Source of the DNA: Bacteroidota bacterium
GTDB lineage: Bacteria > Bacteroidota > Bacteroidia > Flavobacteriales > Crocinitomicaceae
Reading direction: 5' to 3'
NCBI GenBank assembly: GCA_029558435.1
Contig: JAKQEZ010000745.1
Location: 1-61,715, forward strand
DNA length: 61,715 nt
Shown: positions 1 through 61,715 of the stretch, piece by piece
Layout: every line of letters begins with the position of its first letter
How positions within the stretch are numbered: position 1 is the first letter of the stretch
Program-made: the position numbers and the translations under genes
The notes under the pieces: model-generated
Databases searched by the model: none
Told to the model about the DNA's origin: nothing
What the model saw: only the letters and a program-made list of their open reading frames with translations

Positions 1-1185
1 GGAATTAAAGGTGTTGGAGCAAACCATTTCTTTGGTAAATATCCACTTTTGTTGCGGAGCAAACAACGTTAAATCTGCTTTGTTGCCAATTTCAATGGAA
101 GCCATTGGAAGGGATAAAATAGAGCGTGGATTATTGCTCAAAGCGTTTACAACTGCCGATAGTTCAAATTCTCCACAATTCCCCAAGGCTCCAAAGGTTG
201 TTTGCAATTGGATGCTACCAAAATGGGCATGATCAAATTCTACATCTTTTTCTTCTTTATCGTGTGGGCGGTGATCGGATACAATTGCATCAATGGTTCC
301 GTCCAAAACACCTTGCCATAAAGCTTTTCTATCCGATTCACGGCGCAATACCGGCATGAATTTAAAATTAGCATCAAATCCAAGCACTGCTTCTTCGTTG
401 TATTGCAAATTAGCAACATGCACATCGGCCGTAATTGCTAATCCACGTTTTTTTGCTTGACGAACTAATTCCACTCCTTCGGCACTTGAAATTCCGGTTA
501 AGTGAATAGTACTCTCGGTATATTCCAACAAACGAATGTTACGCTCAATTTGGATTATTTCTGCAATAGATGGATCGGCTTTTAAACCTGTTTTGGTGAT
601 GGCGATTCCTTCGTTTACCAAACCGTTGCCAGCAATTGAAAAATCTCTTGAAAAAGCAATTACTTTACCACCAAAATTTTTGGAATACAACAAAGCACGG
701 TACATAATACCAGAAGATACAGGGTGATTATCATCCGAATACAAACGCACTCCCGATTGATACATGTCATACATTTCAGCCAAGCTTTCTCCTTTCATTC
801 CCATGGTGATGGTTCCAATTGGATGAATGTCGGCCAAATGATGTTCTGCCTTGCGTAATACATATTCAACTTGAGTTTTTCCGTCAATTACTGGCGAAGT
901 GCTCGGCAAAACTGCCACGTGTGTGTAGCCTCCAAAAACAGCTGCGTCCAATCCACTTTGTACTGTTTCTTTGTATTCTGCTCCTGGATCACAAAAATCG
1001 GCTTTCAAATCAACCCAACCTTGCGAGATGTGTAAATTGTCGTGTGCAATAACAGTTGCATCACTGTCAGATATTGATTCCGAAATAGCGGTAATGGTGC
1101 CATTCTCAATTAAAATGTCTTTTGTTGTGTTGTTGTGACTTGAAGTTGCGTCGACTATTTTTGCGTTTTTTACCAGTAATTTCAT
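1..1185 (-). CDS. dihydroorotase-like amidohydrolase lacking the HxH metal motif (3' end outside window)
   Basis: The frame starts with ATG at 1185 and runs off the left edge after 395 codons, so perhaps 20-30 residues are missing. The fold is that of class I dihydroorotase: an N-terminal beta segment, then the block [13 protein letters not shown] at residues 56-68, which aligns with the family's DLHVHLREPG. Both metal-binding histidines are replaced (K61, D63). Later family blocks remain, including SDDN, TESTIH and the C-terminal SDHRPH. Such HxH-less dihydroorotase homologues are common in Bacteroidota and may be inactive or structural partners, so a direct role in pyrimidine synthesis should not be assumed. 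The start shares one base with the stop of the BatA-like gene (TGATG), so it is probably translationally coupled as the last gene of that operon. Confidence 0.85.
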
Positions 1186-3248
1186 CAATTCTCAATTTTA
1201 TTTTTCCACAATTTCAGTATTAAGAGTTCTGCCACTAGAAATAGTAAGGCAAAAGAAATAAAAAACTTCCAATATGGATACGGTTTTTCTATGTTTAAAT
1301 TAACAGAATGCACTCCTTTATCAACATTCATGTAAGAAACGTTCTCAATTCCTGCTTGTTTTAGGGCGTTTTCAATAGCATCTTTTTCCCATGTTGCAAT
1401 TTGCGATTCGGCTCTGTTGTAATTTAACGCAATTTGACCAATGACATTGCCGTTGTTTTCCAACGAATAAACTCCCGATGTTAAATTAGAAACAGCTTCG
1501 TTACCACTCAAATCAATGTAGGTTACAGCTCCTTTGCGAATGGTCATCGGAATGAATTCCAACGATTTACCTAAGATAACAACTGGTTTTTCAGTGTCTA
1601 TTTTATGATAAATTGGATAATTGTTCGTGAGCCCGATAGTCAGTGAAAGTGGGGGATTGTGGAGTGATAATTCTCCCATTCTCAATACAATAGTTGTGTA
1701 CAAAATATCGGAAACAAACGACCCATATTCGGGTTGCAACACACTGGTAAACAAAAATGCTTGTTGGTTTTTTAATGTGCGATACAAGAGCGATTTTCCA
1801 TTTTGCAAATGCACGATACCAATGGCGTTGGCGCTAGAATTTTCATTCACCAAGTAGAATTTTGTTACTCCCGGCAAGCTCAATTGGTCTTTTTCTTTGT
1901 CAAAAACGCCCTTGAAAAAAGCATCCTTGTAATTCACCTTGTTGATGCGAGTAGCTTGTGCAATTTCTTTTACTACCATCGGTAAACCTAATTTTGATAG
2001 AAATGGATTAACGTTGTTTGTTTTTACATTTTTTCCTAAAAACACAGCAACTGCACCACCATTGTTCGCATATTCTGAAAGCATGGAGTTGAACCCTGTC
2101 GGGATGTCATTAACACCATTGAGCACCACCAAATTAACGCCTTGCAACATGCTTTGTATCAATTCGTTTTGGCTCACCTCATTCACCGCATAAAAATTAT
2201 CCAAACGATAAATATTGGCAAGATTAGAATTCGCATCTTCACCGTTAACCACTAAAATAGCTGATTTTTCAACCACATTGTAGGTGAAATAAAAATCATC
2301 GTCGGCATAAAATTGTTTGTCGGCAACCTTTAAAACACCTGTTTGAATGCCATTTTTCTTGGGTGAAAATGAAATGGATGAAATCGTAGAATTTTGGTGC
2401 GCAATGTCAATATACAAATCTCGCTTTATATCGCCCGTTTCAAATTGTAATTGCACATTTTGTAAATCGTTTTTTCCGTGGTTGGTTACCTTGAAAAACA
2501 ATTCGTTGTTTACACCCACTTTGTGTAGTGGCGAAGCAAACCACACCGAATCAACGCTCAAATTTTCAGAGTTTTGGCTGGTAAACTGAATGGGGATGTA
2601 GTTGTTTACCGTATCGGGTTTTAATAACTTAAATTGATTGGTATTTTTTTGAAAATCAGATAAATAAACAAATTGAACTGAAGCAAAACGACTGCTTTGT
2701 GTGTGATTGGAAATATTGTCTTTTTGCCATTTCACCACTTCGTCGTAGCTTCTAACCAAGGGCGAGGGTTTAACCTTGTCAATACGGTCCAATGCCTCAA
2801 TTTTAGTGGTAATGTGCGATTCTACACCATCCAAATTGTTGGTAGAAAGCAAAATCTTGGTGTTCAAAGGCGCCTTATTGATAAGTTGTTTGGCACTTTC
2901 TTTTGCTTCAGAAATTAATTCACCTTCCACGCCTTTCATAGTCATAGAAAATGAATTGTCAATGTGTATGCACAGCAACGAAGAATTGCCCGCCTGTACA
3001 GATGAATTCTTGGGAAAATAGGGTTGAGCAAATGCTAAAATAATAAGCGCAAGCGCCAATAAACGACAAATAAGAATGAGTAAGTTTTTTAGTTTTTGTG
3101 TGCTTTTATTTTGTTTTTCAATGTGTTGAACAAATTGTAAGCTCGAAAAATAAAGTGTTTTATATTTTCGAAAACTAAATAAATGAATAATAATTGGCAC
3201 AATTAACAGTGCTAATGCCCATAGGAAACCTGGATGAACAAACTTCAT
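1185..3248 (-). CDS. BatA-like membrane protein with degenerate von Willebrand A domain
   Basis: The 687-residue protein begins with the BatA / double-transmembrane N-terminal domain, with hydrophobic helices near residues 9-24 and 57-77 and the typical opening [13 protein letters not shown] vWA-like region follows, with a DxSxS metal-site motif at D97-S101 (DNSFS). A long periplasmic part has repeated beta segments, and a last membrane helix lies near 660-680. Bat proteins are linked to aerotolerance and envelope stress in Bacteroidota, but the exact job of this one is unknown. It follows the DUF1684 gene by 30 nt and runs directly into the dihydroorotase-like gene. The MoxR ATPase that often partners Bat proteins is about 43 kb away, so this is not a classic moxR-bat operon. 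Confidence 0.85.
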
Positions 3249-3278
3249 GATTCAAAGTTAAAGATATTCGGCAATAAA

Positions 3279-3872
3279 TTACTTTTCAATTGGATTTTTT
3301 TCGCCCGCTTGAATAGAAATTTGTAAATGATTCTCTTTTGGCGGAATGGGGCAGTTGTAACGATGCGAATAGGCACAATAGGGATTGTAGGCCAAATTGA
3401 AGTCTAAAATTACAGTTGATTTTTTAGGCATTTTCAAATCCAAGTAACGACCTGCACCATAGGTTTCTTTTCCATTGGTTAAATCTTTAAAGGGCAACAA
3501 CAAGTAATCTTTATAGGCTTCTTGTTGCGACAATTTTACATCTTGATATACGTATAATTTTACTTTTTGTTGGTGCAATTCAAAAACTACATATCCCCGC
3601 GATTGGTACAATTTTGTTCTGCCAGATGAAGTTGGAATTTCAAATTTTTTACCTTTTTTTACTTTAAATTTAGCTTTAACTCGATAGTCTTTATTGATTG
3701 AAAACCAGTCAAATGATTGGATGTTGTTTTTTTCTTCACTGTTCAATACATCGCTTTGTTCACTCAATATTTCAAGTGAAAAAGAATCGCGTAAATGTTG
3801 GATAGAATCTTGGTATTGCCCAAAATTCCATTGCAACAACAAAACAAAAAATAAGAGTAAACAAAAACGCAT
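3279..3872 (-). CDS. DUF1684 secreted protein
   Basis: 197 residues with an N-terminal signal peptide (hydrophobic stretch at residues 3-16, then NFGQ). The body matches the DUF1684 pattern: a YRVKAKF segment, GKKFEIPTSSGRT, then an aromatic- and Pro-rich end with NPYCAYSHRYNCPIPP, the family's most conserved block. The three nearby cysteines and histidine could form a metal or disulphide site, but no function is established. It starts 7 nt after the DUF1015 gene and is followed by the BatA-like gene, so the four genes look co-transcribed. Confidence 0.8.
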   Translation of the reverse strand: MRFCLLLFFVLLLQWNFGQYQDSIQHLRDSFSLEILSEQSDVLNSEEKNNIQSFDWFSINKDYRVKAKFKVKKGKKFEIPTSSGRTKLYQSRGYVVFELHQQKVKLYVYQDVKLSQQEAYKDYLLLPFKDLTNGKETYGAGRYLDLKMPKKSTVILDFNLAYNPYCAYSHRYNCPIPPKENHLQISIQAGEKNPIEK

Positions 3873-3879
3873 TTATTGA

Positions 3880-5115
3880 CTATTCGTTGATATCGTAAAT
3901 AGTTAAACCGCTGCGCAATTTTGGTTCTACCCACGTAGATTTTGGCGGCATGATTAATTGATTGTCTGCCACTTTTTTCACTTGATCAATGGTAACAGGA
4001 TGTAAGAAAATAGCCATTTCGTATTTATCTTTTTGCAGCCAATGCTCAATTTTTTCTACAGGTGTTGTGCCGCCAATAAATTCAATATTTCTATCCGTTT
4101 TTAAATCGCCAATTTTCAATATAGGTTGCAACAAATAACGTGTTAAAATTTCGGCATCCAACGAGTTGACAGGGTGATTTTTATCAATAATTGCCGGTTT
4201 GCAGGTGAATTTATACCAATTTCCTTTGATCGCAACAATCATTTCGTGCTCTTGTGTTGGTTTTTGCAACGCTTGGCATTTTTCAATTTCAAAAGATGCT
4301 GCTGCTTGTTCCAACAACGCTTGTTCGGTTAAGCCGTTTAAACTTTTAATAAAACGGTTGAATTCAAGGATTTGCATCAAATCTTCATCAATCATAAAAG
4401 CAAGAAAACTGCTTTCGTTTTGACAAACTGGTCTATTTTCTCTTCTACGTCTATCTTCCAAACCAACAGACGAAGCCGAGCGGTGGTGACCATCAGCAAT
4501 GTACAGCGCATCAATAGCTTCAAATAAACGTTGCATTTCTGCAGTTTCATCTTCCGATAACACCCACATTTCGTGTTTGATACGGTCGGTAGTTGTGAAT
4601 TCGTATTCTGGTCGTTGCGCTATAATTTCGTTTATTTTGTTGTCTATCAAATTATTGTGTTTGTAGGATAGCAACACGGGTTCTGCATTCAAACCAACAA
4701 TATCCAAGTAATCGATAAACATTTCTTCGCGACTGGTTAACGTTGCTTCGTGTTTTTTTATAGCATCCTCGCGGTATTCTTGATTGCTTGCTCCGGCAAT
4801 AACTCCTTTGAATGCATGACCGTTTTTGGTTTGCTGGTAGATGTATATGCGGGGAGAGGCATCTTGGAATAAAATACCTTCGTCAATGAATTTTTTATAT
4901 TCTTTTTTTACCAACTCAAAACGTTCGGGCGTATTGGGTTGCGTAGTTCTTTCTCCTCCAAACTCTGGATTAATGATGTGTAGAAAAGTGTAGGGATTAT
5001 CTTCCAATTTTGATTCCAATACGTTTTTTTTGTACGAATAAATTGGTCGAGTAGCAACAAGATGAACTTTGTCGCGAACAGATCGAATAGCTTTGAATGG
5101 AATAATTTTAGCCAT
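3880..5115 (-). CDS. DUF1015 family protein
   Basis: 411 residues, cytosolic, no membrane segment. It shows the DUF1015 hallmarks: N-terminal IIPFKAIRSVRDKVHLVATR, a central NPEF block, and the signature ALYIADGHHRSASS near residue 205, whose His and Asp residues suggest a catalytic or nucleotide-binding site. Length fits the family (about 400). In many Bacteroidota this family sits beside serine biosynthesis genes, but no serA or serC is seen here. It is the first gene of a reverse-strand operon with a good promoter upstream. Biochemical function unknown. Confidence 0.85.
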   Translation of the reverse strand: MAKIIPFKAIRSVRDKVHLVATRPIYSYKKNVLESKLEDNPYTFLHIINPEFGGERTTQPNTPERFELVKKEYKKFIDEGILFQDASPRIYIYQQTKNGHAFKGVIAGASNQEYREDAIKKHEATLTSREEMFIDYLDIVGLNAEPVLLSYKHNNLIDNKINEIIAQRPEYEFTTTDRIKHEMWVLSEDETAEMQRLFEAIDALYIADGHHRSASSVGLEDRRRRENRPVCQNESSFLAFMIDEDLMQILEFNRFIKSLNGLTEQALLEQAAASFEIEKCQALQKPTQEHEMIVAIKGNWYKFTCKPAIIDKNHPVNSLDAEILTRYLLQPILKIGDLKTDRNIEFIGGTTPVEKIEHWLQKDKYEMAIFLHPVTIDQVKKVADNQLIMPPKSTWVEPKLRSGLTIYDINE

Positions 5116-5152
5116 TGTTAATACGTAATTTGATACACTAATTTTGTGGTTT

Positions 5153-5182
5153 CAAATCTAATCTTTTTCTTGTATTTAGCAA
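5153..5182 (-). promoter_or_regulatory. Bacteroidota-type promoter for the DUF1015 operon
   Basis: On the reverse strand a TTG (5180-5182) is followed after exactly 19 nt by TAGATTTG (5153-5160), matching TTG-N19-TAnnTTTG. The element ends 37 nt before the DUF1015 start, leaving a normal leader. Confidence 0.6.
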
Positions 5183-5256
5183 TGAAAATCGTGTTTAATT
5201 ACGAAAATGTTACACCTTGTTAGAAAACAAACTTTTAATGGATTTTTTTACTTTAG

Positions 5257-6588
5257 TTAATGGTGTTTTTCGCTAAATTCAATACCATAAAGAGCTAATT
5301 CTTCCAAAATTGGTTCATAAATTTCCTTTTTGATAGGTAAAAGCACTCCTTTTTCGGTAATTTGATTGTTGAGAATTAATTTAGCTCCCATTCCAACAGG
5401 CAATCCAACGGTATTGGACATAGAAGTGTACACTTGATCTTCGCCAATGTTAACCATACTCGAAGTGATTTTATGGGTTTGGTTGTTAAGTATGTATTCA
5501 AATTCATGAATCATTACCAACATATCTTTATCACCTGTATTGAGGGTCCATTTGCGTTCCAATATTTCTTGCAACAATTTAGCAGGTGTTGGCGAAGGGA
5601 TTTTCAATGTTTTTTCACCATCAAACAAACCTAACCATTCAAATTTAGGGTACAAATACCCCCATTTTTCACCTAAAAACTGTTTGAATTTATCTTCTAC
5701 CGAACGAGTTGGGTGGTAGGGAAGATAGGTGTTTAAAAATTCTCTTGGCGAACATACCTCCAAATCGGTTAGTACATAACTATCGTCGGTCATTCCCAAC
5801 TGAACAAAAATATCCCAAGCTTCACAAAAATCTGGACGTCTCAATGTTCCACGATAAATAGTAGGGATGCCTTCCAAACCATAAATGCTGCGATAAGAAA
5901 GCGAGTCGCGATTGGCATAACCTGTAAAATCACCGTATCCTTCAACCGATAAATAATCTAAACGCGAAAATAAATGGTGGTAAGGAATGTATTTATATTG
6001 TCCGTTGCGTATAAATTTTGCAGCACCACCTGCACCTGCCAATACCACATTGCGAGGGTTCCACGTAAACTTGTAATTCCACGGATTATCGTCGGATTCT
6101 GGGGCAATTAATCCACCACAAAACGATTTGAAGCAATCAATTTTACCACCTTTTTCTTTGATTTCATCAATGATTTTCATGGCGCTCATGTGATCGATGC
6201 CTGGATCTACACCTATTTCATTCAAAATAGTAATTCCGGCTTCTTTAGCAGCACTTTCCAACGCACGCATTTCTGGAGATACGTAGGAAGGAGTAACCAA
6301 ATCCTTTTTGAAATCAATACAATCTTTAGCAACTTCCACATGAAAAATTGCAGGTAACATTGAAATTACTAAATCAACTTGTTGTATGTGTTTTCTACGT
6401 TCGTCTTTGTTTAACGCATCAAAATTGAGCGCAATTCCGTTGGGATGATTATTGATTTTAGCCTTAACTTTTTCAATGTCTTGGTCGGTAATCTGAATTT
6501 TCCAATCGTATTTTTCCGATTCTTTTAATAGGTATCTAATTAACGAAGAGGCTGATAGACCTGCACCAAGAACTAATATTGATTTCAT
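5257..6588 (-). CDS. saccharopine dehydrogenase-like oxidoreductase
   Basis: 443 residues. It opens with a Rossmann dinucleotide-binding motif (ILVLGAGLSASSLIRYL, residues 4-20), followed by the NAD(P) domain and a C-terminal domain with the LYS9-type pattern, including NEIGVDPGIDHMSA near residue 125 and GLPVGMGAKLIL near the end. The family carries out NAD(P)-dependent oxidation or formation of saccharopine-like amino-acid adducts; the bacterial paralogues' substrate is often unproven. A TATCTTTG-like element is not seen, but TACATTTG (6607-6614, reverse) lies 18 nt before the start. It appears to be a single-gene unit between DUF1015 and holB. Confidence 0.85.
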   Translation of the reverse strand: MKSILVLGAGLSASSLIRYLLKESEKYDWKIQITDQDIEKVKAKINNHPNGIALNFDALNKDERRKHIQQVDLVISMLPAIFHVEVAKDCIDFKKDLVTPSYVSPEMRALESAAKEAGITILNEIGVDPGIDHMSAMKIIDEIKEKGGKIDCFKSFCGGLIAPESDDNPWNYKFTWNPRNVVLAGAGGAAKFIRNGQYKYIPYHHLFSRLDYLSVEGYGDFTGYANRDSLSYRSIYGLEGIPTIYRGTLRRPDFCEAWDIFVQLGMTDDSYVLTDLEVCSPREFLNTYLPYHPTRSVEDKFKQFLGEKWGYLYPKFEWLGLFDGEKTLKIPSPTPAKLLQEILERKWTLNTGDKDMLVMIHEFEYILNNQTHKITSSMVNIGEDQVYTSMSNTVGLPVGMGAKLILNNQITEKGVLLPIKKEIYEPILEELALYGIEFSEKHH

Positions 6589-6652
6589 TTTAGCTAATTT
6601 TTAACACAAATGTAATGAATTAACAAATAAAATAACATTCAACTACTAAAAA

Positions 6653-7771
6653 TTATGCTGCATGAATGTAACGCATTACGTTAAAACAAATATTTGTGAA
6701 GATTAATTTTGTATTTGCATTTCTTTCAATGTAGTAATAAGCTTTGCTAAACATATCGTTGAAATCGGCAATGTTGTTTCCTGAAATAAAACGAGCAAAG
6801 TTTTTCAGAAACTCAGCTTCTTCATTGGATGCACGCATTAGCACGTCATCGGTATAGTTTTTCATTAAACTTTGGCGCATCATGTAGAGGCAATACATCA
6901 GAAAGTTTTTTTGAAATTCTTTATTGTATTGATCCATGTTTTCGCACCAATCCAACATTTTGTTTACGTCTTTTTTATAGCACGAGCGCATTAATTCGAT
7001 AAACAATTCACGTTCTTCGTTAATATCACTAGAATCATGTAACATTTGTACCGCTTCCAAATAATCTCCTTCTGAACGCAGCGTGATGGAATCAGCTTTT
7101 GAAATGTTGAGTTCAAATGCTTCGCGCAAGTGTATGCTTAAATCAGTGGTTTCAATTTTGGGAACTCGATAGAATTGTGTGCGTGATAAAATGGTGGTAA
7201 GGAATTTATCGTGTTGGCGCCCCACTAAAATAAAATAAGTGCCCAAAGGAGGTTCTTCCAAAACTTTCAAAATTTTATTAGCGGCAGAATCATTCATTTC
7301 CTCAGCCATCCAAATTACAACAACACGTTGGCGACCTTCAAAAGCTTTAAGTGTTAAACTTTTTAAAATTTCTGTACTTGCATCTACACCTATAATTAGC
7401 CTTCTTCCTTTTGGATCGATGAAATTGGTCCAATCTTCTAAGGAGAAATATGGATTTTCTTTTATCTTACTACGCCATTTAGGATAAAGGTCTGCGCACG
7501 ATTTTTTTTCAGCTAAAGCAATCGGATAAATAAAATGAAGGTCTGGATGCTGTAAATTTTGAACTTTTAGACAAGAATCACACGTTCCGCAACTGTCATT
7601 TTCTTGTTTGTTTTTACAAAATAAATATTGCACATACGCCAAAGCCAAAGGCAAAACACCATGTCCTTCCTTTCCTAAAAAAAGCTTTGCGTGACTTATT
7701 TTTTTGCTATTGATTTCGTTAATTAATAGCTGCTTTAAATGATGTTGACCAATTACTTCTGAAAATTGCAT
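6653..7771 (-). CDS. holB: DNA polymerase III delta' subunit
   Basis: 372 residues, a clamp-loader AAA+ protein. The zinc module is visible: C52, then CGTCDSC with C61, C64 and C67. The P-loop position carries GKEGHG (33-38) without the GK[T/S] of an active ATPase, as expected for delta', which acts as a rigid stator in the clamp loader and does not hydrolyse ATP. Sensor-1-type VLEEPP and LSRTQFYRVP follow (the latter in the SRC-motif position, here SRT). It probably loads the beta clamp with tau/gamma and delta, which are not in this window. Divergent from the coiled-coil protein gene at 7867. Confidence 0.85.
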   Translation of the reverse strand: MQFSEVIGQHHLKQLLINEINSKKISHAKLFLGKEGHGVLPLALAYVQYLFCKNKQENDSCGTCDSCLKVQNLQHPDLHFIYPIALAEKKSCADLYPKWRSKIKENPYFSLEDWTNFIDPKGRRLIIGVDASTEILKSLTLKAFEGRQRVVVIWMAEEMNDSAANKILKVLEEPPLGTYFILVGRQHDKFLTTILSRTQFYRVPKIETTDLSIHLREAFELNISKADSITLRSEGDYLEAVQMLHDSSDINEERELFIELMRSCYKKDVNKMLDWCENMDQYNKEFQKNFLMYCLYMMRQSLMKNYTDDVLMRASNEEAEFLKNFARFISGNNIADFNDMFSKAYYYIERNANTKLIFTNICFNVMRYIHAA

Positions 7772-7801
7772 GAAGTAAAATTAATTATTTGTGGAATAGT
7801 A

Positions 7802-7834
7802 TTTGTTAAAAAGGTAAATTTGTTAATAAATTTG
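7802..7834 (+). promoter_or_regulatory. promoter before the Ala/Lys-rich secreted protein
   Basis: TTTG at 7802-7805, then 21 nt, then TAAATTTG at 7827-7834. A second TAAATTTG lies just upstream (7815-7822) but has no -33 partner at a fitting distance. The gene starts 32 nt downstream. Confidence 0.5.
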
Positions 7835-7866
7835 TTTAACTTTAAGTTTAAAATAAATCAAGTAAA

Positions 7867-9042
7867 ATGAAAAAGAGAGTACTTATTTTGTCATTATTTA
7901 TTGCTACTTCAGGTATTTTTGCATACGCTGAAAATAATGTACAAACAACAACTAAGCAAGAAATTTCAAAAGCAGGAGTTACGTTTACAGTTAATGTGAA
8001 AAGTGATAAAGGTCCAGTTGTTGGAGCTTTAGTTAAGGTTACCCTTGGCAACACGGTATTAGGAGCTGGAACAACAGATGCGGCAGGAAATGCTAAAATT
8101 ACAATTGCTTCGTACAACAAACAATTGGTGCGTATTGACGTATCGCATACATTATATAGAAACGATAGTAAATCAGAAGTTGTATTAGAAAACGATGGAA
8201 TTATTCCATTTGTATTAAAGTCTAAAACAGAATCTATTGATGATGCAGCAGCGCGTGAGGCGGAATACAAAGCAAAACAAGAAGCAGCAAATAAAGCAGC
8301 CGAAGAAGCTAAAAAACAAGAAGATGCTATAAAACAATCAACGCAGCAAACGCAAAGCGAGGCTGAAGCAACAAAAGCAGCGGCTGAGAAAAAAGCAGCA
8401 GAAGCAAAAGCACAACAAGAAGCTCTTGACAAGCAACGCAAAGAAATGGAAGAACGCTTAGCAGCAGAAAAAGCAGCAAGAGAAGAAGCAGCAAAAAAAC
8501 AACAAGAACAAGCTCAAAAAAATGCTGAAAACAAAGTTGTAGATGCATCTAAAGAAGCGAAGTTAACTGCAGAAGATGCTAAAAGAGAACAAAAAGAGCA
8601 AGAAGCTAAATTGAAAGAAGCACAAGCGCAAGCAAAAGCTCAAAAAGAAGCTGCCGCTTCAGAGGCTGAGCGATTAAAAGCAGCAGAAAAAGCGAAAAAA
8701 GAAGCAGCTAAAGAACAAAAAGCAGCAGAAAAAGCTAAAAAAGAAGCTGAAAAAGCAGCTAAAGAAGCAGAAAAAGAAGCGAAAGCCGCAGAAAAAGCAA
8801 AAGCTCAAGCTGAAAAATTGCAAGCAAACATTGAAAAATTAGATGAGCAACAAGCTAAGTTGAACGCTAATCGTGATAAGCTGAACAAACAACAGCAAAA
8901 GTTACAAAGCCAATTAGATAAAGGAAAAGGCGATGCAGCTAAAATTCAAACAAAAATGGCAAAATTGGACTTAAGCCACGCAAAATTGGATGAAAGTCAA
9001 TTGAAAATTGATAAGAAAAGAGAAAAATTATTGAAAAAATAA
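7867..9042 (+). CDS. secreted protein with Ig-like domain and long Ala/Lys/Glu-rich helix
   Basis: 391 residues. A signal peptide (residues 1-21, ending FAYA) is followed by a compact beta-rich segment at about 32-112 that looks like a carboxypeptidase-regulatory or Ig-like fold (GALVKVTLGNTVLGAG, then TTDAAGNAKI). From about 125 to the C-terminus the chain is almost only Ala, Lys, Glu and Gln, predicted as one very long helix or coiled coil resembling TolA's central region; the last 90 residues become heptad-like with QQAKLNANRDKL-type repeats. There is no C-terminal sorting domain or membrane anchor. The protein may span the periplasm or organise the envelope; this is inference from shape only. 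It is a single-gene unit with its own promoter and terminator. Confidence 0.7.
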   Translation: MKKRVLILSLFIATSGIFAYAENNVQTTTKQEISKAGVTFTVNVKSDKGPVVGALVKVTLGNTVLGAGTTDAAGNAKITIASYNKQLVRIDVSHTLYRNDSKSEVVLENDGIIPFVLKSKTESIDDAAAREAEYKAKQEAANKAAEEAKKQEDAIKQSTQQTQSEAEATKAAAEKKAAEAKAQQEALDKQRKEMEERLAAEKAAREEAAKKQQEQAQKNAENKVVDASKEAKLTAEDAKREQKEQEAKLKEAQAQAKAQKEAAASEAERLKAAEKAKKEAAKEQKAAEKAKKEAEKAAKEAEKEAKAAEKAKAQAEKLQANIEKLDEQQAKLNANRDKLNKQQQKLQSQLDKGKGDAAKIQTKMAKLDLSHAKLDESQLKIDKKREKLLKK

Positions 9043-9063
9043 ATTTCAACAATTTTGATTCGC

Positions 9064-9100
9064 AAAGGCTGTTCAATTTTTGAGCGGCCTTTGTTTTTTT
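9064..9100 (+). terminator. intrinsic terminator after the Ala/Lys-rich protein
   Basis: A 13-bp stem (arms starting AAAGGCTGTTCAA and ending TTGAGCGGCCTTT, two G-U pairs) with a short T loop is followed by GTTTTTTT. It lies 21 nt after the stop codon. Confidence 0.8.
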
Positions 9101-9176
9101 GTAGATTAATTCAAAATCTTTCTTAAATTTAAACTCAAATATTACAACAAGTTTCCTAATCTAATTAACATAAAAC

Positions 9177-10475
9177 ATGTCACAAGAAATAAATAACAGC
9201 AACGAAATTATTTGTCCCAACTGCCACAAAGCTTTTAAGGTGGACCAGGCAGGATATGCTTCTATCTTAAAACAAGTGCGCGACCACCAATTTGAAGAGG
9301 AAGTTAAAAAACGTTTGGATTTGGCTCAAAAAGAAAAAGAAAATGCAGTGCAACTTGCTCAAGCTACAATAAAAAATGAATTGCAAGAACTAATTGCAAA
9401 AAAAGATAGAGAGTTGGCCGAGTTGAGAGCACAAAAAGAATTGGAATTAACCCAAAAAATCACCCAAAAAGAAAATGAATTGGTTCAATTGCAATCCAAA
9501 ATTGAGGCTGCTGAATTGAATAAAAAATTGGCAGTAACAGAAGCCACTCAAAAAGTTGAAAAAGAACGCGATGAATTGAAAAGTCAATTAAACATAAAGG
9601 AAACTGAAAAAGCATTATTGGAGAAATCGCTCAACGAACAATTTGCCTCAAAACTACAAGAAAAAGAAGCCATCATTCGAATGAAAGATGAAGAAATTGA
9701 GATGCGCAAAGACCTAAAGATGAAAATGTCAACCAAAATGTTGGGCGAAACTTTGGAGCAACATTGCGAATTGGAGTTCAATAAATTGCGCGCAACAGCA
9801 TTTCAAAAAGCTTATTTTGAAAAAGATAACGATGCCCGCACAGGAAGTAAAGGCGATTTTATTTATCGTGAAATGGACGACGCTGGCAATGAAATCATTT
9901 CCATTATGTTTGAAATGAAAAACGAAGGCGATGAAACTGCCTCTAAAAAGAAAAACGAAGATTTTTTCAAAGAATTGGACAAAGATCGAACAGAAAAAAA
10001 ATGTGAATATGCTGTTTTGGTAACCATGTTGGAAGCTGAAAACGAATATTATAACACAGGAATTGTAGATGTGTCTCACCGATATGAGAAAATGTATGTA
10101 GTGCGCCCAAATTTCTTCATTCCAATTATTACCTTATTGCGCAACGCAGCTATGAATTCACTGCAATACAAAGCCGAATTAGCTTTGGTGAGAAATCAAA
10201 ATATTGACATTTCTAATTTTGAAGATAAAATCAATGCGTTTAAAGAAGGATTTGCTCGAAATTATGAATTAGCAAGTAGAAAATTTAAAACAGCCATTGA
10301 AGAAATTGACAAAACGATTTTACACTTGCAAAAAACAAAAGACGCATTGTTGTCATCGGATAATAATTTGCGCTTAGCCAACCAAAAAGCAGATGATTTA
10401 ACCATAAAACGCTTAACACACGGCAATCCAACTATGAAAGCAAAGTTTGATGAGTTGAATAAAAATGATAATTAA
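9177..10475 (+). CDS. DUF2130 domain protein
   Basis: 432 residues. A zinc-ribbon-like CPNC (C13, C16) opens the protein, then a long charged coiled coil (about residues 30-190), then the globular DUF2130 domain with [26 protein letters not shown] and [10 protein letters not shown]. The arrangement of D, E and K residues in GDF...MFEMKNE resembles the core of PD-(D/E)xK nucleases, as suggested for this family, although no activity is shown here. The start at 9177 follows a 76-nt spacer after the terminator. It is probably cytosolic. Its neighbours give no pathway clue. Confidence 0.8.
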
Positions 10476-10529
10476 TGTTTTGCAATCAATTGAAAATAGT
10501 TGTTTAACCAATATTGTTTATACGTGATT

Positions 10530-10997
10530 ATGAATAAAATAGTATTTATTTTCCTTTTTTTCTGTATGAATGCAACTGCTCAATTGTTGCCTACAATAGA
10601 ACAATACGAGGATTTGTTTTTAAAGGAAATTACAATTGAAGATATCGATCCTTATTTAATAGAAATAAAATATAAGAATTCAGATAATACATTTATGAAC
10701 CATTGTTATGCAATGGAATTTCTTGAGCCTATTTTTTATTATAGCCACAACGATGGGTCGAAACTTTCATTTCTTATTTTATCAGAAAATTATGAAGAAG
10801 CATTAAGCCTATTTGAATATTATGCTGTTAAAATGTATGATTATTTTGATAAGAATATTTATTACCACAAGTTTAAAAAATATAAAAATAGAGAACTTTT
10901 TTTGGCCTATAATAATGAGAAAAACTTGAAGGTGATAATTGAAATAGAAGAAAATGTTTTACTCATTGAGGTAAGTTACAAACCCGAAGATGAGTAG
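10530..10997 (+). CDS. small secreted protein of unknown function
   Basis: I place the start at ATG 10530 rather than the in-frame TTG at 10500, because the signal peptide begins there (MNKIVFIFLFFCMNATAQ) and gives a 155-residue precursor. The mature part is rich in Asp, Glu, Tyr, Phe and Lys with no motif I recognise and no cysteine pattern. The sequence is more A/T-rich than its neighbours. It sits alone between the DUF2130 gene and the CocE-type hydrolase; no partner can be inferred. It may be a periplasmic or extracellular protein specific to a narrow lineage. Confidence 0.6.
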   Translation: MNKIVFIFLFFCMNATAQLLPTIEQYEDLFLKEITIEDIDPYLIEIKYKNSDNTFMNHCYAMEFLEPIFYYSHNDGSKLSFLILSENYEEALSLFEYYAVKMYDYFDKNIYYHKFKKYKNRELFLAYNNEKNLKVIIEIEENVLLIEVSYKPEDE

Positions 10998-11013
10998 TTT
11001 AGATTTTTTAAGT

Positions 11014-11021
11014 TATATTTG
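11014..11021 (+). promoter_or_regulatory. candidate -7 element of the CocE-type hydrolase
   Basis: TATATTTG matches TAnnTTTG and ends 10 nt before the start codon. No TTG lies at the usual distance upstream, so support is partial. Confidence 0.35.
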
Positions 11022-11031
11022 AAAAAAAAAG

Positions 11032-13836
11032 ATGCTACGAAAATTAATAACTACTATTTGTTCCGTTTTATTTGTTTTTATCACTTATTCTCAAGTTGTA
11101 TTAAATGGTGTGATTGACAACATTGAAGAATTGGTTAAAAAGAATACTGTTTACGTTCCGATGGATGACGGTACTCAACTTGCTACAGATATTTTTGTGC
11201 CTGTATTTCAAGATTCTGTTACAACAGATGTTACAATTGGAGGTTCAACATATACATTAACGGTAATTCCAAGAAACACTCAATTTATTATTTACGATAC
11301 AGTAAATATTTCTGAGCAAAACTACAAACTCCCTATTGTTTACACGCGCACACCTTATGACAAAAACTCCGATGATATAGGTTGGCAATTATTTCCCTTT
11401 ATGGGATATGCTTATGCAATGCAAGATATGAGAGGGCGATATAGCAGTGAAGGGGTTTATTTTCCGATGTATTCAGATGGATGGGCTAAAACAAATTATC
11501 TACCACTTGTTGAAATTCCAATGGATATTACTGTACAATCAGATGCAAATAATTCACTTAAACACCATGATGGAAGCCAATCCATTTTTTATTTAGCTGA
11601 TAGTTTGTATCGCATTGATGATGTAAATTCTGACGGGATAGTTGATACACTATTGTATTGCAATGGGAACATTGGGATGTTTGGAGCATCGGCCTTAGGA
11701 AATTCTCAATACCAAGCGTTGTCAGACATACCTTTTACAGAAAATAATCCATTAAAATGCATATTGCCCGTAGTTGCAGCAAATGAACATTATAATTCAA
11801 CGTTATTTCATAATGGAGTTTATCGCCATTCGCTAACAAATGGTTGGATGAAAGGTCAACTATTATCTGGAGTTGACAACTCTTTGAACGCCATTGATGC
11901 AGCCGATATTACCAATAACATTCACAGCCCTTCTGACTATAATTATTTAGATAACATGGAATTGGCTAATGATTTAATTGATTGGTTTGTTGCAACAAAT
12001 TTGGGTTTTACACCAGCATGCCAACATCCATCTTCTAAATATAGAACAATATTAGATGCGTCAAAAGCCCCCGTAAATTCTCAAGGATATTCTGACGGCA
12101 ATGGCACAACTACACGCTACAAAAACCTAAACGTTCCTTCGTATAATTTAACTGGATGGTGGGATATTTTCATAAATGGTCAAATAGAGACTTTTAATAA
12201 AATAAAACATGAAAACCCTGGCGTTACTAATAAAATTGTAATTGGCCCTTGGACGCATCAAACAATAGGTGGAACTGATGTTGGGGATGAAACCTATCCT
12301 GATAATGTTAAAGATGTGCTTTCAATAGATTTAGACATTGATCCAACAACTATTCTTTCGGATTCAACTGCGGTGAATAAAATATATCGTTCTGAATTGC
12401 TTAAATGGTACCGTTCCAATTTAGGTGGAGAACCATTTTTTATTATCCCAAAATCTTCTAATTGGCAAAGTGTAGGAACATCGCAGGTGAGAATTCCGGC
12501 GTCAAATTACATTATTCCTTACTATAAATTTTTAAATTATTTGGGTGGAGTATCAGGTTTAAACAATATTCCTGTTGAAATTAACAATGGTACAGGGAGC
12601 TCAACCATCAATTTAAACTTTCCAGCTATAAATCCACCGTTATTTCCACTTACAACTCCTTTAACAGCTGTTGATGTAAATTATTTTAATCAAGTGAGCG
12701 ATGTGAGAATGTACATTACAGGCCCTTCTAACGATGCTCAAAATACCAATGTGGGCAACTATTGGCTTTCTAATGATTCTATTCCATTCAAAAGAGGTAT
12801 TCAAAATGAAGTTTTTTACTTGCACCAAAATCAAACCCTAAATAATCAACCACCAATCAATAATGAAGGTGTGTTGTCTTATATTGCCGACCCCAATAAT
12901 CCTGTAGCAACAGTGGGTGGAAACAATATGATTCCAACTATTCCAAATGGAACAAAAAAATCACAAGGTTCTATGGATATGACCAATGCTTTGTATGATT
13001 ATTTAACAATGAATAGGAGTGATGTGCTTCAATTTATTTCAGATCCAATTAGTGATACGTTGTCTTTTGTTGGTTTTCCAAAAGCTAAAATTTATGCCAA
13101 AGGAAAAACATCAACTTATGCAACTTCTAAGACAGATTATGACATAATGGTAAGAGTGTTAGATGTTTATCCTGATGGTAGAGAAATGTTTATCACAGAA
13201 GGGGTTGTTAACGCTAAAGCACGTGAATATGCTAAGTCGATTGCACAAGGAGATACCAACGACAATTTGATTTTGTCGAACATCAACAACGATGAATATT
13301 ATTATTTTGAATTTGATTTATTGCCTTTGGGACATACATTTGGAAAAAACCACCAAATAAAATTGTTACTTAGCAGCTCTAATTTTCCAAAATACCAAAG
13401 CAATCCGCACATTCCACACGAAGATGGTGACTTTTTCAGATGGGAACCTGGAAGCACACAAACGTATAATTATTACGGACAAACGTTAACTGCTCAAAAT
13501 GCTGAAATTACGTATGATTTCAACCCTAATTTTCCAAGTTTAATTTCTTTTCCTCGTTTGGATACAACATTTTTTACTGCACATAACAATGTAGTTGAAA
13601 CACTACCAAATTTTGATATTTATCCCAACCCAACAACTGATAAAGTCACAGTTGTATGGAATAAATCGTTCAAAGGCGATATTTTAATTTACGATTATTG
13701 GGGGAAATGTGTGAAAACTATAACGACCGACAACAATAAACTAATGACTAAAATTGATTTGAATGGATTGTCCAATGGATTTTACATTGTAAGAATTCCA
13801 GAATTAAACTGCTCAAAGAAATTAATTAAAAACTAA
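11032..13836 (+). CDS. secreted CocE/NonD-type hydrolase (X-Pro dipeptidyl-peptidase family) with T9SS sorting domain
   Basis: 934 residues with an N-terminal signal peptide. The alpha/beta-hydrolase core shows VYTRTPYDKNS, then MQDMRGRYSSEG, the nucleophile elbow GASALG with S220, GWWDIFING and GPWTHQTIGG, which carries the likely catalytic histidine. The C-terminal galactose-binding-like (PepX_C) region contains GFPKAKIYAKG and DYDIMVRV. The last about 80 residues form a type A T9SS sorting domain (FDIYPNPTTDKVTV, then DLNGLSNGFYIVRI). Family members cleave X-Pro dipeptides or act as esterases or beta-lactam acylases; the substrate here is unknown. The protein is probably exported by T9SS and attached to the surface or released. 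About 300 residues longer than typical CocE, mostly from insertions around residues 150-200 and the sorting domain. Confidence 0.85.
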   Translation: MLRKLITTICSVLFVFITYSQVVLNGVIDNIEELVKKNTVYVPMDDGTQLATDIFVPVFQDSVTTDVTIGGSTYTLTVIPRNTQFIIYDTVNISEQNYKLPIVYTRTPYDKNSDDIGWQLFPFMGYAYAMQDMRGRYSSEGVYFPMYSDGWAKTNYLPLVEIPMDITVQSDANNSLKHHDGSQSIFYLADSLYRIDDVNSDGIVDTLLYCNGNIGMFGASALGNSQYQALSDIPFTENNPLKCILPVVAANEHYNSTLFHNGVYRHSLTNGWMKGQLLSGVDNSLNAIDAADITNNIHSPSDYNYLDNMELANDLIDWFVATNLGFTPACQHPSSKYRTILDASKAPVNSQGYSDGNGTTTRYKNLNVPSYNLTGWWDIFINGQIETFNKIKHENPGVTNKIVIGPWTHQTIGGTDVGDETYPDNVKDVLSIDLDIDPTTILSDSTAVNKIYRSELLKWYRSNLGGEPFFIIPKSSNWQSVGTSQVRIPASNYIIPYYKFLNYLGGVSGLNNIPVEINNGTGSSTINLNFPAINPPLFPLTTPLTAVDVNYFNQVSDVRMYITGPSNDAQNTNVGNYWLSNDSIPFKRGIQNEVFYLHQNQTLNNQPPINNEGVLSYIADPNNPVATVGGNNMIPTIPNGTKKSQGSMDMTNALYDYLTMNRSDVLQFISDPISDTLSFVGFPKAKIYAKGKTSTYATSKTDYDIMVRVLDVYPDGREMFITEGVVNAKAREYAKSIAQGDTNDNLILSNINNDEYYYFEFDLLPLGHTFGKNHQIKLLLSSSNFPKYQSNPHIPHEDGDFFRWEPGSTQTYNYYGQTLTAQNAEITYDFNPNFPSLISFPRLDTTFFTAHNNVVETLPNFDIYPNPTTDKVTVVWNKSFKGDILIYDYWGKCVKTITTDNNKLMTKIDLNGLSNGFYIVRIPELNCSKKLIKN

Positions 13837-13970
13837 CATTAATTATTTAAGTGTTTAATTTATATTTTGTTGAATTACAGATAAATAAATAGCATTGATT
13901 AAAGATATTGTATAACAAAATAGATTACTTATAATCTGTTGTTAGTAGTTATTTGTTTGTGAGCTTTTAT

Positions 13971-13978
13971 TACCTTTG
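13971..13978 (+). promoter_or_regulatory. -7 element abutting the yidD start
   Basis: TACCTTTG followed by CACC and then the ATG. Only 4 nt separate it from the start codon, implying a leaderless message. No clear -33 TTG at 19-21 nt (a TTTG lies 15 nt upstream). Confidence 0.5.
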
Positions 13979-13982
13979 CACC

Positions 13983-14240
13983 ATGAAAATCATTTCCAAA
14001 ATTTTCAGTTTTCCACTAATTGTATTGGTGCGCTTTTACCAAATGGTTATTAGTCCGCTGACACCTCAAAGTTGCCGCTATACACCCACGTGCTCTGCAT
14101 ACATGCTGGAAGCTATTAATATTTGGGGACCTATCAAAGGAACGTGGTTGGGAATAAAACGCATATCTTCTTGCCATCCCTGGGGCGGACATGGACATGA
14201 TCCTGTTCCAACAAAAAATACATCTTCTGACAAAAAATAA
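13983..14240 (+). CDS. yidD: membrane protein insertion efficiency factor YidD
   Basis: 85 residues from ATG 13983. An in-frame TTG at 13953 would add ten residues not seen in the family. The conserved core is clear: an amphipathic N-terminus, [20 protein letters not shown], then [27 protein letters not shown] and GGHGHDPVP, with the three conserved cysteines. YidD assists YidC in inserting proteins into the inner membrane. In many bacteria it lies next to rnpA, rpmH and yidC; here it is instead followed 12 nt later by rlmH, and rpmH is 30 kb away. Confidence 0.93.
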
Positions 14241-14252
14241 TCTCCATTTTAC

Positions 14253-14726
14253 ATGAAAATTACATTTATCTGCATCGGAAAAACAAGCAAAAAATTTTTA
14301 GAAGAAGGCGAACAAGAATACTTGAACCGCTTGAAAAATTATACTAAAATTGAGCGTATTGAGTTGCCCGACCTAAAAAATGCACGTAAACTAACATTGG
14401 AGCAGATTAAAAAAGAAGAAGGACAGTTGTTTTTATCCAAAATTCCGCAAGGCGATGAATTGATACTATTGGACGAACGCGGAAAACATTATTCTTCGGT
14501 AGAATTTTCAAAATTTATTGATAAAAAGAACATCAACGGAGTTAAGGGAGTAACATTTTTAGTAGGTGGAGCTTATGGCTTTTCCGACGAAATTTATGCA
14601 CGAACTAACAGTAAAATGAGTTTGTCAACCATGACGTTTTCGCACCAAATGATACGCATGATTTTTTTTGAGCAATTGTACCGTGCTTTTACAATCATCA
14701 AAGGCGAACCTTATCACCACGAATAG
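14253..14726 (+). CDS. rlmH: 23S rRNA (pseudouridine-1915 N3) methyltransferase RlmH
   Basis: 157 residues, the standard length of this SPOUT methyltransferase. Visible motifs are MKITFICIGK, LLDERGKHYSS, the SAM-binding knot LVGGAYGF and the C-terminal LSTMTFSHQMIRMIFFEQLY, ending in the family's KGEPYHHE. It methylates N3 of pseudouridine 1915 in helix 69 of the large ribosomal subunit. It is probably co-transcribed with yidD (12-nt gap). It converges with uvrA, whose stop is only 7 nt away. Confidence 0.96.
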   Translation: MKITFICIGKTSKKFLEEGEQEYLNRLKNYTKIERIELPDLKNARKLTLEQIKKEEGQLFLSKIPQGDELILLDERGKHYSSVEFSKFIDKKNINGVKGVTFLVGGAYGFSDEIYARTNSKMSLSTMTFSHQMIRMIFFEQLYRAFTIIKGEPYHHE

Positions 14727-14733
14727 CAACGAT

Positions 14734-17511
14734 TTATAGCACGTCTTTCAAGAATTTCCCTGTATAGCTTTCAGAGCATTGCACCAAATCTTCGGGTGTA
14801 CCTTGAAATACGATATTTCCACCTTTATCGCCCCCTTCTGGACCTAAATCAATCACCCAATCGGCACATTTAATCACTTCTTTGTTGTGTTCAATTACAA
14901 TTACCGAATGTCCAGCATCTATCAAACGGTTGAGTGCAATTATTAACTTTTCAATATCGTGAAAATGCAAGCCAGTTGTGGGTTCATCAAAAATAAAAAG
15001 GGTAGGAGTGGCCTTACTTCCTTTAGCTAAAAACGAAGCTAATTTGATGCGCTGCGCCTCGCCGCCACTCAATGTGCTAGACGATTGTCCCATTTTCAAA
15101 TACCCCAAACCAACATCCACCAAAGGTTGTAATTTTTCGGCAATTTTCTTTTCCAATAAATCCTTGCCTTCATTGAAAAACTCCAATGCCTTTTCAATGT
15201 CCATGTTCAATAGCTGAGCAATGTTCACTCCTCTGTATTCCACCTCCAAAGTTTCGGCTTTGTAACGCGTTCCGTGGCATGTTTCGCACGTTAAATGAAT
15301 GTCGGCCATAAACTGCATTCCAACAGTAATAATTCCTTCGCCTTCGCACATTTCACAGCGACCGCCTTCCACGTTAAAACTAAAATACCCCGGACGGTAG
15401 TTTCTAATTTTTGAAATTTGTTGTTTGGCATACAACTCACGAATGTCGTCAAAAGCTTTAACGTAGGTTACAGGATTACTTCGCGAAGATTTACCAATAG
15501 GATTTTGATCCACTAACTCCACAGCGCCAATATGTTTCCAATCGCCATTCACCTCAAAATTTTTGGTTGCCAAAGCAATTTCTCCCAAATTATTGCGCAC
15601 TGCCGGATAAACAATGTCTTTGATTAAGGTTGATTTTCCAGAACCACTCACACCGGTAATACTCACAAAATTGTGCAACGGAATTTTCACTTCTACATCT
15701 TTCAAATTGTGTTTTCGAACACCTGAAAAATGCAAGAAATTGATTTGTTTTCTACGTTTTTGAGGTACAGCAATGGCTTTTTTACCTGTCAAATAATCAG
15801 CAGTGATGCTATTTTTTGCTTTTACCAATTGTTTGAAATCGCCTTGGAATACCACTTCACCGCCATATACACCCGCCATCGGACCAATGTCTAAAATTTC
15901 ATCGGCTGCACGCATGATGTCTTCTTCGTGCTCCACAACAATTACGGTGTTGCCCAAATCACGCAATTTATTCAAAACTAGAATCAATCTTTCTGTATCG
16001 CGTGGATGTAATCCTATGGAGGGTTCGTCTAAAATATACATCGATCCAACCAAGCTACTGCCCAATGATGTTGTCAAGTTAATGCGTTGCGATTCTCCTC
16101 CAGAAAGGGTGTTTGATTGTCGGTTGAGTGTTAAATAGCCCAAGCCTACATTGGTTAAAAACTCCAAACGGTTTACAATTTCGGGCAATACACGTTTTGA
16201 AATTTGTTGCTGATGAGCTTCTAATTTTAAATTTTTGAAGAACGGCAAAATTTCTTCAATAGGCGACAAAACAATATCGGTGATGGATTTTCCTTCAATT
16301 TTTACGTTGTTGGCATCGCTTCTCAATCGGGTTCCTCTACATTCTGGACATTGTGTTTTGCCACGGTAGCGCGACAACAGAACACGGTAATGAATTTTAT
16401 AGGTTTGCGTTTCCAAAAACTTGAAAAACTCATTGAGTCCGGTAAAATAACGGTTTCCCTTCCACAACAATTGGTATTGCTCGGCTGTTAAATCTTTTAA
16501 TGGTCGATGAATCGGAAAATCAAATTTAGATGAATTGATAATGAGCTCGTTCAAATATTCCTTCATCATTTCGCCTTTCCACGGAAGTAAAGCCCCTTCG
16601 TAAACACTCAAATTTTTGTTCGGAATCACCAAATCTTCATCAATACCAATGATTTGACCGTATCCTTCGCACGATTTACACGCACCAATTGGATTATTGA
16701 AAGCAAATAAATGATCGTTGGGAATTTGAAATTCAATGCCGTCTAACTCAAATCGGGTAGAGAAAGCGTGCATTTGCTTGTCAGACATCGTAAAAACAAA
16801 GCATTCACCATTTCCTTCTGTAAAAGCTAGGTGAACAGAATCTTCCAAACGCCCTAGCAATTCTTCGGATGACGTATCGGCAGTTGCTCGGTCCACCACC
16901 AAAAGTGCATTATCGTTGGTTATTTTCGACGGTTCAACTGCATCCAAGTTAACAATTTCTTGATCCACCAACAAACGGGTATATCCTTGCTGTATCAATA
17001 TTTTTACTGCTTGTTGAGCGCCATATTGACGAATTGCAGCAATGGGTGCTAGTATCAACAAACGTTCGGTATTGGGCAATGATTCAATAAATTGAATAAC
17101 ATCTGTCACCGTATGCCGTTTTACTTCTTTACCACTAATTGGCGAATAGGTTTTTCCAGCACGTGCAAATAAAAGTTTGAGGTAATCGTATATTTCGGTA
17201 GTTGTTCCAACGGTTGATCGCGGATTGTTGGAAATGACCTTTTGCTCTATGGCTATGGCAGGAGCAATTCCTTTGATATAGTCGGTTTCTGGTTTATCGA
17301 GCTTGCCTAAAAATTGGCGGGCATACGACGATAAACTTTCGATGTAACGACGTTGTCCCTCGGCATATAAGGTATCAAAAGCCAACGATGATTTTCCAGA
17401 GCCCGAAAGTCCTGTAATTACAGTAAACTTGCCATGTGGAATTTGTACATCGATGTTTTTAAGGTTGTTCACCCTTGCACCTTTAATCTCAATAAACGAC
17501 TGTTTTGCCAT
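14734..17511 (-). CDS. uvrA: excinuclease ABC subunit A
   Basis: 925 residues, typical length. Two ABC modules are complete: Walker A GLSGSGKS (34-41) and GVSGSGKS, and signatures LSGGESQR and LSGGEAQR. The zinc modules [24 protein letters not shown] and CETCHGTR are intact, as is the insertion domain. UvrA finds bulky DNA lesions and loads UvrB in nucleotide excision repair. A -7 element (17516-17523) ends 4 nt before the ATG, so the mRNA is probably leaderless. No other uvr gene is present. Confidence 0.97.
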
Positions 17512-17515
17512 GTTA

Positions 17516-17523
17516 CAAAATTA
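17516..17523 (-). promoter_or_regulatory. -7 element abutting the uvrA start
   Basis: On the reverse strand TAATTTTG, then TAAC, then the uvrA ATG. The spacing is the same as at yidD and ccoS. Confidence 0.45.
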
Positions 17524-17579
17524 ATGGTTGTTTTGCTGAAATACTAAATTAATTAAGAATAATGCTAAAAATAGATGGT

Positions 17580-18452
17580 TTATGCCAATAAATCGCGCAA
17601 CTGAATGAGTTCGTTAACTTTTTCAGCATTTCCAGCCTGTTGAAACGAGGTAATGAGATTGGTTAGCATGCGGCGTAAAATGGTGGTGTTGGAGCAAGGC
17701 TCAAAATATTCTCTTGTTGGAGCAATGTTGAGTTTCTTTAAAAATTCGTTGATTTCTTCCTCGTCAAACAAACTGCCTCTGGAAAAAACATTGATGTAAA
17801 ACAAAACTCCGTTGTTATTTTCTTTATTCACAAATTGATTGATGCCGTCTTCATCAATATAAGCGGCTATAAAATGATTAGGCAAATTAACACCATAAAT
17901 AGGCATATTGAGCGATTGTGCAATAATGGAATAAAGAATAGTTAAACTCAATGGATTGCCTTTTCGTTGTTCAATCACTGTATTGATAAACGAATTGAGT
18001 GGTGAATGAAAGTTTTTAGAATCGCCTTTAAAATGGTGTAAATCAAAGAAGATCTTATTTAAAATTCGCACTTTCTCATAAGCTGTGTGGCGATTACTCA
18101 ATTCCAACCAAGCGTCTTTTCTCACATGTTCAATGAACTCAAAAATGTGCTCTTCGTGCAAGCCCGGATATTGGTATTTGGCAATAATAATGGCCCCTTT
18201 CAACAAGTCTTTCTCACTATTTTGCCACTGTTGCAACTGTTTTTTTACATCTTCAAATTGAATATCGTGAATGAGTTGCTCTACACGATTGAGAAATATC
18301 AAGCCATAATCTTTTTCACCCCACGAATTTTCAAGGTAGGGAATAGCATCAGGGCCATATTGCAAAAGTCGATCTCTTACATGTAAGAAAATCCCTTCAT
18401 CTGGATCGTCCATCAGCTGAATAAGTGCCTCAATATTTGTTGTATTATTCAC
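17580..18452 (-). CDS. transglutaminase-like (SirB1-type) protein
   Basis: 290 residues. The middle matches the Transglut_core2 / SirB1 family: HSPLNSFINTVIEQRKGNPL, SLTILYSIIAQSLNMPIYG and LPNHFIAAY; the histidine of PNHF sits where the catalytic His of transglutaminase-like folds falls, but the usual cysteine is replaced, so catalysis is doubtful. The N-terminal 110 residues are alpha-helical, with HEAT-like DDPDEGIFLHVRDRLLQYG. The start chosen is GTG at 18452, directly behind a -7 element with a 4-nt gap. Function in this phylum unknown; there are no partner genes. Confidence 0.75.
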   Translation of the reverse strand: MNNTTNIEALIQLMDDPDEGIFLHVRDRLLQYGPDAIPYLENSWGEKDYGLIFLNRVEQLIHDIQFEDVKKQLQQWQNSEKDLLKGAIIIAKYQYPGLHEEHIFEFIEHVRKDAWLELSNRHTAYEKVRILNKIFFDLHHFKGDSKNFHSPLNSFINTVIEQRKGNPLSLTILYSIIAQSLNMPIYGVNLPNHFIAAYIDEDGINQFVNKENNNGVLFYINVFSRGSLFDEEEINEFLKKLNIAPTREYFEPCSNTTILRRMLTNLITSFQQAGNAEKVNELIQLRDLLA

Positions 18453-18456
18453 ACTA

Positions 18457-18464
18457 CAAATTTA
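18457..18464 (-). promoter_or_regulatory. -7 element abutting a GTG start
   Basis: Reverse-strand TAAATTTG, then TAGT, then GTG, the start of the transglutaminase-like gene. The 4-nt gap supports the GTG start through a leaderless message. Confidence 0.45.
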
Positions 18465-18548
18465 GAAGGAGAACTTATTGTTTTTTTAGGACATTTTTTT
18501 CTTTATTAAATGCAAGTTGTTAATTTCACTTAAAATCAAGTGCTAACA

Positions 18549-18580
18549 ATGAAAAAAGGACTGTCACAAAACAGTCCTTT
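18549..18580 (-). terminator. terminator of the pyruvate dehydrogenase operon
   Basis: A perfect 10-bp stem (AAAGGACTGT with ACAGTCCTTT, arms 18555-18564 and 18571-18580) has a run of T on its reverse-strand 3' side. It lies 26 nt after the stop of the E2 gene. Confidence 0.85.
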
Positions 18581-18605
18581 CTCTATTTTTATTAACTTTT
18601 TTCTA

Positions 18606-19871
18606 TCACAACAACAAAGTAACAGGGTTTTCCAAGTATCCTTTAACTGTTTGCAAGAATGCAGCACCAGATGCGCCATCCACAACACGGTGGTCGCAAG
18701 AAAGAGTTACTTTCATGATGTTTCCTGGCACCACTTGTCCATTTTTCACAACAGGAACTTGTTTAATTCCTCCAACAGCTAAAATACAGCTATCTGGTGG
18801 GTTTACAATTGCTGTAAATGTATCAATTCCAAACATTCCAAGATTAGAAATGGTAAATGTGTTACCTTCCCAATCGGATGGTTGTAATTTTTTATCTTTT
18901 GCTTTTTTAGCGTATTCTTTAACTTCTTCGCCAATTTGCACTAATCCTTTTGTATCTGCAAAACGAACAACAGGAACCAATAATCCTTCATCCACTGCAA
19001 CAGCCACTCCAATGTGCACATGGTGATTTCTACGAATCTTATCACCCAACCAAGAAGAGTTAACCGTAGGATGTTGACGCAATGCAACGGCAACTGCTTT
19101 CAAAACTAAATCATTGAAAGAAATTTTAACACCTTCATTAGCATTTAATGCTTTTCGAGCTGCAATGGCATTGTCCATATCAATTTCCAATGTTAAATAG
19201 AAATGCGGAGCGGTGAATTTGCTTTCAGCCAATCGGCGAGCAATTGTTTTGCGCATTTGAGAAATATTCTCATCTGTATAAGATTCCACACCAACAGCAG
19301 CTGTAGCAGTTGCGTGTGCTCTAACTGGTGCTTCGTAAGGAACATAATGATCGATGTCTCTTTTTACAATTCTTCCACCATCGCCCGTTCCAAGTACGCT
19401 GTTGATATCAATTCCTTTTTCTTCGGCCATTTTTTTAGCCAATGGAGAAGCAACTACGCGACCATCGTGTGCAACAGGCGCAGCAACTACTGGAGCTGGT
19501 TTACTTTCAACTTTTGGAACTTCTGGAGCAACCGCTTTTACTGGCTCTGGAGAAGGAGTTACTTCTACTTTTGCTTCAGTCTTTGGAGCAGGTGCAGTTC
19601 CAGCGTTTGCCAAAATAGCACTCACATCTTCACCTTCTTTACCTATAATTGCCAACAAAGCATTTACTGGTGCAGCTTCACCTTTTTGAACACCGATGTG
19701 CAATAAAACACCATCGTAAAAAGATTCAAACTCCATAGTAGCTTTATCTGTTTCAATTTCTGCTAAAACTTCACCAGATGCAACTTTATCACCAACTTTT
19801 TTTGTCCACTCAGAAACAACACCTTCTGTCATGGTGTCGCTTAGTTTTGGCATGTAAACTACTTCAGCCAT
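18606..19871 (-). CDS. pdhC: pyruvate dehydrogenase E2, dihydrolipoamide acetyltransferase
   Basis: 421 residues. The lipoyl domain carries EIETDKATMEFES with the lipoylated K43. An Ala/Pro-rich linker follows (about 85-130), then the E1/E3-binding domain (VVASPLAKKMAEEKGIDI, GTGDGGRIVKRDI), then the catalytic core ending with DHRVVDG, where H394 and D398 are the active-site pair. It transfers the acetyl group from lipoamide to CoA. It follows pdhA by 15 nt, so E1-alpha and E2 are one operon. E1-beta and E3 are not in the window. The single lipoyl domain fits Flavobacteriia. Confidence 0.95.
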   Translation of the reverse strand: MAEVVYMPKLSDTMTEGVVSEWTKKVGDKVASGEVLAEIETDKATMEFESFYDGVLLHIGVQKGEAAPVNALLAIIGKEGEDVSAILANAGTAPAPKTEAKVEVTPSPEPVKAVAPEVPKVESKPAPVVAAPVAHDGRVVASPLAKKMAEEKGIDINSVLGTGDGGRIVKRDIDHYVPYEAPVRAHATATAAVGVESYTDENISQMRKTIARRLAESKFTAPHFYLTLEIDMDNAIAARKALNANEGVKISFNDLVLKAVAVALRQHPTVNSSWLGDKIRRNHHVHIGVAVAVDEGLLVPVVRFADTKGLVQIGEEVKEYAKKAKDKKLQPSDWEGNTFTISNLGMFGIDTFTAIVNPPDSCILAVGGIKQVPVVKNGQVVPGNIMKVTLSCDHRVVDGASGAAFLQTVKGYLENPVTLLL

Positions 19872-19886
19872 TTTATTTAATTTTTT

Positions 19887-20939
19887 TTAATATTCAACAA
19901 TATAAGGATAATTTGGTTCAGCATAGATGTCTTTGTATAATTCATCTGCTGTTGGAAGTGGCGATTCTTCTGCAAATTTCACACTTTCATCCACTTCATT
20001 TTTTACCCAATTTTCAATCTCTTCAATTTCTTTGTCAGACAACCATTTATTGTCTTTAATTACATCCAAACAATGGGTGATAGGGTCTTTTTCTATCCAT
20101 TCATTAACCTCTTCTTTTGTACGGTATTTTTGAGGATCTGACATGGAGTGACCTTTATAACGATAAGTACGGATATCCAATAGAGTAGGACCACCACCTT
20201 TTCTTGCTCTTGTTGCTGCTTCTTCAATTGCATCGTGCACTGATTCTGGCTTCATACCATTCACCACAATAGAAGGCATTTCATAAGAAAGTGCCATTTT
20301 TGACAAGTCATGTACGTTTGTTGTACGTTGAACCGAAGTTCCCATTGCATAATTGTTGTTTTCGATGATAAAAATCACTGGTAGCTTCCAATTCATTGCC
20401 ATGTTAAACGTTTCATGCAAAATACCTTGTCTTGCTGCACCGTCACCCATTGAAACAAAAACAACATTTTCTGTTTTGTTATATTTTTCCGCAAAAGCAA
20501 CACCTGCACCCATACCAATTTGAGCACCCACAATTCCGTGACCACCCATGAAGTTTTTCTCTTTATCAAAAAAGTGCATTGAACCACCTTTTCCTTTAGA
20601 ACAACCAGTTGCTTTTCCATACAATTCGGCCATCAACACACGTGGGTCTGTTCCTAGCGCAATTGGATGTCCGTGATCACGATAGGCTGTCATGTGTTTA
20701 TCGCCCGGTTTACAAGCGCTTGCTGTTCCTGCAACTATTGCTTCTTGACCAATGTATAAGTGTAAGAATCCACCAAATTTTTGTTGAATGTACAGTTGAC
20801 CTGCTTTCTCTTCAAATTTTCGGATTAAAAGCATGTCTTTCCACCATTTGATATACGTTTCTTTCGAAAACTTAGATGTGTTTTCTACTTTACTTTTTTT
20901 TGTTGTAGATGTTGGTTTTGTGGAGGTTTTTGCCGCCAT
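19887..20939 (-). CDS. pdhA: pyruvate dehydrogenase E1 component, alpha subunit
   Basis: 350 residues from ATG 20939 (MAAKTSTK). An ATG three codons upstream (20948) is possible but gives no known N-terminus. The thiamine-diphosphate motif is complete: GDGAARQGILHETFNMA, then the second half IIENNNYAMGT. The phosphorylation-loop region YRYKGHSMSDPQKYR is also recognisable. The protein pairs with E1-beta, encoded elsewhere, to decarboxylate pyruvate. The first 25 residues are a Lys/Thr/Ser-rich extension of unknown role. It is the first gene of the pdhA-pdhC operon. Confidence 0.95.
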   Translation of the reverse strand: MAAKTSTKPTSTTKKSKVENTSKFSKETYIKWWKDMLLIRKFEEKAGQLYIQQKFGGFLHLYIGQEAIVAGTASACKPGDKHMTAYRDHGHPIALGTDPRVLMAELYGKATGCSKGKGGSMHFFDKEKNFMGGHGIVGAQIGMGAGVAFAEKYNKTENVVFVSMGDGAARQGILHETFNMAMNWKLPVIFIIENNNYAMGTSVQRTTNVHDLSKMALSYEMPSIVVNGMKPESVHDAIEEAATRARKGGGPTLLDIRTYRYKGHSMSDPQKYRTKEEVNEWIEKDPITHCLDVIKDNKWLSDKEIEEIENWVKNEVDESVKFAEESPLPTADELYKDIYAEPNYPYIVEY

Positions 20940-20964
20940 AATTTTCAAATTTTAATACAAGAAG

Positions 20965-20972
20965 CAAATATA
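20965..20972 (-). promoter_or_regulatory. candidate -7 element of pdhA-pdhC
   Basis: Reverse-strand TATATTTG ends 25 nt before the pdhA start. No -33 TTG at the usual distance. Upstream (20973-21053) is A/T-rich spacer. Confidence 0.4.
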
Positions 20973-21053
20973 TGTAAAAAAATACGATAGTTGAAAGAGA
21001 AATAAAATTAATTAAAGATTAAAAAAAACGATTTTTAAAAAACATTTGAATAT

Positions 21054-21081
21054 AAAAAAAGCCCCATTCAATTGGAGCTTT
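21054..21081 (-). terminator. terminator after the lipoprotein gene
   Basis: A hairpin formed by AAAGCCCCA and TTGGAGCTTT (one C-A mismatch) precedes a 7-nt T run on the reverse strand, 20 nt beyond the stop. Confidence 0.65.
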
Positions 21082-21101
21082 CGTTTTAAAATTCAATATT
21101 A

Positions 21102-21593
21102 TTAGTCAATGTGTTCAATATCCACATCATAAACCACTTGATAAGTATCTGGAACGGCGCGAATTAATACGTAATTTTCGGTTGTGCGCTCACTCGTACA
21201 TTTTCCACATTCTTTCACTTTGATAGTGTATTTAACAATGCCATTTGCATCGTCAATTTTTACATTTCTATCAAATTGTGCAAAGCAACTTGTTGTAACA
21301 GGGTAACACAAAATACTGTATTGACCGTAGTTGACAGATTGTTTTGTTTCTCCATTATCAAAACTGATTTTAAATCTGTTTGCATAATTGCTACTTCCCG
21401 TAATTAAATACTGTGATTGCGTCATAGAGCTTGTCATGTAGCCAGATTCAGGGTAAACAGCAACATCAGTTTTAATTTCACCAGAAGTTACGTTTTCACC
21501 TAAGCTTTTACATGCTTTTTTACATCCAGAAAATAGAGTAAATGCTACCACTAATAGTGTAAAAAGAAATGTTTTTGTAGCTGTATTTTTCAT
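21102..21593 (-). CDS. putative lipoprotein of unknown function
   Basis: 163 residues. The N-terminus is a lipoprotein signal: a hydrophobic stretch, then FSGC with C24 as the lipidation site, followed by KK. The mature part is beta-rich with two cysteine clusters (one in YSILCYPVTTSCF, one KECGKCTSERT) but no domain I recognise. It is probably in the outer-membrane inner leaflet. It is a single-gene unit with its own -7 candidate (TATCTTTG, 21627-21634) and terminator. It lies between pdhA and lptB without obvious functional link. Confidence 0.65.
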   Translation of the reverse strand: MKNTATKTFLFTLLVVAFTLFSGCKKACKSLGENVTSGEIKTDVAVYPESGYMTSSMTQSQYLITGSSNYANRFKISFDNGETKQSVNYGQYSILCYPVTTSCFAQFDRNVKIDDANGIVKYTIKVKECGKCTSERTTENYVLIRAVPDTYQVVYDVDIEHID

Positions 21594-21659
21594 AAATATG
21601 GGTTAAATTCAGTTATTATTTGATTTCAAAGATATAAAAAATCTTTAATGACGATAAAA

Positions 21660-22385
21660 TTATTTTTTTCTTAATTCAAATTTTTGTCCTAAGTACACTT
21701 TTCTAACTTGTTCATCTGCTGCTAATTCTTCGGCTGTGCCTTGTTTTAAAATAGCACCTTCAAACAATAAATAGGCTCTATCGGTAATGGATAAAGTTTC
21801 TTGCACATTGTGGTCGGTAATTAAAATACCGATGTTGCGCTGACGTAGTTCAGAAACGATACTTTGAATATCTTCAACGGCAATGGGGTCAACACCAGCA
21901 AATGGTTCGTCGAGCAATAAAAATTTTGGGTTGGTTGCCAAAGCACGTGCAATTTCGGTTCTTCGTTTTTCTCCTCCCGAAAGTCGATTCCCTAAATTTT
22001 TACGAACGTGATTTAAACTAAATTCAGAAAGAAGTTGCTCCAAGCGTTCTTCTCGCTGCACTTTGGTCATATCCGTCATTTCCAAAATAGCCATGATGTT
22101 ATCTTCCACACTCAGTTTTCTAAAAACAGAAATTTCTTGTGGCAAATATCCAATTCCTAATTGTGAACGTTTATACATCGGCATGTTGGTTATCTCCGTT
22201 CCGTCAATGTAAACCTTTCCTTCATCAGGGCTAACTAAGCCAACTATCATATAGAATGATGTTGTTTTACCTGCACCATTTGGGCCTAACAATCCAACGA
22301 TTTCACCTTGATTTACTTCAACTGATACACCTTTTACAACGTTTCTACCTTTGTAAACTTTTTTAATATTTTCGGTATATAACTT
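21660..22385 (-). CDS. lptB: LPS export ABC transporter ATP-binding protein LptB
   Basis: 241 residues from ATG 22385 ([10 protein letters not shown]). A longer in-frame start at 22415 would overlap the upstream gene by 17 nt and adds non-family residues. Motifs: Walker A GPNGAGKT (35-42), Q-loop [12 protein letters not shown], signature [12 protein letters not shown], Walker [12 protein letters not shown] and the H-loop ITDHNV. It drives LptFG to extract lipopolysaccharide from the inner membrane. It follows the DUF5686 gene by 13 nt, so both are probably one transcript, linking LPS transport and an outer-membrane protein. Confidence 0.92.
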
Positions 22386-22398
22386 CATTCTAATTTCA

Positions 22399-24858
22399 TT
22401 ATAAGAACATTTCAATTCTAGCTCTCACTCCAAAAGGAGAAGCGCCTGGAATTTGGTGTGTGACTCTATAAAATACGTCAATTCGAATCAAATTTAGAAT
22501 ATTTTCCAAACCTAACGATACTTCTAGGTAAGGAATCTTTCCAAATTGTTTGGTAAATGAAGGTAGGAGCATTTCTTTGGTGTGGCGCGGACTTATTGTG
22601 CCCCAAGTAGCACGTGCAGTGGTTACAAATCTCATTTTTAATTTATTAATCCATGGAATGTAGTCTAAAAACAAACCTCCCCAATGGTTTTCAATGTAAC
22701 CATCCACGTATTTGTCGGATATAAATTCAAAGAAATTTAATTTGTTAAAAGTGGATTTATTCAAATAAAAAGATTGATTTCCTTCGTGAACTTTTAAGAA
22801 TGGATAAGCTGTTGTGCCGTGAATATAGCCCAATCCAAATCCATAGCGAATGTAACCTATAACACCTGCCATTACTCGATGGTCATAAGTGAATTCGTAT
22901 TTTTGGTATTTATAATCGCTTTCAATAGCTCCTTTTATTCCTAAAATTGTTTGAAAGGACAATACGGGATATTTGGATTTTATTGCCACTCTGTCATAAA
23001 CACCTCCAATAAATTCTTCGTCTTTTGACCAACGTAAACGCATCGTAACTTCAAATGTTCTGATTTTATTGATGGTATCATACAAGCCATTTGTTTCGTT
23101 AAAACGCACATAGTTGGCCTTGCCCAATGCTTTGTATTCTTTGAGTTCAACGCCAGAAAACAAGATAAAATCTTTGTGAATGTCTTTTTCAAAGTTGATG
23201 CCTGTTTTTTGAACAAAAGTTAATTTATCCAACGGTCCAGTTCTAAACAATGTTCCAAAGGTTGAACCAACTTGCGATGCTTTTGGAGAAGCACCAATTT
23301 GTTCGATGTCGTATTCATAAAATAAGCTCAATAAACCTCGTTTTTTCTTGGAAGTATTAAAACGCACACTCCCCCCATATTTGAATTTTTTATCGCCAAA
23401 ACCGTAATACAATTTACCGCCCAATTCAACAACTTTTGAAAAATTATTAGAGGTGCGAATGGCAAAACCAGTTCTAAATTTTTCTACTGGATTAAAACTA
23501 ATCAATTTGTAGAGATGACCAAATTCAAACCACCCATAAGGATAATATCCTGTTGGCAATAGGCGAGTGATGCCTTGTAAATTTTTATAAAACGGCAACG
23601 TATTTAATGAATCCAACATTTCTGTAATTCCTTCTTGTGATGACGTGAGTGGAACATGGCGATGGGCAACCCAATAGGCTTCGTCTCTCAATTTTGCGCT
23701 ATCTGCCATTTCAACCGTACTATTACTGTTGTAAAACTTATCAGGGTGAGGCTTGTTGATGACGAATTTCTTTCTGGATGAATACTTGCGTACAAAAACA
23801 CCATACAAAGCAGATTTTTGCGTTACGTTGATGTTTGCAAACATGGTTTCATCGGTCAACATCCACACTTCTTTCTCCACCATGTCAAAATTTTGCTCAA
23901 AATAAAAATCTTGAATGTAGTTGATGTTGGCATCTGCTGCAATTGTTCCTTTGATAGATTTTATGGCATAGGTGGTATCGTGCACCCACATTTCACCTTC
24001 AAACGTTAAATCGCCAGTTCGTTTTGGACGAAAACTCATTTTATAACACCATTGATTGTCGATAAAAGATGAATCGGTGATTAAAAATTGGTAATAATTT
24101 CTAGCAATGTTGGAAATTGGACTGATAAAACTTCGGTTAACGATAGTGATATTGTTGTCATAAACATTGATGTCCATGTACATTTCGCCCAAATATTGAT
24201 CAAATTGAAGGTTTTTGACTCCAGAAACTTTGGTAGCCTTTAAAACTTCTCTTTTTCGGACAGGATTGGTAGTGTAGTAATAATCGGATAATCCTTCGGT
24301 TAAAATTACAGGCAAATATTTTTTTCCATTATCGGCAGAATCAAGGTAATTGAGAATTAAATCCATCTTTTTTACGATGCCTCGGTCTTTAAATTTATCG
24401 CCAATATTGTTCAAATCAACCTGCATTTTGTTGTACAATTCGTATTCATACGCTTTCAACTTAGCACGGTCGTTAATGGGTTTGTTTTTTACTATTTTTT
24501 TGTGTAGTGTAACCGATGGTAATTCATCTGGAGGTAGAATCGTAACATCTTGAATTTCTGCAACAGCAACGGTTAAAACAATCTCAAAGAGCTGTTCTTT
24601 ATCACGTTTAATTTTATAGGTTTGTGGAATGTATCCTGGCAGTGAAAACCGAACAGAATCGGTGGCGTAATAGGATTTTAATTCATAATGCCCAACAGAA
24701 TCGGTAATGGTTCCAATTTTAGAATCAACAAATTGAACTTTTACAAAGGGTAAGGTTTCACCTGTAGTTCCGTCAATTACAGTTCCTTTCACAATGGTCT
24801 CTTGCGAATAGAGCGCCAGTGGTAAAAGAAAAGTTAATATCAGGAATAATTTAGTCAT
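22399..24858 (-). CDS. DUF5686 outer-membrane protein with carboxypeptidase-regulatory domain
   Basis: 819 residues. A signal peptide (about 1-19) is followed by a CarboxypepD-reg-like beta-sandwich ([20 protein letters not shown], up to about residue 100). The rest is the DUF5686 region, whose second half has regularly spaced amphipathic aromatic beta-strands ending in [11 protein letters not shown], typical of an outer-membrane barrel with a C-terminal Phe/Leu. The N-terminal domain organisation recalls SusC-type proteins but the TonB box and plug are missing. Function unknown. Its position directly before lptB may suggest a role in envelope biogenesis, but this is inference. Confidence 0.8.
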
Positions 24859-24936
24859 TAATTTGTTTTATATAAAGTAGTTTCAAAAAATTGTTTGCCT
24901 GAGTTCAAAAAAACGAATATTCATACCTTTAAACGA

Positions 24937-25722
24937 TTAAAGAGTTTTGTTTTTTCTTCGCTCAACGCGTTTTGAAGCAAATATTCCTATTTCATACAAA
25001 ATGGTAATAGGAATAGCCACAATGATTTGGCTAATTACATCTGGAGGAGTTATCACAGCAGAAAGAATAAGCACGACAATTATCGCATGTTTTCTGTATT
25101 TTTTTAAAAAATCGCTGGAAATAACACCTAAACTAGTCATTAAATAAGAAACAACAGGTAATAGAAAAAACAAACCAGTATAAAATGTGGTTGATAAAAT
25201 CATCCCCATATAGGAATCGATTGTAAAATTATTTTGAATATCGGAAGATATTTGATAACTTCCAAAAAACTGAATGGCTAATGGCGTAATAATAAAGTAG
25301 CCGAATAAAATTCCGAGAATGAACAAAAGGGAAATATAAAATATCAAGCCACTTGATGCTTTTCGTTCTTTTTCTTTTAAGCCTGGCTTGATAAACATCC
25401 ACAATTGATAAAAAATAAACGGTGAGGCAATAACAACTCCTCCCAAGATACTGGTTAACATTGCGTAGGAAAATTGACCCGAAACATTCATGCTTTGGAT
25501 AATCACAGGAGCAGATTCAGTACATACACCAAACCATTCACACATAAGGCGAAAGGAAATGAAGTTATTGTCCAACATTACAAGGAAAATATTGTCCATT
25601 ATCCAAGTTTGTTGCCAAAATAATAGTATAGAACATATCAATACAGCAATAGCTGCTCTCACTAATCTCCATCGTAATTCCTCCAAATGTTGAAGGAAGG
25701 GCATGTTTTTTTCTTCACTCAT
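24937..25722 (-). CDS. tatC: Sec-independent protein translocase subunit TatC
   Basis: 261 residues. The family opening PFLQHLEELRWRLVRA contains the conserved Glu contact site for the twin-arginine signal; six hydrophobic helices follow, with FIKPGLKEKERKAS between them and NPPD-like ITPPDVISQ near the end. It exports folded proteins across the inner membrane. A -7 candidate ends 7 nt before the start. No tatA gene lies beside it. The C-terminal tail is Lys/Arg-rich. Confidence 0.93.
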   Translation of the reverse strand: MSEEKNMPFLQHLEELRWRLVRAAIAVLICSILLFWQQTWIMDNIFLVMLDNNFISFRLMCEWFGVCTESAPVIIQSMNVSGQFSYAMLTSILGGVVIASPFIFYQLWMFIKPGLKEKERKASSGLIFYISLLFILGILFGYFIITPLAIQFFGSYQISSDIQNNFTIDSYMGMILSTTFYTGLFFLLPVVSYLMTSLGVISSDFLKKYRKHAIIVVLILSAVITPPDVISQIIVAIPITILYEIGIFASKRVERRKNKTL

Positions 25723-25729
25723 TTGGATA

Positions 25730-25737
25730 CAAAATTA
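25730..25737 (-). promoter_or_regulatory. candidate -7 element of tatC
   Basis: Reverse-strand TAATTTTG ends 7 nt before the tatC ATG, a near-leaderless layout. No -33 motif at 19-21 nt. Confidence 0.35.
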
Positions 25738-25792
25738 AAAAACTAGTTAACAAGTGGGTATTTATTTTAAAATAAAGTTCTTTTTACTGTAC

Positions 25793-25824
25793 AAAAAAAG
25801 CCATCTAATTTAGATGGCTTTTTT
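25793..25824 (-). terminator. terminator of the DUF3078 gene (bidirectional form)
   Basis: A perfect stem AGCCATCTA / TAGATGGCT with a 3-nt loop is flanked by A and T runs on both sides. It lies 16 nt beyond the DUF3078 stop and upstream of the tatC promoter. Confidence 0.85.
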
Positions 25825-25839
25825 ACAATCATTAAAAGA

Positions 25840-26787
25840 TTATTTAAAATTTTGAAGCGAGTAGGAGAGTCCTAAACCAAGTACTGATTTGAATTGCGTA
25901 CGAGGTCCGAATCCACCTTTCGAATCACGAATTTTGATGTCATCGTCATAAAGCAAGGTCCAGTTTATCGAAGCTGACAACCAAGAGTTAACTTTAAATG
26001 TCCACAAGACATCCAAGTTAACATCTATGTTTTGTGGTTTAACTGCGTAGTTGGAGAACAATTCTAATTTTGATTTAAAATTGATGTTTTTTACAATTTC
26101 TTTGACATAAGTCAAACGGAAATAAGCACCAATCTCCCCTCTAAAACGTTTTCCAGAAGAAACCACGTCACCTTGTGCGTTGAATTGAGCATCTTTCACC
26201 CCGAAAGCACCAGCATTTGCTAATGAATCATCCATTACAAATGTCATTTTGGTGGCTATTGGGGAAAGAAATGCCGAAAGATCTTTGTTGGGCGTAAAGT
26301 CAATACCCAATGCAAAGTTGGCATAACCTGGTGCCATGAAACGAGAAACATACACTGAATCATTTGGATAATTGAAACCATCCATGAATTGTGTTTTAAA
26401 TCCTCCAATTAATGATAAATACCACGATTTATGCAATTGGTAACCTGCCTTTGTGGCGAAATCAATTTTATCATCTGTTTTTTGCAAACCTTGTTTTTTT
26501 CCAGCTTTATCTAAATACAACATCCCACCAAGTGCCAAATCCAAACTATTGTTCCATTGCCATTTGTTTTTCTTGTAATCAGCAGATGCAGAAATAAAAC
26601 CAATTAATGACAAGTTGTTTCTACCTCCCGCACTCCAGTTTACAAATGATGATTGGGTTCCATTAACACCAAACAACAATTTTAATTTCCAAGGACTTTC
26701 AGGTTTTGGTGCTTTTGTTGAATCTTGAGCAAAAGTAGTCAAGCTACAAAGAATAGCTGTAACAGCAAATAATACGTATTTTTTCAT
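25840..26787 (-). CDS. DUF3078 outer-membrane protein
   Basis: 315 residues with a signal peptide (1-20, ending TTFAQ). The family pattern is clear: WKLKLLFGVNGTQSSFVNWS, AGGRNNLSLIGFISASADY, WQWNNSLDLALGG and closing LGLGLSYSLQNFK. Alternating hydrophobic strands and the terminal aromatic Phe-Lys suggest an outer-membrane beta-barrel of about 12 strands. The function of DUF3078 is unknown. It is a single-gene unit between the yceI terminator and its own terminator. Confidence 0.85.
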   Translation of the reverse strand: MKKYVLFAVTAILCSLTTFAQDSTKAPKPESPWKLKLLFGVNGTQSSFVNWSAGGRNNLSLIGFISASADYKKNKWQWNNSLDLALGGMLYLDKAGKKQGLQKTDDKIDFATKAGYQLHKSWYLSLIGGFKTQFMDGFNYPNDSVYVSRFMAPGYANFALGIDFTPNKDLSAFLSPIATKMTFVMDDSLANAGAFGVKDAQFNAQGDVVSSGKRFRGEIGAYFRLTYVKEIVKNINFKSKLELFSNYAVKPQNIDVNLDVLWTFKVNSWLSASINWTLLYDDDIKIRDSKGGFGPRTQFKSVLGLGLSYSLQNFK

Positions 26788-26840
26788 TCTATTTTATTAA
26801 AAAACGATACAAATTTCGTTAATTTTCATTGTAAACCAAA

Positions 26841-26874
26841 AAAAAATGGATGAAAAGCAAAATTTCCATCCATT
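26841..26874 (-). terminator. terminator of the yceI-like gene
   Basis: Arms AATGGATGAAA (26845-26855) and TTTCCATCCATT (26863-26874) pair, followed on the reverse strand by a T run. It lies 24 nt past the stop. Confidence 0.8.
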
Positions 26875-26898
26875 CTAATAATCAATAATTAGTTAATA

Positions 26899-27429
26899 TT
26901 ACATCTTAACCAATTGAATTTCTGCATTTAAGCGCACTTCTTCTGAGAGCATTACACCTCCTGTTTCCATTACTGCGTTGTAGGTCAAACCATAATCTGT
27001 ACGGTTGATTTTTCCACTCAATGTTAAACCAGCTTTTGTATTTCCGTATGGATCTTTGGTTATACCACCCAATTCCATGTTTAATTTTGCTTCTTTAGTT
27101 ACATCTTTAATCGTAAATTCACCTAAAATTGTAAACGTTTCATCGTCAATTTTTTCCACTTTTTTACTTTTAAAAGTTAAAGCAGGGTATTTTTCCATAT
27201 CAAAGAAATCAGCATTTTTTAAATGTCCGTCACGTTGTTCGTTGTTGGTTGAAAGACTTGCAATTGGAGCAGAAAATTCAAATTGTGCAGTAGAAAAATC
27301 ATTTTCATCTGTTAGTGCCCCTCCTTGAAATTCTCCAAAATAACCTGTTACATTGGAAATCATTAAATGTTTCACTTTGAAAGAAACTTCGCTATGTGTT
27401 GGATCAATTGTCCATTTTGTAGTTGCCAT
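26899..27429 (-). CDS. YceI family lipid-binding protein
   Basis: 176 residues. The family signature opens the protein (WTIDPTHSEVSFKVKHLMIS), with a lipocalin-like set of beta strands and a closing EEVRLNAEIQLVKM. YceI proteins bind polyisoprenoids or other amphiphiles. It has no signal peptide, so it is probably cytosolic, unlike E. coli YceI. A -7 candidate TAATTTTG (27456-27463) lies 26 nt upstream. Divergent from recF. Substrate unknown. Confidence 0.85.
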   Translation of the reverse strand: MATTKWTIDPTHSEVSFKVKHLMISNVTGYFGEFQGGALTDENDFSTAQFEFSAPIASLSTNNEQRDGHLKNADFFDMEKYPALTFKSKKVEKIDDETFTILGEFTIKDVTKEAKLNMELGGITKDPYGNTKAGLTLSGKINRTDYGLTYNAVMETGGVMLSEEVRLNAEIQLVKM

Positions 27430-27562
27430 ATTATTCTGTTTTTAAAATTATACTGCAAAATTACATCCTTGTTACCACCTGTAAATTGACCTATGATAAG
27501 AAATGAATTGGGTGTTAAAAATTTTAATTCATCGCTTTTAAAAATCATCACACTAGTTTTAC

Positions 27563-27570
27563 TATTTTTG
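27563..27570 (+). promoter_or_regulatory. -7 element next to the recF start
   Basis: TATTTTTG followed by five T and the recF ATG, another start with a gap of only 5 nt. No -33 TTG at the standard distance. Confidence 0.4.
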
Positions 27571-27575
27571 TTTTT

Positions 27576-28709
27576 ATGCATCTCAAATCACTTCAAATTA
27601 TCAATTTTAAAAATTACGAGGAAGCTTATCTTGAGTTAAATCCTGGTATTAATTGCTTTATTGGAATGAATGGAGCCGGTAAAACCAATATTTTGGATGC
27701 CGTGCACTATTTGAGTATGTGTAAATCGTATTTAAACACCATTGACCGTCAAAACATTCGATTTGACCAACAGTTTTTTTCCATCATAGGAGGATTTGAA
27801 ACGGATGAAAAGAATTACGAAATTCACTGTGCATTAAAAGTTGGTGCAAAAAAAGTTTTTAAAAAAAATAAAAAAGAATACGAGAAATTGGCCGAACACA
27901 TTGGACTTTTTCCTACCGTTATCATTTCTCCCTACGATAAAGATTTAATTTCGGAAGGAAGTGAATTGCGCAGAAAATGGATGGATGGCATCATTTCGCA
28001 GTCCGATAAAGGCTACTTGAACGATATTCAAAAATACGCCAAGATTTTAGTGCAACGCAACGCCTTGTTGAAACACATGTATGAAAATGGATTTTTTGAA
28101 CGTGAATCAATGGAGGTGTGGAACGAACAATTAGTTGCTGTTGGAAAGCGTATTTTTCAAAAACGCACCGATTTTCTCAATGATTTTATTCCTGTTTTTC
28201 AGCAACATTACAACAGTATTGGCAATGAAAATGAATTGGTAGCATTGGAATACCGTTCGCAATTGCACGAAGATTCTTTTGAAAATTTACTTAAAAACAG
28301 CGAACGAAAAGATGCTTTATCGCATTACACCAATGTAGGCACGCACAAAGACGATTTGAATTTTTTGATTAAAGGACATCCGGTTAAGAAATTTGGTTCG
28401 CAAGGCCAACAAAAATCGTTTGTTATTGCGCTTCGCTTGGCGCAATACGATTGGTTGAAACGCAATTTGCAACTAAAACCCATTTTGTTGCTCGATGATG
28501 TGTTTGATAAATTGGACAGAAACCGAGTGCAACGCTTGATGGATTTAGTTTCATCCGATTTTTTTGGTCAGGTATTAGTAACCGACACCGATGAAGAAAG
28601 AATCCGACAAACGTTTGAGAGCAATCAACTCAACGGAAATGTCTATAAAATAGAACAGGGAAATGTGATTCCTTTGCCTCAACTACAAGTTAAATATCAG
28701 AACGTATGA
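27576..28709 (+). CDS. recF: DNA replication and repair protein RecF
   Basis: 377 residues, usual length. Walker A GMNGAGKT (30-37), the ABC signature region FGSQGQQKSF and Walker B LLLDDVFDKLD are present. RecF acts with RecO and RecR to load RecA at single-strand gaps and stalled forks. It overlaps the next gene by 4 nt (ATGA), so recF and the DciA-like gene form one operon. Upstream is divergent yceI. Confidence 0.95.
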   Translation: MHLKSLQIINFKNYEEAYLELNPGINCFIGMNGAGKTNILDAVHYLSMCKSYLNTIDRQNIRFDQQFFSIIGGFETDEKNYEIHCALKVGAKKVFKKNKKEYEKLAEHIGLFPTVIISPYDKDLISEGSELRRKWMDGIISQSDKGYLNDIQKYAKILVQRNALLKHMYENGFFERESMEVWNEQLVAVGKRIFQKRTDFLNDFIPVFQQHYNSIGNENELVALEYRSQLHEDSFENLLKNSERKDALSHYTNVGTHKDDLNFLIKGHPVKKFGSQGQQKSFVIALRLAQYDWLKRNLQLKPILLLDDVFDKLDRNRVQRLMDLVSSDFFGQVLVTDTDEERIRQTFESNQLNGNVYKIEQGNVIPLPQLQVKYQNV

Positions 28710-29008
28710 CAATGGACAAAAGAGATGCTGAAAATACGCCGCTAAAGGATTTGATTGATCGCTTTTTGAAATCGTATCGTTTGGATAAAAAGATGAAAGA
28801 AATGGAGGTCATCAACGGCTGGAAAGAAATGATGGGCGTTGCTGTTGCCAACCGAACAGAGAGGTTGTATATCAAAAACAAGGTGTTGCATATTAAACTC
28901 AATTCTGCTGTAATGCGAGAAGAATTAGCCAATGGCAAACAAATCATTTTATTGCGCGTAAATGAATTTGCAGGTTTTGAAATAATAAATGATATTTGGT
29001 TTGAGTAA
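28706..29008 (+). CDS. DUF721 / DciA-like replication protein
   Basis: 100 residues. The conserved DUF721 region is recognised in NGWKEMMGVAVANRTERLYI and then LHIKLNSAVMREELANGK. In bacteria lacking DnaC or DnaI, DciA loads the replicative helicase. Its pairing with recF by an ATGA overlap is common in Bacteroidota and fits a replication role. A second ATG at 28712 is possible. It is shorter than proteobacterial DciA and lacks that protein's disordered C-terminus. The stop is directly adjacent to the stop of the convergent DUF4199 gene. Confidence 0.8.
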   Translation: MTMDKRDAENTPLKDLIDRFLKSYRLDKKMKEMEVINGWKEMMGVAVANRTERLYIKNKVLHIKLNSAVMREELANGKQIILLRVNEFAGFEIINDIWFE

Positions 29009-29563
29009 CTACCTAAAAAGAACTTTCCTAAAAATGATGGCTACAATAACGCTATAAAAAGTTGAAAGCATCAACATCGATAAAATACCATAAGTCATAA
29101 TAAAACCACCGGAAAACAACATTTGAGGAGTTTTTCTAAATTCTTGTAAAATTTCCTCTCTCGACATGATTTCCAAATCCTTGTTATTGGCTTTGATCTT
29201 CTTTAGTTCAACAGGGTTGTCAATTACAGATTGGAAATAAGCTTCGCGCTCAGCCACCATTTTTCGGTTGTAATCGGGATCAATTTTCTCGTAATAAAAA
29301 TAAAGAAAAGCGCTGATAATCATAGAATAAACAACCCCAGCCGACATTCCATTTTTTATATCCGTCAAAATATTATCATCTTCAACGCCTTTTCTTTTTT
29401 GCAAATACAAACCAATTGCAACAGCTGCTAACAACAATAACATATTGGTCATTACAAACAAGGCCGTATTGCTAGGTACGTTCCAACCAACTCCAAAACT
29501 CAACATTTTGAAACCAATCCAAACAAGTGCACAAATAATGGCTGTTTTAAATGTTACTTTCAT
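29009..29563 (-). CDS. DUF4199 membrane protein
   Basis: 184 residues with four hydrophobic helices (about 5-25, 34-53, 73-92 and 155-178). The long cytosolic or periplasmic segment between helices three and four has YFQSVIDNPVELKKIKANNK, characteristic of DUF4199. Function unknown. It starts 4 nt after the rho stop codon, so it is probably carried on the rho transcript; the two reverse genes may share regulation. It converges tail to tail with the DciA-like gene. Confidence 0.8.
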   Translation of the reverse strand: MKVTFKTAIICALVWIGFKMLSFGVGWNVPSNTALFVMTNMLLLLAAVAIGLYLQKRKGVEDDNILTDIKNGMSAGVVYSMIISAFLYFYYEKIDPDYNRKMVAEREAYFQSVIDNPVELKKIKANNKDLEIMSREEILQEFRKTPQMLFSGGFIMTYGILSMLMLSTFYSVIVAIIFRKVLFR

Positions 29564-29567
29564 GGTT

Positions 29568-31247
29568 TTAGCTATTCATCGTCACCAAAAACTCTTCGTT
29601 GGATTGCGTTGCATCCATGCGTTCTTTCATAAATTCCATTGCTTCAACAGGATTCATATCTGCAATGAATTTACGCATCAACCAAACACGTTGCAATACA
29701 TCTTTTGTAACCAATAAATCTTCTCTACGTGTGCCCGAAGCAGTGATATCAATTGCTGGATAAATTCTACGGTTAGCAATTTTTCTATCAAGTTGCAACT
29801 CCATGTTACCCGTACCTTTAAACTCTTCAAAGATTACTTCGTCCATTTTAGAACCAGTATCTGTTAACGCTGTTGCTAAAATAGAAAGCGAACCGCCGTT
29901 TTCAATTTTTCTTGCCGAACCAAAGAAACGTTTTGGTTTGTGCAATGCGTTGGCATCAACCCCACCAGATAAAACTTTACCAGATGCTGGCGAAACCGTA
30001 TTGTAGGCACGTGCTAGACGTGTGATGGAGTCTAATAAAATACAAACATCATGACCACATTCTACCATTCTTTTGGCTTTTTCCAAAACCATATTGGCAA
30101 CTTTTACGTGTCTTTCTGCTGGCTCGTCAAAGGTTGAAGCAATTACTTCTGCTTTAACACTTCTAGCCATGTCTGTAACCTCTTCCGGACGTTCGTCAAT
30201 CAACAAAACAATCAAATACACTTCAGGATGATTCGCTGCAATTGCATTGGCAACATCTTTTAACAACATTGTTTTTCCTGTTTTTGGTTGCGCTACAATC
30301 ATACCACGTTGTCCCTTACCAATTGGTGCAAATAAATCCATTACACGAGTTGACAAGGTTTCTTGTGCATGCCCTGTTAATTTGAATTTTTCATCTGGAA
30401 ACAAAGGCGTTAAATATTGGAAAGGAACTCTGTCGCGAATATACGATGGCTCTCTACCGTTGATGGATTCTACTTTTACTAAAGGGAAATATTTTTCACC
30501 TTCTTTTGGAGGACGAATAGTTCCTTTTACTGTATCACCTGTTTTTAAACCAAACAATTTGATCTGACTTTGATTAACATAAATATCATCAGGTGATGGT
30601 AAATAATTAAAATCAGATGAACGTAAAAAACCATAACCATCTTGAATAACTTCAAGTACACCTTCTGCAGAAACAATTCCTACTAAATCATAGCCATTGT
30701 CTTTCTCTTCTTGTTGTTGCTGGTGTTGACGGTTTTTTTGATGTTGATGATGTGGTTGTTTTCTTTCGTGATGGCGTTGTTCTTGTTGCTTTTCAGTAGG
30801 GTTTTTATCTATTGCTTCAATTGTAGGAGGCGTTGATTCAATAGTTATTTCTTCAGTTTCAGAAATAATTGGTTCAGCTACTTCCTCTATAATTGTTGCG
30901 GGTTGTTCTGGCTGACTTTCCTTTTTAGCTTTAACTAAATCCAAAAGGTTTCTTCCGCCTTTTTTTTCATTATTAGCTGCCACCTCTGGGGTTTGCTCCT
31001 TCACTTCTAAAGTAAATAAATCATTTTGCTTGTTTTCTTTTACTTGTTTTGGAGCTTTAGCTGTTTTTTGTTTTGCTTTTGGCTTTTCAACTATTGTAGT
31101 TTCTGATTCTTTAGCAGGTTCATCATTACCACCAATAATTGCAGCAACTATCTCTGCTTTTTTCATGCCATCTACATTGATTCCCAGTGTGTTTGCTATT
31201 TCTTTAAGGTCTGAAAGCTTTTTACTTTCCAACATAGTTTTATCCAT
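29568..31247 (-). CDS. rho: transcription termination factor Rho
   Basis: 559 residues from ATG 31247 ([11 protein letters not shown]); an upstream in-frame start at 31301 is Phe/Lys-rich and unlike the family. Domains in order: Rho_N helices with [20 protein letters not shown]; a linker rich in Glu, Pro and Ala; a His/Gln tract of about 25 residues ([14 protein letters not shown] and onward); the RNA-binding cold-shock-like domain ([16 protein letters not shown]); then the RecA-like motor with Walker A QPKTGKT, and the Q-loop region [16 protein letters not shown]. It terminates untranslated RNA. The long disordered insert is about 140 residues more than E. coli Rho and is typical of Bacteroidota. 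Confidence 0.96.
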
Positions 31248-31396
31248 AAAATTGATAAAATGAAAGTTTGATTTATAAAGATTAAAAAAGGATTTTTTCA
31301 AAAAAGCGACTTGAATTTGCTTTTAGAAGTGCAATATTAAGTATATCTTTTTTGAACTACAATAAAATAATTGGATTTTTTTCAAAAATCTTCCTG

Positions 31397-32116
31397 TCAA
31401 AAGTCTTTTAATAAAAATTTATAACGTTGTATGGTATTCTCTAAACCAAAATACAATGCATCTGAAATCAATGCATGACCGATGGATACTTCCGCTAAAA
31501 AGGGGATATTTTGTTTGAAGAATTTCAAATTTTCTAAACTTAAATCGTGCCCAGCATTTAATTCCAACCCCAAAGATTTAGCAAAATTAGCCGCTTCCAC
31601 ATAAGGAGCAATTGCTTTTTCTTTGTTTTGCGAATATACTTCAGCATAAGGACCAGTATATAATTCTATACGATCTACACCAATTTTAGCTGCATATTCA
31701 ATATTTTGCAAATTGGTGTCAACAAAAATTGAGCTTCGCACGTTGATGCTTTTTAAATGTGCCACTAAATCTTTGAGTAAATCATAATTTGTTTTGGTAT
31801 CCCAACCAGCATTGGAAGTTAAAACTCCTGGAGGATCGGGTACCAAAGTTGCTTGTGCTGGCATAGTTTCTTCAACCAATTGCATATACCTTGCATCGGG
31901 ATAACCTTCAATATTGAATTCTGTTTTAACTACTTTATACAAATCATAAACATCTTGTGTGGTGATATGGCGTTCGTCTGGGCGTGGATGCACCGTAATT
32001 CCATCAGCACCAAATCGTTCACAATCTATTGCAACTTGCACAACATTAGGCGTGTTTCCTCCTCTGGCATTTCGGATAGTTGCAATTTTATTGATGTTTA
32101 CACTTAATTTTGTCAT
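31397..32116 (-). CDS. pdxJ: pyridoxine 5'-phosphate synthase
   Basis: 239 residues, standard length. Motifs visible: [30 protein letters not shown], an active-site Glu in EGYPDARY, and [12 protein letters not shown] plus [11 protein letters not shown] near the end. It condenses 1-deoxyxylulose phosphate with 3-amino-2-oxopropyl phosphate to make pyridoxine 5'-phosphate. A -7 candidate TACTTTTG (32133-32140, reverse) lies 16 nt upstream. pdxA is not in this window. There is a 95-nt A/T-rich spacer to the rho start. Confidence 0.95.
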
Positions 32117-32132
32117 TTCTTATTTTTTACTC

Positions 32133-32140
32133 CAAAAGTA
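32133..32140 (-). promoter_or_regulatory. candidate -7 element of pdxJ
   Basis: Reverse-strand TACTTTTG, 16 nt before the start codon; no -33 motif at a fitting distance. Confidence 0.35.
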
Positions 32141-32187
32141 CTATTTTTCCATCACAACCCTTTATATTATTGCAATTAGTTGTGTTT

Positions 32188-34203
<2,016 letters not shown>

Positions 34204-34284
34204 CTAAAATTAATTTTTTTAACGGAAATAAAAGTTTTACCTTTAAAATTATTTTTTAAGATTTTTTAAGAAAAAATGGAAAAT

Positions 34285-34298
34285 ATGACAATTATCAT
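34285..34298 (+). promoter_or_regulatory. Fnr-like palindrome before the cco operon
   Basis: ATGAC-AATT-ATCAT is a near-perfect inverted repeat (12 of 14 positions) of the FNR/CRP type (compare TTGAT-N4-ATCAA). It ends 26 nt before the TTTG of the ccoS -7 element, centring it near -43 and so close to a class II activator site. A matching site stands before ccoI. Confidence 0.6.
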
Positions 34299-34320
34299 TT
34301 TTTATGAATGACAATTAAAT

Positions 34321-34328
34321 GACATTTG
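34321..34328 (+). promoter_or_regulatory. -7-like element abutting the ccoS start
   Basis: GACATTTG (one mismatch to TAnnTTTG), then CACC, then ATG. The TTTGCACC-ATG block is identical to that at yidD. The poor first base and lack of a -33 motif fit a promoter that needs an activator. Confidence 0.45.
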
Positions 34329-34332
34329 CACC

Positions 34333-34554
34333 ATGGGAATAATATACATAATGTTAATCGTGAGTTTAATTATTGCAATTATCTTTTTAATAGGCTTTTT
34401 GTGGGCTACTAAAACGGGGCAATTTGACGATGATTATACACCAAGTGTAAGAATTCTCTTTGAAGACGAAAGTGTTGAACAAAAAACAGAAACAGAAAAA
34501 GAAAAAAAAGAAAAACAACAAAATCAAACAGAACATGGAAATTCAAAAGTTTAG
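34333..34554 (+). CDS. ccoS: cbb3 oxidase maturation protein CcoS
   Basis: 73 residues: one N-terminal membrane helix, then the family's WATKTGQFDD motif, and a Lys/Glu-rich tail longer than usual. CcoS is needed for assembling the cofactors (heme b and copper) into the oxidase. I keep the first ATG (34333), because it aligns with CcoS from its first residue; an ATG at 34351 is an alternative. It overlaps the start of ccoNO by 20 nt. As the first gene it leads the operon. Confidence 0.85.
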   Translation: MGIIYIMLIVSLIIAIIFLIGFLWATKTGQFDDDYTPSVRILFEDESVEQKTETEKEKKEKQQNQTEHGNSKV

Positions 34555-36712
34555 TTACGACAATAAGATTGTCAAGTACTTTGCCTACGCCACCATCATT
34601 TGGGGGATAATAGGTATGTTGGTTGGTTTAACTATTGCATTGCAGTTGGCCTTTCCAGAATTTTTTAACGATTACTTACCATTGAGTTGGTTATCGTTTG
34701 GTAGAATTCGTCCTTTACACACCAATGCGGTGATTTTTGCATTTGTAGGGAACGGTATTTTTACAGGTGTTTATTATTCCTTACAACGTTTGTTAAAAAC
34801 ACGTATGTGGAGTGATAAATTGAGTTACATCAACTTTTGGGGATGGCAATTTATCATTGTTTGTGCAGTTATAACACTTCCTTTAGGGATTTCAACATCA
34901 AAAGAATATGCAGAGTTGGAGTGGTGGATTGACATCATGATTGCTGGTATTTGGGTAGTTTGGGGTTGGAACATGTTTGCAACAATATTAAACCGAAGAG
35001 TAAAACATTTGTATGTTGCAATTTGGTTTTATATAGGAACATTTGTTGCTGTTGCAATGTTGCACATTTTCAATTCATTTGAAATTCCTGTTAGTTTCTT
35101 GAAAAGTTATTCATGGTATGCAGGTGTTCAAGATGCGTTGGTGCAATGGTGGTATGGACACAATGCGGTTGCATTTTTCTTAACAACTCCTTATTTAGGG
35201 TTGATGTATTATTTTGTACCTAAAGCAGCAAACAGACCGGTTTATTCCTACCGCTTATCAATCATCCACTTCTGGGCATTGATTTTCATGTATATCTGGG
35301 CTGGTCCTCACCACTTATTATATTCATCATTGCCAGATTGGGCACAATCATTAGGGGTAATTTTCTCTGTAATGTTGATTGCTCCATCTTGGGGTGGTAT
35401 GTTGAACGGATTGTTAACACTTCGTGGTGCTTGGGATAGAGTTCGCGATGATGTGACTTTGAAATTCATGGTGGTTGCCTTAACTGGTTATGGTATGTCT
35501 ACTTTTGAAGGTCCACTTTTATCGTTGAAAAACGTAAATGTTATTTCTCACTTTACTGACTGGACAGTAGCGCACGTACACGTAGGAGGTTTAGCTTGGA
35601 ACGGTATGTTGACATTTGGTATGTTGTACTGGTTGTTCCCTAAAATGTTCCGTACAAAATTGTACTCTAAAAAAATGGCAAATCAACACTTCTGGATTGC
35701 AACATTGGGTATTATTTTATATGTAATTCCAATTTATATTGCAGGATTTGTACAAGGGTTGATGTGGCAAGAATTTAATCCAGATGGAACTTTAGTGCAC
35801 GGTGAATTCATTAAAACTGTAGAAGCTATCAAACCATTCTATGTGTTCCGTTCTATTGGTGGATTGGTGTACTTGATTGGTGCTGTAATGATGTTCTACA
35901 ACTTGTTTAAAACAGCTAAACAAGGAAGTTTTGAAGCTGATGAACCAGCAGAAGCACCTGCATTATCAGCAGTTTTAGCACAACATGCTAATGAAAAAGA
36001 AGACTGGCACAAACGTTTGGAAAGAAAACCAGTGAAATTCTTAATTTGGAGTATTATTGCTGTTGCAATTGGTGGTTTGGTTGAAATTATCCCAACAATG
36101 ATTGTGAAGAGCAATGTGCCAACAATCGCAAGTGTGAAACCATATACACCACTTGAGTTAGAAGGTCGTGATATTTATGTGAAAGAAGGATGTTACAACT
36201 GTCACTCACAAATGATTCGTCCACTTCGTTTTGAAACAGCTCGTTATGGTGACTATTCAAAAGCTGGTGAATTTGTTTACGACCATCCATTCCAATGGGG
36301 TTCTAAACGTACGGGTCCAGACTTGGCACGTGAAGGTGGATTGAGAAGTGATTATTGGCATTACCAACACATGATTCGTCCAAAAGACGTAACTCCAGGT
36401 TCTATTATGCCAGCATATCCTTGGTTGAAAGAAAATGACTTAGATGTTTCTTTAACTGAGAAGAAAATCAGAGCGATGCAAAAATTAGGTGTTCCTTATG
36501 AAACAGGTTATGACTTGAAAGCTATGGGTGATTTGCAAAAACAAGCAAAACAAGTAGCAACAAGAATTGTAACAGATATCTTCAATAAGTTACCTAAAGA
36601 ATTGCAGAAAGATTTCAACAAAGATGCAGAAATTGCAAAAATGGAGAAAAAAGAAATCGTAGCGTTGATAGCATATTTACAACGTTTAGGTACTGATATT
36701 AAAGTAAAATAA
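34535..36712 (+). CDS. ccoN: fused cbb3-type cytochrome c oxidase subunits I/II (CcoNO)
   Basis: 725 residues from ATG 34535 (MEIQKFSYDNK); the longer frame from 34460 only adds a poly-Lys leader inside ccoS. The N-terminal about 500 residues are CcoN, with the heme and CuB histidines in RPLHTNAVIF, WWYGHNAVAF, GPHHLLYSS and VAHVHVGGL. The C-terminal part is CcoO with a c-type heme site C553-x-x-C556-H557 (GCYNCHSQMIRPL) and a possible Met ligand in GSIMPAYPWL. This fusion is usual in Bacteroidota. It is the core of a high-affinity terminal oxidase that pumps protons at low oxygen. Confidence 0.95.
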   Translation: MEIQKFSYDNKIVKYFAYATIIWGIIGMLVGLTIALQLAFPEFFNDYLPLSWLSFGRIRPLHTNAVIFAFVGNGIFTGVYYSLQRLLKTRMWSDKLSYINFWGWQFIIVCAVITLPLGISTSKEYAELEWWIDIMIAGIWVVWGWNMFATILNRRVKHLYVAIWFYIGTFVAVAMLHIFNSFEIPVSFLKSYSWYAGVQDALVQWWYGHNAVAFFLTTPYLGLMYYFVPKAANRPVYSYRLSIIHFWALIFMYIWAGPHHLLYSSLPDWAQSLGVIFSVMLIAPSWGGMLNGLLTLRGAWDRVRDDVTLKFMVVALTGYGMSTFEGPLLSLKNVNVISHFTDWTVAHVHVGGLAWNGMLTFGMLYWLFPKMFRTKLYSKKMANQHFWIATLGIILYVIPIYIAGFVQGLMWQEFNPDGTLVHGEFIKTVEAIKPFYVFRSIGGLVYLIGAVMMFYNLFKTAKQGSFEADEPAEAPALSAVLAQHANEKEDWHKRLERKPVKFLIWSIIAVAIGGLVEIIPTMIVKSNVPTIASVKPYTPLELEGRDIYVKEGCYNCHSQMIRPLRFETARYGDYSKAGEFVYDHPFQWGSKRTGPDLAREGGLRSDYWHYQHMIRPKDVTPGSIMPAYPWLKENDLDVSLTEKKIRAMQKLGVPYETGYDLKAMGDLQKQAKQVATRIVTDIFNKLPKELQKDFNKDAEIAKMEKKEIVALIAYLQRLGTDIKVK

Positions 36713-36718
36713 TAAGGC

Positions 36719-36928
36719 ATGTTGCGGTTTATAAAACAAAATTTAGAAACAATATCGGGAGTAGGAATATTCCCGATAATTTCCCTCTTGATTTTTGTTA
36801 CATTCTTTGTAATTGTTTTAATCAGAGTAAGAAAAATGAGTAAATCCAGTGTTTCAGAAATTAGTAGCTATCCGCTCAATGATGATGATATAAACGAAGA
36901 AAATAATTTTTCTCAACAACAAAATTAG
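36719..36928 (+). CDS. CcoQ-like small membrane subunit
   Basis: 69 residues with one hydrophobic helix (about 18-36) followed by a polar, Ser/Asp/Asn-rich tail. The place, between ccoNO (6-nt gap) and ccoP (4-nt gap), and the single helix match CcoQ, which stabilises the oxidase. The sequence itself is too short for certain family assignment. Confidence 0.6.
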   Translation: MLRFIKQNLETISGVGIFPIISLLIFVTFFVIVLIRVRKMSKSSVSEISSYPLNDDDINEENNFSQQQN

Positions 36929-36932
36929 TCGT

Positions 36933-37823
36933 ATGAAAAATCAAAATAAAAAGAATATGGTTAATACTATCGTTCAAAAGATAAAGATGAATCGCTTACC
37001 ATTGTTGGTATTATTTGGTAGCTTTTTTATTGGGAATGAAGCATTGGCATTGAAATTTAATGAAGCTAATGAAGGTCCATGGCTGCTTGTAGAAAACTCT
37101 GATTTGGTTTTTATGGCAATCATAAATTTGATTCTTGTTGGAGTTTTAATATACTTCAAAAGCATCTTCAATAATTTATTGAAAAAATTTGCTCAATCTA
37201 ATACAGAAGAAAAGAGTGCAAAAGCAACAGGTACTTTCTCTAAAATCTTAACAGATGCAGTTCCAATTGAAGAAGAAGATAAAATCACGTTGGATCATGA
37301 GTATGATGGTATTCGTGAATTAGACAATAATTTGCCACCATGGTGGGTTGCTTTATTGGTTGGTACAATGATTTTTGCAGTTGTATATGTATTGCATTAC
37401 CACGTTTTCAGAACGGGTGATTTGCAAATGGCAGAATACAACAAAGAAATGGTAAAAGCAGATGCTGAAGTGAAAGAATATTTGTCAAAAATGTCGATGA
37501 ATGTGGATGAAACGAATGCAACTGTAATGACTGAACAAAAAGATTTAGATGCAGGAAAAGCAATTTATGATGCTAACTGTGTGATGTGTCATAAAGACAA
37601 AGGTCAAGGTGATATTGGTCCAAACTTAACGGATGAATTCTGGTTATACACTGGTGATATTAAAGCTATTTTTAAAACAATTAAAACAGGAACATCTAAC
37701 GGGATGCCTGAACATGCTTCTAAGTTGAATCCAATTCAATTACAACAGGTGTCATCGTATGTGTACTCTTTACCATACACTGCAGGTAAAGAACCTCAAG
37801 GTGAAAAATATGTAAAAGAATAG
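36933..37823 (+). CDS. ccoP: cbb3-type oxidase subunit III, mono-heme CcoP
   Basis: 296 residues. The N-terminus has a hydrophobic stretch (about 20-36) and further membrane helices at about 53-70 and 130-150. The CcoP N-domain motif YDGIRELDNNLPPWW is clear. Only one c-type heme site is present, C216-VM-C219-H220, with a likely Met ligand in NGMPEH. Proteobacterial CcoP has two hemes, so this protein is a reduced form. It feeds electrons from cytochrome c or membrane donors to CcoO and CcoN. Member of the cco operon. Confidence 0.9.
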   Translation: MKNQNKKNMVNTIVQKIKMNRLPLLVLFGSFFIGNEALALKFNEANEGPWLLVENSDLVFMAIINLILVGVLIYFKSIFNNLLKKFAQSNTEEKSAKATGTFSKILTDAVPIEEEDKITLDHEYDGIRELDNNLPPWWVALLVGTMIFAVVYVLHYHVFRTGDLQMAEYNKEMVKADAEVKEYLSKMSMNVDETNATVMTEQKDLDAGKAIYDANCVMCHKDKGQGDIGPNLTDEFWLYTGDIKAIFKTIKTGTSNGMPEHASKLNPIQLQQVSSYVYSLPYTAGKEPQGEKYVKE

Positions 37824-37858
37824 TTTTTAGAGCTTAATTTAAAATAGGAGGTAGTAAA

Positions 37859-39265
37859 ATGTTGTACGAAGACGAAGAGGAATTTAGAAACAGTATTGCA
37901 ACTGTTGATAAAGACGGAAAGAGAGTCTGGGTGTATCCTAAAAAACCGTGGGGCGCATATTTTACGAAACGAAAAATTGTAAGTTATTCTTTACTTTTAA
38001 TATTAATAGGTTTGCCATTTATCAAGGTAGGTGGCGAACCTTTTTTAATGTTAAACATCGTTGAAAGAAAATTTATCATTTTTGGAAACATTTTTTGGCC
38101 ACAAGATTTTTACATCTTTGCCTTATCCATGATAATTGGAGTAGTGTTTGTCATTTTCTTTACCATTATTTTTGGTCGTTTGTTTTGTGGGTGGTTTTGT
38201 CCACAAACAATTTTTATGGAATTCGTATTCCGCCAAATTGAATACTGGATTGAAGGCGATTTTAAACATCAAATAAAATTAAATCAACAACCTTGGAACC
38301 GTGAGAAAATTCTTAAGAAAACAGCAAAGTTCACGTTGTTTTATCTTATTGCATTTTTTATTGCCAATATCTTTCTTTCATATATTATTGGTATTGATGC
38401 ACTTTGGAACATCATCACATCACCGGTTTCTGAACACGTAGGTGGTTTTATTGCAATTATTCTTTTTTCATTTGTGTTTTTTTGGGTATTTGCCCGACTA
38501 AGAGAACAAGTGTGTACTACAATTTGTCCTTATGGTCGCTTGCAAGGAGTATTACTCGATAGAAACACAATGGTAATTGCTTACGATTATGTGCGTGGAG
38601 AAGGTGAAAAAGGTAGAGCTAAATTCAAAAAGAATGAAGATCGCCAGGCAGCAGGGAAAGGGGATTGTATTGATTGTAAACAATGTGTGTACGTTTGTCC
38701 AACTGGTATTGATATACGTAATGGTACGCAATTAGAATGTGTGAACTGTACGGCTTGTATTGATGCTTGCGACCACATGATGGACAGTGTTGGACTTGAA
38801 AGAGGATTGATTGGTTTCTTGTCTGAAGAAAACATTAAAAACCGAGAAAAATTCAAATTTACACCACGTGTAAAAGCTTATTCGGCCTTGTTAACGGCTT
38901 TAATTATTACGCTTGTAATAATGTTGGTAACTCGTAGTGATTTTCAAACCAATATTGCGCGCCAAAGAGGTACCACTTTCCAAATTACCGAAGATGGTAA
39001 AGTGAGCAATATTTTTGAAATTTACATTGCCAACAAAACACGTAAGGGGTATGATATTCAATTAAAATTAGAAGGGAATCATGGTGAAATTGAAACAGCT
39101 GTTAAAAAGTTGTATCTAAAACCAGAAAAAGAATTGAAAGAACGTTTTGTGGTGAAAATTCCATATAAAGAAGTATCAGACAAAGAGGTGATTTACATCA
39201 ACGTATATGGCAATGGAAAGAAAATTCAACACGTAAAAACGAAATTTATTGGACCAAGTTTTTAA
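37859..39265 (+). CDS. ccoG: cytochrome c oxidase accessory protein CcoG (FixG/RdxA)
   Basis: 468 residues. Membrane helices flank a ferredoxin-type part with polyferredoxin motifs CGWFCPQ, CTTICPYGRLQGVLLD, CIDCKQCVYVCPTG and CVNCTACIDACDH, so two 4Fe-4S clusters can be built. The C-terminal domain (about 360-468) is the FixG Ig-like fold. CcoG reduces Cu(II) for delivery to the oxidase. It starts 35 nt after ccoP and is followed 12 nt later by ccoH; an AGGAGG sequence (37848-37853) gives a rare strong Shine-Dalgarno site here. Confidence 0.93.
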   Translation: MLYEDEEEFRNSIATVDKDGKRVWVYPKKPWGAYFTKRKIVSYSLLLILIGLPFIKVGGEPFLMLNIVERKFIIFGNIFWPQDFYIFALSMIIGVVFVIFFTIIFGRLFCGWFCPQTIFMEFVFRQIEYWIEGDFKHQIKLNQQPWNREKILKKTAKFTLFYLIAFFIANIFLSYIIGIDALWNIITSPVSEHVGGFIAIILFSFVFFWVFARLREQVCTTICPYGRLQGVLLDRNTMVIAYDYVRGEGEKGRAKFKKNEDRQAAGKGDCIDCKQCVYVCPTGIDIRNGTQLECVNCTACIDACDHMMDSVGLERGLIGFLSEENIKNREKFKFTPRVKAYSALLTALIITLVIMLVTRSDFQTNIARQRGTTFQITEDGKVSNIFEIYIANKTRKGYDIQLKLEGNHGEIETAVKKLYLKPEKELKERFVVKIPYKEVSDKEVIYINVYGNGKKIQHVKTKFIGPSF

Positions 39266-39277
39266 AAAATAATTGAA

Positions 39278-39697
39278 ATGAATTGGGGGAAAGGATTAAC
39301 AATAGCGATGGCACTTTTTATTGGGTTTATTATCACCCTTACATCTATTATGATGAGCAAAAGTACCGAACTAGAAGACGAAGATTACTATGCTCGTGAA
39401 GTAAATTACGAGCAAGAAATTCAATCTTATAAAAATGCCGCAACTCTGGGTAAAGCAACCGTTAATTTGGTGGACGATGAAATACAAATTGTATTTCCTG
39501 AGGATCTAGCTTTATCGGATGGGAAAGTAGTGTTGAGTCGACCAAACAACCAAAAGTTGGACCAAGAGTTTTATTTTGAAGAAGGAAACTCATTTGTAAT
39601 TCCTAAATCCAAATTGGTGGCAGGAAAATACAACATTGAAATTTTGTATAAAATAAACAACCAATCTTGTATTCAAAAAGAAGAGATAACCATTTAA
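39278..39697 (+). CDS. ccoH: cbb3 oxidase assembly protein CcoH (FixH)
   Basis: 139 residues with an N-terminal membrane helix (about 8-27) and a periplasmic beta-rich domain: the typical SKSTELEDEDYYAREVNYEQ follows. The family FixH domain fits in length and position. Needed for stable assembly of the oxidase. It sits directly between ccoG and the SafE-like gene (3-nt gap), so it is co-transcribed. Confidence 0.85.
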   Translation: MNWGKGLTIAMALFIGFIITLTSIMMSKSTELEDEDYYAREVNYEQEIQSYKNAATLGKATVNLVDDEIQIVFPEDLALSDGKVVLSRPNNQKLDQEFYFEEGNSFVIPKSKLVAGKYNIEILYKINNQSCIQKEEITI

Positions 39698-39700
39698 AAA

Positions 39701-40453
39701 ATGTTTGCAGCGTCAATAAGTGCTTTAATTTTGGGCCTTGGGGCTTCTTTACACTGCTTGGGAATGTGCGGGCCGTTGGTGATGGCTGTGCCTATTTCTT
39801 CTAAAACATGGCAGGGCAAGGCGGTTGGAATTACTCAATACCATTTGGGAAAAACATTTACTTATGCATTGCTGGGATTGGTAGTTGGAGTGATTGGTAT
39901 TAGTTTGCAAACCTTAAAATGGATGCAAATTTTATCCATCATCACAGGTGTTTTAATTATTCTTTTTGCTTGGAAAAAATTTATAAAACTTCCTGCATCC
40001 AATAAAATTCAACAATTTTTAACACGATTTTCTGGTAAATCATTGAATAAATTATTCAAATCAACTATTCCATTTAAACCTTTTTTCTTTGGGATGATTA
40101 ACGGGTTGCTTCCATGTGGGCTAATCTATATTGCACTTTTAAACAGCTTGTTGGCTGGCGACCCGTTTTCTTCTATGGTGGCAATGGCATTTTTTGGCGT
40201 GGGGACCATTCCTATTTTAACACTTGCAAAATTTGCATCACTTAAATTTAATTGGCAGGCAAGTAAAATAACACCCGTTTTGGTAACTGTTGTTGGACTT
40301 TTAATCATTGTAAGAGGCATGAACTTAGGGATACCGTACATAAGTCCAAAAATAAATACATCGATTATTGCTTCATCAGATAAAGATGTAAAACAAACAG
40401 TATCAATGGATTGCTGTCACAAATCCGATCATTGCAATACTACCAAAAAATAA
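39701..40453 (+). CDS. SafE/TauE-like (UreH_2) membrane protein with a metal-binding tail
   Basis: 250 residues with about six membrane helices. Two conserved cysteine blocks mark this branch: LHCLGMCGPLV and MINGLLPCGLIY. The family is regularly found in cbb3 loci and is thought to handle copper or electrons for oxidase assembly; annotation as sulfite exporter is by family only. The C-terminal tail carries CCHKSDHCN, three Cys and two His, which could bind copper (inference). It closes the cco operon with a 3-nt gap to ccoH. The role is not proven. Confidence 0.8.
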   Translation: MFAASISALILGLGASLHCLGMCGPLVMAVPISSKTWQGKAVGITQYHLGKTFTYALLGLVVGVIGISLQTLKWMQILSIITGVLIILFAWKKFIKLPASNKIQQFLTRFSGKSLNKLFKSTIPFKPFFFGMINGLLPCGLIYIALLNSLLAGDPFSSMVAMAFFGVGTIPILTLAKFASLKFNWQASKITPVLVTVVGLLIIVRGMNLGIPYISPKINTSIIASSDKDVKQTVSMDCCHKSDHCNTTKK

Positions 40454-40494
40454 AAACTACTTTTTTATATTTCATTTATCAATAAGTTTATCTA

Positions 40495-40502
40495 TATATT
40501 TG
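40495..40502 (+). promoter_or_regulatory. -7 element of the Fnr-type gene
   Basis: TATATTTG followed by CA, ending 15 nt before ATG 40518. No clear -33 TTG at 19-21 nt. No palindrome like that at 34285 was found here. Confidence 0.45.
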
Positions 40503-40517
40503 CATAAAAAAAGTGCA

Positions 40518-41207
40518 ATGCCCAAACCAAACAGTCAACCCGTAAGTTGTCAAACTTGCGAGGTGCGTCATCTTTCATTATTCAAATCGCTGTGTGCGGA
40601 GGGAGTAAATGAATTGAATGACATAAAAGATTGTATTATTTACAAGAAAAACGAACCTGTTTTTGTTGAAGGAGCTTATCCTAAAGGCATTTTCTGTATC
40701 AAAGCTGGAAAAATTAAAGTATTTACTATTGGTGAATCGGGCAAAGAGCAAATTATTCGAATTGCCAAAGAGGGCGATGTGATTGGGTTTCGATCCTTGT
40801 TCAGCGAAGAGCCTTATCGTCTTTCTGCAACAACACTTGAAGATTGTAGTGTATGCGTTATTAAAACGGATGACTTTTCAAAACAAGTTGAAAATCAACC
40901 TGAATTATTGCAAGCTGTATTGCGTGAATTATCCAAAGAAGCTGGTGAATTAGCTTTGTTTATCAAAACCATGGCACAAAAAACTGTGCGTCAACGTTTG
41001 GCAATAATTTTATTGGTCTTGAATGAAATTTATAAAAATCAGCAAATTAATTTATCGCGTGAAGATTTAGCAAATTTTGTTGGAACAGCTACAGAAACAG
41101 TCATACGCCTTCTTAAAGATTTTAAAGAAGAAGGTGTTATAGAAATTCACGGTCGTGCTATTGAATTATTAAATGTGCCACTACTGGTGCAAGAAGCAGA
41201 ACGTTAA
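40518..41207 (+). CDS. Crp/Fnr family regulator, possible 4Fe-4S Fnr type
   Basis: 229 residues from ATG 40518; the TTG at 40500 overlaps the -7 element and is unlikely. An N-terminal cysteine group (C11, C14, C26) and a fourth at C113 (EDCSVC) stand where FNR of E. coli carries its oxygen-sensing 4Fe-4S ligands, although spacing between C14 and C26 is longer. A cAMP-binding-like barrel follows, then the helix-turn-helix with SREDLANFVGTATETVIRLL. The recognition helix has ExxIR instead of FNR's ExxSR. It lies between the cco operon and ccoI, both of which have palindromes at promoters, so it is the best candidate for their activator. Confidence 0.82.
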   Translation: MPKPNSQPVSCQTCEVRHLSLFKSLCAEGVNELNDIKDCIIYKKNEPVFVEGAYPKGIFCIKAGKIKVFTIGESGKEQIIRIAKEGDVIGFRSLFSEEPYRLSATTLEDCSVCVIKTDDFSKQVENQPELLQAVLRELSKEAGELALFIKTMAQKTVRQRLAIILLVLNEIYKNQQINLSREDLANFVGTATETVIRLLKDFKEEGVIEIHGRAIELLNVPLLVQEAER

Positions 41208-43573
41208 TTTTTAAAAGTTTTTAGGTGCACCAATAATGTACTTAATGCTACAATAGTAATAGAACTCATTGGCATTATGATGGCTGCAATTAAGGGTGAA
41301 AGTGCTCCAGTGACTGCAAACGATAAACCAATGGTGTTGTAAACCAACGAAAACCCCAAGCAAATTTTTAATACTTTCTTAGCATAGTGACTCATTTCTA
41401 AAAATTGATTCAATCGCGCTAATTTATCAGCTTTGATAATTGCATCCGACGATGGTGTAAAACGAAAAACATCTTCAGAAACTGCAATGCCAACGTGTGC
41501 AACGCCCAATGCTCCCGAATCGTTCAATCCGTCACCAACCATCAATACTTTTTTGCCTTCTTGTTGCAAATTCAACACATAATCCAATTTATCGTTGGGC
41601 GTTTGATTGAAGCGAACAGTGCTATCTCCACCCACCAAATTTTTTATCAATTCATAATCTTTGTCTTTATCGCCCGATAAAACATGTACCGTGTAGTTGT
41701 TTAAACTTTTGATCAACGAATGTACGCCAAGACGCAGTTCGGAGTGGAACACAAATTTCCCAGATTTTTCACCAATTTTGAAATACGTTTCTGTTTCATT
41801 GCTGCTCACTGTGTTTCCAAATAAATAAACATGACTTCCAATGCTTGCTGATAAATTTTCTGAAGATGTACAAGAAATACCTTTATTTACTTCTTCCACA
41901 AAATTGGAAATTGTTGCTGTTGAATGAATACCTTGCAATTTGTAATAGCGAACAATGGCGCGAGAAAGTGGGTGAGTGGAACAATTGGCCAACGAACACA
42001 ATAACTCTTTTTCACTGTCCGAAAGTTCATCACCAATATATTCAACTTGTAAATTAGTACTTTCGGTCAACGTTCCTGTTTTGTCAAACACAACATCGGT
42101 AATTTCATTCATACGTTCAATAACAGCCGTATTTTTCAAATACAAACCTTTACGTCCCATCAATTTCATGCTGTTTCCAAATGTAAATGGGGAAGAAAGT
42201 GCCAATGCACACGGACAAGCAACAATCAACACAGCAACAACAATTTCTAATATTCGCGTGTAATCAATAAATACCCAGGCAATTGCAGAAAGCAATGCAA
42301 TGGCTAAAACTACCCACAAAAAATAACGGGCAATGGTATCTTGAAATTTATAGCGATTGGGCTTTAATTTATCAAATTTAACATCGTTCCATAATTGGGT
42401 TAACAAACTGCGATTAGATGGGCGATCGGATTTTAATACAACTTTTTGCCCCAACAATTTTCCTCCAGCATAGATGTAATCGCCTTTGCTTTTGTAGATT
42501 GGAACAGATTCTCCGGTTACAAAACTGTAGTCAATTTTAGCTGTTTCGCTTTGCAAAATACTATCACAAGGAATTATTTCTTCGTTGCGAATGAGAATTT
42601 TATCTCCCACATTAATTTTTTCAATTTCAACAATTTCCTCTCCGTTATCCGTAATTTTTGTAACCGCAACCGGAAAATACGAAGTGTAATCGCGCTCAAA
42701 CGACAATGATTTATAGGTTCTATTTTGAAACCATTTTCCAATCAATAAAAAGAAAATGAATCCTGCAAAAGAATCCATGTAACCCGGACCACCTTCGGTG
42801 ATTATTGTAAACACACTTTGAGAATACAAAGCAATGATACCAATAGCAATTGGAACATCTAAATTTAAACTTTTACTTTTGATGGATTTGTAGGCCGAAA
42901 TAAAATAGTCGCGAGCAGAGAATAGCAACACGGGCACAGAAACCAACAACGATAGGATGGAGGTGAAAAAACGGATTTTATAATCCATGGTGTCGATGCC
43001 TAAATATTCCGGAAAACTCCACAGCATAATGCTACCAAAAGCAAAAGCAGCAATCCCTAATTTATAGAAAAATACTTTGTCTATTTTTTTAGATTGCTCT
43101 TTTCGGTTTCCAAAGTTGGGTGCATAACCTATTTTATTTAAAAAATGTGCTAATTCCGAAAGTTGCAATTCATTTTTTCTATACGTAATTAATGCCTCGC
43201 GTTGTACAAAATTCACCTGGCATGAAGTAACCGCTGGCAAAATTTTGGGTAAATTTTCTAATAAATAAATGCAACTTGAACAGTGAATTTCGGGTAAAAA
43301 GAGGGTGATTTTAACAAAAGTATCGTCTTCAAAGTCAATAAAACGTGCTTTTATCTCTGGAACTTCTAAAAAATCGTATTTGTGTTGTTGAATTTTTTGT
43401 GGACGAACCCCCGATTTTTCTTCCAATTGATAAAAATTCCCCAACTGATTATCGGTGAGCAACTGATATACCGTCATGCATCCATTGCAACAAAATGACT
43501 TTTCTTTATAAGTATAATGTTGATTACCAATAATTTCATCACCACAATGGTCACATGATAGATTTTTTTCCAT
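41204..43573 (-). CDS. ccoI: copper-translocating P-type ATPase CcoI (FixI type)
   Basis: 789 residues. The N-terminus has CDHCGDEI and FCCNGC metal-binding cysteines, then CSSC; eight membrane helices are expected. Key motifs: C453-P454-C455 in VACPCALALSS, phosphorylation site D497 in DKTGTLTE, HP of CSTHPLS, and GDGLNDSGAL. It exports Cu+ for the cbb3 oxidase. In many genomes ccoI heads the cco cluster; here it is convergent with the Fnr-type gene, sharing the four bases TTAA of the two stops. Its own promoter has a matching Fnr-like palindrome. Confidence 0.92.
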   Translation of the reverse strand: MEKNLSCDHCGDEIIGNQHYTYKEKSFCCNGCMTVYQLLTDNQLGNFYQLEEKSGVRPQKIQQHKYDFLEVPEIKARFIDFEDDTFVKITLFLPEIHCSSCIYLLENLPKILPAVTSCQVNFVQREALITYRKNELQLSELAHFLNKIGYAPNFGNRKEQSKKIDKVFFYKLGIAAFAFGSIMLWSFPEYLGIDTMDYKIRFFTSILSLLVSVPVLLFSARDYFISAYKSIKSKSLNLDVPIAIGIIALYSQSVFTIITEGGPGYMDSFAGFIFFLLIGKWFQNRTYKSLSFERDYTSYFPVAVTKITDNGEEIVEIEKINVGDKILIRNEEIIPCDSILQSETAKIDYSFVTGESVPIYKSKGDYIYAGGKLLGQKVVLKSDRPSNRSLLTQLWNDVKFDKLKPNRYKFQDTIARYFLWVVLAIALLSAIAWVFIDYTRILEIVVAVLIVACPCALALSSPFTFGNSMKLMGRKGLYLKNTAVIERMNEITDVVFDKTGTLTESTNLQVEYIGDELSDSEKELLCSLANCSTHPLSRAIVRYYKLQGIHSTATISNFVEEVNKGISCTSSENLSASIGSHVYLFGNTVSSNETETYFKIGEKSGKFVFHSELRLGVHSLIKSLNNYTVHVLSGDKDKDYELIKNLVGGDSTVRFNQTPNDKLDYVLNLQQEGKKVLMVGDGLNDSGALGVAHVGIAVSEDVFRFTPSSDAIIKADKLARLNQFLEMSHYAKKVLKICLGFSLVYNTIGLSFAVTGALSPLIAAIIMPMSSITIVALSTLLVHLKTFKN

Positions 43574-43592
43574 TTTTGTAAAAATTCAAGTG

Positions 43593-43600
43593 CAAAGTAA
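43593..43600 (-). promoter_or_regulatory. -7-like element of ccoI
   Basis: Reverse-strand TTACTTTG followed by CA (spacing one base off TAnnTTTG), 19 nt before the start codon. It is weak without an activator. Confidence 0.4.
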
Positions 43601-43622
43601 CGATGAAAGTTGATTTTAAAAA

Positions 43623-43636
43623 ATGATAAAAATCAT
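43623..43636 (-). promoter_or_regulatory. Fnr-like palindrome before ccoI
   Basis: ATGAT-AAAA-ATCAT has perfect 5-bp half-sites with a 4-nt spacer. It ends 26 nt before the TTTG of the ccoI -7-like element, exactly as at the cco operon. Best read as a binding site of an Fnr-type activator. Confidence 0.6.
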
Positions 43637-43681
43637 ATTCAACTGGAATCTTACTTTTTTACACAAATTTATTGGAATTGC

Positions 43682-43711
43682 TTGTTAGATTAAAAAAATA
43701 GTATATCTTTG
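43682..43711 (+). promoter_or_regulatory. rpmH promoter
   Basis: TTG (43682-43684), 19 nt, then TATCTTTG (43704-43711) followed by CA. Matches the consensus on both elements; the leader before rpmH is about 40 nt. Confidence 0.75.
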
Positions 43712-43755
43712 CAATCCGAATTTTTGATAAAAAACGCAATTATAAGATTTAGGAT

Positions 43756-43914
43756 ATGAAAAGAACGTTTCAACCTTCTGTAAGAAAAAGAAGAAATAAG
43801 CATGGATTTAGAAGCCGTATGGCTACTAAAAATGGACGTAGAGTATTAGCTGCTCGTCGCCGTAAAGGAAGAAAAAAATTGACTGTATCAGATGAACCAA
43901 TGCACAAGCGTTAA
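43756..43914 (+). CDS. rpmH: 50S ribosomal protein L34
   Basis: 52 residues read directly from ATG 43756 to TAA 43914. The sequence is the near-universal [18 protein letters not shown], then [17 protein letters not shown] and [12 protein letters not shown] weak purine-rich AGGA lies just ahead of the start. The C-terminal extension after the RKGRKKL block is typical of Bacteroidota. L34 binds 23S rRNA. rnpA and yidD, its usual neighbours, are not here. It is flanked by a strong promoter and a terminator, so it is a single-gene unit. Confidence 0.97.
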
Positions 43915-43937
43915 TCGTTTATCTGTTTAAATATTTT

Positions 43938-43968
43938 AGCCGATTCTGCAAAGTATCGGCTTTTTTTG
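43938..43968 (+). terminator. terminator after rpmH
   Basis: Stem AGCCGAT / ATCGGCT with a 10-nt loop, followed by a run of seven T. From here to 44160 (192 nt) I see only A/T-rich spacer. Confidence 0.85.
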
Positions 43969-44160
43969 TTAATAACAATAACACTACTGCATGCACGTTT
44001 GTGCAACATGTTTTTTCATACGATTTTGAATTTTAATTAAACAATCGATTTAAAATTTAATTGAAACTATAAATCAAATTTTAAACCCTTCTTATTTAGA
44101 ATGATTTAAAATTAATAAAAATTCAACGAGAAAACAAGAATTAGGACAAAAGAATGCGAT

Positions 44161-44469
44161 TTATTTTTTTTGTTGATTGCTCCATCTTAATGCAATAATA
44201 AAAGGCAATCCAATGCAGATAATAAATGCCAGTGCATAGCCAGTTGGTTTCAAATAAAAATCGTTGACATTTTCCAAATCGCCTTCGTTAAAACCTTTGC
44301 CTATGAAATGCGAAAGGCTTAATGGCGCTTCAATTGTAACTGCTTGCAAACCGTTTTGAAATTCAATGACGCCTGGGAATAATTGAATAGGGAAGAACCA
44401 TAATGGTATATTGACAATTAACAAGCAAATGACAAAGATGAGGGCGAATTTTAATTTATTATTTTTCAT
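44161..44469 (-). CDS. small membrane protein of unknown function
   Basis: 102 residues with two hydrophobic helices (about 7-27 and 77-95) and a short middle part that carries no motif I know. The C-terminus is Lys-rich (NQQKK), as expected for a cytosolic end. Length and composition are plausible for a real gene but no family was recognised. It lies alone between rpmH and the sensor kinase, transcribed toward rpmH. Confidence 0.55.
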   Translation of the reverse strand: MKNNKLKFALIFVICLLIVNIPLWFFPIQLFPGVIEFQNGLQAVTIEAPLSLSHFIGKGFNEGDLENVNDFYLKPTGYALAFIICIGLPFIIALRWSNQQKK

Positions 44470-44562
44470 TTTAAAACGAACTGAAGGCGAAAATTAATCA
44501 AAAAGTAGGGATTCAAACAAATAAAGCGCTACATTTATCGTTTTCATTGCAGAAATTACCGC

Positions 44563-46107
44563 ATGAATTTATATACAAACAAACAAAAGTGGAAGATTGT
44601 ACTGTTAATTGTTGCCCTGCTATTGGTTGGGGCTTCGTTGTTTGTATCCAATGAAATTGTTTCCAAAGTAGCTGCTCAAGAACGTCAACGGGCCAAACAA
44701 TGGGCATCCATGATTAAAAAAAGGGTAGAGTTGATACAGTTAACCGACCGTACTTTTACCCAATTGCGCGAAAAGGAAAAAGAAAAAATGAAGCTGTGGG
44801 TGGATGCTTCCAAAGAGATTGCTAATCCTTCTGCGTATTCCATTCCTGAATTTCCAATGCAAATTGTGAAAGACAACAACGATATTCCAGTTATTCTTTT
44901 GGACAATGATGCAAATATTTCGGGCTACCGCAACTTAGATTTTGACACATCCAACATTCGTCAAGTTTATCCTGAATTATCTTCCAAAAAATTGATTAAA
45001 AAATTTGATGATTCTTTGCGCGTATTGGCGGGCGTATGGGAGAAAAAAAATCCAGCGTTTACTGTTGAAGTGTACCAAGGACTTTTTATGAAATATGTGT
45101 ACGACGATTCAAAGGAAATTAGTCGTTTGGAAAAAGACCGCGATTCGTTGTTTAAATCATTCAACAAAGAAATTATTGAAGACGAGGAATTGGTACCCGT
45201 AATGTTGATTAACCAAGAAACACGTCAGGTTATTGGAACCAACATCAACGATTCTGTTTTTATGCACACCGATGTGAATAGTTTGATTCGGGATATGTCT
45301 AAAACCAACGACTCTATTGTGATTGATTTTAGCAACAACGTGAAAAATGTATTGTATTTTGATAGTAGCCCCGTTGTTAAACAGCTCCAATATTTTCCCT
45401 ACATCCAATTTGTTATCATTGGTTTGTTTGTGTTTATTGCCTATTTGTTGTTTAGCACTTTTAGAAAAGCCGAACAAAATCAGGTATGGGCTGGAATGGC
45501 AAAAGAAACAGCTCACCAATTAGGAACTCCGATTTCATCATTAATGGCGTGGGTAGAGCTCTTGCGTTCTCAAGAAGTAGATGCGATGATTGTGGACGAA
45601 ATGCATAAAGATATTGACCGTTTGAACAAAGTTACCGATCGTTTCTCTAAAATTGGTAGCGAAGCCAAAATGGAGTCCATGAATTTATCGGTAACCGTTC
45701 AAGAAATTATTGATTATCTGCAAGTTAGAACATCAAAACAAGTTCAATTTACATCCAAAATTGAAGAAAATGTTATGGCTCCCCACAGTTCTTCGTTGAT
45801 TTCATGGGTGATAGAAAACATTGCTAAAAATGCTATTGATGCTATGGAAGGAAAAGGGAAGTTGAACATTACCTTAAAATCCACATCAGAAATGGCTGTT
45901 ATTTATATTTCGGATACCGGAAAAGGAATGACCCCGCAACAAATTCGCTCTATTTTCAAGCCGGGCTATACCACCAAAAAACGGGGTTGGGGATTGGGTT
46001 TAACCTTGGTAAAACGTATTGTTGAAGAATACCACAAAGGAAAAGTGGTGGTAGAAAAATCGCAAATAGGTGAGGGAACGACCTTTAAAGTAACGATTCC
46101 GATGTGA
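44563..46107 (+). CDS. sensor histidine kinase
   Basis: 514 residues. A membrane helix near residues 12-30 and another near 283-303 flank a periplasmic sensor region of about 250 residues rich in charged residues (no known fold visible). The dimerisation H-box is AKETAHQLGTPISSL with H318 as phospho-acceptor. The ATPase domain has N-box ENIAKNAIDAMEGKGK, G1 SDTGKGM and G2 KRGWGLGLTLVKRI. The kinase would sense an envelope or external signal. No response regulator is encoded nearby, so its partner is unknown (orphan). Confidence 0.88.
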   Translation: MNLYTNKQKWKIVLLIVALLLVGASLFVSNEIVSKVAAQERQRAKQWASMIKKRVELIQLTDRTFTQLREKEKEKMKLWVDASKEIANPSAYSIPEFPMQIVKDNNDIPVILLDNDANISGYRNLDFDTSNIRQVYPELSSKKLIKKFDDSLRVLAGVWEKKNPAFTVEVYQGLFMKYVYDDSKEISRLEKDRDSLFKSFNKEIIEDEELVPVMLINQETRQVIGTNINDSVFMHTDVNSLIRDMSKTNDSIVIDFSNNVKNVLYFDSSPVVKQLQYFPYIQFVIIGLFVFIAYLLFSTFRKAEQNQVWAGMAKETAHQLGTPISSLMAWVELLRSQEVDAMIVDEMHKDIDRLNKVTDRFSKIGSEAKMESMNLSVTVQEIIDYLQVRTSKQVQFTSKIEENVMAPHSSSLISWVIENIAKNAIDAMEGKGKLNITLKSTSEMAVIYISDTGKGMTPQQIRSIFKPGYTTKKRGWGLGLTLVKRIVEEYHKGKVVVEKSQIGEGTTFKVTIPM

Positions 46108-46124
46108 TGAAACGAAAAAAATCA

Positions 46125-46132
46125 TATATTTG
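46125..46132 (+). promoter_or_regulatory. efp -7 element
   Basis: TATATTTG followed by CA, 44 nt before the efp start and 17 nt beyond the kinase stop. No clear -33 TTG at 19-21 nt. Confidence 0.45.
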
Positions 46133-46176
46133 CACTCCAAATAAAACAAAGCAATTTAAATTAAACTATAAATAAT

Positions 46177-46743
46177 ATGGCTACAACAGCGGATATTAGA
46201 AACGGATTATGTATTAAACACAACGATAAATTGTGTCAAATTATTGAATTTCAACACGTAAAACCAGGTAAAGGTCCTGCATTTGTACGTACAAAAATGC
46301 GTCAAATTGAAACTGGAAAAATTTTGGATTTCACTTTCTCAGCAGGTCACAAAATTGAACCAGTTCGTATTGAAAACAGAGAGTACCAATATTTGTATGA
46401 AGAAGCAGATGCATTTGTTTTCATGAACAACGAAACGTATGAACAAGTGTTGATTCCAACTGCAATGATTGAAAAACCAAAGTTTTTACAAGAAGGTTTG
46501 GTATGTAACATTTTATTCCACGCTGAAGAAGAAATGCCATTGGTGGTTGAATTGCCAATGTACATCATTTCTGAGGTTACTTACACAGAGCCAGGTGTGA
46601 AAGGAGATACAGCAACAAACTCTATGAAACCTGCAACAATTGCAACAGGAGCAGAAGTAAAAGTTCCTTTGTTTATTGACAACGGTGAAGTAATCAAAAT
46701 TGATACACGCACAGGTACATACGTAGAAAGAGTAAAAGGATAG
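46177..46743 (+). CDS. efp: elongation factor P
   Basis: 188 residues, standard length. The N-terminal KOW-like domain has the tip loop PGKGPAF with K32, the site modified in many bacteria; the conserved C-terminal end is VPLFIDNGEVIKIDTRTGTY. EF-P relieves ribosome stalling at polyproline stretches. Single-gene unit with a -7 element and strong terminator; no epmA or epmB gene is present in this window. Confidence 0.97.
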   Translation: MATTADIRNGLCIKHNDKLCQIIEFQHVKPGKGPAFVRTKMRQIETGKILDFTFSAGHKIEPVRIENREYQYLYEEADAFVFMNNETYEQVLIPTAMIEKPKFLQEGLVCNILFHAEEEMPLVVELPMYIISEVTYTEPGVKGDTATNSMKPATIATGAEVKVPLFIDNGEVIKIDTRTGTYVERVKG

Positions 46744-46764
46744 TAGTTCACTATTGAGGATAGT

Positions 46765-46796
46765 AAAAAAGGCTTAGATTTCTCTAAGCCTTTTTT
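46765..46796 (+). terminator. terminator after efp
   Basis: Perfect stem AAGGCTTAGA / TCTAAGCCTT with flanking A and T runs; it could also serve the convergent moxR gene, whose stop is 50 nt away. Confidence 0.85.
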
Positions 46797-46846
46797 GTGT
46801 TTATTAAAATGTAATTGAATTTTTAAGAACTTTCAGCTAAAAAAAA

Positions 46847-47800
46847 TTACAACAACTCTTTTATAATTTTTTCCATTGAATAGCCTTCTGCTTCGGCGCG
46901 GTAATTTCTTACCAAACGGTGACGTAAAATAGGCAATGCAACTGCTTTTACATCTTCAATGTCGGGAGAGTATTTGCCATTCAAGGCTGCGTGGCATTTT
47001 GCTGCAATGATTAAATATTGCGAAGCACGTGGACCAGCTCCCCAAGTAATATAATCTTTTGTTAATGGTGTTGCAAATTCTGAGTTGATGCGTGTTTTTC
47101 CGACTAATTTCACCGCATATTCCAACACATTGTCGGCAACTGGTATTCTGCGAATCAATTCTTGGTAGGCAATAATTTGTTCGGCGTTCAACACTTGTTT
47201 TAACTCGGTTTTACTGTCAACAGTTGTGGCTCTTACAATTGCCATTTCTTCAACAAAAGTAGGGTAGTCCACCCAAATATTGAAAATAAAACGGTCGAGT
47301 TGTGCTTCTGGCAACGGATAAGTTCCTTCTTGCTCAATAGGGTTTTGTGTTGCTAACACAAAAAATGGCGCTTCCAATTTATAGGTTTTACCAGCTGTAG
47401 TAACCGAACGTTCTTGCATTGCCTCCAACAACGCCGATTGTGTTTTTGGTGGCGTACGGTTAATTTCGTCGGCCAAAATAATGTTATTAAAAATCGGGCC
47501 TTTGATGAATTTAAAATTTCTGGATTCATCCAATATTTCAGAACCAATAATGTCTGACGGCATTAAGTCGGGTGTAAACTGAATACGGTTAAACGACAAT
47601 CCCAACGTTTGAGCAATGGTGTTGACAAGCAATGTTTTTGCAAGTCCTGGCACGCCCACAAGTAAACAATGTCCTCGTGAAAAAATTGAAATCAATACTT
47701 GATCTACAACTTCATCTTGTCCAACGATTACTTTGTGAATTTCGTTTTTTAATTCGTTATAATGTTGTACTAATTGGTCTAAAGCAGCTTTATCTGACAT
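46847..47800 (-). CDS. MoxR family AAA ATPase
   Basis: 317 residues. AAA+ motifs: Walker A GVPGLAKT (49-56), Walker B ILADEINR, sensor FVLATQNPIEQEGTYPLPEAQLD (family hallmark) and a C-terminal lid with WGAGPRASQ. MoxR ATPases act as chaperones for vWA proteins, here perhaps a Bat protein. The next gene in the reading direction is on the other strand (efp), and DUF58 or Bat genes do not follow, in contrast with classic moxR-bat operons. It starts 30 nt after the smaller SurA-like gene. Confidence 0.92.
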   Translation of the reverse strand: MSDKAALDQLVQHYNELKNEIHKVIVGQDEVVDQVLISIFSRGHCLLVGVPGLAKTLLVNTIAQTLGLSFNRIQFTPDLMPSDIIGSEILDESRNFKFIKGPIFNNIILADEINRTPPKTQSALLEAMQERSVTTAGKTYKLEAPFFVLATQNPIEQEGTYPLPEAQLDRFIFNIWVDYPTFVEEMAIVRATTVDSKTELKQVLNAEQIIAYQELIRRIPVADNVLEYAVKLVGKTRINSEFATPLTKDYITWGAGPRASQYLIIAAKCHAALNGKYSPDIEDVKAVALPILRHRLVRNYRAEAEGYSMEKIIKELL

Positions 47801-47830
47801 GGTTAAGATTTTTGATAAATGTACAAAAAA

Positions 47831-49183
47831 TTACTTCAAATTCCAGTTGTATTTAAACGAACAGTTTTTGTATTCGTCGTTGATTTTCACATACGCCTGG
47901 CTGATTTTTCCTTTCACCCAAGCATCAATCATTTCTTGGTGTTTGGTGCTTTCAGCTGCTTTTTGAATCAACGGATAATCTTCTTTTAAATTAGCTTTAT
48001 GCGGTTCTGTGCGTTGAGCCAAACGCAATATACGCACCCCTTCTTTACGCGTCATCATGTCTTCGTATAAATTAGGTTCAGTAATTTGTCCTACAGCCAA
48101 TTTGTCGGTTAACAAATAAATTTGTTGGTCAATTTCACTCAAACTTGCAGCATCCCATTTTTGATCGCCAGTGTATGGGTTGGTAATAATACCACGGTTT
48201 TGCATTGTTGTTTCGTCGTTGGAATATTTTGCTACAGCATCATCCCAAGTAATTTCATTGGCTTTCAATTTACGGTAGCACGTATCTAATTTCAATGCAG
48301 CCAATTCTAAAGCTTCAGTAGTGTATTTCGGAATAATCAAAACGTGGGCACATGTATAATTATCACCTTTACGTTGGATTAATTTAACAATGTGATAACC
48401 GTATTCTGATTCAAAAACATCCGAAATTTCTCCTTCTTTTAAACTAAAAACAGCCGCTTCAAACGGGGCAACCATCATTCCTCTGCGTGCAGTAATTTCA
48501 CCTCCTTTAGATGCACTTCCTTTGTCATCTGAATACAAACGAGCCAATGTTGCGAAACTTTTTCCGCTTCTTGCTTGTTGTAAAATATCTTCTAATTCTG
48601 CTTTTGCACGTTGTTTATCCGCTTTTGTTACTTCTGGATACATAACAATTTGCTGAAACATTGTTTGTGCATTGATGTAGGGAATACTATCTGCAGGCAA
48701 TTTTTCAAAAAATTCTTTTACTTCGCGTGGTGTAATGGTTAAGTTTTCAGTGATTTTTCTTTCCATTTCATCGGCTAACATACGTTGATGAATGGCGCCA
48801 CGAAACTCGTCTTTAATTTGTGAAATGGTTTTTCCATAAAACTGCTCCATTTTTTCGCGGCTACCAATTTGAGCTTCAATAGAACGAATACGGTTTTCCA
48901 TTTCAGCATCTACTTGTTGGTCAGTTATTTCAATACTATCTAATTTTGCTTGGTTAATCAACAAGTTTTGATACATGATTCCTTCCAAAACGTTGCATCT
49001 AAATGATTCGTCAATGGTTATACCTGCTTGTTGTGCTTGTAAAACTTGGGCTTCTATGTCGGATTGCAAAATAACATTGTCGCCAATTTGTGCCACAACA
49101 CCATTCAACAATGTTCTTTTTTGTTGTCCAAAAGTTACACCCAAAGATGCAACAATAAAACTTAAACCAATTATTAATTTCAT
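47831..49183 (-). CDS. SurA-like peptidyl-prolyl isomerase
   Basis: 450 residues with a signal peptide (about 1-19). The N-terminal SurA-type chaperone helices include VVAQIGDNVILQSDIEAQ and DQQVDAEMENRI. A parvulin (rotamase) domain covers about residues 174-280 (ARLYSDDKGSASKGGEI, ESEYGYHIVKLIQ), with a second, degenerate one to about 400. It is probably a periplasmic folding factor for outer-membrane proteins. It is followed by moxR (30 nt), and preceded by a paralogue across a terminator. Confidence 0.88.
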   Translation of the reverse strand: MKLIIGLSFIVASLGVTFGQQKRTLLNGVVAQIGDNVILQSDIEAQVLQAQQAGITIDESFRCNVLEGIMYQNLLINQAKLDSIEITDQQVDAEMENRIRSIEAQIGSREKMEQFYGKTISQIKDEFRGAIHQRMLADEMERKITENLTITPREVKEFFEKLPADSIPYINAQTMFQQIVMYPEVTKADKQRAKAELEDILQQARSGKSFATLARLYSDDKGSASKGGEITARRGMMVAPFEAAVFSLKEGEISDVFESEYGYHIVKLIQRKGDNYTCAHVLIIPKYTTEALELAALKLDTCYRKLKANEITWDDAVAKYSNDETTMQNRGIITNPYTGDQKWDAASLSEIDQQIYLLTDKLAVGQITEPNLYEDMMTRKEGVRILRLAQRTEPHKANLKEDYPLIQKAAESTKHQEMIDAWVKGKISQAYVKINDEYKNCSFKYNWNLK

Positions 49184-49272
49184 GTATCTTATTTACTATT
49201 TTGTGTCAACGTTTTGTATCTAAATTTATTTCTTTTTCGATAGTATAGAACAACGTTTAAATGCAACTATAT

Positions 49273-49303
49273 AAAAAAAGGCTGACTAGTTGGCCAGCCT
49301 TTT
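49273..49303 (-). terminator. terminator of the larger PpiC-type gene
   Basis: Arms AAAAGGCTG (49276-49284) and CAGCCTTTT (49295-49303) with T run on the reverse strand. It separates the two isomerase genes into different transcripts. Confidence 0.75.
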
Positions 49304-49316
49304 GATTTTTTTAGGT

Positions 49317-51278
49317 TTATTTTCCTAAAGAATATAAAACATCTTTGTAAACTACAATTTTATGTTTTTTCTCCAATTCATTCAACCATTCTTTTTCCAA
49401 ATATGTTTGGTAGTCAGAAGTTATGATACCTTTTGCTTCAGCTAATTCTTTGTTTTTAGCTTCAATTACTTCATTCAATTTAACAACATAGTTTTTACCA
49501 TCAAAAACATACGGTTTGTTAACTCCTTTTTTCAACGGTTGTTTTTCTAAATAAGGTGTTTTTGAAAGTTCAAATTTTCCTGATCTAACTTTTAAGTTTA
49601 ACTCTGTGTTTTTGTTGATGATGCTAGCAATGCTATCAGCTGCCAATTTCTTTTTAGCTAATTTATACACCTTTTTAGCAACATCTTCAGACATTGTTTC
49701 ATAAACTGTGCAATCGTAACGTTTTCCCCAAACATAATTTGCTTTGTTTGCTTCGTAGAACGCTTTTAATCCAACTGTATCGGTCATTGCTTTGTTCCAA
49801 ACTTTGTCGCTCATTACTTCATACAACAAAATTCCGTCGTGATATTCTTTCATCAACGCTTTGTATTCAGGGTATTTCACATCCAATCGTGATTTTTCAT
49901 AATCAATAACTGTAGAATTTGTCCACTCTTTGAATTGTTTTTTTGCCACTTCTGATAATGCTGTACCACGAGAATTTCTTGGATTTTCATTCATGTAAGC
50001 AACAAAATCTTTTTCGGTGTAATTTTTACCTGCTAATGAGAACATCACCGCATTTGTTTTCAATTTTCCAGCATTAAATTCACCTTTGTAGATAGAAGAA
50101 TCCATGTTTTTATTGAACCAAGCCATCACTTTTTCATGATTAGGCTCGCTGTAATTGTATTCTTTTTTCAATTTTTCGATGTAGCTGTTTTGCGTTAAAT
50201 TAGCACGTTCATCACGGCTAACACGAGTTTCCATTTCTTTTTTCAACTCATCAAATGATTTTAATGGTGTCAATTGAATGCGTTTGATAATGTGGAAACC
50301 AAATTTTGAACGAACAGGTTTACTAAAATCGCCGTCTTTTTCCAATCCAAAAGCAGCTTCTTCAAATTCTGGAATCATACGTGTAGTTGCACCCGTTCCA
50401 AAAACAGGCAATAAACCACCATTACTAGCCGAAGATGGATCGTCTGAATAGGCTTTTACCAACTCTTCAAAATTGTCTCCTTTTTTCAATTTCTCATACA
50501 ACTCATTGATTTTGCTTTCTGCTTTTGCAATGGTTTCTGGACTATCATTTTCTTCATTTGCAGCAACCATCAAATGTGCAGCTTTCATTGTACCACGAGC
50601 CGGACGTTTGTCGGTAACTTTTAGTATGTGGTAACCAAAACGTGTGCGAATCGGCATTGAAATTTCACCAATTTTTTGATTGTATGCCGCTTCTTCAAAA
50701 GGATATACCATTTGGAAAGCTGTGAAAAATCCTAAATCACCAAAGTTGGTTTTTGCAGATGGATCATCAGAATATTCACTTGCAATTTTATTGAAATCAC
50801 CGCCTTTTAACAATTTACTGCGAACTTCCATTGCTTTATTATAAGCTTTTAAAGTATCTTCTGGAGAAGGATTTGCAGGCAATTTAATCAAAATATGAGA
50901 AGCTCTCACTTCATTTTTCATACGCTCATACGCTTGTTGCACCAACGCTTCATTCATGCTTTTGTCAGTCAAATAAGGTTGAGCCAATTGTTTTTGATAT
51001 CCAGCTAACTCATTTTTTAACTTCGGAATAGTATCGTATCCCAACGCTTCTGCTTCTGCAACTTTTAATTGAAATTTTTTAAACAAGTCAATGTACTCGT
51101 CTAATGTTTTTTGGTCGTATTTTGGATTGTTGTTGTTTTTTAAGTAAATCTGAAGAAATTCCGACTTTGTGATTTTCTTTCCATCAATTTCCATTAATAC
51201 TGGATCTTGTTGTTGTGCTTTTGCAACAGTTCCAAACGCTGCTGTAAATCCCAAAGCAAGTAAAAAATGTTTTTTCAT
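49317..51278 (-). CDS. PpiC/SurA-type peptidyl-prolyl isomerase with two rotamase domains
   Basis: 653 residues with a signal peptide (1-22, ending AKAQ). An N-terminal helix region is followed by two parvulin domains, about 125-235 (RASHILIKLP, SEYSDDPSAKTNFGDLGFF) and about 238-345 (AAHLMVAANEE, KAYSDDPSSASNGG), and a long helical C-terminal part with no domain I recognise. It is probably periplasmic and assists outer-membrane or secreted proteins. With the 450-residue gene it makes a tandem of folding factors. A -7 candidate TATTTTTG (51305-51312, reverse) lies 26 nt upstream. Confidence 0.9.
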   Translation of the reverse strand: MKKHFLLALGFTAAFGTVAKAQQQDPVLMEIDGKKITKSEFLQIYLKNNNNPKYDQKTLDEYIDLFKKFQLKVAEAEALGYDTIPKLKNELAGYQKQLAQPYLTDKSMNEALVQQAYERMKNEVRASHILIKLPANPSPEDTLKAYNKAMEVRSKLLKGGDFNKIASEYSDDPSAKTNFGDLGFFTAFQMVYPFEEAAYNQKIGEISMPIRTRFGYHILKVTDKRPARGTMKAAHLMVAANEENDSPETIAKAESKINELYEKLKKGDNFEELVKAYSDDPSSASNGGLLPVFGTGATTRMIPEFEEAAFGLEKDGDFSKPVRSKFGFHIIKRIQLTPLKSFDELKKEMETRVSRDERANLTQNSYIEKLKKEYNYSEPNHEKVMAWFNKNMDSSIYKGEFNAGKLKTNAVMFSLAGKNYTEKDFVAYMNENPRNSRGTALSEVAKKQFKEWTNSTVIDYEKSRLDVKYPEYKALMKEYHDGILLYEVMSDKVWNKAMTDTVGLKAFYEANKANYVWGKRYDCTVYETMSEDVAKKVYKLAKKKLAADSIASIINKNTELNLKVRSGKFELSKTPYLEKQPLKKGVNKPYVFDGKNYVVKLNEVIEAKNKELAEAKGIITSDYQTYLEKEWLNELEKKHKIVVYKDVLYSLGK

Positions 51279-51351
51279 AGGTTGTTTTTAATTTACAATT
51301 ACATCAAAAATAATTTTCTCAATTGAATAAGGCGTTAAATTTAAGAATTAT

Positions 51352-52266
51352 TTAAGTTTTTTTAAGGTTTGAAGCAGAATAAAGTGCACCTTCTTTCAAC
51401 GAGTTGGGTGAAATGAAGAATTTTTGTGCATTCAATTGTTTGAATATCCAACGAATTTTAACTCCCGCAATGGCCATCATAATTTGACGAATAGGAGGGA
51501 TGAGCGTGTTCAATTGCCGCTCATGCAAGGTGGAATGAATGATTTCTTCTAAAATTTCTGATATGTTATCCATTGTCATTTCAATGCACTCAAAAGATTT
51601 TGGAAATTCTTGCTGATACTGGATTTGATACAAGGTTTCAAACGTTCCAGAAGCTCCAACCACCGTTGAACAAGCAATGCTTTTTAATTTTCCTTCGGAA
51701 TGTTTTTCCAACCAATTTTCTATGGTTGCAATATCCTCTGGTGTCAATGGATCGCTGAGTGTTAACTGCTGAAAAATGCGTGAAATTCCAATGTTTAAAC
51801 TAAAAGCTGTTTGCATACCCGTTTGGTTGGCAACAATAAATTCGGTACTTCCTCCGCCAATGTCAACAACAACGGTGGGTTCGCTAAAATCATAGGTCCA
51901 TTTCACACCTTGATAAATGAGTTGCGCTTCTTGCAAACCATCAATTATTTGCACTTCAATTCCAGTTTCTTGGTGAATGAATGCACAAAATTCTTGGTTG
52001 TTTTTTGCATCGCGAATGGCCGAAGTCCCAAATGCTTTGATTTCATCTACCTGATAAGTATCGCAATGTTGTTTGAATTCTTTTAAGGTTTGAATAGCTC
52101 GTTGAATAGCATCGTTGGTGATAATTCCATTGTTGATGCCTCCCATGCCAATAGCAACACCCGATTTGGTGTGAAATAATACGTCGAATTTTGTAGGTTC
52201 AACTGCTGCAATGAGCAAATTGAATAAATTGGTTCCTAAGTCAATAACGGCAACTCGTTTCATCAA
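51352..52266 (-). CDS. Ppx/GppA family exopolyphosphatase
   Basis: 304 residues. Both halves of the actin-like ATPase fold are seen: VAVIDLGTNLFNLLIA at the start, and VVVDIGGGSTEFIVANQ in the middle. The family degrades polyphosphate or converts pppGpp to ppGpp; which one applies is not decidable here. Short form, single domain set as usual in Bacteroidota. Either of two adjacent ATGs (52266, 52263) may start it. It follows the ABC permease gene by 1 nt, so it is co-transcribed with the ABC pair. Confidence 0.9.
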   Translation of the reverse strand: MMKRVAVIDLGTNLFNLLIAAVEPTKFDVLFHTKSGVAIGMGGINNGIITNDAIQRAIQTLKEFKQHCDTYQVDEIKAFGTSAIRDAKNNQEFCAFIHQETGIEVQIIDGLQEAQLIYQGVKWTYDFSEPTVVVDIGGGSTEFIVANQTGMQTAFSLNIGISRIFQQLTLSDPLTPEDIATIENWLEKHSEGKLKSIACSTVVGASGTFETLYQIQYQQEFPKSFECIEMTMDNISEILEEIIHSTLHERQLNTLIPPIRQIMMAIAGVKIRWIFKQLNAQKFFISPNSLKEGALYSASNLKKT

Positions 52267-52267
52267 A

Positions 52268-53605
52268 TTATTTCATTTTCAACCATTGAAACAAGTGCTT
52301 AATGCGCAAGCGGTGACCAAATTGCAATACACCATTTTTGTATAAACGGGCTGCAATAGACAAACAAGCAAATGCCGAAAGCAACAATACAATAAACGAC
52401 AACCACAATTGATACGCTTCGCCAGCACCATAACCATAGGCTAATTTCACCATTACCACCACAGGAGAAGTGAATGGAATATAGTGCAACCAACTGCTCA
52501 GTTCACTTTCTGGATTTGACATTGCAAAGTAACCTGCGTATGCTGATAAGGATAAAATCAAAAGTATAGGCAAAACAAATTGTTGACCATCACTTTCTGT
52601 TCCGGCTGTTGAGCCAATTGCTGCGAAAAATGAACCATAAAACAAATAACCTCCAACAAAAAATAAAAAGAAGTAGGTGAGCATTACTGGAAAATTGACG
52701 CGCTCATATACCAAGTCAACAACTGCATTAAAAGTGCCTCCGTTGTATAATTTATCTTGTGCCGAAAGTAAATTGGCTCCATCCGAAAGAGCTGGAATAT
52801 CCATTGCTGATGGGTCGTAAATGCTAGGAAATAAAAATGCACGCATTAAAAACAAACCTCCACCAATGATGGCAATCCAAATGATGAATTGAATAAAAGC
52901 CGCAATTCCAATCCCGGCCATTTTGCCAAACAACAACTGCTTGGGTTGAATAGTTGCCAATAAAACTTCTACAATGCGATTGCTTTTTTCAGAGGTAACG
53001 CTGCGCAAAATAGTCATACCAAATAAAGCAATAAACACCAGAATGATGACGCCAAATGCAAATCCAACCCACGTGCGGATGTCGGAAGTTTGATCGTAGG
53101 GGTCGTACACATTTCTAAAATTAAACTTTAATGGTTGTTTGATTTCGCGGAATTTGGCAACAGAAAGTTGTGTAAATTGTTTGATCATCAACTCTTCCAA
53201 ACGGCGCTCAACTTGATATTGCACCTTGGCTTGCAAGTTAAACGAAGGTTTGGTTCTGTAAAAAACATAAGCTGTTTTGTTGCTCAATACTTTTTCGTTG
53301 ATTTCAACCATGGCATCAAACTGTTGGTATCGTTTACCGTCAGCAAAATTGGTGTGTTCAATATAATCGTTGGCAAAAGAATAATTGACGTTTTTATCTG
53401 GATGAGCCAACATTTTGTTTTCCAACAAACCTGCTTTATCAGTAACCAAAACATTCCATTTTTCGGCTTCATTACCTCCAAATTTAAACAACAGGTAAAT
53501 CAAACCTAGAATAACAAGTGGACCAAAAACTGAAAAAAGTACAAACGAACGCGAGGCAATTCTTTCTTTAATTTCGCGCGATACAACTATCCAAGTATTT
53601 TTCAT
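52268..53605 (-). CDS. ABC-2 type transporter permease (NatB-like)
   Basis: 445 residues. One membrane helix near the start (about 22-42) leads into a large extracytoplasmic domain, and then about five helices (from residue 180) with RTWVGFAFGVIILVFIALFG and LRSVTSEKSNRIVEVLLA, the typical ABC2_membrane_3 element. It is probably the permease of a sodium or drug exporter. It follows the ATPase gene by 3 nt, so both form one transporter; substrate not known. Confidence 0.9.
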   Translation of the reverse strand: MKNTWIVVSREIKERIASRSFVLFSVFGPLVILGLIYLLFKFGGNEAEKWNVLVTDKAGLLENKMLAHPDKNVNYSFANDYIEHTNFADGKRYQQFDAMVEINEKVLSNKTAYVFYRTKPSFNLQAKVQYQVERRLEELMIKQFTQLSVAKFREIKQPLKFNFRNVYDPYDQTSDIRTWVGFAFGVIILVFIALFGMTILRSVTSEKSNRIVEVLLATIQPKQLLFGKMAGIGIAAFIQFIIWIAIIGGGLFLMRAFLFPSIYDPSAMDIPALSDGANLLSAQDKLYNGGTFNAVVDLVYERVNFPVMLTYFFLFFVGGYLFYGSFFAAIGSTAGTESDGQQFVLPILLILSLSAYAGYFAMSNPESELSSWLHYIPFTSPVVVMVKLAYGYGAGEAYQLWLSFIVLLLSAFACLSIAARLYKNGVLQFGHRLRIKHLFQWLKMK

Positions 53606-53608
53606 TGA

Positions 53609-54526
53609 TTAGGCAATTTTAGGTTGAACAATATCGATAAAAATATCCTGCATCGATGGCATCACTTCCCATGCAGCTTCTAGTTGCACTTGACCGATAA
53701 GAGTGCGCAATAAATCATCAAAATTATTGTCGTTGCGCATTTTTACTTTCACCACAAACAAATTATCCGAAGGATTGGAAGTGTCTATTACTTCATAGCC
53801 TGCCCACAAAGCGTTGGCAAAAGCAATCATATTTCCTCTAAATTTAATGGCATAAACTCCAGTTTTGCGTTCAGCTTGTATGTTGCTCACTTTTCCGTCC
53901 AACAATTTTTTAGAATGATGAATCAATGCAACACTGTCACACACTTCTTCCACACTTTTCATGTTGTGGGTAGAAAGAATGATTGTTTTTCCGTTATTGC
54001 GCATAGTAATCAATTCATTTTTAATCAATTCCATGTTAACAGGGTCAAAACCACTGTATGGCTCGTCTAAAATCAACAAATCTGGTTCGTGCAATACGGT
54101 GCAAATAAACTGAACTTTTTGCGCCATTCCTTTGGAAAGCTCTTCAATACGTTTGTTTTTCCAGTCGGTAATTTCAAATTTTTCCAACCAATAATTTAAC
54201 TTTTTGCGGGCGTCATTTTTGGTTAAACCTCTTAATCTGCCTAAAAAAAGTGCATGATCTTCAACCGTCATTGATTTATACAAACCACGTTCTTCGGGCA
54301 TATAGCCGATGTTTTCAAGGTGCCGACGAGTTGCAATATCGTTGTTAAAACGCACCACGCCAGAATCGGGTTCTATAATTTGATTAATAATGCGAATAAG
54401 CGTTGTTTTTCCGGCTCCATTTGGACCCAATAGTCCAAAAACTTCACCTTTATTCACTTTAAACGAAACGGCATCAAGGGCTTGTTTCTTTAAAAAGCTT
54501 TTGGATATATTTTCTACTGATAGCAT
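53609..54526 (-). CDS. ABC transporter ATP-binding protein (NatA-like)
   Basis: 305 residues from ATG 54526 (MLSVENISKSFL). A longer frame to 54553 would start inside the -7 element TATCTTTG (54551-54558), so the shorter start is preferred. Motifs: Walker [11 protein letters not shown]-loop YMPEERGLYKS, signature ELSKGMAQK, Walker B LILDEPYSGFD and H-loop STHNM. The C-terminal about 85 residues form the DUF4162-type domain. Works with the permease that follows. Confidence 0.93.
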   Translation of the reverse strand: MLSVENISKSFLKKQALDAVSFKVNKGEVFGLLGPNGAGKTTLIRIINQIIEPDSGVVRFNNDIATRRHLENIGYMPEERGLYKSMTVEDHALFLGRLRGLTKNDARKKLNYWLEKFEITDWKNKRIEELSKGMAQKVQFICTVLHEPDLLILDEPYSGFDPVNMELIKNELITMRNNGKTIILSTHNMKSVEEVCDSVALIHHSKKLLDGKVSNIQAERKTGVYAIKFRGNMIAFANALWAGYEVIDTSNPSDNLFVVKVKMRNDNNFDDLLRTLIGQVQLEAAWEVMPSMQDIFIDIVQPKIA

Positions 54527-54550
54527 AACTATTTTTGCAGGGTTGGATTT

Positions 54551-54558
54551 CAAAGATA
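54551..54558 (-). promoter_or_regulatory. -7 element of the natA-natB-ppx unit
   Basis: Reverse-strand TATCTTTG, 24 nt before ATG 54526. It separates this operon from the pnuC unit. No -33 TTG at the standard distance. Confidence 0.45.
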
Positions 54559-54609
54559 AAAATAATCGGTTGTCTTTGGTGGTAGGAGCAAAAAAATAGG
54601 TGAATGAAA

Positions 54610-54771
54610 TTACAAATCTGCATATTCCATGGCATACAAATCAATTTTTTCGTCTAAATAAATTTCAAAATCGGCTTTTTCTTCGGGAGCAAAATAGGTT
54701 GGAATATTGAGCTGCAACAAAGCCACAACAATTGGTTTATCTTCTGGAGTATATGGGCGAATTACAATCAT
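54610..54771 (-). pseudogene. truncated GNAT acetyltransferase fragment
   Basis: A 53-codon frame begins with ATG directly after the stop of the kinase gene (TAGATG). MIVIRPYTPEDKPIVVALLQ and the following LNIPTYFAPEEKADFEIYL match the N-terminal beta1-alpha1-alpha2 of GNAT acetyltransferases of about 150 residues in Bacteroidota. It stops with ...AMEYADL before the acetyl-CoA loop (R/QxxGxG/A). The next 83 nt, up to natA, show no remainder in any frame. So it is a remnant, or a very short protein that keeps the first third only. The reading frame is intact and co-directional with the upstream operon. Confidence 0.6.
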
Positions 54772-55275
54772 CTATTTCAAAATTTCATCACAATAACGAA
54801 TAGCTAAATTGATGCGTTCTTCATTCTGACCTTCAACAATGCGGTAGGGAACACGTAGATTTTCCAATTCTTGTAGGTAAATTTCAAACAATTCATCGCG
54901 TTTTTCTGGATGTTCGCGCAATTCGTCTTCTTCCCAATCAATATCGGGTTTACAAACTAAAAACAAATCAATTTTTTGCGCTTGAAGTGCTTGTAAAATA
55001 GAGGAACTTGCTTTTTTGTATTTGAACTCAGACCACACTTTCATAACCAACATTTCTGTGTCGTAAAAACACAGCGGTTCGTTGTTTTGTTGCCATAAAT
55101 GGAGCTGACCTTTAGCAATGGCATCTAAATCTTCTTGTTGATACACACCATTTGTATTTTCAAGGTATTCACGCGCATATTCAGGTATCCACGAGCATGC
55201 ATAATGTTGCGCCAATTGTTGTGCTAAGGATGTTTTTCCTGTAGATTCTGGACCTGTAATTGCAATGCGTTTCAT
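54772..55275 (-). CDS. nicotinamide riboside/NMN kinase (NadR C-terminal-type ATPase)
   Basis: 167 residues. Walker A GPESTGKTS (8-16), then PEYAREYLENTN, the family's nucleoside-binding block, FYDTEMLVMKVW and a KPDIDWEEDELREHP lid. These are hallmarks of the ribosylnicotinamide kinase domain of NadR; the N-terminal HTH and adenylyltransferase parts of E. coli NadR are lacking. It overlaps the PnuC gene by 4 nt (ATGA), so a riboside taken up by PnuC would be phosphorylated straight away for NAD salvage. It is followed by the GNAT fragment. Confidence 0.9.
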   Translation of the reverse strand: MKRIAITGPESTGKTSLAQQLAQHYACSWIPEYAREYLENTNGVYQQEDLDAIAKGQLHLWQQNNEPLCFYDTEMLVMKVWSEFKYKKASSSILQALQAQKIDLFLVCKPDIDWEEDELREHPEKRDELFEIYLQELENLRVPYRIVEGQNEERINLAIRYCDEILK

Positions 55276-55880
55276 TGTGTGTTAGCCAATTGAGTTTGAT
55301 AATGTTTTCTCCAAGTAAAATAACCTTTTAGGGCTAAAATAGTGTAAATAAACATTAAAACACTGGTAAGCTCCAAATTTCTGGTCAAATACAAATAAAC
55401 CAAAGCCGAATCAATAACAATCCAATAAATCCAGTTTTCAAGCACTTTTTTAGTAACCATGAATGTTGCTGTTAAACTAAAACAAGTTGCCATAGCATCT
55501 AAATAAGGACTTTGTTGGTTGGTGTATTTTTGAAAAATATAACCTAAAGTTAAACTTAAAATAAGTGTCGCTATTATATTGAAAAAGTGATATTTAAACT
55601 TCCAAACTATTATTTTTTTATCTTCTTTTTGTTTGTTCCAATTAACAAAACCAACAACGGCCATTGCTACGTAAAATAGTTGCAATAAAGCATCCAAATG
55701 GAGTTGCACCGAATAGGCAATGTACACGTAAATAGACGAACTGATAAAAGCAAACATCCAACAATAAATACTTTCTTTTATGGCTAATAGCAAATAACAA
55801 ATGCTGCAACATACAGCTATCCATTCAAATGGAGATGTTTGGTGAATTCCTTGTAAAAAATTGGTAAAAAATTGTTCCAT
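55272..55880 (-). CDS. pnuC: PnuC family nicotinamide riboside transporter
   Basis: 202 residues from ATG 55880 (MEQFFTNFLQGI). Longer in-frame starts at 55904 and 55955 add residues not typical of the family. Seven hydrophobic helices are expected, and family blocks PFEWIAV, LLLAIKESIYCW and FVNWNKQKEDK are present. The family imports nicotinamide riboside, but some Bacteroidota relatives take thiamine (PnuT); the coupled riboside kinase favours nicotinamide riboside. No riboswitch is seen in the short gap before it. Confidence 0.88.
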   Translation of the reverse strand: MEQFFTNFLQGIHQTSPFEWIAVCCSICYLLLAIKESIYCWMFAFISSSIYVYIAYSVQLHLDALLQLFYVAMAVVGFVNWNKQKEDKKIIVWKFKYHFFNIIATLILSLTLGYIFQKYTNQQSPYLDAMATCFSLTATFMVTKKVLENWIYWIVIDSALVYLYLTRNLELTSVLMFIYTILALKGYFTWRKHYQTQLANTQ

Positions 55881-55954
55881 TGCTGTAAAAATAGTTATTT
55901 CCATTAAAGTGGATATGATTTTTTTAGCTTTTAGAAAATCAATGTTGCAAAACA

Positions 55955-55984
55955 AAAAAAGCTGCCTTCAACAGACAGCTTTTC
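55955..55984 (-). terminator. terminator of the acyl-CoA dehydrogenase gene
   Basis: Stem AAAAGCTG / CAGCTTTT with an 11-nt loop and a T run on the reverse strand, 20 nt beyond the stop. Confidence 0.75.
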
Positions 55985-56003
55985 ATTATGAAAAAGAGAA
56001 AGA

Positions 56004-57146
56004 TTAATCTTTCAATACATTTCTAGAAATCACGATTTTTTGAACTTCAGAAGTTCCCTCGTAAATTTGTGTAATTTTCGCATCGCGCATCAAACGCTCA
56101 ACGTGGTATTCTTTAACGTAACCGTATCCACCGTGGATTTGTACCGCTTCAACTGTGTGTTTCATTGCCACTTGAGAAGCAAACAATTTTGCCATTGCAG
56201 ATGATTGATCGTAGTTTCTGTGTGCATCTTTATCCAGCGCAGCACGGTAAACCAACAAACGAGCAGCCTCGATGTCAGTAGCCATATCTGCCAATTTGAA
56301 TGCGATTGCTTGGTGTTGACCAATTGGTTTTCCAAAAGCAGCTCTTTCTTTAGCATAAGCAGTTGCCAATTCAAATGCACCTGCAGCAATTCCTAAAGCT
56401 TGAGAAGCAATACCAATACGTCCGCCAGAAAGTACTTTCATTGCAAATGTAAATCCAAAACCATCCTCACCAATACGGTTTTCTTTTGGAACTTTAACGT
56501 TGTTGAACATCAAAGTATGTGTATCACTTCCGCGAATCCCCATTTTATCTTCTTTTGCTCCCACAACAAAGCCTTCCATGCCTCTTTCAATAATCAATGC
56601 ATTGATTCCTTTGTGTCCTTTTTCTGGGTGTGTTTGGCAAATAACTAAATAAGTTGAAGCCGACGAACCATTGGTAATCCAGTTTTTAACACCGTTTACC
56701 AAGTAATGGTCGCCCATATCAACAGCTGTAGTGCGTTGTGAAGTTGCATCCGAACCAGCTTCTGGCTCTGACAAACAAAATGCACCGATTTTTTCGCCTT
56801 TTGCAAGTGGAACTAAGTATTTTTGTTTTTGCTCTTCTGTTCCGTATTTTTCCAATCCCCAACAAACCAATGAGTTGTTAACGGACATACAAACAGATGT
56901 TGAAGCATCCACTTTTGAAATTTCTTCCATTGCCAATACATACGAAAGGGCGTCCATACCGCTACCTCCATATTTTGGATCTACCATCATTCCCATAAAT
57001 CCAAGCTCTGCTAATTGCTTGATTTCTTCTGCTGGAAAACGTTGATCTCTATCGCGCTCAATTACTCCTGGTTTTAATACATTTTGAGCAAAATCTCTTG
57101 CAGCTGCTTTTACTGCTAAATGTTCTTCTGATAATTCAAAATTCAT
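56004..57146 (-). CDS. acyl-CoA dehydrogenase
   Basis: 380 residues from ATG 57146 (MNFELSEEHL). The ORF extends to 57164 but the family starts here. Family motifs: GAFCLSEPEAGSDATSQ, WITNG, MGIRGSDTHTL, FGKPIGQHQAIAFKLADMA and QIHGGYGYVKEYHVERLM, with the catalytic Glu in YEGTSE near the end. FAD-dependent oxidation of short-chain acyl-CoA (butyryl type is likely). Single gene with a consensus promoter on the reverse strand, divergent from anmK. Confidence 0.93.
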   Translation of the reverse strand: MNFELSEEHLAVKAAARDFAQNVLKPGVIERDRDQRFPAEEIKQLAELGFMGMMVDPKYGGSGMDALSYVLAMEEISKVDASTSVCMSVNNSLVCWGLEKYGTEEQKQKYLVPLAKGEKIGAFCLSEPEAGSDATSQRTTAVDMGDHYLVNGVKNWITNGSSASTYLVICQTHPEKGHKGINALIIERGMEGFVVGAKEDKMGIRGSDTHTLMFNNVKVPKENRIGEDGFGFTFAMKVLSGGRIGIASQALGIAAGAFELATAYAKERAAFGKPIGQHQAIAFKLADMATDIEAARLLVYRAALDKDAHRNYDQSSAMAKLFASQVAMKHTVEAVQIHGGYGYVKEYHVERLMRDAKITQIYEGTSEVQKIVISRNVLKD

Positions 57147-57149
57147 AGT

Positions 57150-57157
57150 TATATTTG
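57150..57157 (+). promoter_or_regulatory. candidate -7 element of anmK
   Basis: TATATTTG, ending 44 nt before the anmK start and lying within the leader region of the divergent acyl-CoA dehydrogenase gene. No -33 TTG upstream. Confidence 0.35.
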
Positions 57158-57177
57158 GTTTCATTTTCGACTGAATG

Positions 57178-57207
57178 CAAATTTAAACATTTTATAAAAT
57201 TATGCAA
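57178..57207 (-). promoter_or_regulatory. promoter of the acyl-CoA dehydrogenase gene
   Basis: Reverse-strand TTG (57205-57207), 19 nt, then TAAATTTG (57178-57185). The -33 element lies inside the first codons of divergent anmK. Confidence 0.65.
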
Positions 57208-58293
57208 CAGAAAGTTAACAGAAGCTATAAAATAATCGGACTCATGTCGGGGACTTCGCTTGATGGATTGGATATTTGTTGTGCAAACTTCTCATTATCA
57301 GAAAGTAATGATTGGAGTTTTGAAATAGAGGCTACACAATTTATTACCTATCCAACCGAATTATTAAAACAATTGCAGCAAGCAACCATACTTTCTGGGC
57401 TTGAATTTATGTTGTTGGATAAAAATCTAGGTGTATTTTATGGTGAAAAAGTAAACGCATTTTTGCAAGAAAAGAAAATTGATGGTTCAGCGATTGACGC
57501 AATAGCATCTCACGGACAAACCATTTTTCATCAACCAGAAATTGGTTTTACTTGCCAAATTGGTTGTGGTCAATCCATTGCAACTAGTACAGGTATTCAA
57601 ACCATCAATGATTTTAGAAAAAAAGATGTATTGCACGGCGGACAAGGAGCCCCGTTGGTTCCAATTGGCGATAAATTGCTTTTTTCATCTTTTGCAGATG
57701 CCTTTTTAAACATTGGAGGGTTTGCCAATATGACAAAAATTGATCGTCAAAATAGGGTAGTGGCTTTTGATATTTGTCCAGCCAACATTGCAATTAATCA
57801 TTACACCCAACAACTCCATTTAGCATTTGATAAAGATGGCGCAATTGCCAAAAATGCACGTATTGATGCATCGCTATTGATACAATTGAATGATTTGGAG
57901 ATTTATAAGCAACAACAACCTCCTTCTTTGGGATGGGAGTGGGTAGAAGCTACCGTTTTACCACTTGTTGAAGCTACTCAGCTAACTGTTGAAGAAAAAA
58001 TAGCTACGTTAACCGAACATGCAGCCTATCAAATTGCGCAACGATTGAACAACACAGCTTCACAAAACGTTTTTGTAACTGGGGGAGGGGCAAAAAATCA
58101 ATTTTTAATGGAGCGATTGGCACATTATTTCACTGGCAAAGTGGTGGTGCCATCCACCGAAATTATTGACTTTAAAGAAGCGTTGATTTTTGGGTTTTTA
58201 GGTGCTTTGTTTTTGGAAAACACCCCCAATTGTTTACCCGAAGTAACAGGCGCATCGAAAGCAGTTGTTGGAGGAGTTTTGCACCGTCCATAA
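57202..58293 (+). CDS. anmK: anhydro-N-acetylmuramic acid kinase
   Basis: 363 residues, typical length. Motifs: GLMSGTSLDGLDI at the start, ASHGQTIFHQP, NIGGFANMT and FVTGGGAKNQFLMERL. It phosphorylates anhydro-MurNAc released from the cell wall, with ring opening, for peptidoglycan recycling. The start is ATG 57202, ahead of a promoter region shared with the dehydrogenase gene. The 112 nt after its stop (58294-58405) hold no gene. Confidence 0.95.
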   Translation: MQQKVNRSYKIIGLMSGTSLDGLDICCANFSLSESNDWSFEIEATQFITYPTELLKQLQQATILSGLEFMLLDKNLGVFYGEKVNAFLQEKKIDGSAIDAIASHGQTIFHQPEIGFTCQIGCGQSIATSTGIQTINDFRKKDVLHGGQGAPLVPIGDKLLFSSFADAFLNIGGFANMTKIDRQNRVVAFDICPANIAINHYTQQLHLAFDKDGAIAKNARIDASLLIQLNDLEIYKQQQPPSLGWEWVEATVLPLVEATQLTVEEKIATLTEHAAYQIAQRLNNTASQNVFVTGGGAKNQFLMERLAHYFTGKVVVPSTEIIDFKEALIFGFLGALFLENTPNCLPEVTGASKAVVGGVLHRP

Positions 58294-58405
58294 TGTTTCT
58301 CGTCATGAAAAGGTGGTGAGGATAAACACTAAACTTCAACCGAAGATAATAAATTTAAAGAAGAGATTGAACTTGCTTCCCTCCATCATTTTCTCATAGA
58401 TTTAC

Positions 58406-59182
58406 CTATAGAGAAGCAGGTAACATGAGTAAAAAGGGCAAAGCTTGTGAATAATCTAATTCTGTATACTCCAAACCTAACAAACGAATATTTTTGTAGT
58501 AATGGTTGTGTTGACTGTAATACATTTTTTCACTTTGAATAAACCATGCATTGTGTCCCAGTTTTTGGGCTAAAAACCATTTCTCAAGCAACCTTGCAGT
58601 TCTGCCGTTGCCATCATTCCAAGGATGGATTTTCACAAAAACTAAATGAATGAGTGAAGCGAAAAAGAAAACTTCTTCTATACTTAGTTTTTCATTTAGC
58701 AAAATTGCTATATCGCTATAAAGCTTGTTCATTTCATTTTCCAAATCAAACGGTGAAGTTGCTACATATTCTATACGTCCGTCAGGTGTTGTGACATACA
58801 TATTTTGAGAACGCAATTTCCCCTGCCAATTTGTGGCTACAATGCTTTTACTCAATATTTTATGAGCTTCTGAAATGTTCTTTTGATTAAGTTCATTGGT
58901 TTTAGCAAAAGTATAGGCATTGTATAAATCGTCAATCTTTTTTGTATAATCTGGCAAAAACTCAACCCCAAATTTTTTATGTTTGATGTAGCTATCCAAA
59001 TCTATATCCTCGCCCTCTATTTTACTACTGAAAACAGATGACACTGAAGTATAAAAACTAAATGTATCGGTTGAAATTTCGGCATCTTCCAAAGCCTCAA
59101 AACTCGATTGCAAAGTTTTGGGAACTTGTTGGCTATAAATTTCAAGCAAATCTGTTGGAATTATTTGTAATTGATCATTCAC
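58406..59182 (-). CDS. Fic domain protein (putative AMP-transferase), class II
   Basis: 258 residues, start GTG 59182. The catalytic loop is HPWNDGNGRTARLLE with the family's His and the DGNGR anion-binding site. The auto-inhibitory motif [S/T]xxxE[G/N] is present as SSKIEG near residue 54, before the catalytic core, so the protein is of class II and self-inhibited. Fic proteins transfer AMP from ATP to hydroxyl side chains; the target here is unknown. It overlaps a 20-codon upstream ORF by the four bases GTGA. No separate antitoxin is seen. Flanking genes (anmK and glyA) are housekeeping, so it could have been acquired. Confidence 0.88.
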   Translation of the reverse strand: MNDQLQIIPTDLLEIYSQQVPKTLQSSFEALEDAEISTDTFSFYTSVSSVFSSKIEGEDIDLDSYIKHKKFGVEFLPDYTKKIDDLYNAYTFAKTNELNQKNISEAHKILSKSIVATNWQGKLRSQNMYVTTPDGRIEYVATSPFDLENEMNKLYSDIAILLNEKLSIEEVFFFASLIHLVFVKIHPWNDGNGRTARLLEKWFLAQKLGHNAWFIQSEKMYYSQHNHYYKNIRLLGLEYTELDYSQALPFLLMLPASL

Positions 59183-59241
59183 TTTGCAAAGTTGTTTTCA
59201 GTTCTTATTTTTATTATGTACTCGCCCCAATTTGCTCCCAT
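59179..59241 (-). CDS. 20-codon leader ORF overlapping fic (hypothetical)
   Basis: ATG 59241 to TGA 59179 encodes 20 residues beginning MGANWGEYI. Its stop overlaps the fic GTG start by 4 nt (GTGA), an arrangement common in translational coupling. It starts 14 nt behind the TACTTTTG element, as expected for a first gene. No family match, so it may be a leader peptide, the trace of a frameshifted N-terminus, or chance. Confidence 0.3.
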   Translation of the reverse strand: MGANWGEYIIKIRTENNFAK

Positions 59242-59255
59242 TGATTTGATTTTTA

Positions 59256-59286
59256 CAAAAGTAATAATATAATTATTCCTGAACAA
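59256..59286 (-). promoter_or_regulatory. promoter of the fic unit
   Basis: Reverse-strand TTG (59284-59286), 20 nt, then TACTTTTG (59256-59263). It lies 73 nt before the fic start. Between here and 59386 I see no gene. Confidence 0.55.
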
Positions 59287-59385
59287 TGTCTAAAATTTCT
59301 TTGGGTGACATGGATTAGTGGGAATGTATAATCAAATGTACTTAAACTTACTTTAACTGGAGCTCAAATTCTATTATAAAACAAC

Positions 59386-59415
59386 AAAAAGGCTGCTCAG
59401 TAGTTTGAACAGCCT
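59386..59415 (-). terminator. terminator of the epimerase-glyA operon
   Basis: Stem AGGCTGCTCA / TGAACAGCCT (one G-U on the reverse strand) and a T run on the reverse strand; 25 nt after the glyA stop. Confidence 0.75.
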
Positions 59416-59439
59416 CTTGGTATTTTTATGTTGAATAGC

Positions 59440-60714
59440 TTATCCAACGTGTAATTTTCTGTTGCCCATCAATGCGATGACATCTTTTTTCACCGATTCA
59501 ATCACTGTATCGTTGTTCATGTTCATCAACACTTTGTCAATTAAATCTACAATGGTTGGAATTTCATTGTCCTTCACACCACGAGAAGTTAAAGCAGGCG
59601 TTCCTAAACGAATACCAGAAGTAACAAATGGCGATTCAGTATCAAACGGAACCATGTTTTTGTTCACTGTAATATCGGCTTTTACCAATGCATTTTCAGC
59701 ATCCTTACCGTTCAATCCTTTAGAACGCAAATCAATCAACATACAATGATTGTCGGTCCCACCAGAAATGATTTTATATCCTTTTTTAATGAATTCATCT
59801 GCCATTACACGTGCATTTTTTTGAACTTGCACCATGTAATTTTTATAATTATCGGTCAATGCTTCGCCAAATGCAACTGCTTTTGCTGCAATAACGTGCT
59901 CCAACGGTCCACCTTGATTTCCAGGGAAAACAGAAGCGTCTAATAAAGCTCCCATTGATTTTAAGTTGCCATTGTTCCATTTTAAACCAAATGGATTTTC
60001 AAAATTATTACGCATCATGATGACACCACCACGAGGACCTCTCAATGTTTTGTGCGTTGTTGATGTAACAATGTGGCAATGATCAAACGGATCGCTCAAC
60101 AATCCTGTAGCAATTAAACCAGCAGGGTGAGAAATATCGGCTAAAACCAAAGCACCCACTTCATCGGCAATTTTACGTATGCGTGCGTAATCCCAATCGC
60201 GGCTGTAGGCAGAAGCTCCACAAATAATCATTTTTGGTTTTTCTTTACGTGCCACTTCTTCCATCATGTCGTAATCCACCAATTCAGTTTCTTTGTTAAC
60301 ACCATAGAAAGATGTTTGGTACAATTTACCTGAAAAATTCACTGGAGAACCGTGTGTTAAGTGCCCTCCATGTGACAAATCGAAACCTAAGATTTTATCT
60401 CCTGGTTGAATACACGCAGAAAAAACAGAAACATTGGCTTGAGAACCAGAATGAGGCTGAACATTTGCCCATGTAGCACCAAATAATTGGCACAAACGAT
60501 CGATGGCTAATTGCTCAACTTTATCCACCACTTGACATCCACCATAATAACGTTTTCCAGGATATCCTTCCGCATATTTATTGGTTAAAACGCTACCCAT
60601 TGCTTGCATTACTTCGTCGCTTACAAAGTTTTCTGATGCAATCAACTCGATACCATTAATCTGACGCTGTCTTTCTTCTTCAATCAGGTTGAAGATTTCA
60701 TTATCTTTTGCCAT
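59440..60714 (-). CDS. glyA: serine hydroxymethyltransferase
   Basis: 424 residues, typical length. The PLP lysine is in [15 protein letters not shown]; other blocks are [28 protein letters not shown] and [11 protein letters not shown]. It converts serine and tetrahydrofolate to glycine and methylene-tetrahydrofolate. It follows the epimerase gene by 1 nt, so both are one transcript, although no metabolic link is evident. Terminator follows. Confidence 0.97.
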
Positions 60715-60715
60715 A

Positions 60716-61639
60716 TTATTTGTTGTAATTTATTTTATAAATTTTCTTTAAACCTTCATTTAAGCTAGTTTCAGGTTTGTAGCCAGTCAATTCAAATAAT
60801 TTATCAGAGCTTCCAACACGTCTTTCCACCTCGTAATCGTAACGTTTTTTAGGTGCATCAATTAATTGAATAGGAGAGTTGGAGTTGGTTACAGCCTTAA
60901 TTTCATTAGCAACATCATCAATACACCATTCGTGTTCGTTGGCAACGTTTACAATGTGAAATCCTTTTACTTTTAACAAACGCACACATGCCTCAACAGT
61001 GTCATCAATATAGGTGAAATCGCGTGTTTGTTTTCCTGTGCCAAAAACTGTAATTGGTGCATTTTTCAACGCTTGTTCAAAGAACTTTGGAACTACCATT
61101 CTGTTATCTTGGTTGTATCCATACACATTGAAAAAACGAACAGCAATAGCATCAATTCCTTTTTCTTCATGATGCGATGCTAAATAGATTTCATTGTAGC
61201 GTTTTGCCATTGCATAAGAGGTTCTAGGATCTACCAACACTTCTTCTGTTAATGCACTTTCAATGGCAGAATGTCCATAAATCCCACTTGTTGATGCATA
61301 CATTATTTTTTTAATGTTATTGATTTGAGCCGCCAAAACCACGTTGCGTGTTCCTATGACTTCTGTATCCATCGTTTCAACAGGATTATCTGCCACAATA
61401 TCAACTCCTAAAATTGCTGCAAAATGAATGATAATATCACATCCTTTACTTGCGTTTAAGACGGTATCGAAATCACGAACATCGCCTTTTATAAATGTGA
61501 TTTTTTCAAAAGTAGTTGAATCAATCTTGTTTCCTCTAAGTAAGTTATCCAATACAGTAACGGTATTACCTTCTTCAACCAAACGCTTTGTAAGGTTACT
61601 TCCAATAAAACCAGCCCCTCCAGTTATAAGTATATTCAT
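60716..61639 (-). CDS. NAD-dependent epimerase/dehydratase (extended SDR)
   Basis: 307 residues. Rossmann motif [14 protein letters not shown] (2-15), then DVRD, HFAAILG, the active-site pair [11 protein letters not shown] (YxxxK) and VRFFNVYG. The extended SDR family acts on nucleotide sugars, perhaps as UDP-glucose/UDP-glucuronate epimerase; substrate not decidable. It leads an operon with glyA. A -7 candidate (61667-61674) lies 27 nt upstream. Confidence 0.9.
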
Positions 61640-61666
61640 ATGGTTATATTCCGGTTATTTTTGGGT

Positions 61667-61674
61667 CAAATATA
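61667..61674 (-). promoter_or_regulatory. candidate -7 element of the epimerase-glyA operon
   Basis: Reverse-strand TATATTTG, 27 nt before the epimerase start. No TTG at the usual distance; the window ends 41 nt beyond. Confidence 0.4.
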
Positions 61675-61715
61675 CTAAAATAATAAAGTTTTAGAAGTGT
61701 ATCAAACCGATTAAA

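Follow-up and report, generated by a model that had tools for sequence, protein, structure and literature searches.

Predicted Fnr-type operators at a conserved distance from the promoters of cbb3 oxidase and copper-supply genes in a Bacteroidota genome and its relatives

Two palindromes are equally far from the promoters of ccoS, which heads a cbb3-type cytochrome oxidase operon, and of ccoI, which encodes a copper ATPase, in a 61,715-base stretch of Crocinitomicaceae DNA (the whole of which we call the window). We consider it likely that they are operators of one Fnr-type activator, most probably the product of the fnr gene lying between the two units, which would turn on the oxidase operon and ccoI at low oxygen by class II activation. 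An earlier note on this DNA had proposed one regulon joining oxidase synthesis and copper supply. The proposal is supported by a palindrome-to-box gap of 22 that is conserved at the hemN and ccoI promoters of relatives; the identity of the binder, its activating role and its sensing of oxygen are what we infer.

The cco-fnr-ccoI locus and its palindromes

The features of the locus are as follows.

34285..34298, plus strand: palindrome ATGAC-AATT-ATCAT (ATGACAATTATCAT), predicted Fnr site of the cco operon, centre -41.5
34321..34328, plus strand: -7-like element GACATTTG of the ccoS promoter, one base off TAnnTTTG
34333..34554, plus strand: ccoS (FixS); PF03597 and TIGR00847 above cut-off; predicted leaderless, with +1 at the A of ATG from the box position
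34535..36712, plus strand: ccoN-ccoO fusion, cbb3 catalytic and mono-heme subunits; NF011053, TIGR00780 and TIGR00781 above cut-off; PF00115, PF02433
36719..36928, plus strand: small ccoQ-like membrane protein, named by position; kept in relatives, no family match
36933..37823, plus strand: ccoP; PF14715 (FixP_N) and a cytochrome c domain; TIGR00782 below its cut-off
37859..39265, plus strand: ccoG; TIGR02745 above cut-off; PF13746, PF11614
39278..39697, plus strand: ccoH (FixH); PF05751
39701..40453, plus strand: DsbD_2-family membrane protein; PF13386
40495..40502, plus strand: full-consensus -7 box TATATTTG before fnr, without a palindrome
40518..41207, plus strand: fnr, Fnr-family regulator; PF00027, PF13545 and PDB alignments; 31 proteins aligned, the window's included
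41204..43573, minus strand: ccoI (FixI), P1B-type copper ATPase; PF12156 and PF00122 above cut-off, and context
43593..43600, minus strand: -7-like element TTACTTTG of the ccoI promoter, one base off TAnnTTTG
43623..43636, minus strand: palindrome ATGAT-TTTT-ATCAT (ATGATAAAAATCAT at 43623-43636), predicted Fnr site of ccoI, centre -41.5

All of ccoN, ccoO, ccoP, ccoG, ccoH and ccoS are present in the operon, ccoP by Pfam only. The ccoI product combines a P-type ATPase with a FixI-like N-terminal metal-binding domain and linkage to cco, as in CcoI/FixI proteins; the NCBIfam P1B models TIGR01525 and TIGR01511 also matched it, both below their cut-offs. The gene is convergent to the plus-strand row from ccoS to fnr, and the outer neighbours of the locus, ligA and an L34-like gene (the latter named by eye), are divergent. 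The nearest relative of ccoNO, at 92%, comes from a Crocinitomicaceae MAG (locus L001), which makes this family of the Flavobacteriales the most probable home of the window.

The palindromes lie exactly where the earlier note had placed them, and in both cases 26 nt separate the palindrome from the TTTG on the gene side (34325-34328 for ccoS; 43596-43593 on the minus strand for ccoI), which equals a palindrome-to-box gap of 22. That note was also borne out in holding that both -7 elements depart from consensus and that an Fnr-family gene sits between the two target units. If the -7 box TAnnTTTG lies at -12 to -5, as published for flavobacteria (PMC9723704), the palindromes would be centred at -41.5, which would be a class II position, and not at the proposed value of about -43. 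The starts predicted from box position are 34333, which is the A of the ccoS ATG, and 43588 for ccoI, giving a 15-nt leader. Each palindrome has a TTTTT run after it on the side facing its promoter.

The pattern ATGAYNNNNRTCAT (ATGAY-N4-RTCAT) has just two matches in the window, those before ccoS and ccoI. Shuffled windows had a mean of 0.38 palindrome matches and reached two in 6 of 100 shuffles, so the count of the window taken alone would be weak evidence. The case for control sites is instead built on position, equal spacing and conservation.

Spacing and gene context in relatives

We searched genomes for ATGAY-N4-RTCAT followed at a gap of 8-38 by TAnnTTTG, with the reversed pattern as a control. 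The genomes of 20 relatives contained 59 such matches, 27 of them at gap 22 and at most four at every other gap; the reversed control gave nine in all. When the shorter core TGAY-N4-RTCA was placed before TAnnTTTG in 20 genomes, 97 matches fell at gap 22, with eight at the gap four bases shorter and one for the reversed pattern. An order-wide sample had a palindrome-box match in 80 of 150 genomes, with gap 22 in 57 among the 150 matches listed and, when genomes already used were left out, in 46 among the 129 matches listed. Binomial values for these gaps treat every gap as equally probable and related genomes as independent, which makes them indicative only. The palindromes and their spacing, whose absence from relatives would have counted against the earlier proposal, are therefore conserved, gap 22 being the main genome-wide gap. 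There is also modest support for a second class at gap 44 (centre -63.5), which took 7 of 38 matches; the reversed control gave 14 over all gaps.

Individual promoters give a similar picture. Across regions around the window and in relatives, gap 22 was best or joint best at 30 of 32 hemN promoters; at 32 fnr promoters, gaps 24 and 25 took 21.7 with ties split, five of these promoters (the window, L001, L002, L003 and L017) being outside the fnr-hemN divergent set. fnr is divergent from hemN in 27 loci, and the core lies between both genes in 25 of them. ccoI follows directly behind hemN in 34 of 38 regions, and in none of these 34 is ccoI preceded by an exact gap-22 core whose box matches at least 5/6. 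The other four are the window, L001 and L002, each with an exact core at gap 22, and L054, which lacks one, has its best match at gap 23 and was kept outside the set described next.

This set of 30 ccoI promoters comprised the window, L001, L002, Taishania and 26 genomes whose ccoI does not follow hemN, chosen from the 100 that had ccoI out of 130 searched. In 20 of the 30, the core stood at gap 22 before a box matching at least 5/6, and any other gap from 0 to 60 reached two at most; ten promoters lacked this arrangement, and seven of the 30 had no core at all. The 26-nt spacing at ccoI therefore recurs in relatives, and so does the off-consensus box, as 16 of the 20 gap-22 boxes match five rather than six of the six fixed -7 bases. 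In Taishania (G008), ccoI stands apart from cco and hemN and diverges from fnr across a gap-22 site. Where ccoI is elsewhere in the genome, 13 of 14 hemN promoters have no convincing site (L217 is the sole exception), and a close hemN is absent from the genomes of L001 and L002, which have distant hemN-like matches only. As ccoI carries the site mostly when it is not behind hemN, and hemN usually lacks it when ccoI is elsewhere, the site tends to follow whichever gene heads the unit.

In L001, the sequence around the sites has diverged further than the sites. Both sites are at gap 22 and every half-site base fits ATGAY/RTCAT, but the 22-nt spacer before its ccoI matches that of the window at only nine positions; before its ccoS, all ten half-site bases equal those of the window, and the 60 nt upstream match at 23. 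The ccoI site reads TTGATCAAGATCAA in L201 and TTGACATTTGTCAA in L200.

At ccoS, the 26-nt spacing proves to be exceptional among relatives. In 48 of 54 ccoS regions the core begins between -68 and -70 (centre about -63.5), some 22 bp further up; only six have it at -47 (N4, centre -41.5): the window, L001, L023, L025, L040 and L042. L040 and L042 have the core at both positions, L036 and L045 have an additional dyad with a five-base centre at -48, and L038 and L054 have the core at neither position. A 26-nt spacing holding for ccoS throughout the family is therefore rejected; identical ccoS and ccoI spacing is common to the window and L001 and is not family-wide. The usual ccoS site lies two helical turns further up than that of the window. 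We give an even chance to a model in which the operator of a leaderless ccoS promoter may occupy either -41.5 or about -63.5, two helical turns apart, having moved in evolution through dual-site promoters (as in L040 and L042, or with the N5 dyad in L036 and L045). In this model, the class II site is found before whichever gene comes first in the heme, copper or oxidase unit.

In 52 of 54 ccoS regions, the window's included, exactly 4 nt separate TTTG from the ATG downstream, from which the ccoS mRNA is predicted to be leaderless. A general leaderless excess in gap-22 promoters was considered and dropped, as the numbers (4 of 18 at offsets 3-5 versus 9 of 105 background boxes) are too few to claim one, and the prediction is accordingly limited to ccoS.

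Among 75 sites in the DNA examined, ten had no called gene, and we scanned 40 of the remaining 65 first genes. The genes adjoining the sites are largely of a low-oxygen type. They include HemN, cytochromes c, a DsbD_2 protein, MoeA, ferrochelatase and COX15, together with MFS and MFS-Usp transporters, HlyD/CusB-type adaptors, MbnP, PAS kinases and Hsp20; the DsbD_2 gene of relative L090 carries its own gap-22 site. Other sites precede genes without a clear low-oxygen link (glycine cleavage H-protein, proline dehydrogenase, MlaE and secreted proteins), and 15 of the 40 scanned genes had no family match or, by our reading, only a generic one. The genome of the closest relative (G001, to which L001 belongs) has nine core matches. 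These precede three cytochromes c, one of which has a NosZ-like protein after it, a gene with a ResB-like neighbour downstream, a rhodanese, a DUF4920 protein, a glycine cleavage H-protein and a small gene without assignment, and one is antisense within a long frame (L178) and probably due to chance. In L182, six gap-22 sites occur in a cluster with MoeA, MobA-like, MoaA-type, ThiF and MFS-Usp genes.

The regulator and competing explanations

The fnr product has the CRP/FNR architecture of a cNMP-binding domain and a Crp-type HTH (PF00027, PF13545, PF00325). Its best PDB sequence match is the Crp/Fnr regulator 2gau (E 2.9e-20), followed by FNR (5cvr/5e44, E 7.4e-19), and it scored 101.4 bits against the NCBIfam Fnr model PRK11161, below the cut-off of 228. 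In FNR, the cluster is held by four cysteines, CX2CX5C plus one central residue. C11, C14 and C113 are present in all 31 aligned relatives and align with cysteines of FNR, and C60 is also invariant; no cysteine occupies the CX5 position of FNR in these 31 or in the PDB alignment. C26 occurs in 21 and C39 in 28, with at least one of the two in every protein. The recognition helix of FNR reads E-x-x-S-R, as it does in our FNR alignment, and that of the relatives reads TETxIR in 31 of 31, retaining E and R with I in place of S. As aligned, the regulator is one with FNR-like helix residues and not the cysteine spacing of FNR. Compared with the anaerobox TTGAT-N4-ATCAA, the window's sites fit the core TGAY-N4-RTCA and have A as the outer base. 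The -7 box before fnr is TATATTTG in L001, as in the window, and TATCTTTG in L002; all three have a full TAnnTTTG box and no palindrome. The window's fnr is therefore probably expressed at a steady level, with control exerted through its signal.

On the reading we favour, a fall in oxygen would yield an active Fnr dimer that binds both palindromes (centres at -41.5) and brings RNA polymerase to the weak -7 element. The oxidase operon ccoS-NO-Q-P-G-H-DsbD_2 would be switched on, ccoI separately, and oxidase and copper delivery would rise together. Across relatives, Fnr would activate weak -7 promoters, with its site at -41.5 for ccoI and hemN and at either -41.5 or about -63.5 for ccoS.

That the fnr product is the binder is suggested by its gene adjoining cco or ccoI in the window, L001 and L002 and facing away from hemN across a core in 25 of the 27 divergent loci, by its invariant recognition-helix residues, and by gap-22 sites in 18 of 40 genomes with a strong Fnr relative versus 12 of 110 without (among the matches listed). 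These associations make it rather unlikely that the sites are genuine activator sites serving another CRP/FNR protein or another signal, such as nitric oxide or redox thiols, with fnr a mere neighbour. Several points lean towards that alternative: genomes hold several first-look CRP/FNR candidates, not all confirmed; the L182 molybdenum-cofactor cluster with its six sites itself contains three CRP/FNR genes; the site before the cytochrome c-NosZ pair in the closest relative could answer to nitrogen oxides; 12 of the 30 genomes with gap-22 sites, among the matches listed, have no strong Fnr relative at the threshold used; and the cysteine spacing departs from that of FNR.

Readings that dispense with an activator fare worse. 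Positions of -41.5 and about -62 are classic for activators, which, together with weak -7 boxes going with the site at ccoI and ccoS cores that mostly lie about 22 bp further up, renders it improbable that the bound protein represses, even though a protein at -41.5 would cover the -33 region and could exclude polymerase. Expression in Flavobacterium psychrophilum, where the cbb3 oxidase is up at oxygen limitation (PMC9723704), likewise argues against repression. Chance palindromes in AT-rich DNA could account for two matches in a window, as the shuffles indicate, but a genome-wide spacing mode and sites at orthologous promoters contradict this origin, which we regard as highly improbable. Close to negligible is the idea that each palindrome forms a weak intrinsic terminator with the TTTTT run beside it: the stem has only five pairs and is AT-rich, its distance to the -7 box is fixed, and the flanking ligA and L34-like genes point away, leaving nothing to terminate in that direction.

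Operation of an Fnr-type activator at these sites would give a phylum whose promoters are unusual a testable low-oxygen regulon that ties oxidase synthesis to the provision of copper, heme and cytochrome c. The -41.5 geometry is suggested to fit the -7 promoter type, and the leaderless ccoS prediction and the two-turn site shift bear on how activators work at Bacteroidota promoters.

Comparison with known systems

We recognised no description of this Bacteroidota motif in the part of the literature covered, and we do not claim that it is unpublished. A mixed-community CRP/FNR study used E. coli FNR and CRP matrices and, for its Flavobacteriales genome, a MalR matrix (PMC8510549). Relative to FNR of the E. 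coli/Aliivibrio type, the window's regulator aligns at C-x2-C, at a later cysteine and at E and R of the recognition helix, but its third N-terminal cysteine lies elsewhere and the S of ETISR is I.

In Rhodobacter sphaeroides, FnrL sites are tabulated at ccoNOQP, hemN and fnrL (PMC2908626), and the ccoNOQP site begins with ATGAT; FnrL is alphaproteobacterial, and the main text of that paper does not mention Bacteroidetes. The arrangement has a parallel in Rhizobium leguminosarum, where FixK/FnrN control fixNOQP and fixGHIS through anaeroboxes (PMC7888657). There, too, one palindrome each precedes the oxidase and assembly operons at a near-identical distance from the TSS (-32 to -34 by that paper's count). 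The half-site is TTGAT in R. leguminosarum and ATGAY in the window, which also differs in its -7 TAnnTTTG promoters, in having ccoI alone instead of a GHIS operon and in its predicted leaderless ccoS. By this comparison, the control logic is one known from rhizobia, and the window appears to hold its Bacteroidota variant.

Spacing and predicted transcript start of the ccoS promoter

Upstream of ccoS, four loci from relatives (L040, L042, L036 and L045) carry paired dyads in tandem, spaced by about 22 bp, and these pairs could be intermediates linking the arrangement centred at -63.5, usual for ccoS in relatives, with that at -41.5. Downstream, the distance from the TTTG of the -7 box to the ccoS ATG is exactly 4 nt in 52 of 54 regions, the window included, and the ccoS mRNA is for this reason predicted to be leaderless. 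In both ccoI and ccoS promoters, the -7 box frequently has G as its first base (GAnnTTTG).

34321-34335: -7-like element, with its TTTG, to the ccoS ATG
34299-34303: T-run on the promoter side of the ccoS palindrome
43618-43622, minus strand: T-run on the promoter side of the ccoI palindrome

Such a T-run likewise follows the palindrome in L001, the locus from the closest relative, and in many hemN promoters, and may substitute for a -33 element.

Palindromes between fnr and hemN

Among loci in which fnr and hemN diverge, 25 of 27 have a TGAY-N4-RTCA core in the intergenic region. In loci such as L024, L028 and L018, a single palindrome appears to be shared by both promoters, at a gap of 22 nt from the -7 box toward hemN and of 24-25 nt toward fnr.

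Other genes behind gap-22 sites

Cores at the 22-nt gap also occur elsewhere in relatives. Six lie within a molybdenum-cofactor and MFS-Usp cluster that includes three CRP/FNR genes (L182; genome G005, contig C20). At L088, L146 and L188, the site is followed by a long leader and a homogentisate dioxygenase-like gene, named from Pfam for the first two and by eye for L188. In the closest relative (L175; genome G001, contig C12), a core precedes a cytochrome c gene and then a NosZ-like gene, the product of which would be another copper enzyme.
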